Of a stretch of DNA of 64,000 nucleotides, positions 1 through 64,000 are shown piece after piece. Every line of letters begins with the position of its first letter. Positions within the stretch are counted from its first letter, which is position 1. The stretch is taken from assembly GCA_028281665.1 (NCBI GenBank), contig JANQJK010000001.1, positions 62,001 to 126,000 of the forward strand, given 5' to 3'. Below the pieces are notes generated by a model, which was given only the letters and a program-made list of their open reading frames with translations, did not search any database and was not told the DNA's origin. The stretch comes from Hyphococcus sp. Its GTDB lineage: Bacteria; Pseudomonadota; Alphaproteobacteria; Caulobacterales; Parvularculaceae. The position numbers and the translations under genes are program-made.

Positions 1-638
1 CATGGACCGGGCCCGCCGGCGCGCTTATTTCAAACGATGAAACAGCCGAAAACGCGGACCGCTCCGGCGGACGCTTGCGGCCCGTTATGAGCGTTGACCT
101 GAATGACCCTATGGGGGCGGTGCGCGAGATTCGCAAGCGCGCCAAAGAGGGGTTTGTCGGGGTCCGCGCCCTGCCCTGGCTATGGGGCCTGCCGCCAAAT
201 GACCGACGCTTTTACCCGGTTTACGCCGCATGCATCGACGAAGGCCTGCCGTTCTGCACACAGATCGGCCATACGGGGCCTTTACGAACATCTGAGTACG
301 GACGGTTGATCCCGTATCTGGAAGACGTGTTGCTTGATTTTCCGGAACTTGTCGTCGTCGGCGGCCATGTGGGCTTCCCCTGGATCGACGAAGTCGCGAG
401 CCTGATGCACAAATTTCCGAATTTTTATGTGGATACTTCCGCCTATGTCTTACACAGGCTGGCGCCGGATCTCGTTCGCCTTATGAAGGGCGAAGGCGAA
501 AAGCGGATCCTTTTTGGCACCAACTGGCCGATGCTGTCGCCGGCGCGTTGCCTGAAAGGGCTCCCGGAACTCGGGTTGTCCTCTGATGCGGAAAGCCTGT
601 TTCTGACCGGCAACGCAAAACGCGTATTCAAGCTGTAG
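1..638 (+). CDS. Amidohydrolase family protein (5' end outside the window)
   Basis: The reading frame is open from base 3 with no stop, so the gene enters from the left edge and only its C-terminal part is present. It matches the amidohydrolase-2 (ACMSD-like) TIM-barrel family of metal-dependent hydrolases and decarboxylases. Visible family blocks are the strand and loop around GVRALPWLWGLPP, the CTQIGHTGPL segment with a likely metal-binding His, the GGHVGFPWIDE segment, and FGTNWP near the end. In characterised members the last motif is usually GTD or GSD with a catalytic Asp. Here it is Asn, which occurs in an uncharacterised subgroup as far as I recall. The N-terminal HxH metal pair lies outside the window. 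The substrate cannot be told from the sequence. Confidence 0.85.
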   Translation, partial: WTGPAGALISNDETAENADRSGGRLRPVMSVDLNDPMGAVREIRKRAKEGFVGVRALPWLWGLPPNDRRFYPVYAACIDEGLPFCTQIGHTGPLRTSEYGRLIPYLEDVLLDFPELVVVGGHVGFPWIDEVASLMHKFPNFYVDTSAYVLHRLAPDLVRLMKGEGEKRILFGTNWPMLSPARCLKGLPELGLSSDAESLFLTGNAKRVFKL

Positions 639-752
639 CGCCTACTCCGACGCGAGATTTTGCGGATCGGGCCGCCGCTCTCGCAGTTGTGTGCTTGAAT
701 TCGCGCGCGCAGTCCTAAATAGCTTCCAGAGTTCGCTATGGAGACCGCACGC

Positions 753-1634
753 ATGACCGACACACCGGCCTATACGCCCCCCAGGATATGGACGTGGGAA
801 GCCCCGAGCGGCGGCCAGTTCGCCAGCATCAACCGGCCCATCGCCGGACCGACCCATGAAAAAGAGCTGCCCGTGGGCAGACACCCATTGCAGCTTTACT
901 CGCTGGCGACGCCTAACGGCGTCAAAGTCACGGTGATGCTGGAGGAACTGCTGGCGCACGGCCATTCCGGCGCCGAATACGACGCCTGGCTGATCGATAT
1001 CAATGAAGGCGACCAGTTCTCCAGCGGCTTCGTTGACGTTAACCCGAATTCGAAGATCCCGGCCCTTCTCGATCGCTCCGGCGCAAAACCGGTTCGCGTT
1101 TTCGAGTCCGGTTCGATCCTCCTTTACCTGGCGGAGAAGTTCGGCGTTCTCCTGCCGACAGAGCCAGCAGCGCGCACCGAAACGCTGAACTGGCTTTTCT
1201 GGCAGATGGGCTCGGCGCCTTATCTTGGCGGCGGCTTCGGGCATTTCTACAACTACGCCCCCGAGAAGTATGAGTACCCCATCAATCGGTTCGCCATGGA
1301 AGTGAAACGCCAGCTGGATGTGCTTGACCGCCGGCTGGCGGAAACTGAATTCATCGCCGGGCCTGATTACACCATCGCCGATATAGCGATCTGGCCCTGG
1401 TACGGGTTGCTTGCTCAAGGCAAGACGTACAGCGCCGGTGAGTTCCTTCAGGTTCAGGACTACAAAAACGTACAACGCTGGACAGCGGCAATCGCCGAAC
1501 GCCCCGCGGTGATACGGGGACGGATGGTCAACAGAAAATGGGGCGATGATTTGTCGACGCAGCTGCGAGAACGCCACGACGCCAGCGATTTCGAGCTGCG
1601 CACCCAGGACAAGCTGGAGCCCGACGGCGCATAA
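753..1634 (+). CDS. yghU: Glutathione S-transferase family, YghU-type disulfide-bond oxidoreductase
   Basis: The product is about 293 aa and can be followed along nearly the whole length of the YghU/Nu-class glutathione transferases, which bind two GSH molecules and reduce disulfides or organic peroxides in the cytoplasm. The N-terminal extension with FASINRPIAGPTHEKELP, the thioredoxin-fold segment NPNSKIPAL (about residues 97-105) and the GSH-binding ESGSILLYLAEKFG (about 118-131) are clear. A helical C-terminal domain ends with the family-typical RHDASDFE. An upstream in-frame ATG at 738 gives 5 more residues. I prefer 753 because GGAG lies 9 nt upstream of it. The gene stands alone between the amidohydrolase and a minus-strand gene. 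Confidence 0.93.
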   Translation: MTDTPAYTPPRIWTWEAPSGGQFASINRPIAGPTHEKELPVGRHPLQLYSLATPNGVKVTVMLEELLAHGHSGAEYDAWLIDINEGDQFSSGFVDVNPNSKIPALLDRSGAKPVRVFESGSILLYLAEKFGVLLPTEPAARTETLNWLFWQMGSAPYLGGGFGHFYNYAPEKYEYPINRFAMEVKRQLDVLDRRLAETEFIAGPDYTIADIAIWPWYGLLAQGKTYSAGEFLQVQDYKNVQRWTAAIAERPAVIRGRMVNRKWGDDLSTQLRERHDASDFELRTQDKLEPDGA

Positions 1635-1759
1635 GTGCGGCGATCAAAGTAACAATAAAAGGTCTACGCGATTACGGGCGCGGAGAAGTTGGTCGCCTGT
1701 GTTAAAAACCCTCCGGCGTAGCCGCCGCGCCTGAAGCTTGCGGCATAACGAAAGCCGTA

Positions 1760-2503
1760 TCAATCGCCCGACGTCACGACACCGACAATCGGACCCATTG
1801 CAAGCCCCGGATCGTTACGATCAAGTTCCGGTGCGTAAAGCCGGGATATCGTCCCGTCGAGATAAAGGGCGTTCTGCGTTTTGAGTTCATCGCGGAAGAA
1901 TGACGCGAAGTCATAAAACCTGACCGGGCTGTCGGCGAGCACGAAGAAAACGTCGCCTTCGTCGGTGACGCCGACGCCGTTGCGGCGTTTCAGCGACGTC
2001 GATTCCGGGAGAAAGCGCGGATGAATGTCGCCGCCAATCACAAGCATTGGACCCGACTGCGTCGCGTGCCGCGGCGGTGGTTGTTTGATCTTCAGGTAAA
2101 CGCCGGTCTCCTCGACAAAGGCGCGCCCGTCCTGTGCGACATAGAAAATCCCGTTGGGCTTCAAATGAAAGTTCCCCGGCCCGTCATTCGTGTTGATTGA
2201 CGAAAGCTCGTCGCTGGCTTCAATGTAAAGCCCTACTGGCGACCGGTCTTCATGATACATGCCGGCGTTCATGGCGAAGATAAGCTGCTCGCCATCGGCG
2301 CCCAGGCTTTCTTTCAGGAAGTTGAAATGACGCCATGGGGCGCCATCTTCATCTTTGAGAAAAAGGCGTATCTCATCGGACTGTGGATCAAACCCACAGA
2401 CAATGTAGTCTGCACCCCGGTATGTCTGTTGTTCGCAGGGCGCCGCTTTCGCCGCGCTAATGAACAGCGCCGTCAGGGCGGCGGCGAGGAATCCTGATCG
2501 CAC
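1760..2503 (-). CDS. Secreted phosphodiester glycosidase-like protein (DUF2233/NAGPA domain)
   Basis: This 247-aa protein starts with a classic signal peptide (hydrophobic run ending AKA-A near residue 21). The mature part matches the DUF2233/NAGPA-like fold, with the FAMNAGMYHEDRSPVGLYIE segment, the NFHLKPNGIFYV segment, SGPMLVIGG, and ALYLDGTISRLYAP near the end. The eukaryotic relative uncovers mannose-6-phosphate by cleaving GlcNAc phosphodiesters. Bacterial members are mostly uncharacterised and thought to act on cell-surface glycans in the periplasm. The start is a GTG preceded by a purine-rich GGGAAAAG. It is transcribed away from the DsrE-like gene, with a 75-bp shared intergenic region. 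The substrate is unknown. Confidence 0.85.
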   Translation of the reverse strand: MRSGFLAAALTALFISAAKAAPCEQQTYRGADYIVCGFDPQSDEIRLFLKDEDGAPWRHFNFLKESLGADGEQLIFAMNAGMYHEDRSPVGLYIEASDELSSINTNDGPGNFHLKPNGIFYVAQDGRAFVEETGVYLKIKQPPPRHATQSGPMLVIGGDIHPRFLPESTSLKRRNGVGVTDEGDVFFVLADSPVRFYDFASFFRDELKTQNALYLDGTISRLYAPELDRNDPGLAMGPIVGVVTSGD

Positions 2504-2578
2504 TCTGTCTTTTCCCGTCCGTCTGATTGGTCAAAGCACATAAGGCATTTATAAATCCGACAAGCAATGGAGACAAAG

Positions 2579-3067
2579 ATGCGACACACCGCCCTGGCGC
2601 TTGCCGCCTTATTCATGCCTACAGGCCCATCCATCGCCGGGGAGGACGCATTCGCCACCGGTCCGGTCATTGAAGAATTCGGTCCCCATGCAGCGGTCGA
2701 AGGCCGGGCGGAGATCCCCGACGATGCAACATTCAAGGTGAGCTTCGACACCAGCAAAAAAGCCGATGCGGGCGCCCCCAACCGCACGCTTGCGTCCGCC
2801 GCGCGCTTCATCAACATGCATGCGGCCGCCGGCGCCGACCCGGCCAACATCAATCTCGCCATCGTCATTCATGGAAAGGCGGTAGAGGACGTGACCCACG
2901 AGGCGGACGGCAACCTTGCGCTGATTGCCGCTCTTACGGCGCAGAATGTTCGCATCATCGTCTGCGGTCAGAGCGCGGTATATTACGGCGTCACCGCGTC
3001 CGATCTGGCGCCCGGCGTCGAGATGGCCCTCTCGGCAATGACCGCGAGATGGCCCTCTCGGCAATGA
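2579..3067 (+). pseudogene. Secreted DsrE-family protein, C-terminus frameshifted by a tandem duplication
   Basis: The gene encodes a signal peptide (about residues 1-21) and a DsrE/DsrF-like domain: an alpha/beta fold with NLAIVIHGKAV and the conserved Cys in VRIIVCGQSAVYYGV. It is of the type found in periplasmic sulfur-reduction-like proteins. A perfect 26-bp tandem duplication at 3019-3070 shifts the frame, so the protein ends ARWPSRQ with a stop at 3065-3067. Removing one copy restores AMTAHAVLQQDGYTLNPF and a stop at 3115-3117, which is the usual DsrE C-terminus. About 13 residues forming the last helix and strand are lost. ATG 2579 is preferred over 2567 because GGAG sits 7 nt upstream. 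The protein may still be made in altered form, so pseudogene is a judgement. Confidence 0.75.
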
Positions 3068-3070
3068 CCG
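3019..3070. repeat. Perfect 26-bp tandem duplication inside the dsrE-like gene
   Basis: Bases 3019-3044 and 3045-3070 are identical 26-mers beginning cgagatggcc and ending aatgaccg, and the next 2 bases also continue the period. As 26 is not a multiple of 3, the extra copy changes the reading frame. The identity of the copies points to a recent slippage event, or to an assembly artefact. Confidence 0.95.
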
Positions 3071-3117
3071 CGCACGCAGTGTTGCAACAGGACGGATACA
3101 CCTTGAATCCGTTCTGA

Positions 3118-3583
3118 CCCTTTGCGCTGTCGTTTAATACGCCCACTGATTTGATACGCACTGCAACCGGCCGCCGGTCTCCTCACCGCTGCCTAAGCCT
3201 TGGGATCCGGCGATGAGGAAATCGACCCATGCGGGCTTTGCGGCCCAGTCTTACCGACGCGACGGCCAGCTTGCGCCGACGTCGCGCCCATCCGGGTTTA
3301 ACCCCGCATATGTTCCGTTCCTGGCGCCGGCATGACCCGGATCAGGTTCAAAGAGTGCTTCTCAGTCCCATTCGCCCTTGTTCCCTGGCGCGCATTGCTC
3401 GCAATCACCGAACCGTGGAATGCGCATTCCCGTCCGACCGAGCGAGGTGCGCGTCGCACGAACTTGTCGCTCTCTGGCGACAGGCGGGACGCCCCTCGGA
3501 ACGCTTAAATCCTGCATCATCTTTGGGTTTTTCGCAAGAAAAATCGGCGTCGCCGGATGTTTACAATTCGAAAGGGCGCCGCC
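3118..3583. other. 466-bp region without an intact gene, holding an orphan TPP-riboswitch-like element
   Basis: No reading frame here looks like a real protein on either strand. The frame open on the plus strand from 3229 has an Arg/Ser-rich, low-complexity translation with no family resemblance, and it runs antisense through the riboswitch element. The only recognisable object is the THI-box sequence at about 3312-3391 on the minus strand. The stretch left of it, where the regulated gene should be, gives only minus-strand frames of 15-32 codons. Together with the neighbouring frameshifted gene this looks like a decayed or rearranged patch. Confidence 0.6.
3312..3391 (-). promoter_or_regulatory. 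TPP riboswitch-like element (THI box), apparently orphan
   Basis: Read on the minus strand the region gives CTGAGA (3365-3360), then CTTTGAACCTGATCCGGG (3353-3336), then TCATGCCGGCGCCAGGAAC. This matches the thiamine-pyrophosphate aptamer core (CUGAGA ... CUUUGAACCUGAUCCGGGUAAUGCCGGCG) almost base for base in the 3' half. The closing P1 helix is not evident. Instead of a complement, the two flanks carry near-identical direct repeats (gttcctggcgc at 3317 and gttccctggcgc at 3380 on the plus strand). No thiamine gene lies downstream on the minus strand, and the next annotated gene in that direction is convergent. It may be a decayed switch whose gene was lost. Confidence 0.75.
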
Positions 3584-4075
3584 TCAATTGCGATCGAGAA
3601 TCGCCGGCCAGTTTGCATCCCCGCGGGCTATGTCGCGATCAACGTTTTTCAACCACAGGCGCTTATACCGTGCACTGACGTTCAGATAGAGCTTACGGTC
3701 TTTGATATGCCAGACGTCCGGGTCGCCTTTCGCGAGCTTGTCGCGCGCCATTGCCCAGGCGCAATAACCGCCATATCGCGGCCGATATCGATCGGGATCG
3801 CTCCGGAATGCGTCAAGGTTTTCCTGCGACGCAAACAGCCACGACGCGCCCTTGTACTGGGCCTCATATGCTTCCGACCCCATCACCGGCGCGGTGTCCG
3901 GCGACAGGGTGTGATAGGCGACCGTGTCGTATCCGCCGAGCGCGTGGGTCCACGCACCGCTGAAAACACCGCCGCCGTCCAGATAAATCTCAGGCGCTTT
4001 CGCAAGGGCGCCGGATGGCGAGAACAGCGCCGCGGCGCCCGCCCCCACAAAGAACCGCCTCGTCAACATGACCAT
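3584..4075 (-). CDS. Tat-exported YHS-domain protein
   Basis: This protein of about 163 aa begins with a twin-arginine-like signal (LTRRFFVGAGAAALF) and continues with a YHS domain. The domain shows GGYDTVAYHTLSP, YKGASWLFASQENLDAF, DPDRYRPRYGGYCAWAMA and KLYLNVSARYKRLW. YHS domains are small modules associated with metal handling, and this stand-alone secreted form is common in proteobacteria with unknown function. ATG 4075 has AGGAG 5 nt upstream. ATG 4069 is the alternative. It follows the thioredoxin-like gene by 8 nt, so the two are probably cotranscribed and may act together in the periplasm. Confidence 0.85.
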   Translation of the reverse strand: MVMLTRRFFVGAGAAALFSPSGALAKAPEIYLDGGGVFSGAWTHALGGYDTVAYHTLSPDTAPVMGSEAYEAQYKGASWLFASQENLDAFRSDPDRYRPRYGGYCAWAMARDKLAKGDPDVWHIKDRKLYLNVSARYKRLWLKNVDRDIARGDANWPAILDRN

Positions 4076-4083
4076 GCCCGCTC

Positions 4084-4527
4084 CTATTTTGACGCGATGG
4101 TGATCGCCTGCGCAATCGCGGCGCGCATTGCCTGTTCGGAGTGTTTGATGGTCAGGCTGTCGATGATTTCGCCGGTCTCCGCATCCACGAGCAGGGTGAA
4201 GCCGGTAGCGCCCTTGTATTGCGGATAGATATCGCCAAGCCCTTCGCGCGTCGCTTTCTTCGCCACGGCCCCGCGCTGGCCGAGCGTGAAATCGAGCTTT
4301 ACGAATTTTACCGGCTGATCGGTAAATTCCGGAACAAGCGCCTCCAGCCGCGGCTCCAGTATCTTGCATGACGAACACCATGCAGACGAGAATGTGGCGG
4401 CAATAATCTCCGGCGCCTCAACATAAGAGTATTCCGCATCGGTCGCTGACGTCCGTCCAAATGCAGCGAACAATGCAACGCCAACCGCAAGCACAAAAAC
4501 AAACAGGAGGTTTTTCGAAGATCTCAT
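4084..4527 (-). CDS. Membrane-anchored or exported thioredoxin-like protein
   Basis: The product of about 147 aa has an N-terminal hydrophobic segment (LLFVFVLAVGVALFAAFG) that would export or anchor it. A thioredoxin fold follows, with the redox motif WCSSCK and the FVKLDFT and ATGFTLLVDAETGEIID strands. The usual cis-Pro loop is not obvious (GATGFTLL in place of a TPTF-type loop), so it may be a specialised reductase or a non-standard member. GTG 4548 would add seven residues. ATG 4527 is chosen because it precedes the membrane segment more naturally. It probably forms an operon with the YHS protein, pointing to redox or metal maintenance in the periplasm. Confidence 0.8.
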   Translation of the reverse strand: MRSSKNLLFVFVLAVGVALFAAFGRTSATDAEYSYVEAPEIIAATFSSAWCSSCKILEPRLEALVPEFTDQPVKFVKLDFTLGQRGAVAKKATREGLGDIYPQYKGATGFTLLVDAETGEIIDSLTIKHSEQAMRAAIAQAITIASK

Positions 4528-4610
4528 ACCAAGCTTGGTACCGCGCACTTAATCGGCGAGACAACTCACTCGTAAGCACAAGGGCGTGATTACGGAAGCA
4601 TCGTTACAGT

Positions 4611-5906
4611 CTAACCCTGAAACGGGTCCCTCATCAGGATCACGTCGTCCCGCTCCGGACTTGTCGAGACAAGAGCGATGGGCGTTTCGATGATTTCCTC
4701 GATCCGGCGGACATATTTTACGGCTTCTGCTGGAAGATCGGCCCATGACCGCGCCTTTTCCGTGGAACCGGACCATCCGTCCATCGTCTCATAGACCGGT
4801 TCCGCCACCGCCTGATTATGAGCGCCGGCCGGGAGATAGTCGAAATCCTTGCCGTTGATGCGATAGCCGGTGCAGACTTTCAGCGCCTCAAACCCGTCGA
4901 GTACATCGAGCTTGGTCAATGCAATGCCGTTGACGCCGGAGATTTTGAGGCTCTGGCGCACCAGCGCTGCATCGAACCAGCCGCAGCGACGCTGGCGGCC
5001 GGTAACGGTTCCGAATTCGTGGCCTCGTTCGCCAAGCCGCTGGCCCGTCTCGTCCTTCAACTCGGTCGGAAACGGGCCTTCACCGACACGGGTCGTGTAT
5101 GCTTTGACAATCCCAAGCACATAGCCAATGGCGCCCGGCCCAACGCCGGAACCGGCCGCCGCCTGACCGGCGACCGTGTTGGACGATGTTACATAAGGAT
5201 AAGTTCCATGATCGACATCGAGCAAAACCCCTTGCGCGCCCTCAAACAGAACCCTTTTGCCGGCGCTGCGCATGGCGCCAAGCTCACGCCATGTGGGCCG
5301 CGCAAACCGCGTCACCGTCGGCGCGATGTCAGTCAGTAGTCGGAGTAATTCAGAGGCGTCTGCATCATCGGCGCCGAAGCCGCGACGCAGTGCATTGTGA
5401 TGGGAGAGCAGGTTGTCGATTTTCGCCGGCAGGGTGCTGAGATCGGCCAGGTCGGCAACGCGCAAGGCGCGCCGGCCCGCTCTGTCTTCATACGCCGGTC
5501 CGATACCGCGTTTCGTCGTGCCGATTCTATTGGCGTCCTTGGCCGCGCCTTCACGCAGCACGTCCAGCTCCTGATGCACCGGCAGAATCAGCGTGGCGTT
5601 TTCCGCAATCATCAGGTTTTCCGGCGTCACGGCGACGCCCTGCGCGCCAATGCGGTCGATTTCTGCAAGCAGCGCGACGGGGTCGACTACGACGCCCGGA
5701 CCAATAACACCGATGCAGTTCGGCCGAACCACGCCGGAGGGCAAAAGCGATAATTTGTAGACCGTGTCGCCGATCACCAGCGTATGCCCGGCATTGTGGC
5801 CGCCCTGAAAACGCACCACCACGTCGGCGCGCGCCGACAGCCAGTCGACGATCTTGCCTTTACCCTCGTCGCCCCACTGCGCGCCGACGACCGCGACATC
5901 CGCCAT
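4611..5906 (-). CDS. purA: Adenylosuccinate synthetase
   Basis: PurA makes adenylosuccinate from IMP and aspartate using GTP, the first committed step to AMP. The 431-aa length is standard. The GTP-binding and catalytic loop GDEGKGK lies at residues 12-18 and GGHNAGHT with the catalytic His at 35-42. Further family blocks include the [18 protein letters not shown] region, the [22 protein letters not shown] region, [11 protein letters not shown] and GWFDAAL. It reads away from the secreted protein at 6073, with a 166-bp divergent region between them. Confidence 0.98.
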
Positions 5907-6072
5907 ATGTCAATCCTGCTTTATTTGCTGGAGATTCCGCAGCGCACCATAAGGGCTTGCACGCATTGGTCAAACGATTCGTGCGCGGCAAGGGGTTGAG
6001 AGAACGCTTGCCGCCATTGTCATATGGGGAAAGGGCGCGCCGTCGCGCTGCCGAAACACGGGAGACGAAACA

Positions 6073-6585
6073 ATGCGCACAGGATTACTCGCAGCGTCGC
6101 TCTGCATGACGTCCGCAGCCGCCCTGGCTCAGGGTCAGCCGAGCGCACCACCGCCTTGTCAGGAGGCGGTTTACGACGCCTTCGATTTCTGGCTCGGAAC
6201 CTGGGACGTAACGACGCCGGACGGCCAGCCCGCGGGCGTCAACGTCATCAGCGAAGTGGAGAACGGATGTCTCCTGCTGGAAGAATGGAAGGGCGTTTCG
6301 GGTAACACGGGCCAGAGTTACAACTTTTATGATCCCGGCCTCAAAAAATGGCGCCAGATCTGGGTCTCGGGCGGCGCCACCATCGACTATGCGGGCGGTC
6401 TTAACGACGCCGGCGAGATGGTGCTGGAAGGCGAGATTTCAAACCGCAACGGAACGACCGCGCCTTTCCGCGGCGCGTGGACCTTGCGGGAAGACGGCTC
6501 CGTCAAGCAGTACTTCCAGCAATATGATCCGGAAACAGAGGAATGGAACGACTGGTTTACGGGGATATATACAAAGCGCGACTGA
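6073..6585 (+). CDS. Secreted DUF1579-like protein of unknown function
   Basis: This 170-aa protein has a signal peptide ending ALA-Q near residue 18. A domain beginning FDFWLGTWDVTTPDGQPAG follows, with repeated Trp/Gly-rich beta strands (NGCLLLEEWKG, GQSYNFYDPGLKKWRQIWV, GTTAPFRGAWTLREDGSVKQYF). That layout resembles the DUF1579/lipocalin-like beta-barrel proteins often found exported in Caulobacterales and relatives. It has a good ribosome site (GGGAGACGAAACA before ATG). A strong inverted repeat follows the stop. No catalytic motif is recognised. Confidence 0.75.
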   Translation: MRTGLLAASLCMTSAAALAQGQPSAPPPCQEAVYDAFDFWLGTWDVTTPDGQPAGVNVISEVENGCLLLEEWKGVSGNTGQSYNFYDPGLKKWRQIWVSGGATIDYAGGLNDAGEMVLEGEISNRNGTTAPFRGAWTLREDGSVKQYFQQYDPETEEWNDWFTGIYTKRD

Positions 6586-6594
6586 GGAGCAGCG

Positions 6595-6620
6595 CTAGAG
6601 GCCGGGTCGCCGGCCTCTAG
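6595..6620. terminator. Inverted repeat between convergent genes, likely bidirectional terminator
   Basis: An 11-bp perfect stem, CTAGAGGCCGG (6595-6605) and its complement (6610-6620), encloses the 4-base loop gtcg. It sits between the stop at 6585 and the serA stop at 6630 and is symmetric. It lacks a T-tract on either side, so it may stall polymerase rather than act as a classic intrinsic terminator. Confidence 0.6.
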
Positions 6621-6629
6621 TCCGCATTG

Positions 6630-8210
6630 TCAAAACGCCAGCGCTTTCGCTTGCTGTACGTGAGGCAGGGCCCGCAGCTTTTCGAGCACGGAATCCGAAA
6701 CCAGTTCGTCGACCGCCAACAGTGCAATCGCCTGCTCTCCCGGCGCCGAGCGGCCGAGATTGAATGTAGCGATGTTCACCTTGGCTTCGCCCAGCGTCGC
6801 CCCGAGCGCGCCGATGAAGCCGGGCTTATCGTCGTTCGTCGTATAAAGCATGTGCGGCGCGAAACGCGCCTCCATGCCAACGCCTTTGATGTCGATTATC
6901 CGCGGCTCGCCGCCGAAAATCGTGCCTGAGACAGAGCGGTCCTGATTTTCGGTAACGAGGCGCAGACGAATGATGCTGTCATAGGCGTCGGCGTCATCGC
7001 GATAGGTCTCCGCAATGGAGATGCCGCGATCCCTGGCGATCACCGGCGCATTCACGATATTGACTTCCGACAGCATCGGTTTGAGCACCCCGGCGACGGC
7101 GGATGCGGTCAGCGGCTTGGTGTTCAGTCCGGCGACTTCGCCCTCATAAGTGATTTCGATTTTCTCCACCGCACTTTCAGACAGCTGACCGGCAAACGCC
7201 CCGAGCTTTTCACAAAGCGCGATGAACGGTTTCAGCCGCGGCGCCTCCTCGGCCGTCACGGAGGGCGAGTTCAACGAATTCGAAACAGCGCCGCGCGTCA
7301 GGTAGTCCGCCATCTGTTCCGCGATCTGGATAGCGACGTTTTCCTGCGCCTCACGGGTCGATGCGCCAAGATGCGGCGTTGCGACGACCCTCGGATGGCC
7401 GAACAGCGGGTGGTCGGTCGCCGGTTCGGTTTCGTAAACATCGAGCGCCGCTCCCGCCACGCGCCCGTCATCCAGCGCGTCCTTCAGCGCGTTTTCGTCA
7501 ACAAGCCCGCCGCGCGCGCAATTGACGACAAATGCGCCGGCTTTCAGCTTTCCGATGTTTTCCTGACTCAGAATGTTGCGCGTCTGGTCGGTGAGCGGCG
7601 TATGCAGCGTCACGATATCCGCACGGGAAAGAAGCACATCGAGATCGACCTTTTCGACGCCAAGCTCCACGGCGCGTTCTTCCGTCAGAAACGGGTCGAA
7701 TGCGACGACGCGCATTTTGAGGCCGACAGCGCGGTCCGCAACGATGGAACCGATATTGCCGCAGCCAATGACGCCCAGCGTCTTCCCGAAAACCTCCGCA
7801 CCCATGAAGGCCGACTTTTCCCATTTGCCGAGATGGGTCGACTGGTTCGCCTGCGGAATCTGCCGAACAAGCGCAAACATCATTGCAATCGCGTGCTCGG
7901 CGGTCGTAATCGCGTTGCCGTAAGGCGTGTTCATGACGACAACGCCGGCCGCAGTCGCTGACGGAATATCAATATTATCGACGCCGATCCCGGCGCGGCC
8001 AATGACTTTCAGGCTTTTCGCTTCGCCAATAACCTTCGACGTCGCTTTCGTCGCCGACCGCACCGCAAGACCGTCATAGTCGCCAATGACAGAGAGAAGT
8101 TTTTCCTTGTCTTTTCCAAGGCCAGGTTCGTAGTCGACGTCGACGCCCCGCTCCTTGAAGATATTTACGGCGGTCTCGCTGAGTTTGTCTGAGATAAGCA
8201 CTTTAGGCAT
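6630..8210 (-). CDS. serA: D-3-phosphoglycerate dehydrogenase
   Basis: SerA oxidises 3-phosphoglycerate to 3-phosphohydroxypyruvate with NAD, the first step of serine synthesis. The 526-aa product is the long form. It has the substrate/NAD domain with the Rossmann motif VIGCGNIGSIV (about 148-158), the helix and loop LKAGAFVVNCARGGLVDE, and the GAALDVYETEP and catalytic ATPHLGASTREAQ segments. An intervening ASB-type domain and a C-terminal ACT domain (DDKPGFIGALGATLGEAKVN) follow, the usual site of serine feedback. ATG 8210 is used because the protein begins MPKVLISDKL there. It lies 78 bp downstream of serC in the same direction and is almost certainly in its operon. Confidence 0.97.
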   Translation of the reverse strand: MPKVLISDKLSETAVNIFKERGVDVDYEPGLGKDKEKLLSVIGDYDGLAVRSATKATSKVIGEAKSLKVIGRAGIGVDNIDIPSATAAGVVVMNTPYGNAITTAEHAIAMMFALVRQIPQANQSTHLGKWEKSAFMGAEVFGKTLGVIGCGNIGSIVADRAVGLKMRVVAFDPFLTEERAVELGVEKVDLDVLLSRADIVTLHTPLTDQTRNILSQENIGKLKAGAFVVNCARGGLVDENALKDALDDGRVAGAALDVYETEPATDHPLFGHPRVVATPHLGASTREAQENVAIQIAEQMADYLTRGAVSNSLNSPSVTAEEAPRLKPFIALCEKLGAFAGQLSESAVEKIEITYEGEVAGLNTKPLTASAVAGVLKPMLSEVNIVNAPVIARDRGISIAETYRDDADAYDSIIRLRLVTENQDRSVSGTIFGGEPRIIDIKGVGMEARFAPHMLYTTNDDKPGFIGALGATLGEAKVNIATFNLGRSAPGEQAIALLAVDELVSDSVLEKLRALPHVQQAKALAF

Positions 8211-8288
8211 GGTATTAATCCGTATCATGAATAGTGAAGTGAGTTGACTTTTCCGAAGGACGCCGCGTCTGAAACGCGGGCGCGTTCC

Positions 8289-9437
8289 TTACGAGCCGGC
8301 CTGCGCGAACGCCCAGTCGAGCCACGGTCCAAGCGCTTCTATGTCGGAGGTCTCGACGGTGGCCCCGCACCAGATGCGAAGTCCCGGCGGCGCGTCACGA
8401 TATCCGGCGATATCATAGGCGACGTTTTCGTTTTCGAGCGCTTTGGCCATCGATTTAACGAAAGCGCGCTGTTCCGGCTCGCCAAGGCTTGCGAAGCCGG
8501 CGTCGTCGACGGAGAGGCAGACGGAGGTGTTGGACCGCGTGGCCGGATCGGAAGCGAGGTGATCGATCCAGCCGGTCCTGGCCACCCAGGCGCCAAGGGC
8601 TTCTGCGTTAGCATCTGCGCGCTCATGAAGCCCTTCGAGACCGCCGACGCCCTCGACCCAGGTCAGCGCATCGATGTAATCTTCAACGCACAGCATGGAA
8701 GGCGTGTTGATCGTCGCCCCTTCAAATATTCCTTCGATGAGTTTGCCGCCCTTCGTCAGCCTGAAAAGTTTCGGCAAGGGGCGCGGCGGCGTATAAGATT
8801 CGAGACGTTCCACGGCGCGTGGGCTAAGGATTAATACGCCGTGGCCGCCCTCGCCGCCCAGCACTTTTTGCCAGGAGTAGGTAACGACATCGAGTTTCGA
8901 CCAGTCGAGCGGCTGCGCGAACACTGCCGACGTGGCGTCGCAAATGGTGATGCCTTGCCGGTCATCACGGATCCACTCGGCGTCCGGCACGCGCACGCCC
9001 GATGTCGTGCCGTTCCAGGTAAAAACAAGGTCATGGGCCGGATCGACCGCGGATAAATCGGCGATTTCGCCGTACGGCGCCGACAGCACGCGCGCATCAA
9101 GATCAAGCTGCTTGACGGCGTCGGTCACCCAGCCCTGGCCGAAACTTTCCCAGGCGAGCATGTCTACCGGCAGCTCACCAAGCATCGACCACATCGCCAT
9201 TTCCACAGCGCCCGTATCCGATGCGGGCACAATACCGATGCGATACTCGTCCGGCAGGCCCAGCAAGGCGCGGGTTCGGTCTATCGCCTCCTTGAGACGC
9301 GCCTTGCCCACGCCGGAACGATGGGATCGCCCAAGGGTATCGGTTTTGAAATTTTCTGGTGACCATCCGGGGCGCTTTGCGCACGGACCGGACGAAAAAT
9401 AAGGCCGCGCGGGACGCGCGGTTGGCATAGAGGTCAT
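8289..9437 (-). CDS. serC: Phosphoserine aminotransferase
   Basis: SerC transaminates 3-phosphohydroxypyruvate to phosphoserine (and works in PLP synthesis) using pyridoxal phosphate. The 382-aa protein is of the alphaproteobacterial type, with [13 protein letters not shown] at the N-terminus, the cofactor-contact segments GTTSGVRVP and [11 protein letters not shown], and the Schiff-base lysine in [13 protein letters not shown] (about K191). It heads the serC-serA pair and is preceded by a structured leader that appears to bury the ribosome site. Confidence 0.97.
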
Positions 9438-9443
9438 GTTTTT

Positions 9444-9500
9444 CTCCCATCCTCTCAGATGGGTCGCGCCCCGTTGGGGAGGCGTGGCCCGAGCGGGTTC
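9444..9500 (-). promoter_or_regulatory. Structured 5' leader of serC (candidate serC RNA motif)
   Basis: Read on the minus strand, two hairpins lie just before the serC ATG. The first is CGCCTCCCCAACGGGGCG (about 9484-9467). The second is CCCATCTGAGAGGATGGG (9463-9446), followed by AGAAAAAC and then ATG at 9437. The 3' arm of the second hairpin with the next bases (GGATGGGAG) is the only Shine-Dalgarno candidate, so folding would hide it. Position and shape fit the serC RNA motif described upstream of serC in Alphaproteobacteria. The assignment is from memory of that motif, not a covariance search. Confidence 0.6.
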
Positions 9501-9597
9501 TCGCCCAGACCGGGTTAAGGGTCAATGAAAAAATTGTTGCGGCGCAATAAGTTTTTATGGCTTGCGCCGGCGCGCGCACGGCCCTAGCGCCACGGCC

Positions 9598-10593
9598 ATG
9601 GCATCGTCAAAGCAATCGGAGACCGCGCCGCAACTCTATGACTGGCTGCTTCTCGCCGTCATCGTCGCCATCGGCGGGTCATCCTTTGCGATGATCCGGG
9701 GCGCCGTCGAGACCGTTCCGCCGGCCACCGTGACGGTTGGGCGGCTGTGGGTCGGCGCCATTTTTCTTTACGCCGTTATGCGCAGGGCGGGACGACGATT
9801 GCCGCCGCTATTTGAGCGGAGCGCACCGCTCCGACTGAACGCCGAATGGCGCTGGATGATCGCGATCAGCATCATCGGCTATACGATTCCCTTCCTGCTT
9901 TTTCCGTGGGCGCAGCAGTTTATCGATAGCGGTCTTGCCGGCATCTACATGGCGTTCATGCCGATCTGGACGGTGGCGCTGGCGTTTCTCTTCGCAGGCG
10001 AAAGTCTGGATGTACGCAAGATCGTCGGTTTCGCCATCGGATTTGCCGGCGTTGTCATCCTGATCGGACCCGGCGTTGTCGGCGAAGCGGCGTCGACGAG
10101 TCTTGCAGCCCAAGTCATGTTGCTGGTGGCGACGCTTGGTTATGCGGCGGCGGTCGTCATCACGCGGCGGGCGCCGCCGATTAAGCCGCGGGTTTTCGCC
10201 ACCGGGACACTGGTCGCATCCGCGATCATCACGACGCCGGCGTTGCTGTTTTCGGATATGGACGTCGGCAGCTGGTCGGCCGCGAGCGTTATCAACATTG
10301 TCGGCCTGGGGCTCGGGCCAACAGGGTTCGCCGGCCTTTTGCTGATCATTCTCATTCAGCGCACGGGCGCCGGGTTTATGGCGCTCTCCAACTATTTGAC
10401 GCCATTGTGGGCCGTCGCCATGGGCGCGGTGATCTTTGGCGAACGTCTGAGCGCCAATGCGTTCGTCGCCCTCGTTATCATTCTCTGCGGCGTCGCCATC
10501 AGCCACGCGGGCCGCAAATCGGCAACTGAGTCCATCATCAATCAGGATATGCCTGAAAACGCGCCCGTCGGCGAAGACGGCAACGAGCGCTAG
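9598..10593 (+). CDS. EamA/RhaT-family (DMT) transporter
   Basis: The protein of about 331 aa has ten predicted membrane helices in two EamA repeats. The first starts with WLLLAVIVAIGGSSFAMIRGAVETVPPATVTVGRLWVGAIFL and ends around FAGVVILIGPGVV. The second runs from VMLLVATLGYAAAVVITRR to FVALVIILCGVAISHAG, with the repeat-typical NYLTPLWAVAMGAVIFGERL. DMT proteins of this type export amino acids or other metabolites. The substrate is not predictable. ATG 9598 is chosen over TTG 9562, which would add 12 atypical residues. Its stop overlaps the stop of the convergent phzF-like gene in a shared CTAG (10590-10593). Confidence 0.9.
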   Translation: MASSKQSETAPQLYDWLLLAVIVAIGGSSFAMIRGAVETVPPATVTVGRLWVGAIFLYAVMRRAGRRLPPLFERSAPLRLNAEWRWMIAISIIGYTIPFLLFPWAQQFIDSGLAGIYMAFMPIWTVALAFLFAGESLDVRKIVGFAIGFAGVVILIGPGVVGEAASTSLAAQVMLLVATLGYAAAVVITRRAPPIKPRVFATGTLVASAIITTPALLFSDMDVGSWSAASVINIVGLGLGPTGFAGLLLIILIQRTGAGFMALSNYLTPLWAVAMGAVIFGERLSANAFVALVIILCGVAISHAGRKSATESIINQDMPENAPVGEDGNER

Positions 10594-11477
10594 ATCGATA
10601 TCTCTCCGCACTGCACCGGCACGGCGTTGCCGCCGATGCGGACAGAGGCCACGGCCGCGCCTACGACGCCGACCCGCGCATGAATGCGGCTTGGCCGTCC
10701 CATTTCATATCCCTGCTCGATCACCCAGCGTCGTTCGCCGTCATCCAGCTGCTCACTGAGTGCGATCTGCCCCGGCAGCGCCGCCGCCGCTGACCCGGTC
10801 GCCGGGTCTTCGAGGATGCCGGCGTTCGGCGCAAACATACGCGCATGATAGGTCGCGTCGGACGTGGCGCCACCCTCCGCATAAAGATAGACGCCGACGG
10901 TGTCACTCAGCCCCAGCGCATCAAATGCAGCGCTGTCGACGCTGGCGGACGCAACGTCTTCACGGGAGGCGCGCGCATAAACATAGTCAACGCCGGCGCC
11001 GCAGCGGCGGGGCCTGTGAGCGCCGCGGTCAATGGCGCCGTCCGGCAGGGACAACGCCGCTTCGAGAAGCGCCGGCGACGGCGCGGCGCCGGTCTCCGAG
11101 GGCAGGTTCGGGTTCAGGAATTCAGAGAACCAGATATCGTTATCTTGACTGACGCGAACCTCAAAGAGTCCTGCATTTAACTCAAGCATAACCTCGCCGC
11201 GCAGGTTGCGCATACGCGCAATGGCGATCGACGTGCCGACTGTCGGATGGCCCGCAAACGGCATTTCGTAGCCTAGGGTCAAAATGCGTATGCGCGCGGT
11301 ATGCTGCGGATCGTCAGGCGGCAGAACAAACGTTGTTTCAGACAGGTTAAACTCTCGGGTAATCCGCAGCATGTCGTCGGTGGACAAACCGCGCGCATCC
11401 CTGATGACGGCGAGCGGGTTGCCCGCGAAGACCGCATCCGTGAATACGTCCCATGTCTCAAATTCGTAGACGGCCAT
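10590..11477 (-). CDS. PhzF-family isomerase/epimerase-like enzyme
   Basis: The product of about 295 aa begins VYEFETWDVFTDAVFAGNPLAVI, the hallmark of the PhzF/DapF-like fold. It contains EFNLSETTFVLPP, with the conserved Glu that acts as general acid/base in PhzF, GHPTVGTSIAIA, and DPATGSAAAALPGQIAL near the C-terminus. PhzF itself isomerises an intermediate in phenazine synthesis. Most bacterial homologues have unknown substrates, and no other phenazine gene is seen here. ATG 11477 matches the family N-terminus. It lies 87 bp downstream of thiD on the same strand. Confidence 0.9.
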   Translation of the reverse strand: MAVYEFETWDVFTDAVFAGNPLAVIRDARGLSTDDMLRITREFNLSETTFVLPPDDPQHTARIRILTLGYEMPFAGHPTVGTSIAIARMRNLRGEVMLELNAGLFEVRVSQDNDIWFSEFLNPNLPSETGAAPSPALLEAALSLPDGAIDRGAHRPRRCGAGVDYVYARASREDVASASVDSAAFDALGLSDTVGVYLYAEGGATSDATYHARMFAPNAGILEDPATGSAAAALPGQIALSEQLDDGERRWVIEQGYEMGRPSRIHARVGVVGAAVASVRIGGNAVPVQCGEISI

Positions 11478-11564
11478 CGCGGATTTCCTTCTTCGAGCCC
11501 CCGCATACCGGTTTCTATCGATCAGGAGCAAATGAGAAATCATTCGCGTCCTGTGTGAGGGCGC

Positions 11565-12368
11565 CTAACGCCGCGCTGACGAAACCATATGGGCGTGATT
11601 GAGGGGACCGTTGCCTTTGCCGAAGCCTGGCGCCGTGGCGATCGCCTCGTGAACATATCGTATGGCGTTGGTGACGGCGTCCTCACGGGGCCGACCAAGA
11701 GCAAGCCCGGCAGCGACGGCGCTCGCAAGCGTGCAGCCGGTCCCGTGGGTCGACGTCGTCGCGATCCGGGGGTTTTCAAACCAAAGGGAACCTTCAGCGC
11801 GAACGAGCACGTCGGCCACCTCGTCGCCCGGCATATGCCCGCCCTTAACCAACGCAGCCTCAGCGCCAGCGGCGCGCAACGCTTCACCGGCCGCAACCAT
11901 CGCGCTGCGGCTCGTGATCGATGCGCCTGTCAGGGCGCCCGCCTCATCGGTATTTGGCGTAATGATTGCGGCGAGGGGAACAAGCTTGTTGAGAATCGCC
12001 GCCGCGGCGCCCTCCCCCGCAAGGGGATCACCGCTCGTTGCGACGAGCACCGGATCAAGGACGACGGGAACATCGCTCGCAATCGGCGCGAGCATCCCGG
12101 CGACGAGATCAACGACGTCAGCGCTCCCAAGCATCCCGATCTTGATCGCATCGGCGCCGATATCATCGAGAACGGCTTTGATCTGTGCACCAATGACACC
12201 GGGATCAACCGGATGAACGGCGCTCACGCCAGTTGTGTTCTGAATGGTCAACGCCGTAATCGCCGTCGCCGCATAGCCGCCTAATGCGGTGACCGTTTTG
12301 ATATCCGCCTGAATGCCGGCGCCGCCGGAAGGGTCAGAACCCGCAATAATGAGAACACGGCCTTGCAT
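11565..12368 (-). CDS. thiD: Hydroxymethylpyrimidine/phosphomethylpyrimidine kinase
   Basis: ThiD phosphorylates HMP and HMP-P to the pyrophosphate used in thiamine synthesis or salvage. The protein of about 267 aa has the ribokinase-like fold. It shows IIAGSDPSGGAGIQADIKT at the N-terminus, TAITALTIQNTTGV, DAIKIGMLG, VVLDPVLVATSG, and the nucleotide site THGTGCTLASAVAAGLALG with the catalytic Asp region. GTG 12374 could add two residues. It follows hxlR by only 7-13 bp and so should be cotranscribed with that regulator. No TPP riboswitch precedes it, although a stray TPP element lies at 3312-3391. Confidence 0.96.
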   Translation of the reverse strand: MQGRVLIIAGSDPSGGAGIQADIKTVTALGGYAATAITALTIQNTTGVSAVHPVDPGVIGAQIKAVLDDIGADAIKIGMLGSADVVDLVAGMLAPIASDVPVVLDPVLVATSGDPLAGEGAAAAILNKLVPLAAIITPNTDEAGALTGASITSRSAMVAAGEALRAAGAEAALVKGGHMPGDEVADVLVRAEGSLWFENPRIATTSTHGTGCTLASAVAAGLALGRPREDAVTNAIRYVHEAIATAPGFGKGNGPLNHAHMVSSARR

Positions 12369-12381
12369 GGCCACGTACGTA

Positions 12382-12882
12382 TCAGAACGCGCCCGTTTTT
12401 CGAAGCGTTGTTTCGCCAGCGCTGATCGGCGCGCCGTCTGTGTTCACAAGGCTGACCCGGGCGGGCGCGCCCGTTGCGCGCTCAACGATCTCTGCGCCGG
12501 GCTCGCCGTCAAGGCAATGTTTCTCGCCCCATTGCATCAGCGCAATCATCGGCAGAGCAAGATCGACCCCCTTGCGGGTCAACACATACTGATAGCGCGT
12601 GCGCTGACCCGGCTCTTTGTAGGCGCGCCGGGTTAGGACGCCTGCTTCCACAAGGCGCTTAAGCCGACCGGAAAGGATTGTGCGCGGACAGCCAATATCA
12701 TTTTGAATCGCATCAAACCGCGTAACACCGAACAGCGCTTCGCGCAGGATCAACATCGTCCATCGATCACCGATAAGGTCCGCGGCGCGTGCGAGACCGC
12801 ACGCATCAGGATCAACCGGACCCTCGTCCAACGCCCCCGCGTGCAAATTATTCACACGTGAAACTGTGTCTGCATAAACCAT
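12382..12882 (-). CDS. HxlR-family transcriptional regulator
   Basis: This 166-aa protein carries the HxlR winged-helix domain: ACGLARAADLIGDRWTMLILREALFGVTRFDAIQNDIG followed by TILSGRLKRLVEAGVLTRRAY and QYVLTRKGVDLALPMIALMQW. The Cys that opens the domain, redox-active in some HxlR proteins, is present. The C-terminal 45 residues form a short extra segment. It is immediately upstream of thiD on the same strand and divergent from the secreted protein at 13056, so either may be a target. Its own signal is unknown. Confidence 0.9.
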   Translation of the reverse strand: MVYADTVSRVNNLHAGALDEGPVDPDACGLARAADLIGDRWTMLILREALFGVTRFDAIQNDIGCPRTILSGRLKRLVEAGVLTRRAYKEPGQRTRYQYVLTRKGVDLALPMIALMQWGEKHCLDGEPGAEIVERATGAPARVSLVNTDGAPISAGETTLRKTGAF

Positions 12883-13055
12883 GAGTCGGTAATTATGCTG
12901 ATTTTGCGCGTCGTCGCAAATTTTCGTTCACGCCTTCGTGTCGCCGATCACGAATTAGGCCGCATTTTGGCGTCATTCTGCGCCATTGTCGCCGCAATAC
13001 GCCGCTATCTTAGTACTCATGCAAATCCGGCTGGGGCAAACACGGAGGATTGCAT

Positions 13056-13565
13056 ATGAGAACGTTTTTAAAGGCTTTTGTAGCCGGCGCATTTGCTTTC
13101 GGCGCCGTTGGCGTTGCAACAGCGAGCGCAGAAAAACAAGACGGCAAACCCGGTCATGATCATCGGGGCCATCACGCCGATTATTATGACGATTATCCCC
13201 ATGACCGGTATTATCGCGCAGGCCCCTACCGGGACTCCGGTTTCAGTTTCTCAATCACTCTCGGGGACGACCGATATCGACATTACGACAGATACCACCG
13301 TTCTGACCGTCGCTATCGATATAATGGTCGTCGTCACGGCTATCGCGGCTACGATGCACGCCGGTTAAACCGCCAGGTCTTCGACACGCGATATCGCGCC
13401 CGCATCGTCCTTACGGAAGACGTCATCCGCACGCGCCGCGGTCCGCGCCTTGTGTGCAACGTGACGGCGCGCGGCCCGGAGGCGCGATACGTTTCCGAAC
13501 GGCGCATGAGGCGCATCGCAAATCGCAACTGTTCGCCGCGTGCAAGGATCAACATTTACTCCTGA
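13056..13565 (+). CDS. Secreted Arg/Tyr/His-rich protein of unknown function
   Basis: The product of about 169 aa has a signal peptide ending ATASA near residue 24. A low-complexity stretch rich in His, Asp, Tyr and Arg (about residues 25-105) follows, and then a compact basic tail with two Cys (RLVCNVTA and NRNCSPR). The composition resembles the RcnB-like small periplasmic proteins found in metal and envelope stress, but I cannot assign the family. CGGAGGATTGCAT precedes ATG 13056, so that start is favoured over TTG 13050. A strong intrinsic terminator follows the stop. The His-rich part could bind metal; this is inference. Confidence 0.75.
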   Translation: MRTFLKAFVAGAFAFGAVGVATASAEKQDGKPGHDHRGHHADYYDDYPHDRYYRAGPYRDSGFSFSITLGDDRYRHYDRYHRSDRRYRYNGRRHGYRGYDARRLNRQVFDTRYRARIVLTEDVIRTRRGPRLVCNVTARGPEARYVSERRMRRIANRNCSPRARINIYS

Positions 13566-13590
13566 CGCCTTCCATATCCCTCACGGGAAA

Positions 13591-13625
13591 GCCGCCGGCA
13601 TGCGTATCTTGTCGGCGGCTTTTTT
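13591..13625 (+). terminator. Rho-independent terminator after the secreted protein
   Basis: GCCGCCG at 13591-13597 pairs with CGGCGGC at 13613-13619 and is followed by six T (13620-13625). It lies 26 bp after the stop at 13565. Confidence 0.9.
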
Positions 13626-13683
13626 CATTCAGGGCTGGCAAGTCCGGTCACGCCCTTGTGAGCCCAGGCAAGGCGCAGAGTTA

Positions 13684-13711
13684 TTGACCAATTGGTCCGT
13701 AATCCTATATC
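13684..13711 (+). promoter_or_regulatory. Candidate promoter with an embedded palindromic operator before the AhpD-family gene
   Basis: A sigma70-like -35 TTGACC (13684-13689) and -10 TATATC (13706-13711) are separated by 16 bp. The perfect 12-bp palindrome GACCAATTGGTC (13686-13697) overlaps the -35 and the spacer. That placement is typical for a dimeric repressor of the TetR or MarR kind. The start codon is about 95 bp downstream. The regulator is unknown. Confidence 0.5.
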
Positions 13712-13805
13712 CCTCCCGTCGGCGCGAAAGAGTGAAAAAGACGCCGGCAACCAGAAAACAAACCATGGAGGGCGGCGCCCCGCGCCGCTGAAAAGGAGAA
13801 ACCCG

Positions 13806-14348
13806 ATGCCCAGAATAACCCAGATTTCCGACAGCAACGCGTCACCGGCCGCCACAGACCTGTTTACGGCCATCAAAGGCAAAGTCGGCATGGTGCCGAA
13901 TCTGTATCGCGTACTCGCCAACGAGCCCGCAGCGCTCAAGGCAACCCTGACGTTTAACGAAACCCTTGGGGGCGGATCGTTCACGCCCCAGATGCGCGAA
14001 GCGATCGCGCTTGCGGTGGCGGGCGCAAACAACTGTGATTATTGCGCATCGGCGCATTCCGCGATTTCCGCGAACCTCAAAGTCGACGCGTCGGAAATCA
14101 CCGCACGGCTAAAAGGAACGTCATCCGATCCAAAACTTCAGGGCGTCCTGACCTTCGCAAAAGCTGTCGTCGACACGCGAGGCTTTGTCAGCGATGCGGA
14201 CATCAGCGCAGCTAAAGAAGCCGGCCTCAACGAAGGCGAAATTGTCGAGACCATTGTCAACGTCGTCGCGAACATCCTCACCAACTACGTCAATCACGTG
14301 GCGCAAACTGAAATTGACTTTCCCGAAGTCAAAGCGCAGGCGGCGTAA
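13806..14348 (+). CDS. AhpD/carboxymuconolactone decarboxylase-family peroxidase-like protein
   Basis: The 180-aa protein is an alkylhydroperoxidase AhpD-type protein. The CxxC motif NCDYCASAHS (about residues 76-85) has the following catalytic His pattern, preceded by GKVGMVPNLYRVLANEP and FTPQMREAIALAVAGANN. The C-terminal half has the usual helical EAGLNEGEIVETIVNVVANILTNYVNHVAQTEIDFP. Such proteins act as small thiol peroxidases or reductase partners in the cytoplasm. AAAAGGAG lies 7 nt upstream of ATG 13806. A palindromic operator in the promoter and an intrinsic terminator after the gene suggest a single regulated transcription unit. Confidence 0.93.
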   Translation: MPRITQISDSNASPAATDLFTAIKGKVGMVPNLYRVLANEPAALKATLTFNETLGGGSFTPQMREAIALAVAGANNCDYCASAHSAISANLKVDASEITARLKGTSSDPKLQGVLTFAKAVVDTRGFVSDADISAAKEAGLNEGEIVETIVNVVANILTNYVNHVAQTEIDFPEVKAQAA

Positions 14349-14390
14349 ACCGAGAAGAACTTCTCCCGTCGTTGAGTAACGACGCAACTT

Positions 14391-14420
14391 ATGGGCGCTC
14401 AATCCGAGCGCCCATTTTTT
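14391..14420 (+). terminator. Rho-independent terminator after the AhpD-family gene
   Basis: A perfect 10-bp stem, ATGGGCGCTC (14391-14400) with GAGCGCCCAT (14406-14415), has the 5-base loop aatcc and a T-run through 14420. The T-run overlaps the last bases of the convergent glmM stop region. Confidence 0.92.
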
Positions 14421-15768
14421 AAACAGCCTTTTCGACCGCTGCGCAGATTTCGGCGACGACGGCTTTGACCTTGTCGGCGTTTTCGCCTTCTCCCATGACG
14501 CGGATTAAAGGCTCCGTCCCCGATTTGCGAATGACCAGTCGGCCCTTGCCGGCGAGTTTTTCTTCACCCGCAGTAATCGCGGCTTTCACGCCGGCGGCGC
14601 TTAAGGGGTCGCCGTTCCTGAAGCGAACATTCTGCAGCAATTGCGGGAAGGGCTCGAATTTGCGGCAAACGTCGGAAACCTTACGCCCTTCGCCGGCGAC
14701 AACCGCGAGGACCTGCAGGGCGGTGATTAACCCGTCGCCAGTGGTGGCGTAGTCGCTCAGGATCACGTGGCCTGACGGCTCTCCTCCCACATTCATACCG
14801 GACTGCCGCATTTGCTCGACAACATAACGATCGCCAACGGCCGTGCGTTTTAAATCCAGCCCCTCGCCCTTGAGGAACGCCTCAAGGCCGAGATTGGCCA
14901 TCACCGTGGAGACGACGCCGCCACCTTTAAGGGCGCCGCTCGCCTTCCAGGACGAGCCGATCAGGGCGAGGATCTGATCGCCGTCGATCAACCGGCCTCT
15001 CTCATCGCAAATGATCACGCGGTCCGCGTCGCCATCGAGAGCGATGCCGATGTCGGCGCGGTACTCGGTTACCGCCTCCTGGAGCTTTTTGGTCGCGGTT
15101 GAGCCGACGTCGCGATTGATGTTGAAACCATTCGGCTCGACGCCGATCGCCTTGACTTCGGCGCCCAGTTCCCAAAGCACGGTCGGAGCGACCTTGTAGC
15201 CGGCGCCGTTGGCGCAGTCGATCACGATACGGATGTCGTCCAGAGAAATGCGGCGCGGGAAAGCCGCCTTTGCAAACTCGATATAGCGCGCGCCGGCGTC
15301 GTCAATACGCTTGACCCGGCCGAGGTCGGCCGATGCGGCAAGGCCCGCTTCCGGCCCGTCCTGCATCAGGCGTTCAATTTCAAATTCCGTTTCATCGGAC
15401 AGTTTGTACCCGTCCGGCCCGAAAAATTTTACGCCATTATCATGATACGGATTATGGGACGCCGATATCATGACGCCGAGATCGGCGCGCAGGGACCGGG
15501 TCAGCATGGCCATGGCCGGCGTCGGCAACGGACCCAGCAAAAAAACGTCCATGCCGGAGGCGGCAAATCCGGCGGTCAGGGCCGGCTCGATCATATAGCC
15601 GGAAAGGCGCGTATCCTTGCCGATAACGACGCGATGGCGATGTGCGCCGTTTTTGAAGACGCGCCCCACCGCCATGCCGAGACGCAGAATGTTATCCGGC
15701 GTCATGGCGCCGGCGTTCGCAAGCCCGCGGACGCCATCGGTGCCGAATATCTCGCGTTTTCCCGTCAT
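14419..15768 (-). CDS. glmM: Phosphoglucosamine mutase
   Basis: GlmM converts glucosamine-6-phosphate to glucosamine-1-phosphate, supplying UDP-GlcNAc for peptidoglycan and lipopolysaccharide. The 449-aa protein shows [14 protein letters not shown] at the N-terminus, the phosphoserine loop [16 protein letters not shown] with the active Ser near residue 104, the metal loop [13 protein letters not shown], the sugar-binding [19 protein letters not shown], and the phosphate-binding [18 protein letters not shown] 15768 is preferred over 15786 because [12 protein letters not shown] is the usual start. It follows folP on the same strand, as in many proteobacteria. Confidence 0.98.
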
Positions 15769-15848
15769 CTGATCGTCGCCGCGCATGGCTTGAATACACT
15801 CCCGACCGCGGTTCCCCGCAAAACTAGCAAATCCCCCTCCGAAAACCC

Positions 15849-16670
15849 TTAACGCCCAGCGCCCGCACTTTCTATGGCCTGAGCGATTTTTAACGCCTGG
15901 CGCGTCTCCGCGACGTCATGAACCCGGAATATCGACGCACCGGCGGCGTAACCGGCGAGAACAGCGGCAATCGATCCGCCAAGCCGGCTGGCGGCCGGGC
16001 CGTCCCGGTCCAGCGCTGCGATGAATCGCTTGCGCGAGGCCCCGAGAAGAATCGGAACCCCAAGGGCCGCGAAGCGATCCAGCCCGGACAGCAGCGCAAG
16101 ATTGTGCGCCAGCGTCTTCCCGAACCCGATCCCCGGATCAGCGACAATCTTCGAACGATCTATGCCCGCCGCCGCACACAATTCGATGCGGCCGGCCAGA
16201 AACGCCAGCACTTCCGCCACGACATCCTCATAATGCGGATCATCCTGCATAACGCGCGGATCGCCCTGCGCATGCATCAACACGACATCGCAGCCAAGCG
16301 AAGCCGCCGTTTCAATACTCTCCTCGTCATAGGACAATGCGCTGACGTCGTTCCAGATCGATGCGCCCCCGGCGACAGCGGCGCGCGCAACGGCAGCTTT
16401 TCGCGTGTCGATCGAAATCCTGGCGTTACTCTCCGCCGCCAGCGCCTCGACCACAGGCATAACGCGGTCCAGCTCTTCGTTTTGCGAAACGGGCGTTGCG
16501 CCGGGCCGGGTCGACTCGCCGCCAATGTCGATAATGTCCGCGCCGTCTTCCACAAGCGACAGCGCATGATCGACGGCGGCGCGCGCCGATGCAAACGCGC
16601 CTCCATCGGAGAAGGAGTCGGGCGTAACGTTGACGACGCCCATAATCTGCGCGTTCGGGCTATTCGCCAT
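15849..16670 (-). CDS. folP: Dihydropteroate synthase
   Basis: FolP condenses HMPterin pyrophosphate with p-aminobenzoate to dihydropteroate and is the sulfonamide target. The 273-aa TIM-barrel protein has [17 protein letters not shown], the [16 protein letters not shown] loop, [55 protein letters not shown] and [10 protein letters not shown]. All are standard active-site loops. Its start overlaps the last 11 bp of the metallo-beta-lactamase-like gene upstream, so the two are likely translated in a coupled way. Confidence 0.98.
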
Positions 16671-17601
16671 TTACGGCGTCGGTCTGCTCAGCCAGCGCTT
16701 CTTCGAACGCATTTCTTTTCGCTACGATGTATTTCTGAAAAGCGCCGCGATTTAAGAAAGCCCGGCGGTTTCCGGCAAGCTGACGCTCCCGCGCGTCTTT
16801 CAGGTCGAAGACCTCCGGATGATTGGCGAGAAAGATATCCGGCGTCCAGTCCTTCGTTTTTTCAAATGTCAGCCGATAGTCGTCAACGATGCCGTCATAT
16901 TGCGCCGGCCCTTCATCGGATGCGACAAGCCGGTTCGCCGCAACAGTGGCGCTGCAAAAAATCAGTATGTCGAGATGCTCGCGCTCATCGTCGATAAAGA
17001 GGCGAAACGACGTACAGCCGCGCGAGTGACCCGGCGTCAGCGTTGTCAACAGAAATGGTTTTCCCGGCTCGTCGTCAGTCAGAGAGATCATGGCGCCCCC
17101 GAAATCAGAGTCGCGATCATTCAGGACGCGGTCCACTTTCACCGGCGGCGCCGCGTATTCCGGCTTGTCCTCAAAACCGGCATAGACACCGCCTTCAAGC
17201 GCCGGCGCATCTCCTTCGCTCGCCCACAGCTCGGCGCCCGACGCTTCCTTGAGCGCCGCCAGTCCGCCTGAGTGATCGAAATGAGCATGAGTGTTCAGGA
17301 GGTACTTGACATCCTTGATGTCGAAACCGAGCGCCGCGATATTATCGATAATCATTTGCTCGTAGCCCGGAAGCCCGCCATCGATCAGCACATGCCCCTC
17401 CGGGCCGGTGATCAGATAGACGGCAAGACCCTCCGTACCCACATAATAAAGATTGCCGATGATGTTGAACGGCTCGAACGGCGCCGCCCAGTGGGGCTGG
17501 CGCTCGGTCCAGTCTACGGCGCTCTTGTTTTCCTGCGCGCCCAAGGGCGTGGCGAGGGGTGTGGCGAGAGCGAGCGTCAGAATGAGAATGATGTTGCGCA
17601 T
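16660..17601 (-). CDS. Subclass B3-like metallo-beta-lactamase, secreted
   Basis: This 313-aa protein has a signal peptide (about residues 1-22) and a metallo-beta-lactamase fold. The zinc ligands expected for subclass B3 are all visible: HAHFDH at 105-110 (H105, H107, D109, H110), H192 in GHSRGCTSF and H261 in ANHPEVFD. The spacing and the flanking GGLAALKEASGAELWAS and DRVLND blocks fit B3 enzymes and their relatives. Whether it hydrolyses beta-lactams is not shown by sequence, since many B3-like proteins have other substrates. It overlaps folP by 11 bp. Its ribosome site lies in the 3' arm of the ftsH terminator hairpin. Confidence 0.85.
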   Translation of the reverse strand: MRNIILILTLALATPLATPLGAQENKSAVDWTERQPHWAAPFEPFNIIGNLYYVGTEGLAVYLITGPEGHVLIDGGLPGYEQMIIDNIAALGFDIKDVKYLLNTHAHFDHSGGLAALKEASGAELWASEGDAPALEGGVYAGFEDKPEYAAPPVKVDRVLNDRDSDFGGAMISLTDDEPGKPFLLTTLTPGHSRGCTSFRLFIDDEREHLDILIFCSATVAANRLVASDEGPAQYDGIVDDYRLTFEKTKDWTPDIFLANHPEVFDLKDARERQLAGNRRAFLNRGAFQKYIVAKRNAFEEALAEQTDAVNGE

Positions 17602-17604
17602 GAT

Positions 17605-17633
17605 AAAAGCCTTCCCGGTTCGGGAAGGCTTTT
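17605..17633 (-). terminator. ftsH terminator hairpin that also contains the ribosome site of the next gene
   Basis: Read on the minus strand, AAAAGCCTTCCC pairs with GGGAAGGCTTTT (12 bp, loop gaacc) and ends in TTTT, the form of an intrinsic terminator. The 3' arm carries GGGAAGG, 8 nt before the ATG of the metallo-beta-lactamase at 17601. The same hairpin can therefore end ftsH transcripts and hide the next start site. Confidence 0.85.
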
Positions 17634-17672
17634 AGCACAGGAATTGTTTCGAAAAAGTGGCGCTTTCAGGCC

Positions 17673-19601
17673 CTATGCGAGGGACGGCTCCATGCCGCCG
17701 GCGCCGCCGTCCTTTTTGCCCTTGCCGGTCGGCGCTCCGGCGCTTGGCACCGACGATGGCGGGGTGTGGTCGTTGGTGTCCGACGGGTCCTCCCGCACGA
17801 TCTGGCCGCCCTTGATCAGGGTGTCGATTTCCTCGCCGGTGAGCGTTTCATATTCGAGCAGGGCCTGCGCAAGCTTTTCCCAGTCGTCGTTGCGCTCGGT
17901 CAAAATCTCGCGCGCCTTCTCATAGCCTTCGGTCACAAAGCGCTTGATTTCATCTTCGATCAGCTTGGCCGTGTCTGTTGAAATCGACTTTGTTCTTGCG
18001 ATGGACTGACCGAGGAACACCTCGCCCTCGTCTTCTGCGTATGCGATGGGCCCGAGTTTCGGCGACAGCCCGTATTGGGTGACCATGGCGCGCGCGATTT
18101 TGGTTGCGTGCTCAATGTCCGAAGAAGCGCCGGACGTGACCTTCTCCGAGCCGAACTTCATTTCCTCGGCAACCCGGCCGCCCATCGCCATGGCGATGCG
18201 CGCTTTCATCTGTTCGAGCGTAAACGAAAGTTTGTCCCGCTCGGGCAGGTACTGAACCATGCCGAGCGCGCGCCCGCGCGGAATGATGGTCGCTTTGTGC
18301 ACCGGATCCGAGCCGGCCATGGAAAGACCGACAATGGCGTGACCGGATTCATGGTAAGCGGTGAGCGTTTTTTCTTCCTCGGTCATCACCATGGAGCGGC
18401 GTTCGGCGCCCATGAGGACTTTGTCTTTGGCGTCATCAAACTCCTTCGCCGTCACATATCGTTTGCCGCGACGCGCCGCCAGAAGCGCCGCCTCGTTGAC
18501 GAGGTTGGCGAGATCGGCGCCGGAGAAACCGGGCGTGCCTCGGGCGACTGTGCGAACATTCACATCCGGCGCAAGCGGCACCTTCTTCACATGCACCTGC
18601 AAAATCTTTTCGCGGCCGACAACGTCAGGGTTCGGAACAACGACCTGACGGTCGAAACGGCCGGGGCGCAGAAGCGCCGGATCCAGAACGTCCGGACGGT
18701 TGGTCGCGGCGATGAGGATGATGCCTTCATTGGCCTCAAATCCGTCCATTTCCACGAGGAGCTGGTTAAGCGTCTGCTCGCGTTCGTCATTGCCGCCGCC
18801 GAGCCCTGCGCCGCGATGGCGCCCGACCGCGTCGATCTCGTCGATAAAGATGATGCAGGGCGCGTTCTTCTTCGCCTGGTCGAACATGTCGCGCACGCGG
18901 CTGGCGCCAACGCCGACAAACATCTCAACAAAGTCCGAGCCGGAGATTGTGAAAAACGGCACATTCGCTTCGCCGGCGATGGCGCGGGCGAGGAGCGTCT
19001 TACCGGTGCCCGGCGGGCCGACCAGCAATGCGCCTTTCGGAATCTTGCCGCCGAGGCGCTGAAACTTCATCGGGTCTTTCAGATACTCGACGATCTCTTC
19101 GAGTTCTTCTTTCGCCTCATCAATCCCGGCGACGTCGTCGAAGGTCACGCGGCCCTGGCGCTCGGTAAGCAGTTTTGCGCGGGACTTGCCGAAGCCCATG
19201 GCCTTGCCGCCCGCCCCTTGCATCTGGCGCATGACAAAGAAAAACAGCGCGAGGAAAATCAGCAGCGGCAGAATATTGAAAAGCAGCGACAGGAGGAGCG
19301 GCAGCTCTTCCTCTTTTTCGATTGTCGTTGTTACGCCGGCTGCATTCAGTCGATCCGCGATCGACGCCTGACCGCTCTCGGTGATCGTGGTGACGAAAGC
19401 GGCGCCGCCATTCAGCTCACCCGAAACCTGCGTCTTGGAGACCTCTGCGGATTTGACCTCGCCGTTCTCAAGGCGCTCGACGAACTCGGTGTAGGTCAGT
19501 TCCTGGACCTGCGTCTGCGTCGCCGGCGATGAGAAGAGCTGGAGTGCGACCAGAAATACGACGACCACCAGGCCCCAGATTAACAGATTTCGTCCGTTCA
19601 T
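17673..19601 (-). CDS. ftsH: ATP-dependent zinc metalloprotease FtsH
   Basis: FtsH is the essential membrane-bound AAA+ protease for quality control of membrane and short-lived proteins. The 642-aa protein has two N-terminal membrane helices (about 7-21 and 101-123) around a periplasmic domain, and Walker A GPPGTGKT at 195-202. The Walker B region [15 protein letters not shown], the second region of homology with [19 protein letters not shown], and the zinc motif HESGH at 417-421 follow. The C-terminal tail is Gly/Pro/Lys-rich. ATG 19601 is used because [10 protein letters not shown] directly precedes the first helix. It follows tilS by 116 bp. Confidence 0.98.
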
Positions 19602-19717
19602 TACTTTTATCCGTCCTCGCATTTCGCCGGCCATGCCGGAGGGCGCAACAGGCGCCTCGGCACCTTATTAGATAGGCGTTAAGAAAGCCCAGCGCCATGG
19701 GCATTCCTATCAATAGC

Positions 19718-21037
19718 CTAAGCTTGCGAAAACCTAACGATTCCGCCTGAAAACCGTTCCGCGGCAAGCGGCGTCGCCGACCAGGCGCCGCCTTCGCCAG
19801 ATAGGAGGCCGGGCGCGCCAATCAAGCGTTTTTCACGATAAATGCCCGGCGCGCCAATCAGGCCCTCCTCCGGCCCTTCAAACAGCCCCGCAGCGGCGCC
19901 CGCCTCGGCGAGGCCGGCCGCGCCCAATGGCCTCACGGTAATCCCCGCATCCGATTGCACGATGAAGCGCCGGTCCCACAATGAGCGTCCGCCGGCCGGA
20001 ATTTCGAGGTCGGCGAGGGGCGCCACGCCGGCCCGGCCCAGAACCGCCGCCGGCTCGCGAACAATCCACAGCCTTTCGCCTGACCGCTTCAGCAACGCGC
20101 CGCCGAGGGCCGCCGCCCCGCGATCGAGCGCAATCGCAAGATGAGCCGCCGCAGCCTCAGCGTCCGGACCATGGTCGCCGCCGCTCACAGCCCGAACAGC
20201 TCTTGCGACAACGCCCCCCAGTCGATCGCCGGCGTCCCTCATTGAGCGGATATCGAGGGATGCACCGCCCCAGCGGGTAAAGACGCCGCCCATGGCGCTG
20301 AACGCACGCGCTTCCGCCGCGCGCGTCTCGCGCCGCGCCGCGGCCATGTGGATTGCCGAACGGGCGAGCGCGGCCCGATCAAGGACGCCGCTCGCCACTG
20401 CGTCACTCATGAAACGCCGCACGCGGACCCGCTCGAACGTCAAATCCTCATTAGACGGATCATCAATATATTCCTGCCCGTATCTGTTTACGGTAGCGGT
20501 CAGCGCGTCCCGGCTGAATGGCAACAGCGGGCGCAAAAGGCGCACCGGTGCGCCGGCGCCGGCGGCGATGCTGATCTCGTCCTCCATTGCGGCGAGGCCC
20601 GTCACCCCGGCGCCGCGGGCAAGACGCATCAACAGCGTTTCCGCCTGATCGTCAGCGCTGTGGGCCGTTAAGACCGCAGACACGCCTTGTTCAGCCGCAG
20701 CCTCGGCGAGGAGATGATAACGCGCATTCCGCGCGGCAGCCTGTACGCCGCTTTCAGGCTTTGCGCCGCGCCAGGTCAGAATGCGCGCTGTCAGGCCGCT
20801 TCGTTCGCACCATTCTTTTGCCTGCGCCGCCTCCACCGCAGAGTCGCTGCGCAAACCGTGGTCGACGATCAACGCGACGACGCCATGGTTTCCGGCTTTT
20901 GCATAATCGGCGCTCAGTCGCGCGAGCGCCATGGAATCGCGACCGCCTGAGACGGCAACCGCAAACCGATCGCCGCCTTTGAGCGCACCCAGACGCGCTG
21001 CAAATTCCGCCGCGTCGACCGGGCGGGCTACTTGCAA
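19718..21037 (-). CDS. tilS: tRNA(Ile)-lysidine synthase
   Basis: TilS makes lysidine at position 34 of the tRNA-Ile that reads AUA. The 439-aa protein shows the PP-loop SGGRDS at about residues 30-35. It also has VDHGLRSDSAVEA, RNARYHLLAEAAAEQG, LTAHSADDQAETLLMRLARGAGVTGLAAM and YIDDPSNEDLTFERVRVRRFM. The Ala/Gly-rich C-terminal part is the poorly conserved tRNA-binding region. The only sensible start is a TTG, overlapping the ybgF stop by 10 bp, which suggests translational coupling and low expression. Confidence 0.95.
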   Translation of the reverse strand: MQVARPVDAAEFAARLGALKGGDRFAVAVSGGRDSMALARLSADYAKAGNHGVVALIVDHGLRSDSAVEAAQAKEWCERSGLTARILTWRGAKPESGVQAAARNARYHLLAEAAAEQGVSAVLTAHSADDQAETLLMRLARGAGVTGLAAMEDEISIAAGAGAPVRLLRPLLPFSRDALTATVNRYGQEYIDDPSNEDLTFERVRVRRFMSDAVASGVLDRAALARSAIHMAAARRETRAAEARAFSAMGGVFTRWGGASLDIRSMRDAGDRLGGVVARAVRAVSGGDHGPDAEAAAAHLAIALDRGAAALGGALLKRSGERLWIVREPAAVLGRAGVAPLADLEIPAGGRSLWDRRFIVQSDAGITVRPLGAAGLAEAGAAAGLFEGPEEGLIGAPGIYREKRLIGAPGLLSGEGGAWSATPLAAERFSGGIVRFSQA

Positions 21038-21867
21038 TCGATCCGCGCCATTTCAAGATCCGCCCGTTGCATGACCGGCGATGCGGCGTTCGGGAATTTC
21101 GACTTCATGGTCTTGAAAATCGTGCACGCTTCTCTCTGCTTTTCCATGCGCGCAAACGCCGTGCCCAGTTTCAAATGCGCTTCCGCGGCGCGGCCGTCAT
21201 TGGGGTATTTCTGCACATGTTCCAGGAACACCGCAGCCGCATCCGCGTTTTCACCGAGGGCCAGATGAATCTCGCCCAGCCTGAACTTCGCGTCAGCCGC
21301 GCGCACGTGGTTCGGAAACGCTTCGCCATACAGCGAAAACGCCGCCTTGGCCCGCGGATAATCGCCCGACAAGAGGAAACTCGATGCGTAGTCGTAAGCC
21401 GCGTCCGGATTAATCGGCAATTCGACGCTGGGCGCCAGCGCCGAGGCGCCGCCCGCATCCGCCCGCGCCAGTTCATCCGCAATCGGATCGCCCGGCGTCA
21501 ACGTGACCGGCCCGCCGGAGGGGCCGCCCGTAATCGGCCCGACAAGACCGTCAGCATCCAGCCTTTTGAACCCGGCGCCGGCCGCCGCCATATCGTCACC
21601 GGCGAGGACCGCGCTTATGGCGTCGAGGCGCTGATTCTGCTGGTCGAGCTGGTAACTCAACTCTTCAATGCGTCCCGTGAGCTGCTGAATCTCACGCTCC
21701 AGCTCGCTGATGCGCACCGTCGCGGCGCTTTGCGCGGACAGGGCCTGTTCGGCGCGCTCCATACGCGCCTGCAAATCACGGACATCGTCCTTCGTGCCGG
21801 CCAGCGCCGGCATCGCAATCAGTACGGCGGCAAAGCCGGCGAAAGCGGCGGTCCGTGTCATCTTCAT
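21028..21867 (-). CDS. ybgF: Tol-Pal system protein YbgF/CpoB
   Basis: This periplasmic protein coordinates Tol-Pal with peptidoglycan synthesis during division. The product of about 279 aa has a signal peptide ending PALA-G, an N-terminal coiled coil (VRDLQARMERAEQAL through YQLDQQNQRLDAISAVL) for trimerisation, a Gly/Pro linker, and C-terminal TPR repeats starting at AAYDYASSFLLSGDYPRAKAAF. ATG 21867 has AAGGAAAG 8 nt upstream. ATG 21861 is the alternative. It is the last Tol-Pal gene after pal and is followed by tilS with a 10-bp overlap. Confidence 0.95.
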   Translation of the reverse strand: MKMTRTAAFAGFAAVLIAMPALAGTKDDVRDLQARMERAEQALSAQSAATVRISELEREIQQLTGRIEELSYQLDQQNQRLDAISAVLAGDDMAAAGAGFKRLDADGLVGPITGGPSGGPVTLTPGDPIADELARADAGGASALAPSVELPINPDAAYDYASSFLLSGDYPRAKAAFSLYGEAFPNHVRAADAKFRLGEIHLALGENADAAAVFLEHVQKYPNDGRAAEAHLKLGTAFARMEKQREACTIFKTMKSKFPNAASPVMQRADLEMARIDCK

Positions 21868-21967
21868 GGCGACTTTCCTTAAACTACAAAACGGCATTCT
21901 AGCGCGGTTCAACGCGGACGCCAGCTCGACGGCGGTCTAGCGCGCCAAGGCGACAAAACTGTGGCTG

Positions 21968-22006
21968 AAAAAACAAGGGCGCGCCGCATTTCCGCGACGC
22001 GCCCTT
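21968..22006 (-). terminator. Rho-independent terminator after pal
   Basis: On the minus strand AAGGGCGCG (22006-21998) pairs with CGCGCCCTT (21983-21975). A short inner pairing lies in the loop, and the stem is followed by G and six T (21973-21968). It would end transcripts at pal before ybgF, so ybgF-tilS may depend on read-through or a promoter within about 100 bp. Confidence 0.85.
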
Positions 22007-22029
22007 AAAATCGCTTAACTTTGAACCGC

Positions 22030-22536
22030 TTATGAACCGACAGATTCTATCGTCGTCGTCGCGTTTCTGTTCTGGGCCCATGCCTGTTCGTTGGAACCGG
22101 TCGCGATCGGGCGCTCCTTGCCATAGGAAACCGTCGTAATGCGGTTCGCGCTGACGCCAAGGCTCACGAGATAGGAACGCGCCGCTTCGGCCCGGCGGGC
22201 GCCAAGGGCGAGGTTGTATTCGCGGGTGCCGCGCTCGTCGCAGTTGCCCGCGAGCTTGATGCGGGTTTCCGGATACTCCTGCAACCAGGCCGCCTGTTTG
22301 GCGAGCGTCGCCTGAGACTGAGGCGTCAGCGTGTACTGGTCGTAGGCAAAGAAAACGCGATGCCCGGCGCTGTTTTCGAGATCGGCCTGCGTCCCCGGAA
22401 CGGGACCGGTTGGGCCGGCGCCTGCGTTCGTACCCGCGCCGGCGGTCGCGTCGACGTCAGGCCCGCTTGACGTCGCACAGGCCGATACGAGCGTTAGCGC
22501 AGCGACGACGCCGGTGAATTTTGTAAAATTTTTCAT
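22030..22536 (-). CDS. pal: Peptidoglycan-associated lipoprotein Pal
   Basis: Pal is the outer-membrane lipoprotein that binds peptidoglycan and TolB. The 168-aa precursor has a lipobox LVSAC with the lipidated Cys at residue 20, a Gly/Pro/Ala-rich linker, and an OmpA-like domain: RVFFAYDQYTLTPQSQATLAKQAAWLQEYP, LAGNCDERGTREYNLALGARRAEAARSYLVSLGV and TVSYGKERPIATG. It ends RNATTTIESVGS. It lies 218 bp downstream of tolB and is followed by an intrinsic terminator. Confidence 0.98.
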   Translation of the reverse strand: MKNFTKFTGVVAALTLVSACATSSGPDVDATAGAGTNAGAGPTGPVPGTQADLENSAGHRVFFAYDQYTLTPQSQATLAKQAAWLQEYPETRIKLAGNCDERGTREYNLALGARRAEAARSYLVSLGVSANRITTVSYGKERPIATGSNEQAWAQNRNATTTIESVGS

Positions 22537-22754
22537 GGTCTTCCTTGCTCCACTTCCCCAATAAGACGGCGGCCGCCGACTGCCATGGGTCGGCTTTGTA
22601 CCCTAAGTCCCTGATATTTAAATTCCTGTCAGCCAATCCCTAAAATTTAACCAACAGCGGGAATCGTAACCTTGTCCGTCCCCTTGATCAAGTTGGACCG
22701 TTCCGGGGCTGGAATGATATCCCGGCCCCGGCCATGCCGGTTTTTCTCCAATTA

Positions 22755-24068
22755 TTACCGCAACATGGGCGACCAGGCCGGGTCCGACGCATCGCCCGGC
22801 GTGCGCACGCGCCGCAGATTTCGCCCGGTGAGATCGACGGACCAGAGCGACGATCCGGCGCCGGGGCGCGGCTCCCGGAAGAACATCAGGACACGGCCAT
22901 TGGGCGACCAGGTGGGGCCCTCATCAAGATAGCTTTCGGTAAGAAGCCGTTCGCCGGTGCCGTCCGGGCGAATGACGCCGATGTAAAAGCGACCGCGATA
23001 TTGCCGGGTAAAGGCGATGAGATCGCCGCGCGGGCTCCAGACCGGCGTCTGGTAACGGCCCTGACCGAAGGTGATGCGTTTCTGGTTCGAGCCGTCAGCG
23101 TTCATGACATAGATCTGCTGCGAGCCGCCCCGGTCCGACGCGAAGGTAATGCGCCGCCCGTCCGGCGACATGGACGGCGATACGTCAATGGCGGGATTGT
23201 CGGTCAGCCGCGTCAGGCGCCGGGTCGCAAGGTCCATCTTGAAGACGTCGGAATTGCCGCCGCGTTCGATCGACATCATGACTTCCCGCCCGTCCGGCGA
23301 AAAGCGCGGCGCGAAGGTCATCCCGCGGAAGGTGCCGAGCGGTTCCTGTTCGCCGGTCTCGATATTGAAGAGATAGACCTGACCCGGACGATTATCGAAC
23401 AGGGCCATGTATGTGATCTGCTGCTGGGTAGGCGAGAAGCGCGGCGTCAGCGCCTTGTAGTTGAGGCCGTCGGTCAGCGGCACCGGATTCGCGCCGTCCT
23501 GATCCATGATCATCAGTCGTTTGTTGCGGTTTTCTTTCGGGCCTGTCTCGTGAATGAAAACAACGCGGGTATCGAAATACCCCTCCTCGCCCGTCAACGT
23601 CTTATAGATGAAGTCCGCAACCTTGTGCGAAGCACGCCGCCAATTGTCCGCAGGCGTCTTATAGGCGACGGCGCCCAGTTGCTCGTCGGACGTCACGTCC
23701 CAGATGCGGGTCGACACCTGAATGCGCCCGTCGCCAAGCTCCTCCACCTCGCCCACCACCAGCACCTGCGCGTTGATGATGCGCCAGTTGGCGAAGGTTG
23801 GGCGGACATTCACGGTCGCCGGCGTTTCGATATAGGCGCGCTGATCGATCACCTGAAAAAGCCCCGACCGTTCAAGGTCGTTCATCAGGACTTCGGTAAT
23901 ATCGACGCCCAGTTGGCGCGCGCTGTCATCGCCACCGAGAAAATTCGGCACTGCGATCGGCATCGGATCGACGGTGCCTTGCGTGATATCGATGCTGACG
24001 CGAGCTTGTGCGCCGCCCGCAAATACAACGGCGATCGCGGCGAACAGCACTGCAAAGATTCGGCTCAT
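22755..24068 (-). CDS. tolB: Tol-Pal system beta-propeller protein TolB
   Basis: TolB is the periplasmic link between TolA and Pal. The product of about 437 aa has a signal peptide (MSRIFAVLFAAIAVVFAGGAQA), an N-terminal alpha/beta domain (DDSARQLGVDITEVLMNDLERSGLFQVID) and six WD-like propeller blades. The blades are recognisable by repeated PxFSPDGR, SPSMSPDGRRITFASDRGG, TPVWSPRGDLIAFTRQ and GPTWSPNGRVLMFFRE. ATG 24068 is preferred over an upstream in-frame start at 24104 because it begins the signal peptide. It sits between tolA and pal. Confidence 0.98.
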   Translation of the reverse strand: MSRIFAVLFAAIAVVFAGGAQARVSIDITQGTVDPMPIAVPNFLGGDDSARQLGVDITEVLMNDLERSGLFQVIDQRAYIETPATVNVRPTFANWRIINAQVLVVGEVEELGDGRIQVSTRIWDVTSDEQLGAVAYKTPADNWRRASHKVADFIYKTLTGEEGYFDTRVVFIHETGPKENRNKRLMIMDQDGANPVPLTDGLNYKALTPRFSPTQQQITYMALFDNRPGQVYLFNIETGEQEPLGTFRGMTFAPRFSPDGREVMMSIERGGNSDVFKMDLATRRLTRLTDNPAIDVSPSMSPDGRRITFASDRGGSQQIYVMNADGSNQKRITFGQGRYQTPVWSPRGDLIAFTRQYRGRFYIGVIRPDGTGERLLTESYLDEGPTWSPNGRVLMFFREPRPGAGSSLWSVDLTGRNLRRVRTPGDASDPAWSPMLR

Positions 24069-24160
24069 AACAAATACTCTCTTTCGGCCCGCCGTCATTA
24101 GCACGAAGGTTTAGGCGAAATTTTGTCAAACGCGCAGACGGCTCGTTCGACAACGCCGTG

Positions 24161-24988
24161 TCAGACTGGCGGAATAAAATTCAAGGTGAATCCTTTCCAA
24201 GACTCATAGCGGTCTGGCGGCAGGAAATCATAGGGCGCGCAGGAGACGGCGGCGCGCACGGCGGTCTGCTCCGCAACTTTCCAGAACCGGTTCCCCGATA
24301 GATTGATTTGCAGCGCATTCGCCACCCTTGGCTGACCCCTTAACGATCCGTCACGATTGAGATCGATCTCCAGAATCACGACGAGGGTCTCCGGCTCCGG
24401 CGCCCCGATAATTGAGCCCGTATTCCAGCAACGGGCGATTGCCGCCTGCATTTTCGCCTTGTCGCTTGCCGTCAGCCGATCTCCGGCGCCGACCGCCGCG
24501 CGCGGATTGTCAGCCTCGACATTCGTTTCCGTGGGGTTCTCGCTCGTCCGCGCTTCTTTCTCGCGCTCCTTGTCGATCAGTTGCGAGAGGGCGGCAAGGT
24601 CTAGCTCTTCCTGTTTCGGCTCAGGCTTCGGCGCCGGCGGTTCCGGCTCGGGCTCAGGTTCCGGTTCCGGCTCGACCGGCGCGGGCTCCGGTTCCGGCTC
24701 AGGCGCAGGTTCCGGTTCGGGCTCCGGCTCCTCGACGGGCGCGGGCGGTTCCGGCTCGGGCTCCGGTTCGGCGGGTTCGGGCTCCGGCTCAGGTTCCTTG
24801 ACCGGTTCCGGCGCCGCGGCGGGCACGCTCGTCCTGAGGTCCAGTTCCGCTTCCGCAATCAGATCGACCGGGATCACCGGTTCCGCTTCCACGTCCGGCT
24901 GCCAGGTAGACGGAATCACAAGGAACCCGGCCCCGATCAGAACAAGCGAGGCGTGAAACAGGATGGAAACGACTAAGCCAAAACGCAT
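24161..24988 (-). CDS. tolA: TolA-like cell envelope protein with a Pro-Glu linker
   Basis: TolA links the inner-membrane TolQR motor to TolB-Pal. The 275-aa protein has one N-terminal membrane anchor (about residues 4-24), a 65-residue linker made almost only of Pro, Glu and Ala (about 60-125), a charged helix ([13 protein letters not shown]), and a C-terminal TonB/TolA-type domain from [13 protein letters not shown] to [12 protein letters not shown]. Canonical TolA has an Ala/Lys-rich helical second domain. Here a stiff acidic PE linker takes its place, more like TonB proteins. Assignment as TolA rests on position between tolR and tolB. Confidence 0.9.
24614..24811 (-). repeat. Low-complexity Glu-Pro repeat tract in tolA
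   Basis: The tract encodes about 65 residues of mostly EP dipeptides with occasional PA, PV and PAP breaks, written with a small set of Glu and Pro codons so that short DNA units such as ggttccggctc recur. Such tracts expand or contract by slippage. The length would set how far the TolA domain can reach across the periplasm. Confidence 0.85.
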
Positions 24989-25024
24989 GGCGTACGAGCG
25001 GCCCTTCCCCTCTTTCGAGGCCGG

Positions 25025-25459
25025 TTACTGGAGTTCCGGATCAGTGACGAGTCCAATCCTACGAAAGCCCGCGGCGTTGATCCGTCCCATCACGCGCACG
25101 ACATCGCCATAGGCGCGGTTCTGGTCGCCACGGATAAAAATGCGCTGGTCGTAGCCGGCGGTTGCAATCGCTTCGAGATGGGGAACGAGATTTTCGTATT
25201 CGACAACCGTGTCCTGAACATAGATGACGCCGTCTTCCGACACGGTGACGGTGAGCGGCTCGCCCGTATCCTGTATCGGATTGGCGGCGGTTTCCGGCAG
25301 GTCGACGGCGACGCCGACGGTCAGCAGCGGCGCAGCGACCATGAAGACAATCAGCAGCACGAGCATCACGTCAACGAAAGGCGTGACGTTGATTTCCGCC
25401 ATATGCTTGGTGCGTCCCGGGCCGTGACGGCCGCCGCCCGGATTGAGTTGCGCGCCCAT
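25025..25459 (-). CDS. tolR: ExbD/TolR-family protein TolR
   Basis: TolR forms the proton-driven motor with TolQ. The 144-aa protein has a short cytoplasmic N-terminus ending HMAEINVTPFVDVMLVLLIVFMVAAPLLTVGVAVDLPET. That is the ExbD/TolR signature, including the membrane Asp in PFVDVMLVLL that carries protons. The periplasmic domain has the GEPLTVTVSEDGVIYVQDTVV and QRIFIRGDQNRAYGDVVRVMGRINAAG segments. Its ATG overlaps the tolQ stop by one base (TAATG), so translation is coupled. Confidence 0.97.
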   Translation of the reverse strand: MGAQLNPGGGRHGPGRTKHMAEINVTPFVDVMLVLLIVFMVAAPLLTVGVAVDLPETAANPIQDTGEPLTVTVSEDGVIYVQDTVVEYENLVPHLEAIATAGYDQRIFIRGDQNRAYGDVVRVMGRINAAGFRRIGLVTDPELQ

Positions 25460-26169
25460 TACTTCGACCTTTCGTCGAGTTGCCGCGAGAGGATCGCGGA
25501 AAACTCATCGGCGAAGCCTTGCAGCCGCACGGCAAGGGAATTCAGCGCAGACGAATACCGGTTATAGCCCACAACGGCGGGAATGGCGGCGAGAAGGCCG
25601 AGCGCCGTTGCGAACAGCGCCTCAGCAATGCCGGGCGCTACAACGGCGAGGTTCGTGTCCTTCGTCACGGCAATCGCCTGAAACGCATTCATGATGCCCC
25701 AGACCGTGCCGAGAAGGCCGACAAAGGGCGCTGCGGAGCCAACGGTCGCCAGAACGCCGAGGGACGATTCCGCTTTCTCCAGCTCGCGTGCGACAGTTAC
25801 GTTCAGCACTTTGTCGATACGCTCTTTGGCGCCGACGGCGAGCTGTTCGGAGCGACCCGCATCCTTGGACCGACTCCACTCTTCCATCGCCGCGGTAAAA
25901 ACCTTCGCCATCGGGTGATCGGCCTTGTCGTTGGTGCGACGGTAAAGTTCCTCAAGGGGCTTGCCGGACCAGAACTGGTCCTCAAACCGTTTCGATTTTC
26001 GTTTGAGGCGTCCGAAGGTCATCGATTTGTCGATGATCACCGCCCATGACCATACCGACGAAATGACGAGAATCCCCATCACCGTCTTCACCACCGGATC
26101 GGCGCGCAAAAACAGGCTCCAGAGGCTGAAATCGCCCCCCGCGGCAACGGCTGCGAGTTCTGTTTCCAT
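25459..26169 (-). CDS. tolQ: MotA/TolQ/ExbB proton channel protein TolQ
   Basis: TolQ is the multi-helix motor subunit partnering TolR and TolA. The 236-aa protein has the expected three membrane helices: TVMGILVISSVWSWAVIID near residue 30, then VLATVGSAAPFVGLLGTVWGIMNAF and APGIAEALFATALGLLAAIPAVVGYNRY, the conserved ExbB/TolQ blocks. It opens the tolQRAB run. A 260-bp gap separates it from the membrane-protein gene at 26430, so a promoter probably lies there. Confidence 0.98.
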   Translation of the reverse strand: METELAAVAAGGDFSLWSLFLRADPVVKTVMGILVISSVWSWAVIIDKSMTFGRLKRKSKRFEDQFWSGKPLEELYRRTNDKADHPMAKVFTAAMEEWSRSKDAGRSEQLAVGAKERIDKVLNVTVARELEKAESSLGVLATVGSAAPFVGLLGTVWGIMNAFQAIAVTKDTNLAVVAPGIAEALFATALGLLAAIPAVVGYNRYSSALNSLAVRLQGFADEFSAILSRQLDERSK

Positions 26170-26429
26170 GGTTTGTCTAATCCCCTGACTTGAGCCCGTC
26201 TCCCGGGCGCCTTTACTACCTTGCGATGTTCAAACGCCGCATACCCGGCGCAAAAAGGATACGGTCGGCGCGAGCACGCCCGCGCCGATAGCCCGGTATG
26301 GTTAACATTGTTACGGGCGTTAGAGTATCCCTCTTTTCCGCGTTTTGCCGCGCAAATGCGGCGGATCAGGGGCTCTCGCAAGGCCTGAACGCGCCGATTT
26401 CCGAAGTTTAATGCCGGTTAATGAAAGGT

Positions 26430-27104
26430 TTATTGCGAGGGCGCGCCCGTTATGGCGTCGCGCGCACGCAACGTCACAAACAGGAACCAGCAGTAAATCC
26501 CGCCCAATTTGGCGCCGTCCTCGACAAAATCGTGGATCGGCCAGAGGATCTTGGTCTGGTCCTCGATGACGCTGGCGGCCATGGCGAGCGCGGCGATGAT
26601 CGCCAGCGCCGCGCGGGCCGACAGGATCCGCCGGAAAAAGAACAGTCCGTAGGCGCCCGCGATAACGAGATAGACGCCATATACGACCGGCTCCGGCATG
26701 CCGAACAGGGGCAGCGCTTCCTCATGCAGCATGAACAGATCGTCGACCATGAGGAGCGTCGTGAAGGCGCCGGTCGCGGCGAAAAACCGGCGCGTATGCG
26801 GATCGCGGCTCAGCCAGGCCGCGAACGCCGCGACGGCCGCCGCGGCCGCCCACAGAACGATGCCGAGATTGGAGACCGCGCCAGAATAGAACGCGCAGCA
26901 AAGTTCCGGGTCGCGCGCGATGGCCATGGGGTCGAGGAGCAGTTCAGCCGGCGCCACCCAGGGCTGGAGAAACGTCGCGCCCATCACCGCAAGCGGCGGG
27001 ACGAAGATAAGCGCCGCAAAACGGAGATAATCCGCCCACGTATAATCGCGAAAGCCGAGATCGACGAAGTCGATACTGATCGATTTTGGAAGCGCGGTGG
27101 CCAT
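26430..27104 (-). CDS. Uncharacterised polytopic membrane protein in the Tol-Pal locus
   Basis: The product of about 224 aa has six likely membrane helices, starting around LRFAALIFVPPLAVMGATF, GAVSNLGIVLWAAAAAVAAF, FAATGAFTTLLMVDDLFML, VYGVYLVIAGAYGLFFF, LAIIAALAMAASVI and GIYCWFLFVTLRA. Between helices lie conserved-looking polar motifs: VDDLFMLHEEALP and KILWPIHDFVEDGAKLGG. These Asp, His and Glu clusters could bind metal or form an active site in the membrane. I do not recognise the family. It lies between ybgC and tolQ, all on the minus strand, where most alphaproteobacteria have the two genes adjacent. ATG 27104 is preferred over 27125. Confidence 0.75.
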   Translation of the reverse strand: MATALPKSISIDFVDLGFRDYTWADYLRFAALIFVPPLAVMGATFLQPWVAPAELLLDPMAIARDPELCCAFYSGAVSNLGIVLWAAAAAVAAFAAWLSRDPHTRRFFAATGAFTTLLMVDDLFMLHEEALPLFGMPEPVVYGVYLVIAGAYGLFFFRRILSARAALAIIAALAMAASVIEDQTKILWPIHDFVEDGAKLGGIYCWFLFVTLRARDAITGAPSQ

Positions 27105-27152
27105 GACCGCAGAATAGCGCCGCAACCCTTAACAAACTGCCGCAAATCGGCG

Positions 27153-27551
27153 CTACTGCGTCAACGACGCCATTACGTCGGGCGGCAGGCGGCGCGGCTT
27201 GCCCGCAAGGGACATGCAGGCTGCTTCGACGTCGGCGCGCGCGATCAGGGTTTCGTCGCGCCATATCTCCTGAGCCAGAAACATGCGCGCGCCCTTCGCG
27301 CCGGTGAACCGGGTTCGCACCTCAAGCACGTCGTCAATCCGCGCCGGCGCGACCCACTCCGTGGTCATCTTGCGCACGGCGAACGCAAGGGGCTCGTCGC
27401 GCTCCAGCAGTTCGGAATGATGCACGCCGCTCGCCCGCAGGGCTTCGGTCCGCCCGCGCTCGAAAAACTTCAAGTACGCCGCATGATAGACAACGCCGGA
27501 AAAATCCGTGTCTTCATAGTAGATGCGGACCGTATGGGTGAATGTGGACAT
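27153..27551 (-). CDS. ybgC: Tol-Pal system acyl-CoA thioesterase YbgC
   Basis: YbgC is the small hotdog-fold acyl-CoA thioesterase encoded with the Tol-Pal genes. The 132-aa protein has the hotdog signature TVRIYYEDTDFSGVVYHAAYLKFFERGRTEALR, including the catalytic Asp in EDTDFSGVVYH. It also has AFAVRKMTTEWVAPARIDDVLEVRTRFTG and REAxxA-type end segments. ATG 27551 is the family start. An upstream in-frame TTG would place a terminator inside the gene. A strong terminator ends only 28 nt upstream of this ATG, so expression must come from read-through or a nearby promoter. Confidence 0.96.
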   Translation of the reverse strand: MSTFTHTVRIYYEDTDFSGVVYHAAYLKFFERGRTEALRASGVHHSELLERDEPLAFAVRKMTTEWVAPARIDDVLEVRTRFTGAKGARMFLAQEIWRDETLIARADVEAACMSLAGKPRRLPPDVMASLTQ

Positions 27552-27578
27552 AAGGCGGACCCTGCCCCGGTTGCGCGC

Positions 27579-27610
27579 AAAACAAAAGGGCCGCGGTTTC
27601 GCCGCGGCCC
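27579..27610 (-). terminator. Strong intrinsic terminator between the 25-codon gene and ybgC
   Basis: On the minus strand GGGCCGCGG (27610-27602) pairs with CCGCGGCCC (27596-27588) over the loop cgaaa and is followed by TTTTGTTTT. It lies 39 nt after the stop of the small gene and just before ybgC, where a regulatory attenuator would sit. Confidence 0.92.
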
Positions 27611-27648
27611 TCGTGAATTCTTCAGCCGTAAGGCTCAATCATTAAGCG

Positions 27649-27726
27649 TTAGCCGCGCCCCAAAGGCTGCTCCGAGGCGACCGACATTCCGCTTGAACCC
27701 TCAGGCCCCAAGAAATCACTCGACAT
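27649..27726 (-). CDS. Predicted 25-aa small protein or leader peptide upstream of ybgC
   Basis: A 26-codon frame starts at ATG 27726 and ends TAA at 27649. The peptide begins MSSDFLGPEGSSGMSVAS and ends GRG. It is Ser/Gly-rich (6 Ser, 6 Gly), with no membrane segment. It is preceded by AGGAGGTGATC, an 11-base match to the complement of the 16S rRNA 3' end, the strongest ribosome site in the window. That Shine-Dalgarno is paired in a hairpin (27735-27765). A strong terminator follows at 27579-27610. The layout fits either a real small protein or a regulatory leader peptide controlling read-through into ybgC-tol. Conservation is untested. Confidence 0.6.
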   Translation of the reverse strand: MSSDFLGPEGSSGMSVASEQPLGRG

Positions 27727-27728
27727 CA

Positions 27729-27765
27729 GATCACCTCCTCTCAATTCGTTGAACATGAGAAGGAG
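27729..27765 (-). promoter_or_regulatory. Extended Shine-Dalgarno sequestered in a hairpin
   Basis: On the minus strand CTCCTTCTCA (27765-27756) can pair with TGAGAGGAG (27743-27735): nine base pairs with one bulged base and a 12-base loop. The 3' arm overlaps the core of AGGAGGTGATC (27739-27729), which lies two bases before ATG 27726. Folding would block ribosome binding, as in RNA thermometers or riboregulated leaders. Confidence 0.6.
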
Positions 27766-27813
27766 TTTGAAGTGCGTTTTGAAACTTGGCAAGGGGTGAA
27801 TGGTTAACGAAAG

Positions 27814-28848
27814 TCACTCAAATAAATCCGCGCCGGTTCCTTTCGGCGCCGCGAGTCCAAGATGAGTCCACGCGCTCGCTGAAAGAACGCGGCCGCGGGG
27901 CGTGCGCTGGATCAGTCCGCATTGAAGCAGGAAGGGCTCGACAACATCCTCAACAGCGTCGCGCGCTTCGGCGAGGGACGCCGCGATGGTTTCAACGCCC
28001 ACGGGCCCGCCGGCGAAATGCTCCGCAATCAGACGAAGATAGCGACGGTCCAGCGGATCGAGGCCAAGGGCGTCAATTTCCAGACGCTTCAATGCTTTGT
28101 CGGCAACTGCGGCGGTTATCTTGCCCGCTCCCTCGACGGTCGCCACATCGCGCACCCTGCGCAAAAGCCGCCCTGCGACCCGCGGCGTGCCGCGCGAGCG
28201 CCGGGCGATTTCACGCGCGCCGTCATCGGACATGGCTGCGTTCAGCTTTTGCGCGCCTCGCGCCACAATGCGCAAGAGGTCGGCGTCCGTATAAAAGTCA
28301 AGCCGCACCGGAATGCCGAACCGGTCCAGCAAGGGTTTCGCAAGCAGTCCCGACCGCGTCGTCGCGCCAACGAGCGTAAAGCGCGGCAGGTCGATCTTCA
28401 CCGAGCGCGCCGCCGGCCCCTCGCCGATCATGATGTCGAGGCAGTAATCCTCCATCGCCGGATAGAGCACTTCCTCGACCGCCGGCGTCAGCCGGTGAAT
28501 TTCGTCGATGAAAAGAACGTCATTCGCTTCGAGATTGGTGAGAAGCGCAGCCAGATCGCCGGGCTTTGTAATCACCGGCCCGGAGGTCGAACGGAAATTG
28601 ACGCCCAGCTCATTCGCAACGATCTGCGCCAGCGTCGTCTTGCCGAGCCCCGGCGGCCCGTGAAAGAGCACATGATCAAGCGCTTCCTCGCGCGCCCGCG
28701 CCGCCTCGACAAAGACGCGCAAGTTGTCTTTCGCAAGCCGCTGACCGACGAAGTCGTCAAGGCGCTTCGGACGCAGAGCGACATCAGCGTCTTCCGGTTT
28801 CCGGGCGCCGTCGATCATGCGGTCGTTATCAAAGGCGGGTTCAGCCAT
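27814..28848 (-). CDS. ruvB: Holliday junction branch migration helicase RuvB
   Basis: RuvB is the hexameric AAA+ motor that drives branch migration with RuvA. The 344-aa protein begins with the usual acidic N-terminus and [11 protein letters not shown]. It has Walker [12 protein letters not shown], Walker [18 protein letters not shown], sensor [30 protein letters not shown] and the C-terminal winged helix ([40 protein letters not shown]). ATG 28848 is used; a GTG one codon earlier is possible. It follows ruvA by 20 bp. Confidence 0.98.
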
Positions 28849-28868
28849 CACCTAATCCGTACCATGAT

Positions 28869-29495
28869 TTACGCCGCCGCCAGTTGCTTCAGCGCCGCTT
28901 TGATCAATTCCTCAACGCCCGGCGCATCCAGATCTTCGGCCGCAGCGGCGACGGCGCGGCGCGCCTCGACCCCGTCATAGCCGAGCCCGGACAGCGCCGA
29001 GACCGCATCTGCGCGGGCGGCGAGCGCGGGATCCGCGGCGTTCTCCTTCGCCTTGCCGCGGGCGACGACGGTGAGCGTTGCTCCTGCATTCGCCATGGCG
29101 CCGACTTTTGACTGCAATTCCGTTGCGATGCGCTGGGCGATCTTTTTGCCGACGCCGTGGGCGCGGGAAATCGCGGTCACGTCTTCGGCGGAAATCGCGT
29201 CGAACAAATCCGCCGGGGGCAGCACCTGCAAAATCGCCAGCGCGTGCTTGGCGCCCACCCCCTGCACCGACTGCAACAGGCGAAAGGCCTGACGTTCGGT
29301 CTCGTTTTCAAATCCGTAAAGCCGGATCATGTCTTCGCGCACGATGGTCTCAATCGAAAGTGAGGCCGCCTCACCCACGGCGAAGCGCTGCAAGGTGCGC
29401 GGGGACGCATAGGCTTCGTAGCCGACACCGTTGACGTCGATGACAAGCGTCTCCGCGCCGATAGCAGCGACGGTTCCTTTCAGCGCGGCAATCAT
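28869..29495 (-). CDS. ruvA: Holliday junction branch migration protein RuvA
   Basis: RuvA binds four-way junctions and recruits RuvB. The product of about 208 aa starts [31 protein letters not shown] (OB fold). The helix-hairpin-helix domain ([29 protein letters not shown] and [19 protein letters not shown]) follows, and then the flexible linker and C-terminal RuvB-binding domain ([23 protein letters not shown]). ATG 29495 overlaps the ruvC stop by 4 bp (ATGA), so the pair is translationally coupled. Confidence 0.97.
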
Positions 29496-29995
29496 GAGGC
29501 CCTCTCCAGCCGACGCATTCCAGCGTGATGGGCATGACAAATCGCAACGGCGAGTGCGTCCGCTTCGTCGGCGGCGGGCGCCTCGCATTTCGGCAACAGC
29601 ACCTTCACCATCGCCGCAATCTGCGACTTGTCGGCATGGCCTTTTCCGACCACGGATTTTTTCACGGTGTTTGCGGCGTATTCCGCAACGTCGAGCCCGG
29701 CCTCCGCCGGCGCAAGCAGGCAGACCCCGCGGGCCTGACCCAAAACAAGCGCGTCACGCGGGGACGCATTGACAAATGTTTCCTCCACCGCGGCCTCGTC
29801 AGGGTGATAGACCTCAATGAGGCCCTTCAGCGCCGAAAAGATAATCGACAGCTTCTGGGCATGCCCGAGGCCGCGCGTCGGCCGGATAACGCCGGAGCCC
29901 ACATAAGCGAGGCGCGCGCCCTCGCATTCAACAACGCCCCAGCCCGTGGCGCCGGAGCCGGGATCGATCCCCAAGATGCGAATCACTGATGACAT
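29492..29995 (-). CDS. ruvC: Crossover junction endodeoxyribonuclease RuvC
   Basis: RuvC resolves Holliday junctions. The 167-aa protein has the RNase H-like fold with the four acidic residues in expected places: Asp in [16 protein letters not shown] (about residue 10), Glu in [11 protein letters not shown], and the two Asp of GHADKSQI-like and [16 protein letters not shown] segments. ATG 29995 is the family start. In-frame sequence upstream to 30142 is not RuvC-like. It heads the ruvCAB operon, 53 bp after the Sel1 gene. Confidence 0.97.
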
Positions 29996-30048
29996 GACCC
30001 CATGATAGGGCGTTCGGACGAGAACGAAACGGGAATCTTTCCGTGGGT

Positions 30049-31014
30049 TCAGCCGGCCCTGGACAGGCGCGCGGCCAGGCCCTGCGCCGCCTTGCGGGCG
30101 TCCGGCGACAGGGCATCGGCGCCCAGCGCCGTTTCGATCCATTTCAGGGCCAGCTTTTCGTCTTTCTTGCGCCCGTCGCCTTCGGCGAGCGCCACCGCAT
30201 AGAGAAACTGCCCCTGGGCGTCGCCGGCCTGCGCCGCTTTTTCGAACCAGTCGGCGGCGGAAAACCCGGCGCCGTCCGCGCCCTTGTGCACCATCAGCCC
30301 CATGGCCGTCATCGCTTCGGGCAGACCGCCTTGCGCCGCCAGCCGCATCCAGCGGGCGGCCTTGGACTTCAGTTCGTCGCCGGCGCGGCCGGATTCATAA
30401 AGCAGGGCGAGGTTGAATTGCGCGCCCGCATGCCCCTGCTCGGCGGCCCTGGAGAGCCAGTGAGCGGCTTTGTCGTCGTTCACGGCAATGCCGTCGCCAT
30501 TGAGGAATACGAGCCCGAGGTTGAACTGTCCGACGACGTCGCCGGCGATGGCGGCGCCTTCGAACAGCGACGCCGCGCGCGCCGGATCGCGCTCCAGCCC
30601 CAGCCCGTCCATGAACAACATGCCAAGGCGCGCCTGGGCGCGGGCGTGACCGCGCATGGCGGCAAGCTTCAGCCAGCCGGCGGCCTTCTCAAAATCTCGT
30701 TTGACGTCGATGCCGCCAAGAACCAGCTCGGCAATGGCGAATTGCGCATCGGCGTTCCCCTGTAGCGCAGCCTGTTCGTAATAGGTCAACGCCTTTGCGA
30801 TATCGCGCGAGACGCCAAGACCGTTTTCATTGAGCACGCCGATCAAATGTTGCGCGCGCGCGTCGCCCTCGGTGGCGAGGGGCGCGGCGACGGCGAAAGC
30901 CAGCTCGTAATCGCCATCGCCAAGATGGGCCATCGCCTTCGCAATGCCGGTTTCATCCGCATGCGCATGACTGGCGGCGAAAAGGATGGCGGCAAAGGCG
31001 GCGATGCGTTTCAT
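30049..31014 (-). CDS. Secreted Sel1-repeat (TPR-like) protein
   Basis: The 321-aa protein has a signal peptide (MKRIAAFAAILFAASHAHA) and about seven Sel1-like repeats. They are recognised by units such as GDARAQHLIGVLNENGLGVSRDIAKALTYYEQAALQG, NADAQFAIAELVLGG and GHAGAQFNLALLYESG. Sel1 proteins are solenoid adaptors, usually periplasmic, that scaffold envelope complexes. The partner is unknown. ATG 31014 starts 7 nt after the stop of a 42-aa membrane peptide gene, suggesting a two-gene unit placed before ruvC. Confidence 0.88.
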   Translation of the reverse strand: MKRIAAFAAILFAASHAHADETGIAKAMAHLGDGDYELAFAVAAPLATEGDARAQHLIGVLNENGLGVSRDIAKALTYYEQAALQGNADAQFAIAELVLGGIDVKRDFEKAAGWLKLAAMRGHARAQARLGMLFMDGLGLERDPARAASLFEGAAIAGDVVGQFNLGLVFLNGDGIAVNDDKAAHWLSRAAEQGHAGAQFNLALLYESGRAGDELKSKAARWMRLAAQGGLPEAMTAMGLMVHKGADGAGFSAADWFEKAAQAGDAQGQFLYAVALAEGDGRKKDEKLALKWIETALGADALSPDARKAAQGLAARLSRAG

Positions 31015-31021
31015 CGGCGGA

Positions 31022-31150
31022 TCAGCCTGCGGCGGCGGTCGCAATCGGGGGCGTCGCCTCGACCGTGTTAAAACCATCAAGGACGGCGGCGGCGAAAACG
31101 GCGACGACGAAAAACACGCTGCCGGCGATGAGGCTCCAATTGGGTTTCAT
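31022..31150 (-). CDS. Predicted 42-aa single-pass membrane protein
   Basis: A 43-codon frame starts at ATG 31150 (AGGA 8 nt upstream) and stops at TGA 31022. The peptide has a polar start (MKPNWS), one hydrophobic helix LIAGSVFFVVAVFAAAVL (about residues 7-24) and an Ala/Pro/Thr-rich tail ending AAAG. The downstream Sel1 gene begins 7 nt after its stop, so both are probably translated from one mRNA. No family is recognised. A small inner-membrane protein is the simplest reading. Confidence 0.65.
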   Translation of the reverse strand: MKPNWSLIAGSVFFVVAVFAAAVLDGFNTVEATPPIATAAAG

Positions 31151-31224
31151 GGTCGATCCTGGCTCCCTTGCGACGACAAGGACTGAGCAAGAATTGTTCC
31201 GTAATTATTAATTTCTGTTAAACA

Positions 31225-31869
31225 TCACGCCGCGCGAATTGCCGCGTCAAAGGCGGCGACGGCAGCCGCAGGCCCGTCTTCATGGCCCCAGACCGCGCCG
31301 GAAACAGCCAGAAAATCAGCGCCCGCGCGGACGAGGGCCCCGCAATTTTCCGGCGTGATCCCGCCAATGGCGACGCTCGGCACCGTGACGGCGAAGTTCC
31401 ACCAGCGGAGCAGTTCCGGATCGGCCGATGTGGGCGCTGCCTTGGTCCTGGTCGGATAGAACGCGCCGAACGCCACATAGTCCGCCCCCGCCTCGCCGGC
31501 GACCAATCCGAGATGGCGGGAATCGTGACAGGTTACGCCGACCGTCGCATCGTCGCCGAGCATTTTCCGCGCGTGTTCATAGGGCGCATCGGACTGTCCA
31601 ACATGAACGCCGTCGGCGCCGGTTTTGATGGCAAGGTCCGGACGGTCGTTAATCAGGAACGCGATTTCCCGTTCGACCGCCAGCGGCAACAGACTTTCCG
31701 CCGCCGCCATCACCTCATCGTCAGGCGCAGACGCCTCGCCCTCTTTAAGGCGAAGCTGCACGCACGCCACAAGATCATTGTCAGCCGCCGCGGCGAAGGC
31801 GTCCTTGAACGCCGCAAGATCGGAAATGCGCGGCGGCGTTACGAGATACAGTTTGCAGTCACGGGTCAC
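31225..31869 (-). CDS. thiE: Thiamine phosphate synthase
   Basis: ThiE joins HMP-pyrophosphate and the thiazole phosphate to thiamine phosphate. The 214-aa TIM-barrel protein has [89 protein letters not shown], and [31 protein letters not shown]. In most ThiE proteins the diphosphate segment reads GvSchs and GPvfpT. Here VTCHD and GAFYPTRTK are close variants. The start is a GTG. It is separate from thiD (about 19 kb away), and no TPP riboswitch precedes it. Confidence 0.93.
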
Positions 31870-32003
31870 AGCACGGAGGTATATAATTATCGATCGGCCC
31901 CTGCATAGAAGCGATCCTCAAAACCGTGCAGCGTTTTGCATTTTGCAAACGGGAATGCGCATTGGTTGCGCCGGATTGGATCGCGATAACAACGCCCGCC
32001 TGT

Positions 32004-32855
32004 CTATTCGGCCGGCGTTGCATGGGCGGGCGCGCCCGCATCCGTTTTCCGCTTCGGCTTTAAAAGATTGCGCTTGATCTCGTCCGGCACCGAATCGTAG
32101 ACCGGCGTCGGACCAAGGGCGAGACGTTTTCGCGCTTCGGGAAGCGGCGCCCGCAACAGCGCCTCAACGTCATATTCAAGGATCCAGTTCGACGCCCGGG
32201 CGTTGCGCCGCGCCTCCATCAGCGCGCTCAATATTTTTGCGCGGGGCTGCTCAAGTTTTTGCGCGACGGCGCCGATAAAGATGATCAATGCGAAGCCGCG
32301 GTTTTTCGTCTGCTCATAGGTGTAGACGAGATTGCAAAGCTCGCCGAGGGCGTCGCAGCCGTAACCGGTGACGACGTGCCAAAGATCGTGGCAAACATCG
32401 AGATTGAGATACATGCGACGGAAGGCTTCGAAGTCCGTCTCGCCGCGAAAGTCGATACCCGCCTCCTCCGCCGCGTCGATGAGGCCGTCCGCAGTGAGGT
32501 TTTCGCCTTCCATGAAATCGAGATAGGCGCGGCCAAGCGTCCCCTCGGGAAGCGCGCGCAGGCCCGCGCGGTCGCTGAGGACGTCTTCAAGCCTGATCGG
32601 CGTTTCGACAACGCGCCGGCCATAGGGCGTCGCGACGAAGCGGCGAAACATCTTCCGCCCGACCGAACCGGACAGGGCCGAAACGGCCTCGAAGACCTGG
32701 CTCGTATCTTCCTTGTTGCGCACGAGACGCAGGACCGACATGAGCGCGTGCAGAGGCCGGACCGGCGGCGGCGGCGGGGTCGGATGTCCCCCGATATACT
32801 CGATCTCAGACGGGTCGTAGTCCGCGAGGCTCGTGGAATTGGGGGTGGGCGGCAT
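32004..32855 (-). CDS. Coq4-family ubiquinone biosynthesis protein
   Basis: The 283-aa protein matches Coq4, which removes the C1 carboxyl of the ubiquinone precursor by oxidative decarboxylation and helps organise the Coq complex. The metal motif HDxxHx11E is exact: HDLWHVVTGYGCDALGE. It is followed by LCNLVYTYEQT and a region ending PVYDSVPDEIKRNLL. An N-terminal Pro-rich extension (HPTPPPPPVRP) and a Lys-rich tail are less conserved. ATG 32855 has GGAGCGACCG before it. ATG 32897 would add 14 residues. A palindrome lies 42-59 bp upstream. Confidence 0.88.
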   Translation of the reverse strand: MPPTPNSTSLADYDPSEIEYIGGHPTPPPPPVRPLHALMSVLRLVRNKEDTSQVFEAVSALSGSVGRKMFRRFVATPYGRRVVETPIRLEDVLSDRAGLRALPEGTLGRAYLDFMEGENLTADGLIDAAEEAGIDFRGETDFEAFRRMYLNLDVCHDLWHVVTGYGCDALGELCNLVYTYEQTKNRGFALIIFIGAVAQKLEQPRAKILSALMEARRNARASNWILEYDVEALLRAPLPEARKRLALGPTPVYDSVPDEIKRNLLKPKRKTDAGAPAHATPAE

Positions 32856-33166
32856 CGGTCGCTCCGTCTGTTTTCGCCGGATGTGACGAGATAGCATTAC
32901 ACTGATCAGTTTACCTCGGCTTAATGTGCGCCGCCCGTCCCAAATTGCAAGGGGGCGCATGTAGGATTTCGGCGCGGCGCCCATGGCGCCGGCGAAGCTG
33001 GTTGTTATCGAAATCTTCATCGCACGCATCATACGCCGGCGCGCGAACCCGTTGATACGTATCGACCAAATGCGGGATTCGTCGAAGACTTTACGGTTAT
33101 TGGGGTGAAAGGGGAATCCGATTCCCGCTATTGGGGCGGCGAAAGAGGCGCGCCAACGGCTCCTTC
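32856..33166. other. 311-bp intergenic region between fba and coq4
   Basis: No convincing gene is present. Near coq4 it contains the palindromic element at 32897-32914. Near fba it contains a short inverted repeat (GGGAA ... TTCCC around 33111-33126), read on the minus strand just after the fba stop. This could be a weak terminator, though it lacks a clear T-tract. Confidence 0.5.
32897..32914. promoter_or_regulatory. Candidate palindromic operator upstream of coq4
   Basis: ACTGATCAGT (32901-32910) is a perfect 10-bp palindrome extended imperfectly to TTACACTGATCAGTTTAC. It sits about 45 bp upstream of the chosen coq4 start in the expected promoter/operator position. The form suits a TetR/AcrR-type dimer. 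The regulator is unknown. Confidence 0.35.
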
Positions 33167-34198
33167 CTAAGCCGCCTTCTCCAGTCCGTCCGACCATTCG
33201 CCGGTGGTCGCAAGGCCGTTCATTTTTGCGCGGTGCGCAAACGCAGCCTGGGCCGCAGCGACATTCTCCGGTTTGCCGGACCACGCTTGCAACGGCGCGG
33301 CCTGCAAGGCGCGGCCATAAGAAAAGGAGAGCGCCCAGGGCATTTTGTCCGCATACTCCGCATTCATGGCGTTGAGATGAGCCGTCGCCTCTTCATCGGA
33401 CTGACCGCCCGACAGAAAGACAATCGACGGCAGGGCCGCCGGCACGGCCGCGCGGAAACAACGCACGGTTTTCTCCGCCACTTCAGAAACGCCGGCGCGG
33501 TTTTCCGACTTCTTGCCGGAGATGACCATGTTCGGTTTCAGCACCGTCCCTTCGAGCGCAACGTCCTGCGCATAAAGTTCGTCGAACAGCGACTTCAGGG
33601 TGAATTCGGTCACGTCATAACAGCGGTCGATGTCATGATCGCCGTCCATCAGGACTTCGGGCTCGACGATCGGAACGATATTCGCCTCCTGACAGAGTGC
33701 GGCGTAACGGGCAAGCGCGTGCACGTTCGTGGCGATGCAATAGCCGGACGGAATATCCGCGCCGTTGATATCGATGACGGCGCGCCATTTCGCGAAGCGC
33801 GCGCCAAGCTCGTAATACTCATTGAGCCGCTCGCGCAAACCGTCGAGGCCTTCGGTCACCTTTTCACCGGGAGCGCCGGCGAGGTCTTTGGCGCCCTTGT
33901 CGACCTTGATGCCGGGAATGGAGCCCGCATCCTTGATCAGTTGAACGAGGGGCGTTCCGTCCGCCGCGTTCTGGCGAATGGTTTCGTCAAAGAGAATGAC
34001 GCCGGAAATGGACTCGCGCATCGCCTCATCGGTGCGGAACAGCATCTCGCGATAGTCGCGGCGATTGTCTTCGGTCGATTCAACGCCGATGGAGTCAAAG
34101 CGCTTTTTGATGGTGCCGGAGGATTCGTCCGCCGCCAGAATGCCCTTGCCCGGCGCCGCCATGGCGACCGCAATCTTGTTCAGTTCAATGAGGTTCAT
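33167..34198 (-). CDS. fba: Class I fructose-bisphosphate aldolase
   Basis: This enzyme cleaves or forms fructose-1,6-bisphosphate by a Schiff-base mechanism without metal. The 343-aa protein matches the class I family: AAPGKGILAADESSGTIKKRF, YREMLFRTDEAM, GVILFDETIRQ, VDKGAKDLAG, FAKWRAVIDI, IVPIVEPEVLMDGDHDI, the Schiff-base Lys in EGTVLKPNMVISGKKS, and SFSYGRALQAAPLQAWSG. Many bacteria use the zinc class II enzyme instead, so a class I aldolase in the operon is notable. ATG 34198 begins the family N-terminus. It lies 19 bp after pgk. Confidence 0.96.
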   Translation of the reverse strand: MNLIELNKIAVAMAAPGKGILAADESSGTIKKRFDSIGVESTEDNRRDYREMLFRTDEAMRESISGVILFDETIRQNAADGTPLVQLIKDAGSIPGIKVDKGAKDLAGAPGEKVTEGLDGLRERLNEYYELGARFAKWRAVIDINGADIPSGYCIATNVHALARYAALCQEANIVPIVEPEVLMDGDHDIDRCYDVTEFTLKSLFDELYAQDVALEGTVLKPNMVISGKKSENRAGVSEVAEKTVRCFRAAVPAALPSIVFLSGGQSDEEATAHLNAMNAEYADKMPWALSFSYGRALQAAPLQAWSGKPENVAAAQAAFAHRAKMNGLATTGEWSDGLEKAA

Positions 34199-34217
34199 CG
34201 CCCGTCTCCAGTCAGAT

Positions 34218-35414
34218 TTATGGTTGTTCAAGCGCGGCGACGCCCGGCAATGTCTTGCCTTCGAGCCATTCGAGGAACGCGCCCCCCGCCGTCGATACGT
34301 AAGTGAAATCGCCCGCAACCTGGGCGTGGTTCAGCGCCGCAACCGTGTCGCCGCCGCCGGCGACGGCGACGAGCCCGGCCTCCTGAACGCGCCGCGCCGC
34401 ATAACGCGCCGCCTCGACGGTCGCGGTGTCGAAAGGCTTGGTTTCAAATGCGCCGAGCGGCCCGTTCCACACGAGCGTTTTCGCGGTCGCAATTTTCTCC
34501 GCAAGAAGGTTCACCGTTTCCGGCCCGAGGTCGAGAATCATGTCGTCGGCGCCCACCGCATCGGCCATCTTGACTTCGCGATCAGCGTTCTCCTTGAACT
34601 CTTTCGCGACGACAACATCCGTGGGCAGAACAATATCGCACCCCTTGCTCGCCGCCTGACCCATAATGTCGCGCGCGGTGTCCGCAAGGTCCGGCTCGCA
34701 GAGCGACTTGCCGACGCTCTGGCCTTTCGCAAACATGAACGTATTCGCCATGCCGCCGCCGACGGCGAGGATGTCAGCCTTGCCGATAAGGTTGAGAAGC
34801 AGCTCGATCTTGGTGGAAACTTTCGCACCGCCGACGACCGCCATCATCGGCCGCTCCGGCTCAGACAGCGAGGCCTTCAGGTAATCGAGTTCCTTTTCCA
34901 TCGCCTTGCCGGCGGCGGACGGCAGAAGATGCGCCAGCCCCTCCGTTGACGCATGAGCCCGGTGCGCGGCGGAAAAGGCGTCGTTGACATAAAAGTCGCC
35001 ATGCTCGGCGAGCGCCTCGGCGAACGCTCTGTCGTTCGCCTCCTCGCCCCGGTGGAAGCGCGTGTTCTCAAGCACCGCGACATCGCCGTCGAGCATTTTC
35101 TTGATCGCGACGCGAACGGGATCGCCGATGCAGTCCTCAACGAAGTCGACCGGCCCGCCCAGCGTTTTCGACAGCGCCTTGGCGACGGGCTCCAGCGAAA
35201 GGCTGGGATCGACTTTGCCTTTCGGGCGACCGAAATGCGACAGCAGGAGGATCTTCGCGCCCGCTTTCGACAGCGCCTCGATGGTCGGCATGGCCCGTTC
35301 GATGCGCGTTGCGTCGGTGACTTTCCCGTCTTTCACCGGAACATTGAAATCAACGCGGCAAAGCACGCGCTTGCCGGCGACGTCCAGGTCTTCGATGGTC
35401 CGATATCGGGGCAT
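34218..35414 (-). CDS. pgk: Phosphoglycerate kinase
   Basis: Pgk interconverts 1,3-bisphosphoglycerate and 3-phosphoglycerate with ADP/ATP. The 398-aa length is normal. It has the substrate-binding [41 protein letters not shown] and [17 protein letters not shown] in the N-domain. The C-domain has [40 protein letters not shown] and [12 protein letters not shown] for nucleotide binding. It is in the tkt-gap-pgk-fba run, 24 bp after gap. Confidence 0.98.
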
Positions 35415-35438
35415 GTCTGTTCGCCTCGCGCGGCTCGC

Positions 35439-36446
35439 TTACATGTGCTTCGCCATTTCAAGCGCCGTATCGGTCATGCGCGTGGCGAAGCCCCATTCAT
35501 TGTCGTACCAGGACAGGACGCGCACGAGCTTGCCTTCGAGAATCTGCGTCTGCTTGAGCGCGAAGGTCGACGAGTGCGGGTCGTGATTGAAATCCGACGA
35601 CACAAGCGGCTTGTCGGTGACGCCGAGGACGCCTTTGAGCGGTCCGTTGGCGGCCTCGATCATGGCGTTGTTCACCGCATCGACGCTGGCCTCGCGGGAC
35701 GGCGTGAAGACGAGATCGACGACCGAAACGTTCTGCGTCGGCACGCGGATCGACGAGCCGTCGAGCTTGCCGTTCAGTTCCGGCAGAACGAGACCGACCG
35801 CTTTCGCCGCGCCCGTCGATGTAGGAATCATGTTCCCGGCCGCCGCGCGGGCGCGATAAAGATCCTTATGCATGGTGTCGAGGGTCGGCTGGTCGCCGGT
35901 ATAAGCGTGGATCGTCGTCATGTAGCCGCGCTCGATCCCGACGGTTTCATGCAGCACCTTTGCGATCGGCGCCAGGCAGTTAGTCGTGCAGGACGCGTTG
36001 GAGACGACGTGATCGTCCCCTGTCAGCAGGTTGTGATTGACGCCATAGACAATGGTCTTGTCGGCGCCGGTCGCGGGCGCGGAAACGAGGACGCGTTTTG
36101 CGCCGGCGTCGAGATGGGCCGCGGCCTTGTCGCGGGCGGCGAAAATGCCGGTGCATTCGTAAACCACGTCGACGCCGAGATCGCGCCAGGGGAGTTTTGA
36201 CGGATCGCGTTCCGCCGTCACCTTGATCGGCCCGGAACCGACATCAATAGTGTCGCCGGCGGTTTTCACCTCATTGGGAAACCGGCCATGGACCGTATCG
36301 TACTGGACGAGATGGGCGTTTGTTTCGACGGGGCCAAGGTCGTTGATCGCAACGACATCGACGCCCTTGCGGCCCGTTTCGACGATTGACCGCAGAGCCA
36401 GACGCCCGATGCGGCCGAAACCGTTAATTGCAATTTTCAAAGCCAT
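35439..36446 (-). CDS. gap: Glyceraldehyde-3-phosphate dehydrogenase
   Basis: Gap oxidises glyceraldehyde-3-phosphate to 1,3-bisphosphoglycerate with NAD(P) and phosphate. The 335-aa protein shows the Rossmann motif GFGRIG (residues 9-14), the catalytic Cys near 153 in SNASCTTNCLAP, the catalytic His region in the MTTIHAYTGDQPTLD segment, STGAAKAVG, and the VSWYDNEWGF-type end (LSWYDNEWGFATRM). It lies 12 bp after tkt in the same operon. Confidence 0.98.
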   Translation of the reverse strand: MALKIAINGFGRIGRLALRSIVETGRKGVDVVAINDLGPVETNAHLVQYDTVHGRFPNEVKTAGDTIDVGSGPIKVTAERDPSKLPWRDLGVDVVYECTGIFAARDKAAAHLDAGAKRVLVSAPATGADKTIVYGVNHNLLTGDDHVVSNASCTTNCLAPIAKVLHETVGIERGYMTTIHAYTGDQPTLDTMHKDLYRARAAAGNMIPTSTGAAKAVGLVLPELNGKLDGSSIRVPTQNVSVVDLVFTPSREASVDAVNNAMIEAANGPLKGVLGVTDKPLVSSDFNHDPHSSTFALKQTQILEGKLVRVLSWYDNEWGFATRMTDTALEMAKHM

Positions 36447-36458
36447 TTTCCGATTCTC

Positions 36459-38444
36459 CTATTCAGTCAGCGCGCGGACGGCGCCGGCGACTGTCCCCGC
36501 CGTAATGCCGAAATGCGCATATAATTCCTTCGCCGGCGCGGACGCGCCGAAGCCCGTCATGCCGATAAAGGCGTCTTTCTTCCGCAAAACCTGATCCCAG
36601 CCCTGCTTGACGCCGGCCTCAACGCCGACGCGGGGCTTCTGGCCAAGCGTCTCGGCGATGTAGCTTTCCGGCTGCATGGCGAACAGCTCAAAGCATGGCG
36701 CAGAGACGACGCGCACCGCAACGCCCTCTCCGGCGAGCGCCGCGCGGGCCGCCATGGCGATCTCGACCTCGGAGCCCGACGCGATAATCGTCGCCGCATA
36801 CTCTTTCTCGTCGGCGACAACATAGGCGCCGCGCGCCACCATATTATCGTCCGTATGCGTCAGACGCGCCGGCTCAAGGCCCTGGCGCGACAGGGCGATG
36901 ACCGAGGGCGTCGCCAGATTGGTGAGCGCCGCCGCCCAGCACTCTGCCGTTTCGATTGCATCGCACGGACGAAACACGTTGAGATTGGGAATGGCGCGCA
37001 AGGCGGCCAGATGCTCAACCGGCTGGTGGGTCGGCCCATCCGCGCCGAGCCCGATGGAATCGTGCGTCATCACATAGACGACGCGCAGCCCCATGAGCGC
37101 CGCAAGACGGATCGACGGCCGGCAGTAGTCTGTAAAAACGAGAAACGTGCCGCCATAGGGAATGACGCCCCCATGGAGCGCCATGCCGTTCATCGCGGCG
37201 GCCATGCCGTGTTCGCGAATGCCGTAATTGATGTATCGGCCCGCATAGTTTTCCGCGTCGAGAACGGAGATGTTCTTTGTCTTCGTGTTGTTCGAGCCGG
37301 TAAGGTCCGCCGAGCCGCCAATGGTGATGTCGACCGCCTCATTGACGATGTTGAGCGCCAGTTCGGACGCCTTGCGCGTCGCCACTTTGGGCGGTTCTTC
37401 GCTGAGCGTTTTTTTGTGCGCCCGGATTGCAGCCGTTACTGCGCCGGCATAATCGCCCGACAGCGCCGCCTTGAAGTCCTCGCAGTTACTGTCTTTGGCG
37501 AGCCGCGCCTCCCATGCGGCGCGGGCGTCTGCGCCGCGGGCGCCCGCATCTCGCCAGGCCGTCATGAGATCGCCCGGCACTTCGAACGGCCCATGGTTCC
37601 AACCGAGCGCTTCGCGCGCGCCGGCGATTTCTTCGGCGCCAAGGGGTGCGCCATGGGCGGCCGCCTTGCCTGACTTTGTCGGCGCCCCATAACCGATCGT
37701 CGTGCGGCAGGCGATGAGAGTCGGCCGGTCGGAGTTTTTCGCATCGGCAATCGCCGCATCGACCGCCGCCGGATCGTGGCCGTCGACGCGCGCCGTATTC
37801 CAGCCGGATGCTGCAAACCGTTCGGTCTGATTTGTCGAATCCGAGATCGAAACCGGCCCGTCAATCGAAATGTTGTTATCGTCCCAGAGAACAATCAGCT
37901 TACGGAGTTTCAAATGCCCGGCGAGCGACAGCGCTTCCTGGCTGACCCCTTCCATCAGGCATCCATCGCCGGCGATCACATAGGTGTGGTGGTCCGCCAG
38001 ACCGTCGCCGAAGCGCGCATTCAGATGCGCCTCGGCAATCGCCATCCCGACGGCGTTGGCGAGGCCCTGGCCAAGGGGGCCCGTCGTCGTCTCAACGGCC
38101 GGCGCATGGCCGTATTCCGGATGGCCCGCGGTCTTGCTTCCGAGCTGGCGGAAATTCTTGATCTCCTCGATCGTCATTCCGGCATAGCCCAGAAGATAGC
38201 CGAGGGAATAAATCAGCATGGAACCGTGACCGGCCGAGAGAACGAAGCGGTCGCGATCGGCCCAGTCCGGCGCGCCGGCGTCAAATTTCAGGTGGCGCGT
38301 CGCCAGCACCGTCGCGACGTCGGCCATCCCCATGGGCATCCCCGGATGACCGGATTTGGCTTTTTCCACAGCATCCATGGAAAGGGCGCGGATCGCATTC
38401 GCCATGCGCGTCGTCGCAGCGGCGTCCATGCTGTCCCTTGTCAT
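36459..38444 (-). CDS. tkt: Transketolase
   Basis: Transketolase moves two-carbon ketol units between sugar phosphates, linking glycolysis and the pentose-phosphate pathway, with thiamine diphosphate. The 661-aa protein has the N-terminal [18 protein letters not shown] segment and the ThDP-binding [13 protein letters not shown] with its downstream NNISIDG. The middle domain has the catalytic-region [19 protein letters not shown], the phosphate loop [19 protein letters not shown], and [32 protein letters not shown] 38444 is used. Earlier in-frame codons are not transketolase-like. It heads the tkt-gap-pgk-fba cluster. Confidence 0.98.
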
Positions 38445-38632
38445 TGAGAATATCCTTGCTTTTGCTGCGAAATGCGGCGTCCTGCGCGCCGGCGCTTCAT
38501 GCATCGCGGCGCAATAGGGGTCAAGTCCGGCGCGGCGGCGGGACAATGCGGCGAAGCGACAGCCCTGCTGGACAGAATCACCGCACGCCGCCACAGTGCT
38601 GAAGAGTTGCCCACGTCATATGGAAGCCGCTT

Positions 38633-38875
38633 ATGTCCATGCTCGAACGCGCCGTTGTCGATCTCGCTGACGCGCTTGATACGCTTGAATCGAAAATCAC
38701 CGAAACGATGGCCGGCAAGGCGGAATCGGCCGAACTCAGACCGGCTGTGGCCCGTCACATCCGCACGGCGGGCGATCGGGCCGAATACGCATCGGGCGAA
38801 CTGACAAAAGCAATCGACGAACTCAAGTCGCTGATCGGCGACGACAAAAATGCGGAGGCGAAAGACAATGGCTGA
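38633..38875 (+). CDS. Small coiled-coil protein upstream of zapA (DUF4164-like)
   Basis: This 80-aa protein is predicted to be largely helical, with heptad-like leucines (LERAVVDLADALDTLESKI) and a charged tail ending NAEAKDNG. Its position and character match the small DUF4164-like genes placed before zapA in other alphaproteobacteria. It probably has a role around cell division, but this is inferred from the neighbour only. Its stop overlaps the zapA start (ATG 38868) by 8 bp, so the two are coupled. Confidence 0.7.
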   Translation: MSMLERAVVDLADALDTLESKITETMAGKAESAELRPAVARHIRTAGDRAEYASGELTKAIDELKSLIGDDKNAEAKDNG

Positions 38876-39194
38876 GGTCGGCATCCGCGTAAACGGCCGC
38901 GACTATCGCATCGCCTGCGACGATGGACAGGAAGACCGCCTGCAAACCCTCGCCGCGTTCTTTAACGGCTATGTCACCGATCTCGGCGAGGAGCTGGGCC
39001 AGATCGGCGATGCGCGCCTGATGCTGTTGTCGGCCCTGACCGTTTGCGACGAACTCTTTGAGTTGCGCGAACGGGTGAAGGATCTCGAAAACGCCAGCGA
39101 CTCTCTCGACGCCGATACAGTGGGCGCGGCGGGCCGTGCGGTCGAAGCCGCAACCGCGCGCGTTCGGGAAATCGCCGCGGGGCTCGACGCGTAA
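38868..39194 (+). CDS. zapA: Cell division protein ZapA
   Basis: ZapA binds FtsZ and promotes bundling of protofilaments. The 108-aa protein has the ZapA head domain VGIRVNGRDYRIACDDGQEDRLQTLAAFFNGYVTDL, then ARLMLLSALTVCDELFELRERVKDLE leading into a coiled coil. Length and layout are typical. The start at 38868 overlaps the upstream gene. Its stop lies only 3 bp from the convergent gpmA stop. Confidence 0.93.
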   Translation: MAEVGIRVNGRDYRIACDDGQEDRLQTLAAFFNGYVTDLGEELGQIGDARLMLLSALTVCDELFELRERVKDLENASDSLDADTVGAAGRAVEAATARVREIAAGLDA

Positions 39195-39197
39195 GCG

Positions 39198-39920
39198 CTA
39201 GCCGACCGCCGGCAGCGGCTGCGCGCGCTCATCGTCAAGATATCGCGCCCCGGAGGGCGTCACCGATCCGTCTTTCAGATCGATCAGAAGCGGATTGCCG
39301 GTGGGGATCTCAACGCCGACAATGTCGGCCTCGGAGACGTCAAACAGAATTTTGACGAGGGCGCGCAGCGAATTTCCGTGGGCGGAGATCAACAGCGATT
39401 CGCCGGCCCTGAGGCGCGGCGCAATCTCGGCCTCGAAATAGGGCGCGACGCGCTCCAGCGTGTCTTTGAGGGATTCCGCATCGGGCACGTCGACGTTCAT
39501 GAGGCGATAACGCGGATCGTGAGCGGGATTGTTTTCATTATCGGGGTCGATGGGCGGCGGCGGCGTATCGTAGGACCGGCGCCAGATTTTCACCTGGTCG
39601 GCGCCGTGTTTTTCCGCCGTCTCGGTTTTATCGAGGCCGGTCAGCCCGCCATAGTGGCGCTCATTCAGGCGCCAGTGCCGCGTTACCGGCAGCCACATCC
39701 GCTCCATCTCGTCGAGCGCGATCCACAGGGTTCGGATGGCGCGCTTCTGCACGGAGACATACGAGGCCGAAAACTCAATTCCCGTCTCGCGCAGGAGCCG
39801 TCCGGCGAGCGCCGCCTCGGCCCGGCCCTTCTCCGTAAGATCCACGTCGACCCAGCCGGTAAACCGGTTCTGAAGGTTCCACTCGCTTTGGCCGTGGCGA
39901 ACAAGGGCAAGGCTGGTCAT
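39198..39920 (-). CDS. gpmA: 2,3-bisphosphoglycerate-dependent phosphoglycerate mutase
   Basis: GpmA interconverts 3- and 2-phosphoglycerate through a phosphohistidine. The 240-aa protein opens with [29 protein letters not shown] (phospho-His at residue 9). It has [39 protein letters not shown] and the second catalytic His in [16 protein letters not shown]. It ends with GNPLLIDL. It lies opposite the fba-pgk-gap-tkt operon and completes the lower glycolytic steps seen in this window. Confidence 0.97.
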
Positions 39921-40035
39921 TGATTCATGCTCCCGAATGCGCGCCGCCTATAGGCGATCGCTTAGCCCCTTGGCTAGCCTTCCCGCCTGCGGCGCGGTAT
40001 CTCACGAAAGCACTTTGATCGAAAGCGCTGGTTCC

Positions 40036-40947
40036 ATGTCGCAATCCTCCAAAATCGCCCTCGCCCTTCATGGCGGCGCCGGCGCGCGCAAGGGCCGCGA
40101 TTACAGCAAGGCGGACGCGCATCTTTACGGATTGGCCGAGCGGGGACGCGACATGCTGGCCGGCGGCCAAAGCGCCCTCGACACCGTGGAGGAACTTGTG
40201 GCGGCGATGGAGGAATCCGGCCTCTACATCGCCGGCAAAGGCGCCTCGCCAAACAATGCCGGCTATGCGGAACTCGACGCTTCCATCATGGCGAGCGCCC
40301 TGGGAGAGGACGGCGACAACGACTTCAAACGAAACGCCGGCGCCATCGCCGCTGTCAAACACCTGAAATACCCCGTTCGCGCAGCGCGCGCCGTCATGGA
40401 TAAAACCCCGCATGTGATGCTGGCGGGACGCGGCGCTGAAAATTTCTGCGCGCAAAACGGTTTTGAATTCGTCTCCGATCCGGAAGCCTACTATGTGGTC
40501 CCGGTCGGCGTATTGCCCCATGAAATGACCCAGGCGGAGCTTGGCCACGGCACGGTGGGCGCCGTGGCGCTGGATCAGGCGGGACGCCTCGCCGCCGCCA
40601 CGTCAACCGGCGGCGTCTTCGGAAAGCTGGAAGGCCGCGTCGGCGACACGCCGCTGATCGGCTCGGGCTCCTGGGCCGATGAATTCGTCGCCGCCTCCTG
40701 CACCGGTCTTGGCGAATACTTCATTCTTGCCGGCGGCGCCCAGGACGTTGCAAGCCGCGTGCTCTATCAGGGGGCAACGCTCAATCAGGCGACGGCGGCG
40801 CTCATCAAGGACGTTGGCCGTCTCGGCGGGGACGGCGGCGTTATCGCCGTCAGCCGCGAGGGCGAGGTTGCGTTTGCGTGGAACTCTGACGGCATGAAGC
40901 GCGCCGGCTTCGGACCGGATCAGGAACTCTTCGCCGCGACGTTCTAG
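40036..40947 (+). CDS. iaaA: Isoaspartyl peptidase/L-asparaginase (Ntn hydrolase)
   Basis: The product of about 303 aa is a plant-type asparaginase/isoaspartyl dipeptidase that cuts itself to expose a catalytic Thr. [16 protein letters not shown] is the N-terminal signature. [27 protein letters not shown] follows. The autocleavage site is in [13 protein letters not shown] (catalytic Thr about residue 173), and [26 protein letters not shown] contains substrate contacts. ATG 40036 begins the conserved part. The next gene starts 3 bp after its stop, so they form an operon. Confidence 0.93.
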
Positions 40948-40950
40948 ACG

Positions 40951-41409
40951 ATGTCGTTCCCGCCGCTTCATCCGGGCGCGACCGTCAGCGCCGACCACGC
41001 CGCGCATATCCTCGGCGGTCTTAAAGATCGCACATTGCCGAAACCTGAGTGGACCCATGGCGCGCATCTGACGGCGGCGGTTGCGCTCATCGGCGATGTC
41101 GGGCTGGACGGCGCCCTTGGCGCCATGCCGGACATGATCCGCCGGTATAATGAAGCAACCGGCGTCAATAATACGGACACGGAAGGCTATCATCACACGA
41201 TTACCGTGTTCTACCTTCACGTCGTCAATGATTTTTGCCGGCGCAGCGACCATGGCGCCGTTGATGCACAGGCGACCGATCTGCTCGCCTCGCCGCTGGC
41301 GGCGCGCGATTACGCCCTGCAATTTTATTCCAGGGAATTGCTGTTTTCGACAAACGCCCGACGACGCTATGCGCCGCCGGACATCAAACCCTTTCCGGGG
41401 CAGCCCTGA
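40951..41409 (+). CDS. Conserved protein of unknown function, operonic with the asparaginase
   Basis: This 152-aa protein has motifs found in a small uncharacterised family: LPKPEWTHGAHLTAAVALI near residue 30, MIRRYNEATGVNNTDTEGYHHTITVFYLHVVNDF, and a C-terminal region with LLFSTNARRRYAPPDIKPF. The His pairs in WTHGAH and GYHH could be functional. No fold or catalytic assignment can be made. It starts 3 bp after iaaA and its stop abuts the convergent DUF6768 stop in TGATCA. Confidence 0.65.
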   Translation: MSFPPLHPGATVSADHAAHILGGLKDRTLPKPEWTHGAHLTAAVALIGDVGLDGALGAMPDMIRRYNEATGVNNTDTEGYHHTITVFYLHVVNDFCRRSDHGAVDAQATDLLASPLAARDYALQFYSRELLFSTNARRRYAPPDIKPFPGQP

Positions 41410-41772
41410 TCAGCGCGGTGCGCGCGCAATCTGCAACTCCAAACGCTTGACCTCGCGCAGGACGCGATTGGATTCCATGCGCATCCAGCTCCATATCTTG
41501 ATCATCATTTGCGCCATCAATCCCAGCCAGGCCAGGCCCGCCCATTTGAACATCGCGACGATGTCGTCCGCCTGGTAAAAATTCCATGCAGCCCATACGC
41601 CAACGGCAAACATGACCGTCGCCACAATCAGCGTAACCATAGTGAGCCATCCGAGCTTTCCTCGAAAGAGACCGCCGAGTTGTCCAAACAATCCCTGCTC
41701 TCCAAACTGATTAAGCAAGACGCGATCCTCGTCACTCAGCGCTTCCTCGATTTTTCGGTCAAGATCATCCAT
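41410..41772 (-). CDS. DUF6768 membrane protein, candidate anti-sigma partner
   Basis: The 120-aa protein has a soluble N-terminal part (about 1-40) with DLDRKIEEALSDEDRVLLNQFGEQGLFGQLGGLFRGK. Two membrane helices (WLTMVTLIVATVMFAVGVWAAW and WAGLAWLGLMAQMMIKIW) and a short basic C-terminal helix follow. The pattern matches DUF6768 proteins, which sit beside ECF sigma factors. Its start overlaps the sigma-factor stop by 8 bp, so it is translationally coupled. A role as membrane-bound regulator of that sigma factor is inferred from position only. Confidence 0.8.
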   Translation of the reverse strand: MDDLDRKIEEALSDEDRVLLNQFGEQGLFGQLGGLFRGKLGWLTMVTLIVATVMFAVGVWAAWNFYQADDIVAMFKWAGLAWLGLMAQMMIKIWSWMRMESNRVLREVKRLELQIARAPR

Positions 41773-42328
41773 TGGGTTTTCCTCCTTCCAAAGCGGCGCG
41801 CAGTTTGCGCCGCGCATGCATCAGGCGGGTCTTGACGGTGCCCGCCGGAACCTCCAGCGCGGCGGCGATTTCCGCCACGCTCAAATCCTGCAAGTAAAAG
41901 AGCGCGATCGCGGCCCGCTGGTCATTCGGCAGTGCGTTGATCGCCTTTCGAACCGCGTGCGCATCGGCGCTGTTTTCGATACCGTCCGTAGACTGAACGC
42001 ATTCGATTGATTCATTTTCGTAAGCGGCGTTCAGTTTTCGCCGCCGTTGCGCGCGCCGGATCGCATCGGCGGCGCGGCGGGTGACGATGCGGAAGGCCCA
42101 GGCCGGGAAGGCCGCCGCGTCGTCGAGACGGCGCAAGCCCCTCATGATGTCGGCCCATGCGTCCTGCACGACATCGCGGGCAAGCTCCGGATCACCGGTA
42201 AGCCGCCATGCATGGGTTAGAAGTTTCGGATGCCAATGCTCCGCAAGCCGCGCGGCGGCGGCGGCGTCGCCCGCACGCGCCGCACTTGCGAGATATTCGT
42301 CAAAGATGCGCTCGCGGCTGCGCTGCAT
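41765..42328 (-). CDS. ECF-type RNA polymerase sigma factor
   Basis: The 187-aa protein has sigma region 2 (DVVQDAWADIMRGLRRLDDAAAFPAWAFRIVTRRAADAIRR, about residues 50-92) and region 4 (ALPNDQRAAIALFYLQDLSVAEIAAALEVPAGTVKTRLMHARRKLR, about 130-175). No region 1 or 3 is present, as in ECF sigma factors. Its partner is the DUF6768 membrane protein, overlapping by 8 bp. The signal and regulon are unknown, and its own promoter should lie in the 147-bp space before the glycosyltransferase gene. Confidence 0.92.
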   Translation of the reverse strand: MQRSRERIFDEYLASAARAGDAAAAARLAEHWHPKLLTHAWRLTGDPELARDVVQDAWADIMRGLRRLDDAAAFPAWAFRIVTRRAADAIRRAQRRRKLNAAYENESIECVQSTDGIENSADAHAVRKAINALPNDQRAAIALFYLQDLSVAEIAAALEVPAGTVKTRLMHARRKLRAALEGGKPNG

Positions 42329-42475
42329 GGGTCAGACTCTCCCGCCTTGCGGTTCATACAAACTACAGGTCGCCGGCGGACGCAAAAGGGTTCAATCTGG
42401 TCGCCCGGATCGGAGAAGATGGAGAATTATCAGCATGTTAACGAGCTGAACGGCGCGCAGGGCCGCCGCCCCCGG

Positions 42476-43516
42476 CTAATGGGTCTTCGGCCCGTCCACA
42501 ATATCGTCGACGATGTAGATCGGGCGCTGTTTCACTTCGGCAAAGAGCCTTGCGATATATTCGCCGAGGATGCCCACAGATATCATCTGTATACTGCCGA
42601 AAAAGAGGATGAAGACGAGGAGCGAGGCGTAGCCCGGCACGTCAATCCCGAAAATCAATGTCTGCAAAATGATGACCATCGCGTAGAGGATCGACATCGC
42701 GGCAACCAGCGCGCCGAAGTATGTCCATACGCGCAACGGCGCGGTGGAAAAGCTCGTAAACCCGTCAATGGCGAAGTTCCAGAGCTTCCAGAAATTGAAC
42801 TTTGTTTCTCCCGCGGCCCGCAACGGGCGCACATAAGGAACGCCGATGGACTGAAATCCGACCCAGGCGAACAGTCCTTTCATGAAACGCGTCCGTTCGG
42901 GAAGGGCCTTGATGTGCTCGACAACGCGGCGATCCATCAGGCGGTAGTCGCCGGCGTTCTCCGGGATCTTGATTGCGGAAATCTTGTTGAACAGCCGGTA
43001 GAACCAGCTCGCCGTGGCGCGCTTCGCCGCGGTGTCCGACTGCCGGTCTTCGCGCGCCGCGTAGACGATGTCAAAGCCATCGCGCCATTTGCGCACGAAA
43101 TCGAGAATGAGTTCAGGCGGATCCTGCAGATCCACATCCATGACGATCACTGCATCGCCGCGCGCATGGTCGACGCCCGCGGTCAGAGCCGCTTCCTTGC
43201 CGAAGTTTCGCGACAGCGCGATGACGCGGATATTGTCCCGGCTTTCAGCGAGGCGGGAAAGACGCGCGCGGGTATCGTCGCGGCTGCCGTCATCGACAAA
43301 AACGATCTCCGTCTCGAAGTCGGCATCAGCGACGATTTTTTCAATCGCATCGACGAACAGGTCGACGGTCTCGGATTCATTGTAGCAGGGCGCGACGACC
43401 GAGATCAGCACCGGCGCGCCATTATCCGAACGGGCCGCAATCGCCATTTTCGTCGGCTTGGAATGTTCGGTCACGGTGGCCAACATTTCTTTGCGCGGCG
43501 CGGGGGCCCGCGCCAA
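42476..43516 (-). CDS. GtrB/DPM1-like family 2 glycosyltransferase with membrane anchor
   Basis: The 346-aa protein has a GT-A domain (ISVVAPCYNESETVDLFVDAIEKI, IVFVDDGSRDDTRARL, and the metal Asp motif VIVMDVDLQDPPELI). A C-terminal pair of membrane helices follows (VWTYFGALVAAMSILYAMVIILQTLIF and GYASLLVFILFFGSIQMISVGILGEYIARLF), then the RPIYIVDD tail typical of GtrB/undecaprenyl-phosphate glucosyltransferases. It would transfer a sugar to a lipid carrier at the inner membrane, feeding glycan modification. Start codons at 43516 or 43447 are possible. Confidence 0.9.
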   Translation of the reverse strand: MARAPAPRKEMLATVTEHSKPTKMAIAARSDNGAPVLISVVAPCYNESETVDLFVDAIEKIVADADFETEIVFVDDGSRDDTRARLSRLAESRDNIRVIALSRNFGKEAALTAGVDHARGDAVIVMDVDLQDPPELILDFVRKWRDGFDIVYAAREDRQSDTAAKRATASWFYRLFNKISAIKIPENAGDYRLMDRRVVEHIKALPERTRFMKGLFAWVGFQSIGVPYVRPLRAAGETKFNFWKLWNFAIDGFTSFSTAPLRVWTYFGALVAAMSILYAMVIILQTLIFGIDVPGYASLLVFILFFGSIQMISVGILGEYIARLFAEVKQRPIYIVDDIVDGPKTH

Positions 43517-43618
43517 TTTCTCTCCCCTGCCTACGCCGCAAGGGGTTAAAAATTCAGAAACGCTTAACCATGACGACAGGTCCCGGCGCCGCGCGAATTA
43601 TCGCGTAAAACGCCCGGC

Positions 43619-44635
43619 TTAGACCACGAAACCAACGATTTCTCTGACCTCGCGGACGACCTTATCCGCGACCTCGGAAGCGCGTTCGGCCCCCTTGTCG
43701 AGCACGGACTTCAGGTAGCCTGGATCGCCTTCCAGCCGGTTCAGCTCCGCCCCGATCGGCGCGATTTTTTCGACCACCAGATCCGCAAGCGCCGGTTTGA
43801 AAACACCGAACCCCTGCCCGCCATAATCGGCGAGCACCTGCGCATCGGTCTTGCCGGAGAGCGCGCCGTAAATGCCGACGAGATTGGCGGCCTCCGGGCG
43901 CCCCTCAAGTCCCTTCGGTTCTGACGGCAGCGGCTCGGGATCGGTTTTCGCTTTCTTGATCTTGCGCGCGATCGCATCGGCGCCGTCTTTCAGAAAGATG
44001 CAGGCGTTTTCGGAATCGTCGGACTTCGACATTTTCGCCGACCCGTCGCGCAGGGACATGATGCGCGCGCCCGGCCCTTTAATCAGAGGCTCAGGCAGCG
44101 GGAAAAAATTCTCCGCCTTGAAATCGTGATTGAACTTGCCGGCGATATCGCGGGAGAGTTCCAGGTGCTGTTTCTGGTCTTCGCCGACCGGCACATGGGT
44201 CGCCTTGTAGACAAGAATGTCGGCGGCCTGAAGCACCGGATAGGTATAGAGCCCGACGGACGCGCGCTCCTTGTCCTTGCCCGCCTTGTCCTTGAACTGG
44301 GTCATGCGGTCGAGCCAGCCGAGCCGGGCCACGCAATTGAAAATCCAGGCGAGCTCCGCATGGGCGCGCACCCCGGACTGATGGAAAATCGCCGCGATCT
44401 TCGGGTCGACCCCGGCGGCGAGATAAGACGCCGCGATATGAAAGGTCTGCTCGCGCAGCTTCTCCGGATCCTGCCAGACCGTGATCGCATGCATGTCAAC
44501 AACGCAGTAAAAACAGTCATACTCATGTTGAAGCTCGACGAACTTCCGGATGGCGCCCAGATAGTTGCCGAGATGCATGCCGCCCGACGGCTGGATGCCG
44601 GACAATACGCGCATGGGGCCTTTGTAACCGCTCAT
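43619..44635 (-). CDS. trpS: Tryptophanyl-tRNA synthetase
   Basis: TrpS charges tRNA-Trp. The 338-aa protein of class Ic has the HIGH-like [93 protein letters not shown], and KMSKS in [21 protein letters not shown] 44635 is used. In-frame sequence upstream up to 45457 is antisense to murJ, not protein-like. It is last in mutS-glnD-murJ-trpS. Confidence 0.97.
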
Positions 44636-44667
44636 TGTGTTGCTCTTTCCGTCGTTGCGGGGCGCCG

Positions 44668-46260
44668 TCAGCCGGCGACGGTCTTGTAGTCGGAGAGTTT
44701 CGCGGCGCCAAGCGCCAGGGCGAGCGCGGCGTATACGACGAGGCCGGCGCCGGAAATCAGCATAACCGCGATCCATGTCCGATCGAACGCGTAAGCGGCG
44801 ATTTGATCCGCATACGCAAGCGCGGCGTAAAGGAAAATGCCGAGCCCGGCGGTCGCCAGAAGAATTCTGACGAGCCGGCCCGCCAGCCGCCCGCTCGGCC
44901 GAAAGTGCTTCAGGAGATAGAGCCGCCGCGCCAGCAATACGACCTGCACCCATGCGGCGAAGGCGGTGGCGAACGCAACGCTCAAAAAGCCAAAAACGGG
45001 AAACAGCGCCAGCGCCAGCACCGTGTTGATCCCGATGGAGATAAGCGCATAATTCATCGGCGTGCGCGTGTCTTCGCGGGCGAAGAATGCCGGCGAAAAA
45101 ATCTTGTGCCAGACGAACGCCGGAAGGCCGAAACCGAAAATCGACAGCGCCGCGCCGGTCATCAGGACGTCTTCGGCGGTGAACGCCGATTGACGACCAC
45201 CGAAAAGAGAAAGCGCATCGCCGGCGATGCCCCGAAAGAGCGCGTCGCAAATAGGTCCGCTCATCACCGCGAACGCCATAGCAGCGGGGAAACACAAAAG
45301 CGCCGATACCTCCAGCGCACGATTGATGGCCTGGGCCGCGCCTTTTTCGTCGCCCTCTTTCACCCGCCGGGAAAGCATGGGCAACAAAACGATCCCGAGC
45401 GCGATGCCGATGACGGCGAGGGGTAATTGATAAAGCTGATCCGCATTCATCAGCCATGAAACGGCGCCCGGCTGCTGGCTCGCAATGTTGGTGCCGACGA
45501 TCAGATTGATCTGCACAGCGCCGGCGCTGATGAAACCCGGCGCACCGAGCGCCAGGAGCCTTTTCATGTCAGGGGTCAGTTTCGGCAGGCGCCACCGCAG
45601 CAGATACCCCTGCCGCCACGCGCCCCAGATAAGAATGGCGAGTTGCACCACGCCGCCGGCGAACACCGCCCAGGCCGCCGCCATGCCGGCGATTTCTTTT
45701 TCAGCGTCCGCATAGGCAAGGACCGCAATGATCAGGCACACATTGAGCGCCAGCGGCGCGCCCGCCGATGCGGCGAACCGCCCGAGCGAATTCAGAACGC
45801 CGCTTAAAAGGCCCACCAGCGACATCAGCATGAGATAGGGAAACATGATCCGCGTATAGAGCGTCGTCAGCGCGAACTTTTCCGGATCGTCGCTGAAGCC
45901 GGAGGCGATCAGATACACGAAAAGCGGCGCCGCGATTTCAACGAGGGCTGTGAGCGCCGTCAGGATAAAAACAAGCCCGGACAGCACGTCCTCTGCGAAC
46001 GCTTTCGCCTCAGCAGCGCCGCCATCGACATGTTTGCCCTGGAACATCGGGATGAACGCGGCGTGAAACGCGCCCTCGGCGAACAGTCGGCGAAACATGT
46101 TGGGCAGACGAAACGCCGCCCAGAAAGCATCGGCGACCGGGTTGCCCCCGGCGCCGATGACCCCGGCAATGAGGATCTGACGGACGAAACCAAGGACGCG
46201 GCTCGCCATGGTCATGCCGCTGACCGTCGCCATGGATTTGAAAACGCCGCCGCTCATCAT
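44668..46260 (-). CDS. murJ: Lipid II flippase MurJ
   Basis: MurJ moves the peptidoglycan precursor lipid II across the inner membrane. The 530-aa protein has about 14 membrane helices and the MurJ/MviN N-terminal signature: [64 protein letters not shown]. Later conserved stretches such as [18 protein letters not shown] and [22 protein letters not shown] follow. It lies 52 bp after glnD and 32 bp before trpS. Confidence 0.97.
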
Positions 46261-46312
46261 GGTTGCACCCTTAACGCCGAAGCATGGCGCGAATGGGCCG
46301 GCTTAAAGCGGT

Positions 46313-49030
46313 TTATGCGGCCGCACCAGCGCCAAGGGCCGCGTAAAGCGCCTTCTCGATTTTTTTCAGCCGCTGCCGGTCGGTGATTTTTTCGCCGCGC
46401 GCATCGGTCAGATAGAAGGCGTCGACCGCCCGCTCGCCGTAGGTCGCCACATGAGCCGAGGCGATGGAGACGTCAAGCGCACCAAGGGCGGAGGCGATAT
46501 CGTAAAGCAGGCCGGGACGGTCGAGCCCTTCGGCCTCGAACACAACCGCATCGCGGGACGCGTCCCGCTCCATGCGAACCGCCGGCTCCACATGAAAGAT
46601 CTGACGGCGGTCGCCAAGGCGGCGCTTCAGGTCCGGTTTCTTTTTCGGCGTCGCACGGGCGGCCGACAAGAGCGCCTCGTGCAGTCGTCGGGCCAGTAAC
46701 GGATCGTCGGCCGGCGTATCGTCCGCAGACTGAACGGAGAATATGTCAAAGGCGCGCCCGTCCGCGGTCATCATGGCCTGCACCGAGCGGACGCTCAGTC
46801 CCTGGGTGGCGACGGCGCCGGCTATATCCGCGAGGAGCCCCGGCCGGTCATCCGCATAGATAATGCATTCAAGGTCGCCGTCGCGCGGCGTCACCCTGAC
46901 GGCGGCATCGGCGCGGTCTTCCGCCGCTGCGCGGGCGAGGTAAGCGAAACGCACAATAATGTCGGAATCAACGCATCGCAGCATTTCGTTTGTAAGCTGC
47001 GCGAGAAACGCATCCCGCTCCGCATCGGACCAGTCGGCGAGGCGGGCGCGGGCCTCCTTCCGGGCGAGCGCCGCACGGGATTGCAGCCGCGCCTGGAGCG
47101 CCGTCTCGCCGCCCTCAAACCAGGCAACGGATGATTCATAAAGTTCCGTAAGCTGACGGCGAATAACCTCGTCCCAGGAATACCGTCCGACGACCCGCAA
47201 ATGACAGGTGGACAGAACAACCATCAGGTCGAGCCGTTCGACCGCGCCGACCGCTTCGGCAAAGCGCGCGATCGTGTCGGCCTCCGTCAGGTTGCGCCGC
47301 TCCGCCGTGCGCACGAGCATCAGATGATTGGCCGCGCCCCATGACGCAAGCGCAGCCTCGTCGCGATCAAGTCCCAGACGGCGCACAATGCGCCCGATCA
47401 GTTTTTCGCATTCAACGGGCGACTTGCCCTTGATGGTCCACGCCGTTTCGTGAAGGAACAACGCAAGCGTGATCACATAAGGGTTTGGCGCCTCTTTGAC
47501 GACGCGCGTCGAGACCGGGTGTTCCTCGGCCAGCCGACCGAGGCGGATCTCCCGATATACGCTGAGGGCGCGCAGCAACTCTTCATCAAGGGTATACTGC
47601 CGATACAAACCGTACTGGATGCGCCCGACGATGTCTCCGAAGGCCGGGACATATTTGCCCAGAAGACCGATCTCGGTCATGACCCGGAGCGTGCGCACCG
47701 GGTTTTCGTTGCTTTCAAGAATGGCCTTGAACAGCGCCGCGACGACCGGATCCTTGCGAACATCGGACGTTACGTCCGTCGCGTGTTCGGCGATAAGCGC
47801 CAGCGCGTCGGGGTGAAAGTCGATCTTCGGATGTTTGGAAAACGCCCGAAAATAGCGAAAGAAATCGCGCGGGGTTTTCCGCGCGCGCGCGGCGCTTTCG
47901 AAATCAAGACGCCCGCCGCGTATGCGGACATTCGGTTTGCCCGGCGCTTCGTCCGATTGCAGTTTCTTAGGCAGCAGGGCCGGCAGGCGCGGCAGCCGTT
48001 TCGTGCTTTCTTCTTCGAGGCGCGCGCAGAGGATGCGCGTCAGGCGTCCGGTCTCGACAGCGGTCACAAAGTAATGGCGCATCAGCCTTTCCGCGGCCGA
48101 CATGTCCTTTCTGTCCGCATATCCGAGGCGTTCTGCAACGGCGGGCTGAATATCGAAGGTCAGATGTTCGTCGGCGCGGCCGCGCAGATCGTGAAGATGA
48201 ACGCGCACGGACCACAAAAACCGTTCCGCCTTGACCAGCGCGCGCACATTGGCGGCGCCCAGAATCTTGTCGATTTCAGCACCGTCGCCGATGGCGCCGT
48301 TATAGACGTAGTTATAGATCCAGCGGATTGTCTGAACGTCCCGCAGGCCGCCTTTGCCTTCCTTGATATCCGGCTCGGCGAGATATCGTGTGGCGCCGAC
48401 CGCTTCCTGCCGCTCGCCCTGCTCGGCAAGCTTGGCGGCGACAAACTGCGCCGTCGTCCGTTTACGGAATTTCCGGAAGTCGGCGTCGAACTTCGAGTAC
48501 AGGGGCTTCGCGCCGCACAGGAACTTCATGTCGAGATAGGCGGTGCGCGCGATCACGTCCTCCCTGGCGAACTGAAGCGCGCTTTTCGGCGTGTGAACGC
48601 CGTGACCGACTTTAAGGCCGCTGTCCCACAGGGGATACAGCATGGCGTCGAGCACCGGCCGCAGCGCCGCATCGTCGCCGGGGGAATGGAGAAAGAGCAG
48701 GTCCACGTCGGAAAAGGGCGCCAGCTCGCCGCGCCCGAAACCGCCCACCGCGCAGATGGCGATAGAGGCATCGCCCGGCGCCGCAATGGCGAAGACCGCC
48801 CTGATCAACGCTTCGATCGAGCGGGCGTACCGCGCAGCGATGCGGTCGCCGCGATCGGCGTGCTTCATGGCGTCAAGACGCGCCCCGACGACGGCCCGGC
48901 GCATAACCGCGCCAACGGCGCCGGTCTGACGGCCGGCGCGCTCGTCAGCGGTCGCATCCGCCAGTTCCGCAAGGATTGCCGCGTGATCGAACGTCGCCCG
49001 TTCGTCCGCACTGCGCGCTGAAGCGTTCAT
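46313..49030 (-). CDS. glnD: PII uridylyltransferase GlnD with a degenerate uridylyl-removing HD domain
   Basis: GlnD uridylylates PII proteins when glutamine is low and removes UMP through an HD domain when glutamine is high. The 905-aa protein has the transferase motif GGFGRGELAPFSDVDLLFL (about 96-114) intact, and two ACT domains at the end (CIIYADDRPGLLADIAGAVATQGL and FEAEGLDRPGLLYDIASALGAL). The middle HD domain lacks its usual metal ligands. The family YxxYTVDEH is YRQYTLDEEL (476-485), HDIxKG is HETAWTIKG (527-535), and the late Asp of LTVADI is LSTCHL (606-611). The UMP-removing activity may be lost or altered. It follows mutS by 9 bp. Confidence 0.95.
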   Translation of the reverse strand: MNASARSADERATFDHAAILAELADATADERAGRQTGAVGAVMRRAVVGARLDAMKHADRGDRIAARYARSIEALIRAVFAIAAPGDASIAICAVGGFGRGELAPFSDVDLLFLHSPGDDAALRPVLDAMLYPLWDSGLKVGHGVHTPKSALQFAREDVIARTAYLDMKFLCGAKPLYSKFDADFRKFRKRTTAQFVAAKLAEQGERQEAVGATRYLAEPDIKEGKGGLRDVQTIRWIYNYVYNGAIGDGAEIDKILGAANVRALVKAERFLWSVRVHLHDLRGRADEHLTFDIQPAVAERLGYADRKDMSAAERLMRHYFVTAVETGRLTRILCARLEEESTKRLPRLPALLPKKLQSDEAPGKPNVRIRGGRLDFESAARARKTPRDFFRYFRAFSKHPKIDFHPDALALIAEHATDVTSDVRKDPVVAALFKAILESNENPVRTLRVMTEIGLLGKYVPAFGDIVGRIQYGLYRQYTLDEELLRALSVYREIRLGRLAEEHPVSTRVVKEAPNPYVITLALFLHETAWTIKGKSPVECEKLIGRIVRRLGLDRDEAALASWGAANHLMLVRTAERRNLTEADTIARFAEAVGAVERLDLMVVLSTCHLRVVGRYSWDEVIRRQLTELYESSVAWFEGGETALQARLQSRAALARKEARARLADWSDAERDAFLAQLTNEMLRCVDSDIIVRFAYLARAAAEDRADAAVRVTPRDGDLECIIYADDRPGLLADIAGAVATQGLSVRSVQAMMTADGRAFDIFSVQSADDTPADDPLLARRLHEALLSAARATPKKKPDLKRRLGDRRQIFHVEPAVRMERDASRDAVVFEAEGLDRPGLLYDIASALGALDVSIASAHVATYGERAVDAFYLTDARGEKITDRQRLKKIEKALYAALGAGAAA

Positions 49031-49039
49031 GCCGGCCCC

Positions 49040-51790
49040 TCAGGGTTCGTCGTCATGGCTCAGCGCTTTCAGGCGATAAAGCGTCTCAAGCGCTTCGCGC
49101 GGGCTCAGGGCATCCGGATCAATCTCGCCGAGCGCATCAATGACAGGCGACGGACCGCGCTGTTCTGGCGCCGGCGGCGCTGCGGCGAACAGGGGCAACG
49201 CGCCGACGCCGGTCTGATCTTCCCGCGCTTCGAATTGCGCCAGCAGGCTTTGCGCGCGCGCAATCACCGGCGCCGGCAAACCGGCGAGCTTCGCAACGGC
49301 GACACCGTATGAGCGATCCGCGGCCCCGGCGCCGATTTCGTGCAGGAACACCACATCGCCTTTCCACTCGCGCACCTTCATAGACATGTTTACAAGGCGC
49401 GGCGCCTTTTCCGACAGCGCCGTCAGCTCATGATAGTGGGTTGCAAACAGTCCCCGGCATTTGACTTTATCATGAAGATATTCAACCGCGGCCCAGGCGA
49501 TCGAGAGCCCGTCAAACGTCGACGTGCCGCGCCCGATTTCGTCAAGCACCACAAGGGACCGCCCGCTCGCCTGATTAAGGATCGCCGCGGTCTCGACCAT
49601 TTCCACCATGAAGGTCGAGCGACCGCGGGCGAGGTCGTCGGCGGCGCCGACCCGTGAGAACACCCGGTCGACAATGCCGATATGGGCGCGCGCCGCGGGG
49701 ACGAACGCCCCCGCCTGGGCAAGGATCGCCAGCAACGCATTCTGGCGCAGGAACGTCGACTTGCCGGCCATGTTGGGTCCGGTAACGAGCCAGAGGCGCG
49801 CATCGTCATCCTCTGCGAGGAGACTGTCATTGGGAACGAACGCGGCCTCGCCTGCGGTTTTGAGCGCCCGTTCGACCACCGGATGGCGACCGGCGGAAAT
49901 TTCAAACGCCCGGGACACATCGACAATGGGCCGCGCATAATTCTCCGTCGCCGCCAGTTCCGCGAGCGCCGAGCCCACATCGATTTCGGCGATGGCGTTC
50001 GCGGCGGCCGCGATGGCGTCGCGACGACAGGCGACAAGCCCGGTGAGCCGGCCATACAGTTCCAGCTCCCGCGCGAGCGCTTCGTCGCGAGCGCGGGAAA
50101 TCTTGGCGTCGAGATCGGCAAGTTCGCCGGTCGTAAACCGCACCGCGCTCGCCAGCGTCTGGCGATGAATGAACATGTCGCTATGGGGCGGCGCCATCAG
50201 CGCGTCGCCGCGCGCGGCCGGCGCCTCCACGAAATAGCCGAGCACATTATTGTGTTTGATCTTCGCCGACTTAACGCCGGTCAGTTCGCGGTACTTGGCT
50301 TCGAGGCCGGCGATAATCCGCCTGGATTCATCGCGCAGGGCGATCACCGCATCGAGGCCCGGGTCGTACCCTTTTGCGATAAAACCGCCATCGCGGGCGA
50401 GTAGCGGGGGCGCCTCGCTCAATGCAGCCGTCAGCTCACTGATGAGTTCCGAAAAGCCGACGCCTTTCGCATCGTCCAGCGCCGCGAGGGCGCGCGCCGT
50501 CGCTTCCGGCAGCGAAAGCCCGGCGCCGCGCAGACCGGCTGCAAGATCGCGCGCGGCCGTAAGCCCGTCGCGAATGGCAAGGAAGTCTCGCGGCCCGCCG
50601 CGCTCCAGCGCAAGACGGGACTGCGCGCGGGCGATATCCGGGGCGTTCTTCAACAAGTCGCGCATGCGCCCGCGCAGGGCGCCGTCGCGCTCAAAAAACT
50701 GAACGGCGTCGAGGCGGGCGTTGATCGCATCGGCGTCAGTCAGCGGCGCGGCAATGCGGGTCGCCAAAAGCCGCGCGCCCGGGCCCGTCATCGTCCGGTC
50801 AACGGCCCAGAGAAGCGATCCCTTGCGCGCGCCGGCCTGCGTTCTGGTGATTTCAAGGGACGCGTGGGTCGCAGCATCGATCGCCATGGCGCCCGCCGCA
50901 TCGACTTTTTTCGGCGGATGAAGACTGGGCGCGCGCCCGGCCTGGGTCAGCTCCACATAGCTCAGCAAAGCGCCCAGCGCCGCGCATTCCGCCCGGTCAA
51001 AATCGCCAAAGGCGTCGAGGGACGCAATCTCGTAAACATCGAGAAGGCGGCGTTGCCCTGCGGCCGAATCGAAATGCTCCGCCGGCAGAACGGTGACGGC
51101 GTCAAGCGCGCCCGCGGAGGCGAGCGCGGCGCGCCACGGATCGTCCTCGTCGCCCAGCCCCGGTGCGAGCAGCTCCTTAGGCGCAACCGCAGCCAGCACG
51201 GCGGCGACGTTCGTCGTCGTGACGCGTCGCACACTCACTTCGCCGGTCGAAACATCGACCCAGGCAAGCGATGCGTCTTCGCCGCCGCGCAACAGGGAAA
51301 GCGCTGCGAGAAAGTTATTGCTGCGCGCGTCAAGCAGCGCATCCTCAATAATGGTGCCGGGCGTCACGGTACGGACGATTTCCCGCCGCACCACCGATTT
51401 CGATCCGCGTTTTTTTGCTTCCGCCGGGTCTTCCATCTGCTCGCATATGGCGACCTTGAAGCCGGCGCGGATCAGTTTGGCCAGATAGGAATCGTAAGCG
51501 TGAAACGGCACGCCGCACATGGGAATGTCGTCGCCATTATGCTGCCCGCGCCTCGTCAGCGTAATGTCGAGGGCGCGCGCGGCGGCAATCGCGTCGTCAA
51601 AGAAAAGCTCGTAAAAGTCGCCCATGCGATAGAAGAGGAGCGCATCGCCCGCCTGTTCCTTGATGGACATGTATTGCGCCATCATCGGCGTCGGCGCTGT
51701 TGCGGATTTCCGCGCGCCGGCGCGGCTGGACGCGGCGACGCCAGATGCGGCCGGGGAATTTGATTTCTTTTTTTGCGTCGCGTCTGTCAT
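49040..51790 (-). CDS. mutS: DNA mismatch repair protein MutS
   Basis: MutS recognises mismatches and starts repair. The 916-aa protein has an N-terminal Ala/Ser-rich extension, then the mismatch-binding domain with the conserved Phe-x-Glu (RMGDFYELFFDDAI). The connector and lever regions, the ATPase Walker A GPNMAGKSTFLRQNALLAILAQ, Walker B SLVVLDEIGRGTSTFDGLSIAWA, and FATHYHELTALSE follow. It leads the mutS-glnD-murJ-trpS group. The start is the first ATG giving the family N-terminus. Confidence 0.98.
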   Translation of the reverse strand: MTDATQKKKSNSPAASGVAASSRAGARKSATAPTPMMAQYMSIKEQAGDALLFYRMGDFYELFFDDAIAAARALDITLTRRGQHNGDDIPMCGVPFHAYDSYLAKLIRAGFKVAICEQMEDPAEAKKRGSKSVVRREIVRTVTPGTIIEDALLDARSNNFLAALSLLRGGEDASLAWVDVSTGEVSVRRVTTTNVAAVLAAVAPKELLAPGLGDEDDPWRAALASAGALDAVTVLPAEHFDSAAGQRRLLDVYEIASLDAFGDFDRAECAALGALLSYVELTQAGRAPSLHPPKKVDAAGAMAIDAATHASLEITRTQAGARKGSLLWAVDRTMTGPGARLLATRIAAPLTDADAINARLDAVQFFERDGALRGRMRDLLKNAPDIARAQSRLALERGGPRDFLAIRDGLTAARDLAAGLRGAGLSLPEATARALAALDDAKGVGFSELISELTAALSEAPPLLARDGGFIAKGYDPGLDAVIALRDESRRIIAGLEAKYRELTGVKSAKIKHNNVLGYFVEAPAARGDALMAPPHSDMFIHRQTLASAVRFTTGELADLDAKISRARDEALARELELYGRLTGLVACRRDAIAAAANAIAEIDVGSALAELAATENYARPIVDVSRAFEISAGRHPVVERALKTAGEAAFVPNDSLLAEDDDARLWLVTGPNMAGKSTFLRQNALLAILAQAGAFVPAARAHIGIVDRVFSRVGAADDLARGRSTFMVEMVETAAILNQASGRSLVVLDEIGRGTSTFDGLSIAWAAVEYLHDKVKCRGLFATHYHELTALSEKAPRLVNMSMKVREWKGDVVFLHEIGAGAADRSYGVAVAKLAGLPAPVIARAQSLLAQFEAREDQTGVGALPLFAAAPPAPEQRGPSPVIDALGEIDPDALSPREALETLYRLKALSHDDEP

Positions 51791-51912
51791 TAAGAGGTCT
51801 TTTCCGCGGCGCGCGCCGCCCGGTCAATCGCTGCGTGGGTAAAACACGTGAAATACGATTGGACTGGCACGCAATTCGCGCGATGATCAAAGTGTAGCGA
51901 CGATTCGAGTTT

Positions 51913-52656
51913 ATGCCGAGCGACGACGTCAAACGAATGGAAATCGACATTGACGGGCGTGCGGCGCCCCTGATCGCCCGCGTCAACCGACGCGCCAAGC
52001 GGTTGATATTGAAAGTCGATCCGACGGCTGGGGAAATTCACGTGACGGCGCCTTCCAAGCGCGCCCTGCCCGAAGCCATTGCATTCGCCCGCGCCCGGTC
52101 CGCCTGGATTGCGACCCAGCTTGACGATGCGTTGCTGGCCCGGCCGTTCGAACCCGGCGCTTATGCGTTACTGCGGGGACGCAGGCATCTCATTGTGCAC
52201 GCGTCGGAAACGCGCCGCCCGGTTCAGGTCGAAGATGCGCCGATGCCGCGCCTGATCGTCGGCGGCGCGCCGGCGCACCTCAATCGCCGCCTCATTGACT
52301 GGATGAAGCGCGAGGCGCGCAAGGATTTGTCGGCGGCCGTTTCAAGATACTGCAAGGAACTCGGTGTACAGCGCCGGTCGATCTCGATCCGCGATCCGCG
52401 CTCGCGCTGGGGCTCATGCAGTTCGGAAGGGGCAATTTCCTTTTCCTGGCGACTGATCATGACGCCGCCTGAGATCCTTGACTATGTGGCGGCCCATGAA
52501 TGCGTGCATCTCATCCATATGGATCATTCGCCGAGATTCTGGCGACAGGTGAAAGCCCTTGGCATTGATGCGCGCGCCGCCGAAGACTGGTTCGACGACC
52601 ATGGCGCAACACTGTTCGCCTATGGCGGAACGAAGCGACGGGAGGAAGCCGCCTAG
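51913..52656 (+). CDS. YgjP-type zinc metalloprotease-like protein
   Basis: The 247-aa protein belongs to the DUF45/YgjP group of M48-like metallopeptidases. An N-terminal beta-rich part (RRAKRLILKVDPTAGEIHVTAPSK) leads to RSISIRDPRSRWGSCSSEGAISFSWRLIMTPPEILDYVAAHECVHLIHMDHSPRFW. That contains the zinc motif HECVH and the later His of DHSPRFW. The natural substrate is not known; related proteins often sit next to DNA-repair genes. Its stop overlaps the convergent pbp stop in a shared CTAG (52653-52656). Confidence 0.9.
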   Translation: MPSDDVKRMEIDIDGRAAPLIARVNRRAKRLILKVDPTAGEIHVTAPSKRALPEAIAFARARSAWIATQLDDALLARPFEPGAYALLRGRRHLIVHASETRRPVQVEDAPMPRLIVGGAPAHLNRRLIDWMKREARKDLSAAVSRYCKELGVQRRSISIRDPRSRWGSCSSEGAISFSWRLIMTPPEILDYVAAHECVHLIHMDHSPRFWRQVKALGIDARAAEDWFDDHGATLFAYGGTKRREEAA

Positions 52657-54560
52657 AGCGTCGCCTGAATCGGCGCCACATAGCGCGGCGGCAGGGTGCG
52701 CACCATGATCTCCCGCCAGACTTGCGCAGGCGCGCCGCCGCCGGTGACCGCGCCCATTGGCCGGTTGTCGTCGCGCCCGACCCAGACAACGCAGACAAGA
52801 CCGCCGGCATGGCCCGCAAACCATGCGTCGCGATTGTTCTGCGAGGTGCCCGTCTTGCCGGCGACAGCGTATCCGGGGATCGCCGCGGCTTTGCCCGTGC
52901 CCCACTCAACGACGCCCTCAAGCATTACATTGACGGAAGCGATGGCGCCTCGGCTTGCCGCGAGATCTTCAAAGGCCCCGTCGCGCTGAAAGATCACCGC
53001 GCCATCGCTTGTTTCAATCCGCCGAATGGTGAAAGGCGCAACGCGATACCCCCCATTGGCGAACGGCGCATATGCCCCGGCGAGCCCCAAAGGCGAGATT
53101 GCATCGACGCCAAGGCCGAGCGCCGGCCCCGGCGACAGGGCCGCGGGCCAGCCCGCCGAACGGGCAATGCGGCGCACCGAAGCGCGGCCAACATTCTCCT
53201 GCACGCGCAAAGTCGCCGCATTGAGCGACAGGGCGAGCGCCGCGGCGTGAGAAACATCGCCGTAGTATTTCGAGTTGTAGTTGTCCGGCGCCCATTTGCC
53301 GATGCGCAATGGCGAATCGTCGACCCGGGTCAGCGGCGCGGCGCCATGTTCCGCGGCGGCGAGAAATACGAAGGGCTTGAACGCGGACCCCGGTTGCCGG
53401 CGCGCCTGGGTCGCGCGATTGAACTGGCTTGCTGCATAGTCGCGGCCGCCGACCATGGCGCGCACGGCGCCATCGGCGCCGAGCACCACCGCGGCGCCCT
53501 GCGCATTTGAAATGGCGTCGCCGGCCCGGGCAAAGCCTGCATCGAACCCTGTTTCCATTGCGCTTTGCAAACGGCGGTCGAACGTCGTGTGCACAACGAG
53601 GTCCGCGTCGACGGCGCCGGTGGCCGACCGCACTTCGGACAGAATGTAGTCAACAAAATACGGCGCGGCGGAAAACCGGTCGCCGCTCAACATGATCGGC
53701 TTTTCTATAACCGCGGCGGCTTTCGCCTCGGTCAGAAATCCGGCGGCGACCATTTGTTCGATAACGCGCCGGCCCCGCTTGCCCGCGTCCACCGGATTGT
53801 TGGTGGGCGCCAATCGCGACGGCGCCTTTAAGAGCCCTGCGAGCACCGCGGCCTCGCCGAGGGTCAGCGACCGCGCGGGCTTGCCGAAATAGCGAAAGCT
53901 TGCCGCGTCAATGCCGTAGGCGCCCGCACCGAAATAAACGCGGTTCAAATAGAGCGTCAGGATTTCGTCCTTGGTGAATTTGTGTTCGAGCCAGAGCGCC
54001 AGCATCAATTCCTGGGTCTTGCGCTTCAGGGTCCGGTCGGGGCTGAGAAAGACATTCTTTGCAAGCTGCTGCGTGAGGGTGGAGCCGCCCTGCACCACAT
54101 CGCCGCTTCGGATATTCGCAATGGCGGCGCGCACGACCGAAACCGGGTTAACCCCGAAATGGTGGTAAAAGTTCCGGTCTTCGACGGCGAGCACCGCATG
54201 GGGAACATGCGCCGGCAGATCCGCAAGCCGCACGGGGGCGCCAATGCTGGCGCCGTGCAGGGTCAGCGGCGCGCCGTCGGCCGCAAGCAGGGTGATTTTG
54301 GGCCCGCCGGCGCTGCGCCACAACTCACGCGTGTCGGGAAGATCCCGGGCGATAAACGCGAAGACCGCCGCCGCGCCGATCAGCGCCATGAAGCAGAAAA
54401 CCCCGGCGTCGGCGATATGCTTCAAATACCGGGCGTTATTGGTGCGTTTGCGCCGGCGCGCGCGCTTGCGGACCGGGCGACGGCGCGCAGCCTTGCGCGC
54501 CGGGCGCCGAACCGGTCGCGCCGTTTGCCTTGTCTTGCGGGTGCGCCGTCTCCTCGCCAT
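52653..54560 (-). CDS. Class A penicillin-binding protein (PBP1A-like)
   Basis: This bifunctional enzyme polymerises and cross-links peptidoglycan. The product of about 635 aa starts with an unusually basic cytoplasmic tail (about 42 residues, mostly Arg/Lys) before one membrane helix (AGVFCFMALIGAAAVFAFIA). The glycosyltransferase domain has AVEDRNFYHHFGV with the catalytic Glu and GGSTLTQQLAKN. The transpeptidase domain has the active Ser in QPGSAFKPF, SLNAAT (SxN) and KTGTSQ. All catalytic motifs are present. ATG 54560 is chosen. Upstream in-frame codons overlap the tetR gene on the other strand. Confidence 0.96.
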   Translation of the reverse strand: MARRRRTRKTRQTARPVRRPARKAARRRPVRKRARRRKRTNNARYLKHIADAGVFCFMALIGAAAVFAFIARDLPDTRELWRSAGGPKITLLAADGAPLTLHGASIGAPVRLADLPAHVPHAVLAVEDRNFYHHFGVNPVSVVRAAIANIRSGDVVQGGSTLTQQLAKNVFLSPDRTLKRKTQELMLALWLEHKFTKDEILTLYLNRVYFGAGAYGIDAASFRYFGKPARSLTLGEAAVLAGLLKAPSRLAPTNNPVDAGKRGRRVIEQMVAAGFLTEAKAAAVIEKPIMLSGDRFSAAPYFVDYILSEVRSATGAVDADLVVHTTFDRRLQSAMETGFDAGFARAGDAISNAQGAAVVLGADGAVRAMVGGRDYAASQFNRATQARRQPGSAFKPFVFLAAAEHGAAPLTRVDDSPLRIGKWAPDNYNSKYYGDVSHAAALALSLNAATLRVQENVGRASVRRIARSAGWPAALSPGPALGLGVDAISPLGLAGAYAPFANGGYRVAPFTIRRIETSDGAVIFQRDGAFEDLAASRGAIASVNVMLEGVVEWGTGKAAAIPGYAVAGKTGTSQNNRDAWFAGHAGGLVCVVWVGRDDNRPMGAVTGGGAPAQVWREIMVRTLPPRYVAPIQATL

Positions 54561-54674
54561 CAGCGTTTGTTCGGCGCGCAGGGTTAACAGAGCGTTAACC
54601 TTTTGCCGGTCGCGCAGTATGCAAGGACGGCGGATGCGCTTATTATGGCGCTCAAGTACCAAGAATAATCCGAA

Positions 54675-55322
54675 ATGGGGGGAAGGGTGACGGCGACAGC
54701 GGAACGCGACCAGGAGATCAGGCCGTTCGACGACCAGAAAACCGCGGCGATTATCGACGCCGCCCGGAACACTTTTCTCTCCCGCGGATTCGACGCGGCC
54801 AGCATGGACCGGATCGCCCTTTCCGCGGGCGTCTCCAAACGCACCGTCTATAACCGTTTCCGATCCAAGGAAGAATTGTTCGGCGCGGCAATCGAGGAAA
54901 CCTGTCGCCACCTCCTGCCGGTCGACATCGGAGACATCGAGGCCAGCCTGCCGCCGCGCGAGTTCATTCTCGCGCTGAGCCGACAGGTCGTCGCCGGCGT
55001 GCTGAAGCCCGAAGCGCTGTCGCTGCGCCGTATAGCCGCGTTTGAAGCGGAACGCACGCCGTCAATCGGCAGAAACTATCTCGCGCACGGTCCGCAATGG
55101 CTGGTTGATCAGTGCACGCCGATCCTGAAGCGAATCGCGGCGAAAGGCGTCCTGGACATTGACGATCCGGAAGCCGCGATCTGGCGCCTCGGCACGCTGA
55201 TTACCGAACCGCTGCACACGCGCATGCTGCTTGGCGACACGCCAGATGATCTTGACGCTGCCATTGAGGCGCAGGTCTTCAGCGGTGTTGACATCTTCTT
55301 CCAGATTTACGGCAAGACCTGA
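54675..55322 (+). CDS. TetR/AcrR-family transcriptional regulator
   Basis: The 215-aa protein has the TetR DNA-binding domain: IIDAARNTFLSRGFDAASMDRIALSAGVSKRTVYNRFRSKEELFGAAIEE (about residues 25-74). A helical ligand-binding domain follows. It is of the AefR-like type by the region around SLRRIAAFEAERTPSIGRNYLAHGP. It is divergent from the penicillin-binding protein gene with about 114 bp between starts, so it may control it, itself or a distant efflux gene. GTG 54687 is an alternative start. Confidence 0.92.
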   Translation: MGGRVTATAERDQEIRPFDDQKTAAIIDAARNTFLSRGFDAASMDRIALSAGVSKRTVYNRFRSKEELFGAAIEETCRHLLPVDIGDIEASLPPREFILALSRQVVAGVLKPEALSLRRIAAFEAERTPSIGRNYLAHGPQWLVDQCTPILKRIAAKGVLDIDDPEAAIWRLGTLITEPLHTRMLLGDTPDDLDAAIEAQVFSGVDIFFQIYGKT

Positions 55323-55370
55323 CCGTCCGGAACAGACCGGCCAAGCCTGCCTTACGTTGCTGCGCAAAAT

Positions 55371-55404
55371 AGAAAAAGCCGGCGCAGCAGGTTGCTGCGC
55401 CGGC
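55371..55404 (-). terminator. Strong intrinsic terminator after the OmpA-type gene
   Basis: A perfect 12-bp stem, GCCGGCGCAGCA (55378-55389) with TGCTGCGCCGGC (55393-55404), has a 3-base loop and on the minus strand is followed by a T-rich stretch (TTTTTCT). It lies 27 bp after the ompA-like stop and also faces the tetR stop, so it may work both ways. Confidence 0.92.
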
Positions 55405-55431
55405 AATTTAGTTCGTAGACGTTGGCGGTCT

Positions 55432-56574
55432 TTATTCGAAGCTGATAACCACTTCCGAACGGCGGTTAAGCGGTTCGCGAACGCCATCCGGCGTCGGCTT
55501 GGCGAGGTTTGATTCGCCGTAAGCCTCGGTGCGAATGCTGTCGGCCGGCACGCCGTTGGCGATCAACGCCTCGCGGACAACGCGGGCGCGACGCTCGGAC
55601 AGAGCCTGGTTGTAAGCCGAAGAACCGGACGTATCGGTGTTGCCCGCAACGACGACTGTCTCAATCTCGTTTTGCAGGGCGCGCGAGGCCGCTTCCTGAA
55701 TGAGGGTCGAGGCTTGCGGCGTCAGGTTCGATTTGTCGTAGTCGAAGTAGACCGTGAACTGAATCGGATCGAGGGTCGCTGCCTGCTCCTCAATGATTTG
55801 CGGCGGGCACTCGGCGGTGATCGGCACGCTCGAACCGTCCCAGCAATCCTTGTACTGGACCGGCGGCGGCGTCGATGCGCCGAAATTCCAGCGCAGGCCG
55901 GCAAACAGGTTATGCGAGCTGGCGTTCGCTTTCACCTCGGAGCCGACGCCGTTGATTGTGGCGTTATACTTGTTTCCAAGCATGTTGAAGTAGCGATAGG
56001 AAAGGTCGAGCGTCAAACCCTCGGCAAGCCCCACCGCAACGCCGGCGATGCCCTGATAGGCAAAGTTGTAATCGAAGGAACCGTACGCGATCGAAAAGCC
56101 CGACCCGGCGTTGGCGCCCGCGATCGAATGGTTGACGCGGGCCACGCCGGCGCCGGCGCCGATATACGGCGTAATCCCGTCGACGCCGTTCTGGAAGTCA
56201 TAAAGGGCGTTGACCATCAGGGCGTGGATTTTCGTGTCGCCGTTGATGTCGCCGGCGAGAACGCCGGCAAATCCGGGGTTCGGATCGATCTGATCGATGT
56301 CCGCATTGCGGTAGGAGTATTCCAGTTCCGTGCGGACGCCATTGCCATGGGCTTTGCCGATGGCCGCGTAGATGCCGATGCCGTTATCGTAGTCTGAGTC
56401 ACTGTCAAACGTGACCGGGCCCGGCACGGCGACGCTGTCATTGCTGACATCGTTTTCGTAGCCAAAGTAGCTGAGGCCTGCGCCGATGGAGCCGTAAAGC
56501 CCTTCGTAAGCATGAGCAGCCGGCGCAATGGCCAGCGACGCCGCCGCCGTCAGCAAAGTCGTTTTCAAGTTCAT
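55432..56574 (-). CDS. OmpA-type outer-membrane porin with peptidoglycan-binding domain
   Basis: The 380-aa protein has a signal peptide (MNLKTTLLTAAASLAIAPAAHA) and an N-terminal eight-stranded beta-barrel (GLYGSIGAGLSYFGYE ... HNLFAGLRWNFGAS). A Cys-containing linker (KDCWDGSSVPITAECPPQ) and a C-terminal OmpA domain follow (IQFTVYFDYDKSNLTPQASTLIQEAASRAL, VAGNTDTSGSSAYNQALSERRARVVREALIANGV, NRRSEVVI). It anchors the outer membrane to peptidoglycan. GAGGAGGGGAACC precedes the ATG, a strong ribosome site for an abundant protein. A strong terminator follows. Confidence 0.95.
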   Translation of the reverse strand: MNLKTTLLTAAASLAIAPAAHAYEGLYGSIGAGLSYFGYENDVSNDSVAVPGPVTFDSDSDYDNGIGIYAAIGKAHGNGVRTELEYSYRNADIDQIDPNPGFAGVLAGDINGDTKIHALMVNALYDFQNGVDGITPYIGAGAGVARVNHSIAGANAGSGFSIAYGSFDYNFAYQGIAGVAVGLAEGLTLDLSYRYFNMLGNKYNATINGVGSEVKANASSHNLFAGLRWNFGASTPPPVQYKDCWDGSSVPITAECPPQIIEEQAATLDPIQFTVYFDYDKSNLTPQASTLIQEAASRALQNEIETVVVAGNTDTSGSSAYNQALSERRARVVREALIANGVPADSIRTEAYGESNLAKPTPDGVREPLNRRSEVVISFE

Positions 56575-56808
56575 GGTTCCCCTCCTCAGGTGGATTCAAA
56601 CTGCCGCGCCGGCGCCTCGCGCCGACCTTAAAACCTTCGAACCCGTCGTAACGAGTTCAAGTTCCGGAATATAGATGGTTAAGTGCGAATTTCACCCGGC
56701 TCCGCAAGATCGTATGGTTAATGTTGCATCAACGCATCGCCCCCGGCAAGACTTCGTTAACCCGCCTTGCCAGAATTTTAACGGCGCCGGCCGGACAGGG
56801 AGCAAAAG

Positions 56809-58182
56809 ATGCGCATTCCAGCCATATTCGCGATATTCGCCGCGTTCACGCCGGCTTCAGGGGCGGAAATCGACCGGTTTCTGCTGGACCTACAGGCCGA
56901 GACGTCAGCCGACCAGATCGAACGTGATATTAGAACATTGGTCGGATTCGGCACCCGCCACACCCTGTCCGAGACCGAATCGGCCGAGCGGGGGATCGGG
57001 GCGGCCCGGGAATGGGTCCGGGCGGAATTCGAGGCCATATCGCGGGATTGCGGCGGGTGCCTGGAGGTTCTCGTCATCTCCGATTTCGTAGAGGGCGAGC
57101 CGCGCATCCCGACTCGCACGGAGGTTGTATCGATCGTCGCCCTGCAACGAGGCCGGCGCGACCCGGACAGGATCGTCATGATGAGCGGCGATATCGACTC
57201 GCGGGTGTCCGATCCGCTCGATGCAGCTTCCGACAGTCCCGGCGCCAACGATAACGCGTCGGGCCTCGCCGGCGCGATTGAGGCGGCGCGGGTTTTGTCA
57301 AAGTACGAGTTCGACGCAACGATCGCCTATGCCGCGCTTTCGGGCGAGGAACAGGGATTGTTCGGCGGCAAGATCGTCGCCGCTTATGCGCAGGAAAACG
57401 ACTGGCGCATCATGGCCGTTCTCAACAATGACATGATCGGCAATATCAAAGGGATCGACGGCGTCATCGACAATGCGACCGCTCGGGTCTTCTCGGAGGG
57501 CACGCGTGCTGTCGAAACGGAAGAAGAAGCCCGGCGACGCCGGTTTACCGGGGGCGAGGTCGATTCAGCGTCCCGCAATCTCGCCCGATATATCGATCAG
57601 CTTGCGGATAAATATATCCCGAACCTCGATGTGATGATGGTTTACCGTCTCGACCGGTTCGGGCGGGGCGGCCATCACCGACCGTTTAACGACGTCGGCT
57701 TTCCGGGCGTGCGCATTATGGAAACCCACGAAAACTACACGCAGCAGCATCAGGATCTGCGCACGGAAAACCATATCGAGTACGGCGACACGATTGAGCA
57801 TGTGGACTTTGACTATGCGCGCAAGCTCACCTCGCTCAACATCGTGGCGCTTGCCGCCATGGCCTCTGCGCCTCCGCCGCCGGCAAATGTCGAAATCGAA
57901 GGCGCCGTCCAGCCATCGACAACGCTGAAATGGGACCGCCCGACCGGCGCCGCGGCGCGCAACCTTGCGGGTTTCAAAGTTTACTGGCGCCTGACCGATG
58001 CGCCGCAATGGACATGGTCGCGTAACGTCGGCGACGTGGAAGAGGCGACGCTCGAAAATATCGTCATCGACAACTACTATTTCGGCGTCGCTGCGGTCGC
58101 CAAAAACGGCGCGGAGAGTCCTGTGGTGTTTCCGGGGCCGGCGGGCAGTTTCGGGCCGTGGGCGCCGGAAGGCGACAATTAA
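56809..58182 (+). CDS. Secreted M28-family metallopeptidase with a C-terminal FN3-like domain
   Basis: The 457-aa protein has a signal peptide (about residues 1-18) and an M28 zinc aminopeptidase-like domain. VMMSGDIDSRVSD replaces the common GHxD loop: the first metal His appears as Asp in SGDIDSR. It continues with SPGANDNASGLAGAIEAARVL (bridging Asp), AYAALSGEEQGLFGG (catalytic Glu pair), LNNDMIGNI and the late His in GDTIEHVDFDYARKLT. The C-terminal 85 residues (PPPPANVEIEGAVQPSTTLKWDRPTG...) look like a fibronectin type III domain. The altered GHxD site means activity needs testing. Its stop shares TTAA with the convergent pduO-type gene. Confidence 0.85.
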   Translation: MRIPAIFAIFAAFTPASGAEIDRFLLDLQAETSADQIERDIRTLVGFGTRHTLSETESAERGIGAAREWVRAEFEAISRDCGGCLEVLVISDFVEGEPRIPTRTEVVSIVALQRGRRDPDRIVMMSGDIDSRVSDPLDAASDSPGANDNASGLAGAIEAARVLSKYEFDATIAYAALSGEEQGLFGGKIVAAYAQENDWRIMAVLNNDMIGNIKGIDGVIDNATARVFSEGTRAVETEEEARRRRFTGGEVDSASRNLARYIDQLADKYIPNLDVMMVYRLDRFGRGGHHRPFNDVGFPGVRIMETHENYTQQHQDLRTENHIEYGDTIEHVDFDYARKLTSLNIVALAAMASAPPPPANVEIEGAVQPSTTLKWDRPTGAAARNLAGFKVYWRLTDAPQWTWSRNVGDVEEATLENIVIDNYYFGVAAVAKNGAESPVVFPGPAGSFGPWAPEGDN

Positions 58183-58745
58183 TCTGTCGGCTGAATACTG
58201 TTTTCTTTACGCCAGAGCGTTTCGGCAACGCCCAGTCGCTTCGCTTCAAATCGCGATGCGATAAACAGAAAATCCGACAGCCGGTTGAGATACTGGAGCG
58301 CGAACGCAGCCCCCTCTTCCTCGCGGGCGAACGCCGCCATGGCGCGCTCAATCCGGCGGCAGACCGTGCGCGCCACATGCAGGAACGCAACCGCGGGGGC
58401 GCCGCCCGGCAGGATGAATTCTTTCAGCGGCGGCAGTGTTTCGTTCAGCGCCGTCGCCGCCTTGTCAACGCGGGCGACATGGGCCTCCGACAGGAGCGGC
58501 GCGCAGGGAAAGCACAAGGCGCCGCCAAGATCGAAAAGGTCGTGCTGAACCGCAACGAGAACGTCCTGTGTCTCGCCCTTATCGAGATGGGCGATGGCGA
58601 CGCCGACCGTGCTGTTGAGTTCGTCCACATCGCCGATCAGGGCGATACGCCGATCGTCCTTCGCGATGCGCGTCCCGTCCCCGAGTGACGTCTCGCCCTT
58701 GTCGCCGCCGCGGGTGACGATCTTGCTCAGCCGGTTGGCCATCAT
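58179..58745 (-). CDS. PduO-type cob(I)alamin adenosyltransferase
   Basis: The 188-aa protein transfers adenosine from ATP to cobalamin to give the B12 coenzyme. The N-terminal motif SKIVTRGGDKGETSLGDGTRIAKDD binds ATP. IALIGDVDELNSTVGVAIAHL, FILPGGAPAVAFLHVARTVCRRIERAM and the C-terminal YLNRLSDFLFIASRFEA are standard. The start could be ATG 58745 or 58742. A 13-bp inverted repeat lies between it and the POT transporter gene upstream. The presence of B12 use is implied; no other cobalamin gene is in the window. Confidence 0.95.
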   Translation of the reverse strand: MMANRLSKIVTRGGDKGETSLGDGTRIAKDDRRIALIGDVDELNSTVGVAIAHLDKGETQDVLVAVQHDLFDLGGALCFPCAPLLSEAHVARVDKAATALNETLPPLKEFILPGGAPAVAFLHVARTVCRRIERAMAAFAREEEGAAFALQYLNRLSDFLFIASRFEAKRLGVAETLWRKENSIQPTD

Positions 58746-58757
58746 GTTTCTCCGACA

Positions 58758-58785
58758 CGCCGGACGCGATAAATCGCGTCCGGCG
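58758..58785. terminator. 13-bp inverted repeat between the POT and PduO genes
   Basis: CGCCGGACGCGAT (58758-58770) is perfectly complementary to ATCGCGTCCGGCG (58773-58785) with two bases between. It lies 17 bp after the stop of the minus-strand POT gene and before the start of the adenosyltransferase. It has no T-tract, so termination is possible but not certain. A role as a processing or stabilising stem is the alternative. Confidence 0.5.
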
Positions 58786-58802
58786 GTTTCGCGTCAGTAT
58801 CG

Positions 58803-60428
58803 TTATTCAGCGGGCCTTTTGCGTCCCGGATGAATGCCCGGGCCCATCGGCTCGCCGATCTCGCCTTCGCCGGCCAGCGGGTGCTCGTCTTTCAGGGTTT
58901 TCAAATGCATCAGATAGTTGATGGCCGGCGAGATCACGATCAGGCCGACGCCGACCGCAACCGCAAGCCACCCGACATTTGAGTAGACCTGCAAGACAAG
59001 GCTCTCGCCGTTGGGCCCTTCCGCCGCCGTCGCCTGCGCGATGAGCGCCGCCACCGCATTGCCGGCGCCGGAAGCCAGGAACCAGGTCCCCATAATCAGA
59101 CCCACCATTGACGAAGTCGACAGACGCGTCATCGCCGACAGACCGACCGGCGACAGACACAACTCGCCGGTCGTGTGCAGCAGGTAGATCAGGAAGATAA
59201 AAATAACCGGCGTCAGATTGCCGGCGCCTGCCATGTTGGCGCCCCAGACGAGCACCAGGAACCCAAGGCCGAGCTGGATGACGCCCAGGCCGAATTTCTG
59301 CGGCGCCGTCGGTTCAAGCCCGCGCTTGCCGAGCCAGACCCAAGCCATCGCGAACAGCGGCCCCAGCAAGATAATGTAAATCGCGTTGATTGACTGGAAA
59401 ACCGATGTGACGATTTCCTGACCGAATATGGTGCGATCAACATCGTCGCGCGTATAGATGTTCAGTGACGATCCGGTTTGCTCGAACAGGGCCCAGAACA
59501 ACACCTGGACCGAGATCAGAAACATCGCCGCGAAAATCCGGTCGCGGGCGTGGGGCTCAAGGGTAAAGACGGCGCGATAGGATATATACGCGACCGTCAG
59601 CGCGCCGGCGAACATCAAGAGCACGTTGACCGTTTGCTGGTCGCGCACGACCCACCAGACGAATATCGTGCCGGCGAGCGTTCCGAGATAAATCAGCCAT
59701 CGTGTTGAAAGCCCGGCAAACCGTTTGCGCGCCAGCAATTCGGGATTGGGGGACTCCCCGGCGCCTTTCAGCAACGGCTTGCCAAGAACAAAGACGACGA
59801 GCCCCGCAAGCATGCCGATGCCCGCAAGGCCGAAGCCGTATTTCCACCCGAAGGTTTCTCCGAGATAGCCGGCCATAAGCGCGCCGAACGCGGCGCCGAG
59901 ATTGATGCCCACATAGAACAGCGTAAAGGCGCCGTCGCGGCGGGTATCCGTCTTCGAATAAAGCTCGCCGACGATTGTGGAGATATTCGCCTTGAGAAAC
60001 CCGACGCCCATGATGATCAACGCCAGCGCCATGTAGAAGGTGTTGATCACCGCCGCGTCGGGCGATCCGCCCGGCTGCACGGGCTCGCCCTCAAACGCCA
60101 TCAAACCGTGTCCGGCGACCAGCAGCAGCGCGCCGATGGTAACGGCCTGGCGCTGCCCGAGATACCGGTCAGCAAGCACGCCGCCGATAACCGGAAGAAT
60201 GTACACAAGCGTCGTGTAAGCGCCGTATAATCCGTATGCGGCGGTTTCGCTGAACAGAAAATGCTGCGTCAGATAAAGCACCAGCAGCGCGCGCATGCCG
60301 TAATAGGAAAACCGCTCCCACATCTCGGCAAAGAAAAGAATAAAGAGGCCCTTGGGATGATTGCGCATCTGAAAGAGCGTCATCATCAGGCCGACAAACG
60401 CGATGCCGCCCAACACGAGATAGAACAT
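58803..60428 (-). CDS. POT-family proton-dependent oligopeptide transporter
   Basis: The 541-aa protein has 12-14 membrane helices and the POT/PTR signatures, including FFAEMWERFSYYGMRALLVLYL with the proton-coupling ExxER. GGVLADRYLGQRQAVTIGALLLVAGHGLMAF and the mid-protein FYVGINLGAAFGALMAGYLGETFGWKYGFG segment follow. It imports di- and tripeptides with protons. It starts at MFYLVLGGIAFVGLMMTLF. Nearby genes do not indicate a specific peptide. Confidence 0.95.
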   Translation of the reverse strand: MFYLVLGGIAFVGLMMTLFQMRNHPKGLFILFFAEMWERFSYYGMRALLVLYLTQHFLFSETAAYGLYGAYTTLVYILPVIGGVLADRYLGQRQAVTIGALLLVAGHGLMAFEGEPVQPGGSPDAAVINTFYMALALIIMGVGFLKANISTIVGELYSKTDTRRDGAFTLFYVGINLGAAFGALMAGYLGETFGWKYGFGLAGIGMLAGLVVFVLGKPLLKGAGESPNPELLARKRFAGLSTRWLIYLGTLAGTIFVWWVVRDQQTVNVLLMFAGALTVAYISYRAVFTLEPHARDRIFAAMFLISVQVLFWALFEQTGSSLNIYTRDDVDRTIFGQEIVTSVFQSINAIYIILLGPLFAMAWVWLGKRGLEPTAPQKFGLGVIQLGLGFLVLVWGANMAGAGNLTPVIFIFLIYLLHTTGELCLSPVGLSAMTRLSTSSMVGLIMGTWFLASGAGNAVAALIAQATAAEGPNGESLVLQVYSNVGWLAVAVGVGLIVISPAINYLMHLKTLKDEHPLAGEGEIGEPMGPGIHPGRKRPAE

Positions 60429-60741
60429 AAAAAAGACTCCCTGTTAGGCGACGCTCTTCCGTTTTTCGGATCGCCCCGCCAACACCCTGATCAATGCGGC
60501 GCCGCCCCGTTTCGCCGCAGATGCGCGGCCGGCGCCCGAATTAGCGGGCATGTAAGCCGGAAATGTTCGCAAAATCCAGACCTTAGGCGCATGGCGCCGC
60601 AGCAGGCCTCAGGAAACCGGGCCTATGGGGCAAAATCGTGGCGACGAATAACAGCGCGGCCTCACTTTTTATCGCTTCGCCTCCGCATTGGATTGAAGTT
60701 TGCGACCCGGGCGGCTCTACTGGCGCGGGGCAAGGGAAAGC
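60429..60741. other. 313-bp divergent intergenic region between the POT gene and a membrane-protein gene
   Basis: No supported gene is present. On the right side a weak sigma70-like promoter candidate (60693-60721) leads to the membrane-protein gene. On the left, promoter elements for the POT gene are expected but none stands out. The translations of open frames crossing the region are Arg-rich and not protein-like. Confidence 0.5.
60693..60721 (+). promoter_or_regulatory. Candidate promoter for the membrane-protein gene
   Basis: TTGAAG (60693-60698) and TCTACT (60716-60721) are separated by 17 bp. The likely transcription start would fall about 15 bp before GTG 60742. The -10 match is weak. 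Confidence 0.35.
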
Positions 60742-61716
60742 GTGGGGGCGCACGTGCGGGACGGCACAGCTATTCTGACATTTCTGGCCTTTGCCGCCGT
60801 AGTCGCTGCGGCGGTCCTCGCCGCATCCGCCACGACGGGCGAAACGACGTCGTTGGTCCTTGTCGCCGTGCAACTTGTTATCGTCATGACCGGCTTCTGG
60901 AATGCGGAAGCCCCTTCGCCAAGAGACGATGATCCGGCCGAACGCATCGATATCTACCGCGTCAACGTCGCCAGCGAGATTGCGATGACCGCGCTGCTGG
61001 CGTTTGCCGTCATACTCGCTGCAATCTTCGTGGCGGAATACAACGGCTGGATCTGCACGCCGGAAACTCTCGGAACGATCCGAAATTGCGTTGCGCGCGA
61101 TCCAGACGACGTTCTCCTCGCCCTGGGCGGCGCCGGCTTCGCGGGGGCGATTTTGCTTACGCGTTTGGTTCGACGGCGCATCGCGTCGGCCGGCGGAACG
61201 CTTGTGGTTCTGACGCTTGTCGCCGCAGCGCTCCTATATGCATACCTGCTTTTCTGGTTCGAACTGCCGGCCGAACCAGTCGACCAGACGAGCGCAGCGT
61301 TTTATCTCGAACTGGGCGTGCTGGCCGGCGTCAGCATACTGATGGCCGCCGCCGCATATTTCGGAGCGGCGCCCGCCTACTACATCAGCAGCGACGATGA
61401 GGAAGTCTCGCCCTTTATCGTCTGGGAAATCGTCGTCGGGTTTGTGATTCTTGTTGCAGTCCTGATCGCCATTTGGGCGAGCGCCGGCATCATAGACGAT
61501 CTCGGCGCGTGGATCTCAAGCGTGATTGACCAGCTATTGTCGCAGGAGGGACCGACAAAACCCAATCCACGAGGCCACGATCAACCAGGCACCGGCCCTT
61601 CCGGCATGATGCTGATCGCCGGTATTTGCATTCTCATTGCAATCTTCGGCGCGCTTTTATGCGCGATGATTCCAACCGGCGGCAAGCGTCGAGCAGCCCG
61701 TCGTCGTCGACATTGA
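60742..61716 (+). CDS. Polytopic membrane protein of unknown function
   Basis: The product of about 324 aa has roughly eight membrane segments: ILTFLAFAAVVAAAVLAA, LVLVAVQLVIVMTGF, IAMTALLAFAVILAAIFVA, LALGGAGFAGAILLT, LVVLTLVAAALLYAYLLFWF, LELGVLAGVSILMAAAAYF, IVWEIVVGFVILVAVLIAIWA and MMLIAGICILIAIFGALLCAM. A Pro/Gly-rich cytoplasmic stretch lies before the last one and a basic tail follows it. I recognise no family. GTG 60742 has AAGGGA 3 nt upstream. GTG 60754 (purine-rich GGGGGCG upstream) is an alternative, and an in-frame start at 60700 lies ahead of the likely transcription start. Confidence 0.7.
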   Translation: MGAHVRDGTAILTFLAFAAVVAAAVLAASATTGETTSLVLVAVQLVIVMTGFWNAEAPSPRDDDPAERIDIYRVNVASEIAMTALLAFAVILAAIFVAEYNGWICTPETLGTIRNCVARDPDDVLLALGGAGFAGAILLTRLVRRRIASAGGTLVVLTLVAAALLYAYLLFWFELPAEPVDQTSAAFYLELGVLAGVSILMAAAAYFGAAPAYYISSDDEEVSPFIVWEIVVGFVILVAVLIAIWASAGIIDDLGAWISSVIDQLLSQEGPTKPNPRGHDQPGTGPSGMMLIAGICILIAIFGALLCAMIPTGGKRRAARRRRH

Positions 61717-61741
61717 ATGCTTCGCCCTTTCGGGCGCCGGA

Positions 61742-62005
61742 TTACTTGCCGGCCCTTCCGCGACCGGTAAACAGCGCGCGAAAAAAGCCGATCACGCTGA
61801 TTGCGAGCCAGAACATCTCGATCACGAAGCTCGCCATATTGAATGTATGATAAAGCGAGAACAGGATGAACAGCGCCCCGACGCCGTTTAGCGCCGGATA
61901 AAGCGGACGGCTGACATCCATGCGCCCGATCTGCGACAGAAAATACGTGCCGACGACAAAACTGACGCCGACGAGACCAACGATATCGGCGCCCGTGAGG
62001 TTCAT
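61742..62005 (-). CDS. Small CBU_0592-like membrane protein
   Basis: This 87-aa protein has three hydrophobic segments (IVGLVGVSFVVGTYFLSQIG, ALNGVGALFILFSLYHTFN and FVIEMFWLAISVIGFFRALF). The pattern of a short loop with PLYPALNGVGALFIL and the late WLAISVIG resembles the CBU_0592-like small membrane proteins. The function is unknown. It is convergent with the membrane-protein gene at 60742 and reads away from soxR. Confidence 0.65.
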   Translation of the reverse strand: MNLTGADIVGLVGVSFVVGTYFLSQIGRMDVSRPLYPALNGVGALFILFSLYHTFNMASFVIEMFWLAISVIGFFRALFTGRGRAGK

Positions 62006-62060
62006 ACCGCTTCTCTAACGGAATTTGCCGGACTGTCGAGGGCGGCCGGCCAGCCCCGTG

Positions 62061-62519
62061 TCAGGCGCGCGAGGGCTTGTCGCCAAGCAGATAGCGCGGC
62101 CCGGCGCCTTTTTCCTTTGCTTCGTCCTCCGGGTTGTAGAGCCCGCAGGTTTTGAGCGAAAGGCAGCCGCAGCCGATACAGCTCGTCAGCCTTGTTCGCA
62201 AAGTCGTGAGCGCCGCAATACGCTCGTCAATCGACGCGCGAAAATCTCTGCTGATCTTCTCCCAGTCTTTTTTGGTGGGCGTGCGCCCGTCCGGCAGGCC
62301 ACGCAGATGGACGCCGATCTCTTCCAGAGAAAAGCCAAGGCGCTGGGCAATGAGAATGAACGACACGCGGCGAATATCCGAGCGAAGGAACATGCGCGTG
62401 CCGCCGGCGGTGCGCCGGGCCGTCAGCAGTCCTTTTTCTTCGTAGAAACGGATGGCGGAAACCGCCGCGCCCGTGCGCCACGCCACCTCGCCAATCGTAA
62501 TCCATTGCCCGGCGGCCAT
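62061..62519 (-). CDS. soxR: Redox-sensitive transcriptional activator SoxR
   Basis: SoxR is a MerR-family activator sensing redox-cycling compounds and nitric oxide through a [2Fe-2S] cluster. The 152-aa protein has the MerR DNA-binding domain (TIGEVAWRTGAAVSAIRFYEEKGLL ... RRVSFILIAQRLGFSLEEI) and a dimer helix. The four cluster Cys have exact SoxR spacing in CIGCGCLSLKTC (C-x2-C-x-C-x5-C, about residues 118-129). It is divergent from a two-gene unit behind a perfect SoxR box at 62554-62573, so the box may regulate both directions. Confidence 0.96.
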   Translation of the reverse strand: MAAGQWITIGEVAWRTGAAVSAIRFYEEKGLLTARRTAGGTRMFLRSDIRRVSFILIAQRLGFSLEEIGVHLRGLPDGRTPTKKDWEKISRDFRASIDERIAALTTLRTRLTSCIGCGCLSLKTCGLYNPEDEAKEKGAGPRYLLGDKPSRA

Positions 62520-62550
62520 TCAACACCGTCCAAACTTTTTTAATTCTCTC

Positions 62551-62581
62551 TTGATCTCAAGTTAACTTGAGATTGTAGGCT
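62551..62581 (+). promoter_or_regulatory. SoxR-type promoter with a perfect 20-bp SoxR box
   Basis: ATCTCAAGTTAACTTGAGAT (62554-62573) is a perfect 20-bp palindrome. Its core TCAAGTTAACTTGA is identical to that of the E. coli soxS box. The -35 TTGATC (62551-62556) and -10 TAGGCT (62576-62581) have a 19-bp spacer, the overlong spacing that MerR-type activators correct by bending DNA. The promoter drives the 57-aa and VOC genes on the plus strand. Confidence 0.9.
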
Positions 62582-62626
62582 ACGCAAACTGAAAATCAAT
62601 CAACGAATAAGAAATGGAGAAACCCC

Positions 62627-62800
62627 ATGACGTTCTCGACACTGATCGACGCAATTGCCGACCGCTTCAGGCAAGCGGCACGGCACGCCGGAGACGGCTA
62701 TTTTGGCTGGACCGATCGCTACGGCATGCGCAAGGCGTATGTGAGGCATGCCGACGAAACACGCGCCGCGAAGCGACCCCGCTTCACCGCAAATTACTGA
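62627..62800 (+). CDS. Predicted 57-aa protein, first gene of the SoxR-driven unit
   Basis: A 58-codon frame begins at ATG 62627 (GGAG 8 nt upstream in aaatggagaaacccc) and ends TGA at 62800. The peptide starts MTFSTLIDAIADRFRQAARH, continues with GYFGWTDRYGMRKAYVRH and ends in a basic stretch, RAAKRPRFTANY. It is basic and partly helical, with no membrane segment or Cys. The first 20 residues slightly recall DUF1127-type small proteins, but I do not assign it. It lies 46 bp after the SoxR promoter and 13 bp before the VOC gene, so it should be SoxR-controlled. Confidence 0.7.
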   Translation: MTFSTLIDAIADRFRQAARHAGDGYFGWTDRYGMRKAYVRHADETRAAKRPRFTANY

Positions 62801-62813
62801 AAGGGCCGTCGGC

Positions 62814-63194
62814 ATGAGTTCTACGCTCGAACATATAAACGTGACGGTCCGCGATTCTAAACGGACCGCGGAAATACTCTGCGCGATTTTCGACTGGACC
62901 GTTCGCTGGCGCGGGCCCGCCATTCACGACGGGTATGCGCATCATGTTGGCGCGGACGATCATTATCTCGCGCTTTATTCGCCGAAGCAGCCGGACGCCG
63001 GCAAAGCGCGCGACATCGCGAAGGTCGGCCGGCTCAATCATGTGGGCGTCGTCGTCGACAATTTGGAGGAAATCGAACGGCGCGTCATCGCAGCGGGGTA
63101 TCGGCCCCGCAGCCATCAGGACTACGATCCGGGTTGTCGCTTCTACTTTTTTGACGAGGACGACATTGAGTATGAAGTGGTGAGCTACGCCTGA
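62814..63194 (+). CDS. VOC-family (glyoxalase/dioxygenase-like) protein, SoxR-controlled
   Basis: The 126-aa protein has the vicinal-oxygen-chelate fold as two beta-alpha-beta-beta-beta units: LEHINVTVRDSKRTAEILCAIFDWTVRWRG and RLNHVGVVVDNLEEIERRVIAAGYRP ... CRFYFFDEDDIEYEVVSY. Candidate metal ligands are the His of EHINVTV, the His of LNHVGVVV and the Glu of IEYEVV. VOC proteins include glyoxalases, dioxygenases and antibiotic-binding proteins. SoxR control suggests action on redox-cycling or toxic compounds, by inference. Its stop lies 3 bp from the convergent exoD stop. Confidence 0.85.
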   Translation: MSSTLEHINVTVRDSKRTAEILCAIFDWTVRWRGPAIHDGYAHHVGADDHYLALYSPKQPDAGKARDIAKVGRLNHVGVVVDNLEEIERRVIAAGYRPRSHQDYDPGCRFYFFDEDDIEYEVVSYA

Positions 63195-63197
63195 CGG

Positions 63198-63818
63198 TCA
63201 GAAAAACATCGACCAGACGCTGACGCAAAGCCACCCCGTGCCGCCGACAAACCCAAGCGCGATCAACATCAACAGCCCGTCCCGCGCGACAATGGCGAGA
63301 CCGAACGCGGTGATGGCGGCGGCCGGGACGGCGACGCCGAAAGGCACGATTTCGAGCGGCGCCATGGCGAGCGACAGCACAATGATCGACACAGCGGCGA
63401 AAACACGCATCGGCCGCGACACGATCCAGAGGACGCGCGCATCGACGAAACGATCGACAAAACCAAGAAAGGGGCGCACGCGGGTTTCCGTATAGCGCGC
63501 CTTTTTTTCGCTGATGGAAAGCCGGCGAAAACGAGACGGCATCCAGGGATGTTTCAGTCCGAGCACGAACTGGACGGCAAGAATGATGAGAACCGCGCCG
63601 AGAACGATCGGCACGCCGGGAATGGCGCCGATCGGCAGCATGATGATCAGTCCCAGGACGAAAAAGAGCGGCCCGTAAGACCGGTCGCCAAGATCGTCGA
63701 GCACGTCGCCGAGGGTCAGCTCCCCGTCCTTCGCATCGGCGACGATATCGTCGATGATGTCGGTCAGCGGCGTTTTTGACGGCGCGGCCGGCGCGGGGTC
63801 AGATGCATCGGCGTTCAC
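63198..63818 (-). CDS. exoD: ExoD-family membrane protein
   Basis: The 206-aa protein matches ExoD: an acidic N-terminus and [50 protein letters not shown]. Two or more further hydrophobic segments follow after [24 protein letters not shown]. ExoD was first tied to exopolysaccharide production and alkaline tolerance in rhizobia, but its biochemical role is unclear. The start is a GTG overlapping the lpd stop (GTGA), so it is translated after lpd. Confidence 0.9.
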
Positions 63819-64000
63819 GCCTGCATGGTCCAGCCTTCAACGCCCATGGCGGCCTGGCGCACGGCTTCCGAGCGGGTCGGATGTGCGTGACTGGTGCGGG
63901 CGATGTCTTCCGATGCGCCGCCGAATTCAATCGCCAGAACCGCTTCGGCGATCAGCTCGCCCGCCTCGCGCCCGATGATATGACAGCCGAGGACGCGATC
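63815..64000 (-). CDS. lpd: Dihydrolipoyl dehydrogenase, C-terminal part (5' end outside the window)
   Basis: The last 61 codons of a flavoprotein disulfide reductase are present, entering from the right edge. [46 protein letters not shown] is the dimer-interface domain with the catalytic His-Pro (HAHPT) of E3 components. E3 is the shared flavin enzyme of 2-oxoacid dehydrogenase complexes. The stop overlaps the exoD GTG start by 4 bp. Confidence 0.93.

Follow-up and report, generated by a model that had tools for sequence, protein, structure and literature searches.

The window analysed here is a stretch of 64,000 nucleotides on contig C27 of a Hyphococcus sp. genome (G000; 3.35 Mb, estimated to be 100% complete). 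Its minus strand carries glnD, flanked by mutS and murJ. "Family" stands for f1, the GTDB family to which the window genome belongs, taken as Parvularculaceae. A search of 62 family genomes gave a GlnD match in 54, and 53 of these GlnDs were read. Counts per alignment column refer to 68 GlnDs, comprising these 53 and 15 of the 24 found in four sister families; G024, in which the gene is broken across two frames, and L052, a further contig copy from G034, stand outside the counts. The genes and features of interest are:

49040..51790, minus strand: mutS, upstream of glnD (named by eye and by shared gene order)
46313..49030, minus strand: glnD, an intact ORF specifying 905 amino acids
44668..46260, minus strand: murJ, downstream of glnD (named by eye and by shared gene order)
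48698..48745, minus strand: nucleotidyltransferase motif, residues 96-111 (GGFGRGELAPFSDVDL), from the alignment of family GlnDs
47156..47623, minus strand: degenerate HD domain, residues 470-625, from alignments and hhalign
47600..47602, minus strand: R477, replacing an invariant His (FNMYHxYT); Arg in 53/53 family GlnDs
47579..47581, minus strand: E484, replacing the His of YTVDEH; His kept in 40/53 family GlnDs, Glu in 2/53
47447..47452, minus strand: H527-E528, replacing the HD pair; Asp in 0/53 family GlnDs
47201..47206, minus strand: C609-H610, replacing the Ala-Asp of ADI; Cys in 53/53 family GlnDs, Asp in 0/53
46331..46888, minus strand: two ACT domains, approximately residues 715-900, from Pfam

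The product of glnD passes the NCBIfam equivalog model TIGR01693 with 646.6 bits (cut-off 519.4); the best-scoring model is PRK05092 at 757 bits, below its own cut-off of 959. Two named relatives were found, in a "Marinicaulis sp." MAG (87% identical) and in an uncultured Parvularculaceae MAG (81%); NCBI taxonomy lists Marinicaulis under Hyphococcus, Parvularculaceae. A check for a second GlnD in the window genome using PF08335 revealed none, the remaining matches falling at two points of a single GlnE ORF. The gene order in the window, mutS-glnD-murJ-trpS, recurs in five of six other family loci (L057, L058 and the loci of genera g3, g6 and g7, the last of which, L186, has about 2 kb extra between glnD and murJ), and the g2 locus (L185) has mutS-glnD only. 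It is complete in two of four sister-family loci (L182 and L183; families f3 and f5), present without a mutS match in the stretch in L181 (f2), and reduced to glnD alone in L184 (f4). The window gene is judged to be a vertically inherited, true orthologue of GlnD and no stray paralogue.

GlnD is the textbook case of the writer and the eraser of a protein tag united in one enzyme. The Escherichia coli enzyme consists of a transferase, an HD domain and two ACT domains, a layout that is also found in the window GlnD; in known GlnDs the ACT domains are responsible for glutamine sensing. A Pfam scan of the window protein gave GlnD_UR_UTase followed by two C-terminal ACT stretches, together with a sub-threshold match to NTP_transf_2. 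Residues 96-114 read GGFGRGELAPFSDVDLLFL and contain the intact transferase motif, which is the same as that of E. coli K-12 GlnD (b0167, L131; 27% identical when aligned over the whole length). GG[FY]G followed by SDxD is present in all 53 family GlnDs, the window protein included. Residues G96, G97, G99, S107, D108 and D110 are identical in these 53 and in the 15 sister-family GlnDs, and R100 is found in 52/53 and 14/15, respectively. A preliminary description of this DNA had called the transferase motif and both ACT domains normal.

The central domain is a different matter. The metal ligands of HD domains are His, His-Asp and Asp. In the window GlnD the corresponding stretches read YTLDEEL (479-485), HETAWTIKG (527-535) and LSTCHL (606-611), as had been reported for this gene. 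Direct alignment confirmed the canonical residues in E. coli GlnD; nothing in the window protein corresponds to its HD pair, its HDIAKGRGGDHS core or its VADI. The Asp of the HD pair (position 528) is found in 15/15 sister GlnDs versus 0/53 family GlnDs (47 Glu, 6 Gln), the distal Asp of ADI (position 610) in 15/15 versus 0/53 (38 His, 12 Arg, 2 Tyr, 1 Asn), and the Lys of HDxxK (position 531) likewise in 15/15 versus 0/53. Two residues ahead of YTVDEH, at position 477, the His which is invariant in the 15 sisters has given way to an Arg that is itself a new invariant of the family; C609, invariant in the family, is seen in one of the 15 sisters as well. The HD metal ligands in the central domain, by which a bifunctional UTase/UR is recognized, are thus missing from the window GlnD and from its family.

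Two of the lesions originally proposed need to be qualified. The His-to-Glu change in YTVDEH is present in the window protein but is no lesion of the family, and the HETAWTIKG core does lack GGDHS, but GGDHS is the E. coli form and is not general: all 15 canonical rows from the same taxonomic order carry Gln where E. coli has the His (GDQ in 11, GGQ in 3, RGQ in 1), so that this His is no general marker. The replacement of the distal Asp by His was correctly identified, and it belongs to a loss common to the whole family. On the column counts, the Asp losses are read as old changes and the His-to-Glu change at 484 as a recent one.

Although the HD domain has no Pfam match at E ≤ 1 in a scan of the window protein alone, hhalign matches it over its full length to the profile of canonical GlnD HD domains (probability 100, E 1.1e-42, 153 columns), which from sequence comparison points to retention of the HD fold. 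The closest solved relative of the canonical profile (E 3.8e-9) is an A-adding enzyme (PDB 3wfo/3wfp, where it is listed as poly A polymerase), whose HD domain has the DEH and HD motifs in common with it. No solved chain matched the window GlnD itself at E ≤ 0.01.

Could the altered domain still remove UMP, with changed ligands (E528, H610, H527, H569) or by different chemistry? E528 (47/53) and H610 (38/53) are residues whose chemistry would allow metal binding, no family GlnD departs from C609 or R477, and the domain is under purifying selection (see below); with His527 in 37/53, the altered site could still bind metal. Against this, none of positions 484, 527, 569 and 610 has His family-wide, and Gln, Arg, Pro, Tyr, Phe, Thr and others are among the residues seen at these positions. 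The former ligand positions vary within the family (His484 in 40/53, His527 in 37/53, His569 in 25/53), and drift of this sort among relatives is unlike a working metal site. We consider residual removal by this domain unlikely. As a guess, R477 and E528 form a salt bridge in the old metal pocket.

In a maximum-likelihood tree of 82 GlnDs the 53 family proteins form one clade (SH-aLRT 100, stem length 0.88), the tree having been built by a quick method that gave warnings about long outgroup branches and uneven composition. With all 53 in a single clade the loss looks ancestral, and one ancestral loss of the HD ligands would appear to account for the family pattern. An assembly or sequencing error was considered and ruled out, as the same lesions recur in 53 GlnDs, one from each of 53 family genomes out of the 54 that gave a GlnD match. 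The two comparisons that had been suggested as checks gave these answers: E. coli GlnD and the 15 sister GlnDs are canonical, the 53 family GlnDs are degenerate in the HD core, and no family relative with canonical motifs, which would have pointed to misassembly, was found among these 53.

The rarity of this state was assessed with the canonical HD profile in two samples of genomes at least 95% complete, in each of which the window family is represented by G000 only. In the Pseudomonadota sample, which was evaluated by score, with motifs read for those genomes also read elsewhere, 284 of 299 genomes match; the window genome stands at 6.9e-32 and G270 at 2.5e-22, and the other 282 are at 1.6e-43 or better. 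In the class sample 209 of 290 genomes match. Fourteen weak matches from this sample were read, with G102, G200 and G260 (about 2e-54, about as weak) lying outside the set; the HD pair is present in 14/14 and the distal Asp in 12 of the 13 that are readable there (G311 is masked at this point). Among class genomes without a profile match, a search for GlnD with the window protein gave 0 matches in 66 of 81 searched. By the scores in the Pseudomonadota sample the HD degeneration of the window GlnD is judged to be beyond chance. Two other proteins deserve mention. The alphaproteobacterial GlnD of G162 (L166) has Asn for the distal HD Asp with the HD pair kept, possibly another partial loss. The GlnD-like protein of G270 (L169, family f22) has the reverse pattern, with the H, HD and D kept and the transferase motif broken.

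The degenerate HD domain is under purifying selection. Its dN/dS is 0.034-0.130 in the family pairs that gave a value (nine of ten), similar to that of the transferase domain (0.049-0.107, with a value again in 9/10), and one of three sister-family pairs gives 0.25-0.38 for all domains; with dS near or above 1 in many pairs, these values are rough. Such ratios are a measure of constraint, without telling which function is constrained. Measured against the transferase, the HD domain has also diverged further in the family than in the sisters: its identity is 0.35 in the family versus 0.56 in the sisters where transferase identity is 0.4-0.5, and of 0.67 versus 0.75 at 0.7-0.8; at 0.6-0.7 the gap is small (0.59 versus 0.62). 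As far as sequence can tell, a domain that has lost catalysis and kept a role would look like this. The preliminary description had held that the HD metal ligands were lost, and the data strongly support this as an old, family-wide state under selection.

The target of GlnD was examined next to the enzyme. The window genome encodes GlnB (L034, contig C16) and GlnK (L035, contig C6, beside a gene that is amtB-like by eye), both with Tyr51, and a GlnE of 968 amino acids with both nucleotidyltransferase motifs (by eye). Tyr51 is present in 42/42 GlnB/GlnK proteins read from 26 GlnD-bearing family genomes. The genome behind one of these (G083, source of L147) has 6% contamination; L155, a divergent PII-like protein in which Tyr51 is absent, weak PII-like matches (E about 1e-13 and weaker) and the strong match G008:C58 fall outside the 42. 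In genus g4 there is no GlnD match in any of three genomes (89-95% complete), and residue 51 of GlnB is Leu in all three. In genus g2, GlnD, PII and GlnE were all unfound in four of ten genomes (G028, G078, G079 and G081, three of which are 99% complete), apparently a loss of the whole PII cascade as a unit; PII and GlnE are both present in the six g2 genomes that carry GlnD. Taken together, the g2 and g4 data indicate that the PII acceptor goes with the writer and stays where only the eraser is gone. The independent events are few, the three g4 cases of Tyr51Leu likely going back to a single change and the g2 losses probably to a few. Contrary to the pattern, G007 (84% complete) has no GlnD match and has kept Tyr51 in both of its PII proteins; its glnD may be unassembled rather than absent.

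This co-variation of PII Tyr51 with GlnD lends indirect support to a continued use of the transferase, although Tyr51 may be conserved for PII's own contacts. It also bears on the suggestion that the whole of GlnD is decaying and the transferase is disused too, as the failure to find GlnD in 4/10 g2 and 3/3 g4 genomes might be taken to mean. Those genomes are missing the whole of PII or its Tyr51 too, and in the family GlnDs that were read the transferase motif residues are intact (53/53), with the low dN/dS of that domain given above. We regard general decay as very improbable.

If GlnD no longer erases, another protein (a different HD protein or a phosphodiesterase) might deuridylylate PII, giving a reversible cycle with two enzymes, a scheme which is compatible with the site loss in GlnD. 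Retention of Tyr51 in PII would be favoured by a reversible switch, and a search of the window genome for other HD-domain proteins, limited to the PF01966 family, gave five matches, none of them GlnD. By eye these are ordinary-looking: a dGTPase, a RelA/SpoT protein and three generic HD hydrolases. They are located on contigs C28, C21, C28, C26 and C8, and none is at the GlnB (C16) or GlnK (C6) locus or on C27 with glnD. A second eraser is possible, but we are inclined to doubt it.

The erasing half of GlnE, which removes adenylyl groups from glutamine synthetase, is a nucleotidyltransferase domain and is named a phosphorylase in NCBIfam; reversal chemistry therefore exists in this superfamily. 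By this precedent the GlnD transferase could run backwards, clearing PII-UMP by phosphorolysis or pyrophosphorolysis. Its motif is without any change pointing to reversal, and we hold this to be quite unlikely.

Many family genomes also contain a GlnE paralogue. In G000 it is full-length (C18:138985-141801, corresponding to L176:4983-7802, minus strand; Pfam GlnE 2.6e-17). The SDxD transferase motif is absent in all five of the proteins read by eye, that of G000 included, which has GPLELF, and the protein looks like a conserved pseudo-GlnE. Strong matches were obtained in 27/28 g1, 9/9 g6, 1/1 g5 and 2/3 g3 genomes, and any matches in g4, g7, g8, g9 and part of g2 were weak. The one g8 genome and the one g9 genome in this search are each 78% complete. 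G029 (g3) has GlnD and PII, and its only GlnE match is weak and lies inside the paralogue without the catalytic motif. The paralogue was entertained as a replacement eraser but abandoned as a general explanation, since the HD loss extends to g2, g7, g8 and g9, where its matches are weak or missing.

The explanation we favour, with a probability of roughly 0.7, is that the window protein is a working uridylyltransferase with a pseudo-HD domain, the ligands of which would have been lost in the ancestor of the family. GlnD would still add UMP to Tyr51 of PII. The retained HD fold would probably connect the ACT domains to the transferase, structurally or allosterically, and glutamine would at most act by braking the forward reaction. 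PII-UMP might then be cleared mainly by growth dilution or turnover and not by GlnD hydrolysis; this is the weakest step of the scheme and a tentative one. The original proposal that this bacterium may only add UMP to PII is supported in part, strongly as to the HD ligand loss and, through Tyr51 co-variation, indirectly as to transferase use. Across the family, the tag-adding enzyme has been kept and the predicted metal-binding site of the remover lost, and the tag is probably cleared otherwise or never.

The Rhodospirillum rubrum enzyme, likewise alphaproteobacterial, acts on GlnB-type PII at Tyr51 and removes UMP with its central HD domain (PMC3480911); the ligands of that site are gone in the window GlnD. 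PMC3480911 and PMC4285133 locate the two activities of the R. rubrum enzyme at separate sites and assign removal to the central HD domain. Actinobacterial GlnD, which adenylylates GlnK (PMC4285133), is also a lineage variant, but there the change described is in the nucleotide and not in the remover. For ordinary GlnD, PMC6490700 describes stimulation of UMP removal by glutamine. In E. coli a Tyr51Ala GlnK responds on AmtB almost as the wild type does (PMC4285133), from which we infer that cells might live without rapid erasing. The further idea of a switch that cannot be reset is more tentative: PII-UMP may be reset by dilution or proteolysis, another hydrolase or reversal of the transferase.

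Proteolysis of GlnK is known in Corynebacterium glutamicum. Among the matches listed from open-licence PMC articles, taken by title and abstract opening, none dealt with a naturally occurring GlnD that lacks its uridylyl-removing site, nor with GlnD in Parvularculaceae; the single match listed for Parvularcula with GlnD was a Brucella gene survey, and the available part of PMC3612183 contains nothing on the HD domain.

A lineage in which the writer is kept and the eraser's ligands are lost, under selection, offers a direct test of whether erasing is needed. The same lineage makes it possible to test the resetting of PII and a possible second part, apart from catalysis, that the HD domain may play in glutamine sensing. 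For annotation, a label such as "bifunctional uridylyltransferase/uridylyl-removing enzyme" may be mistaken across an entire family. In a bolder version, which we consider doubtful, the Parvularculaceae might have rebuilt the PII cascade around pseudo-enzymes: GlnD as a writer only, its HD domain a metal-free relay with a possible R477-E528 salt bridge at the place of the metal, PII-UMP cleared by turnover so that PII would record past nitrogen stress instead of the present state, and a non-catalytic GlnE paralogue added in several genera.

Lastly, two gene neighbourhoods of PII were noted. In the window genome an oxygenase-like gene (by eye; L059:9300-9983) shares four bases with the end of glnB. 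It was rejected as a replacement modifier, being near glnB in 6/15 loci only, all of genus g1, and absent from that position at the g1 locus of G020, at the single loci of g3-g7 and at those of three sister families. At L061:4321-6253 a PII-like gene is situated between a gene for a 323-amino acid membrane transporter and a carbonic-anhydrase-like gene, and this cluster, named by eye, resembles the SbtA-SbtB bicarbonate clusters.
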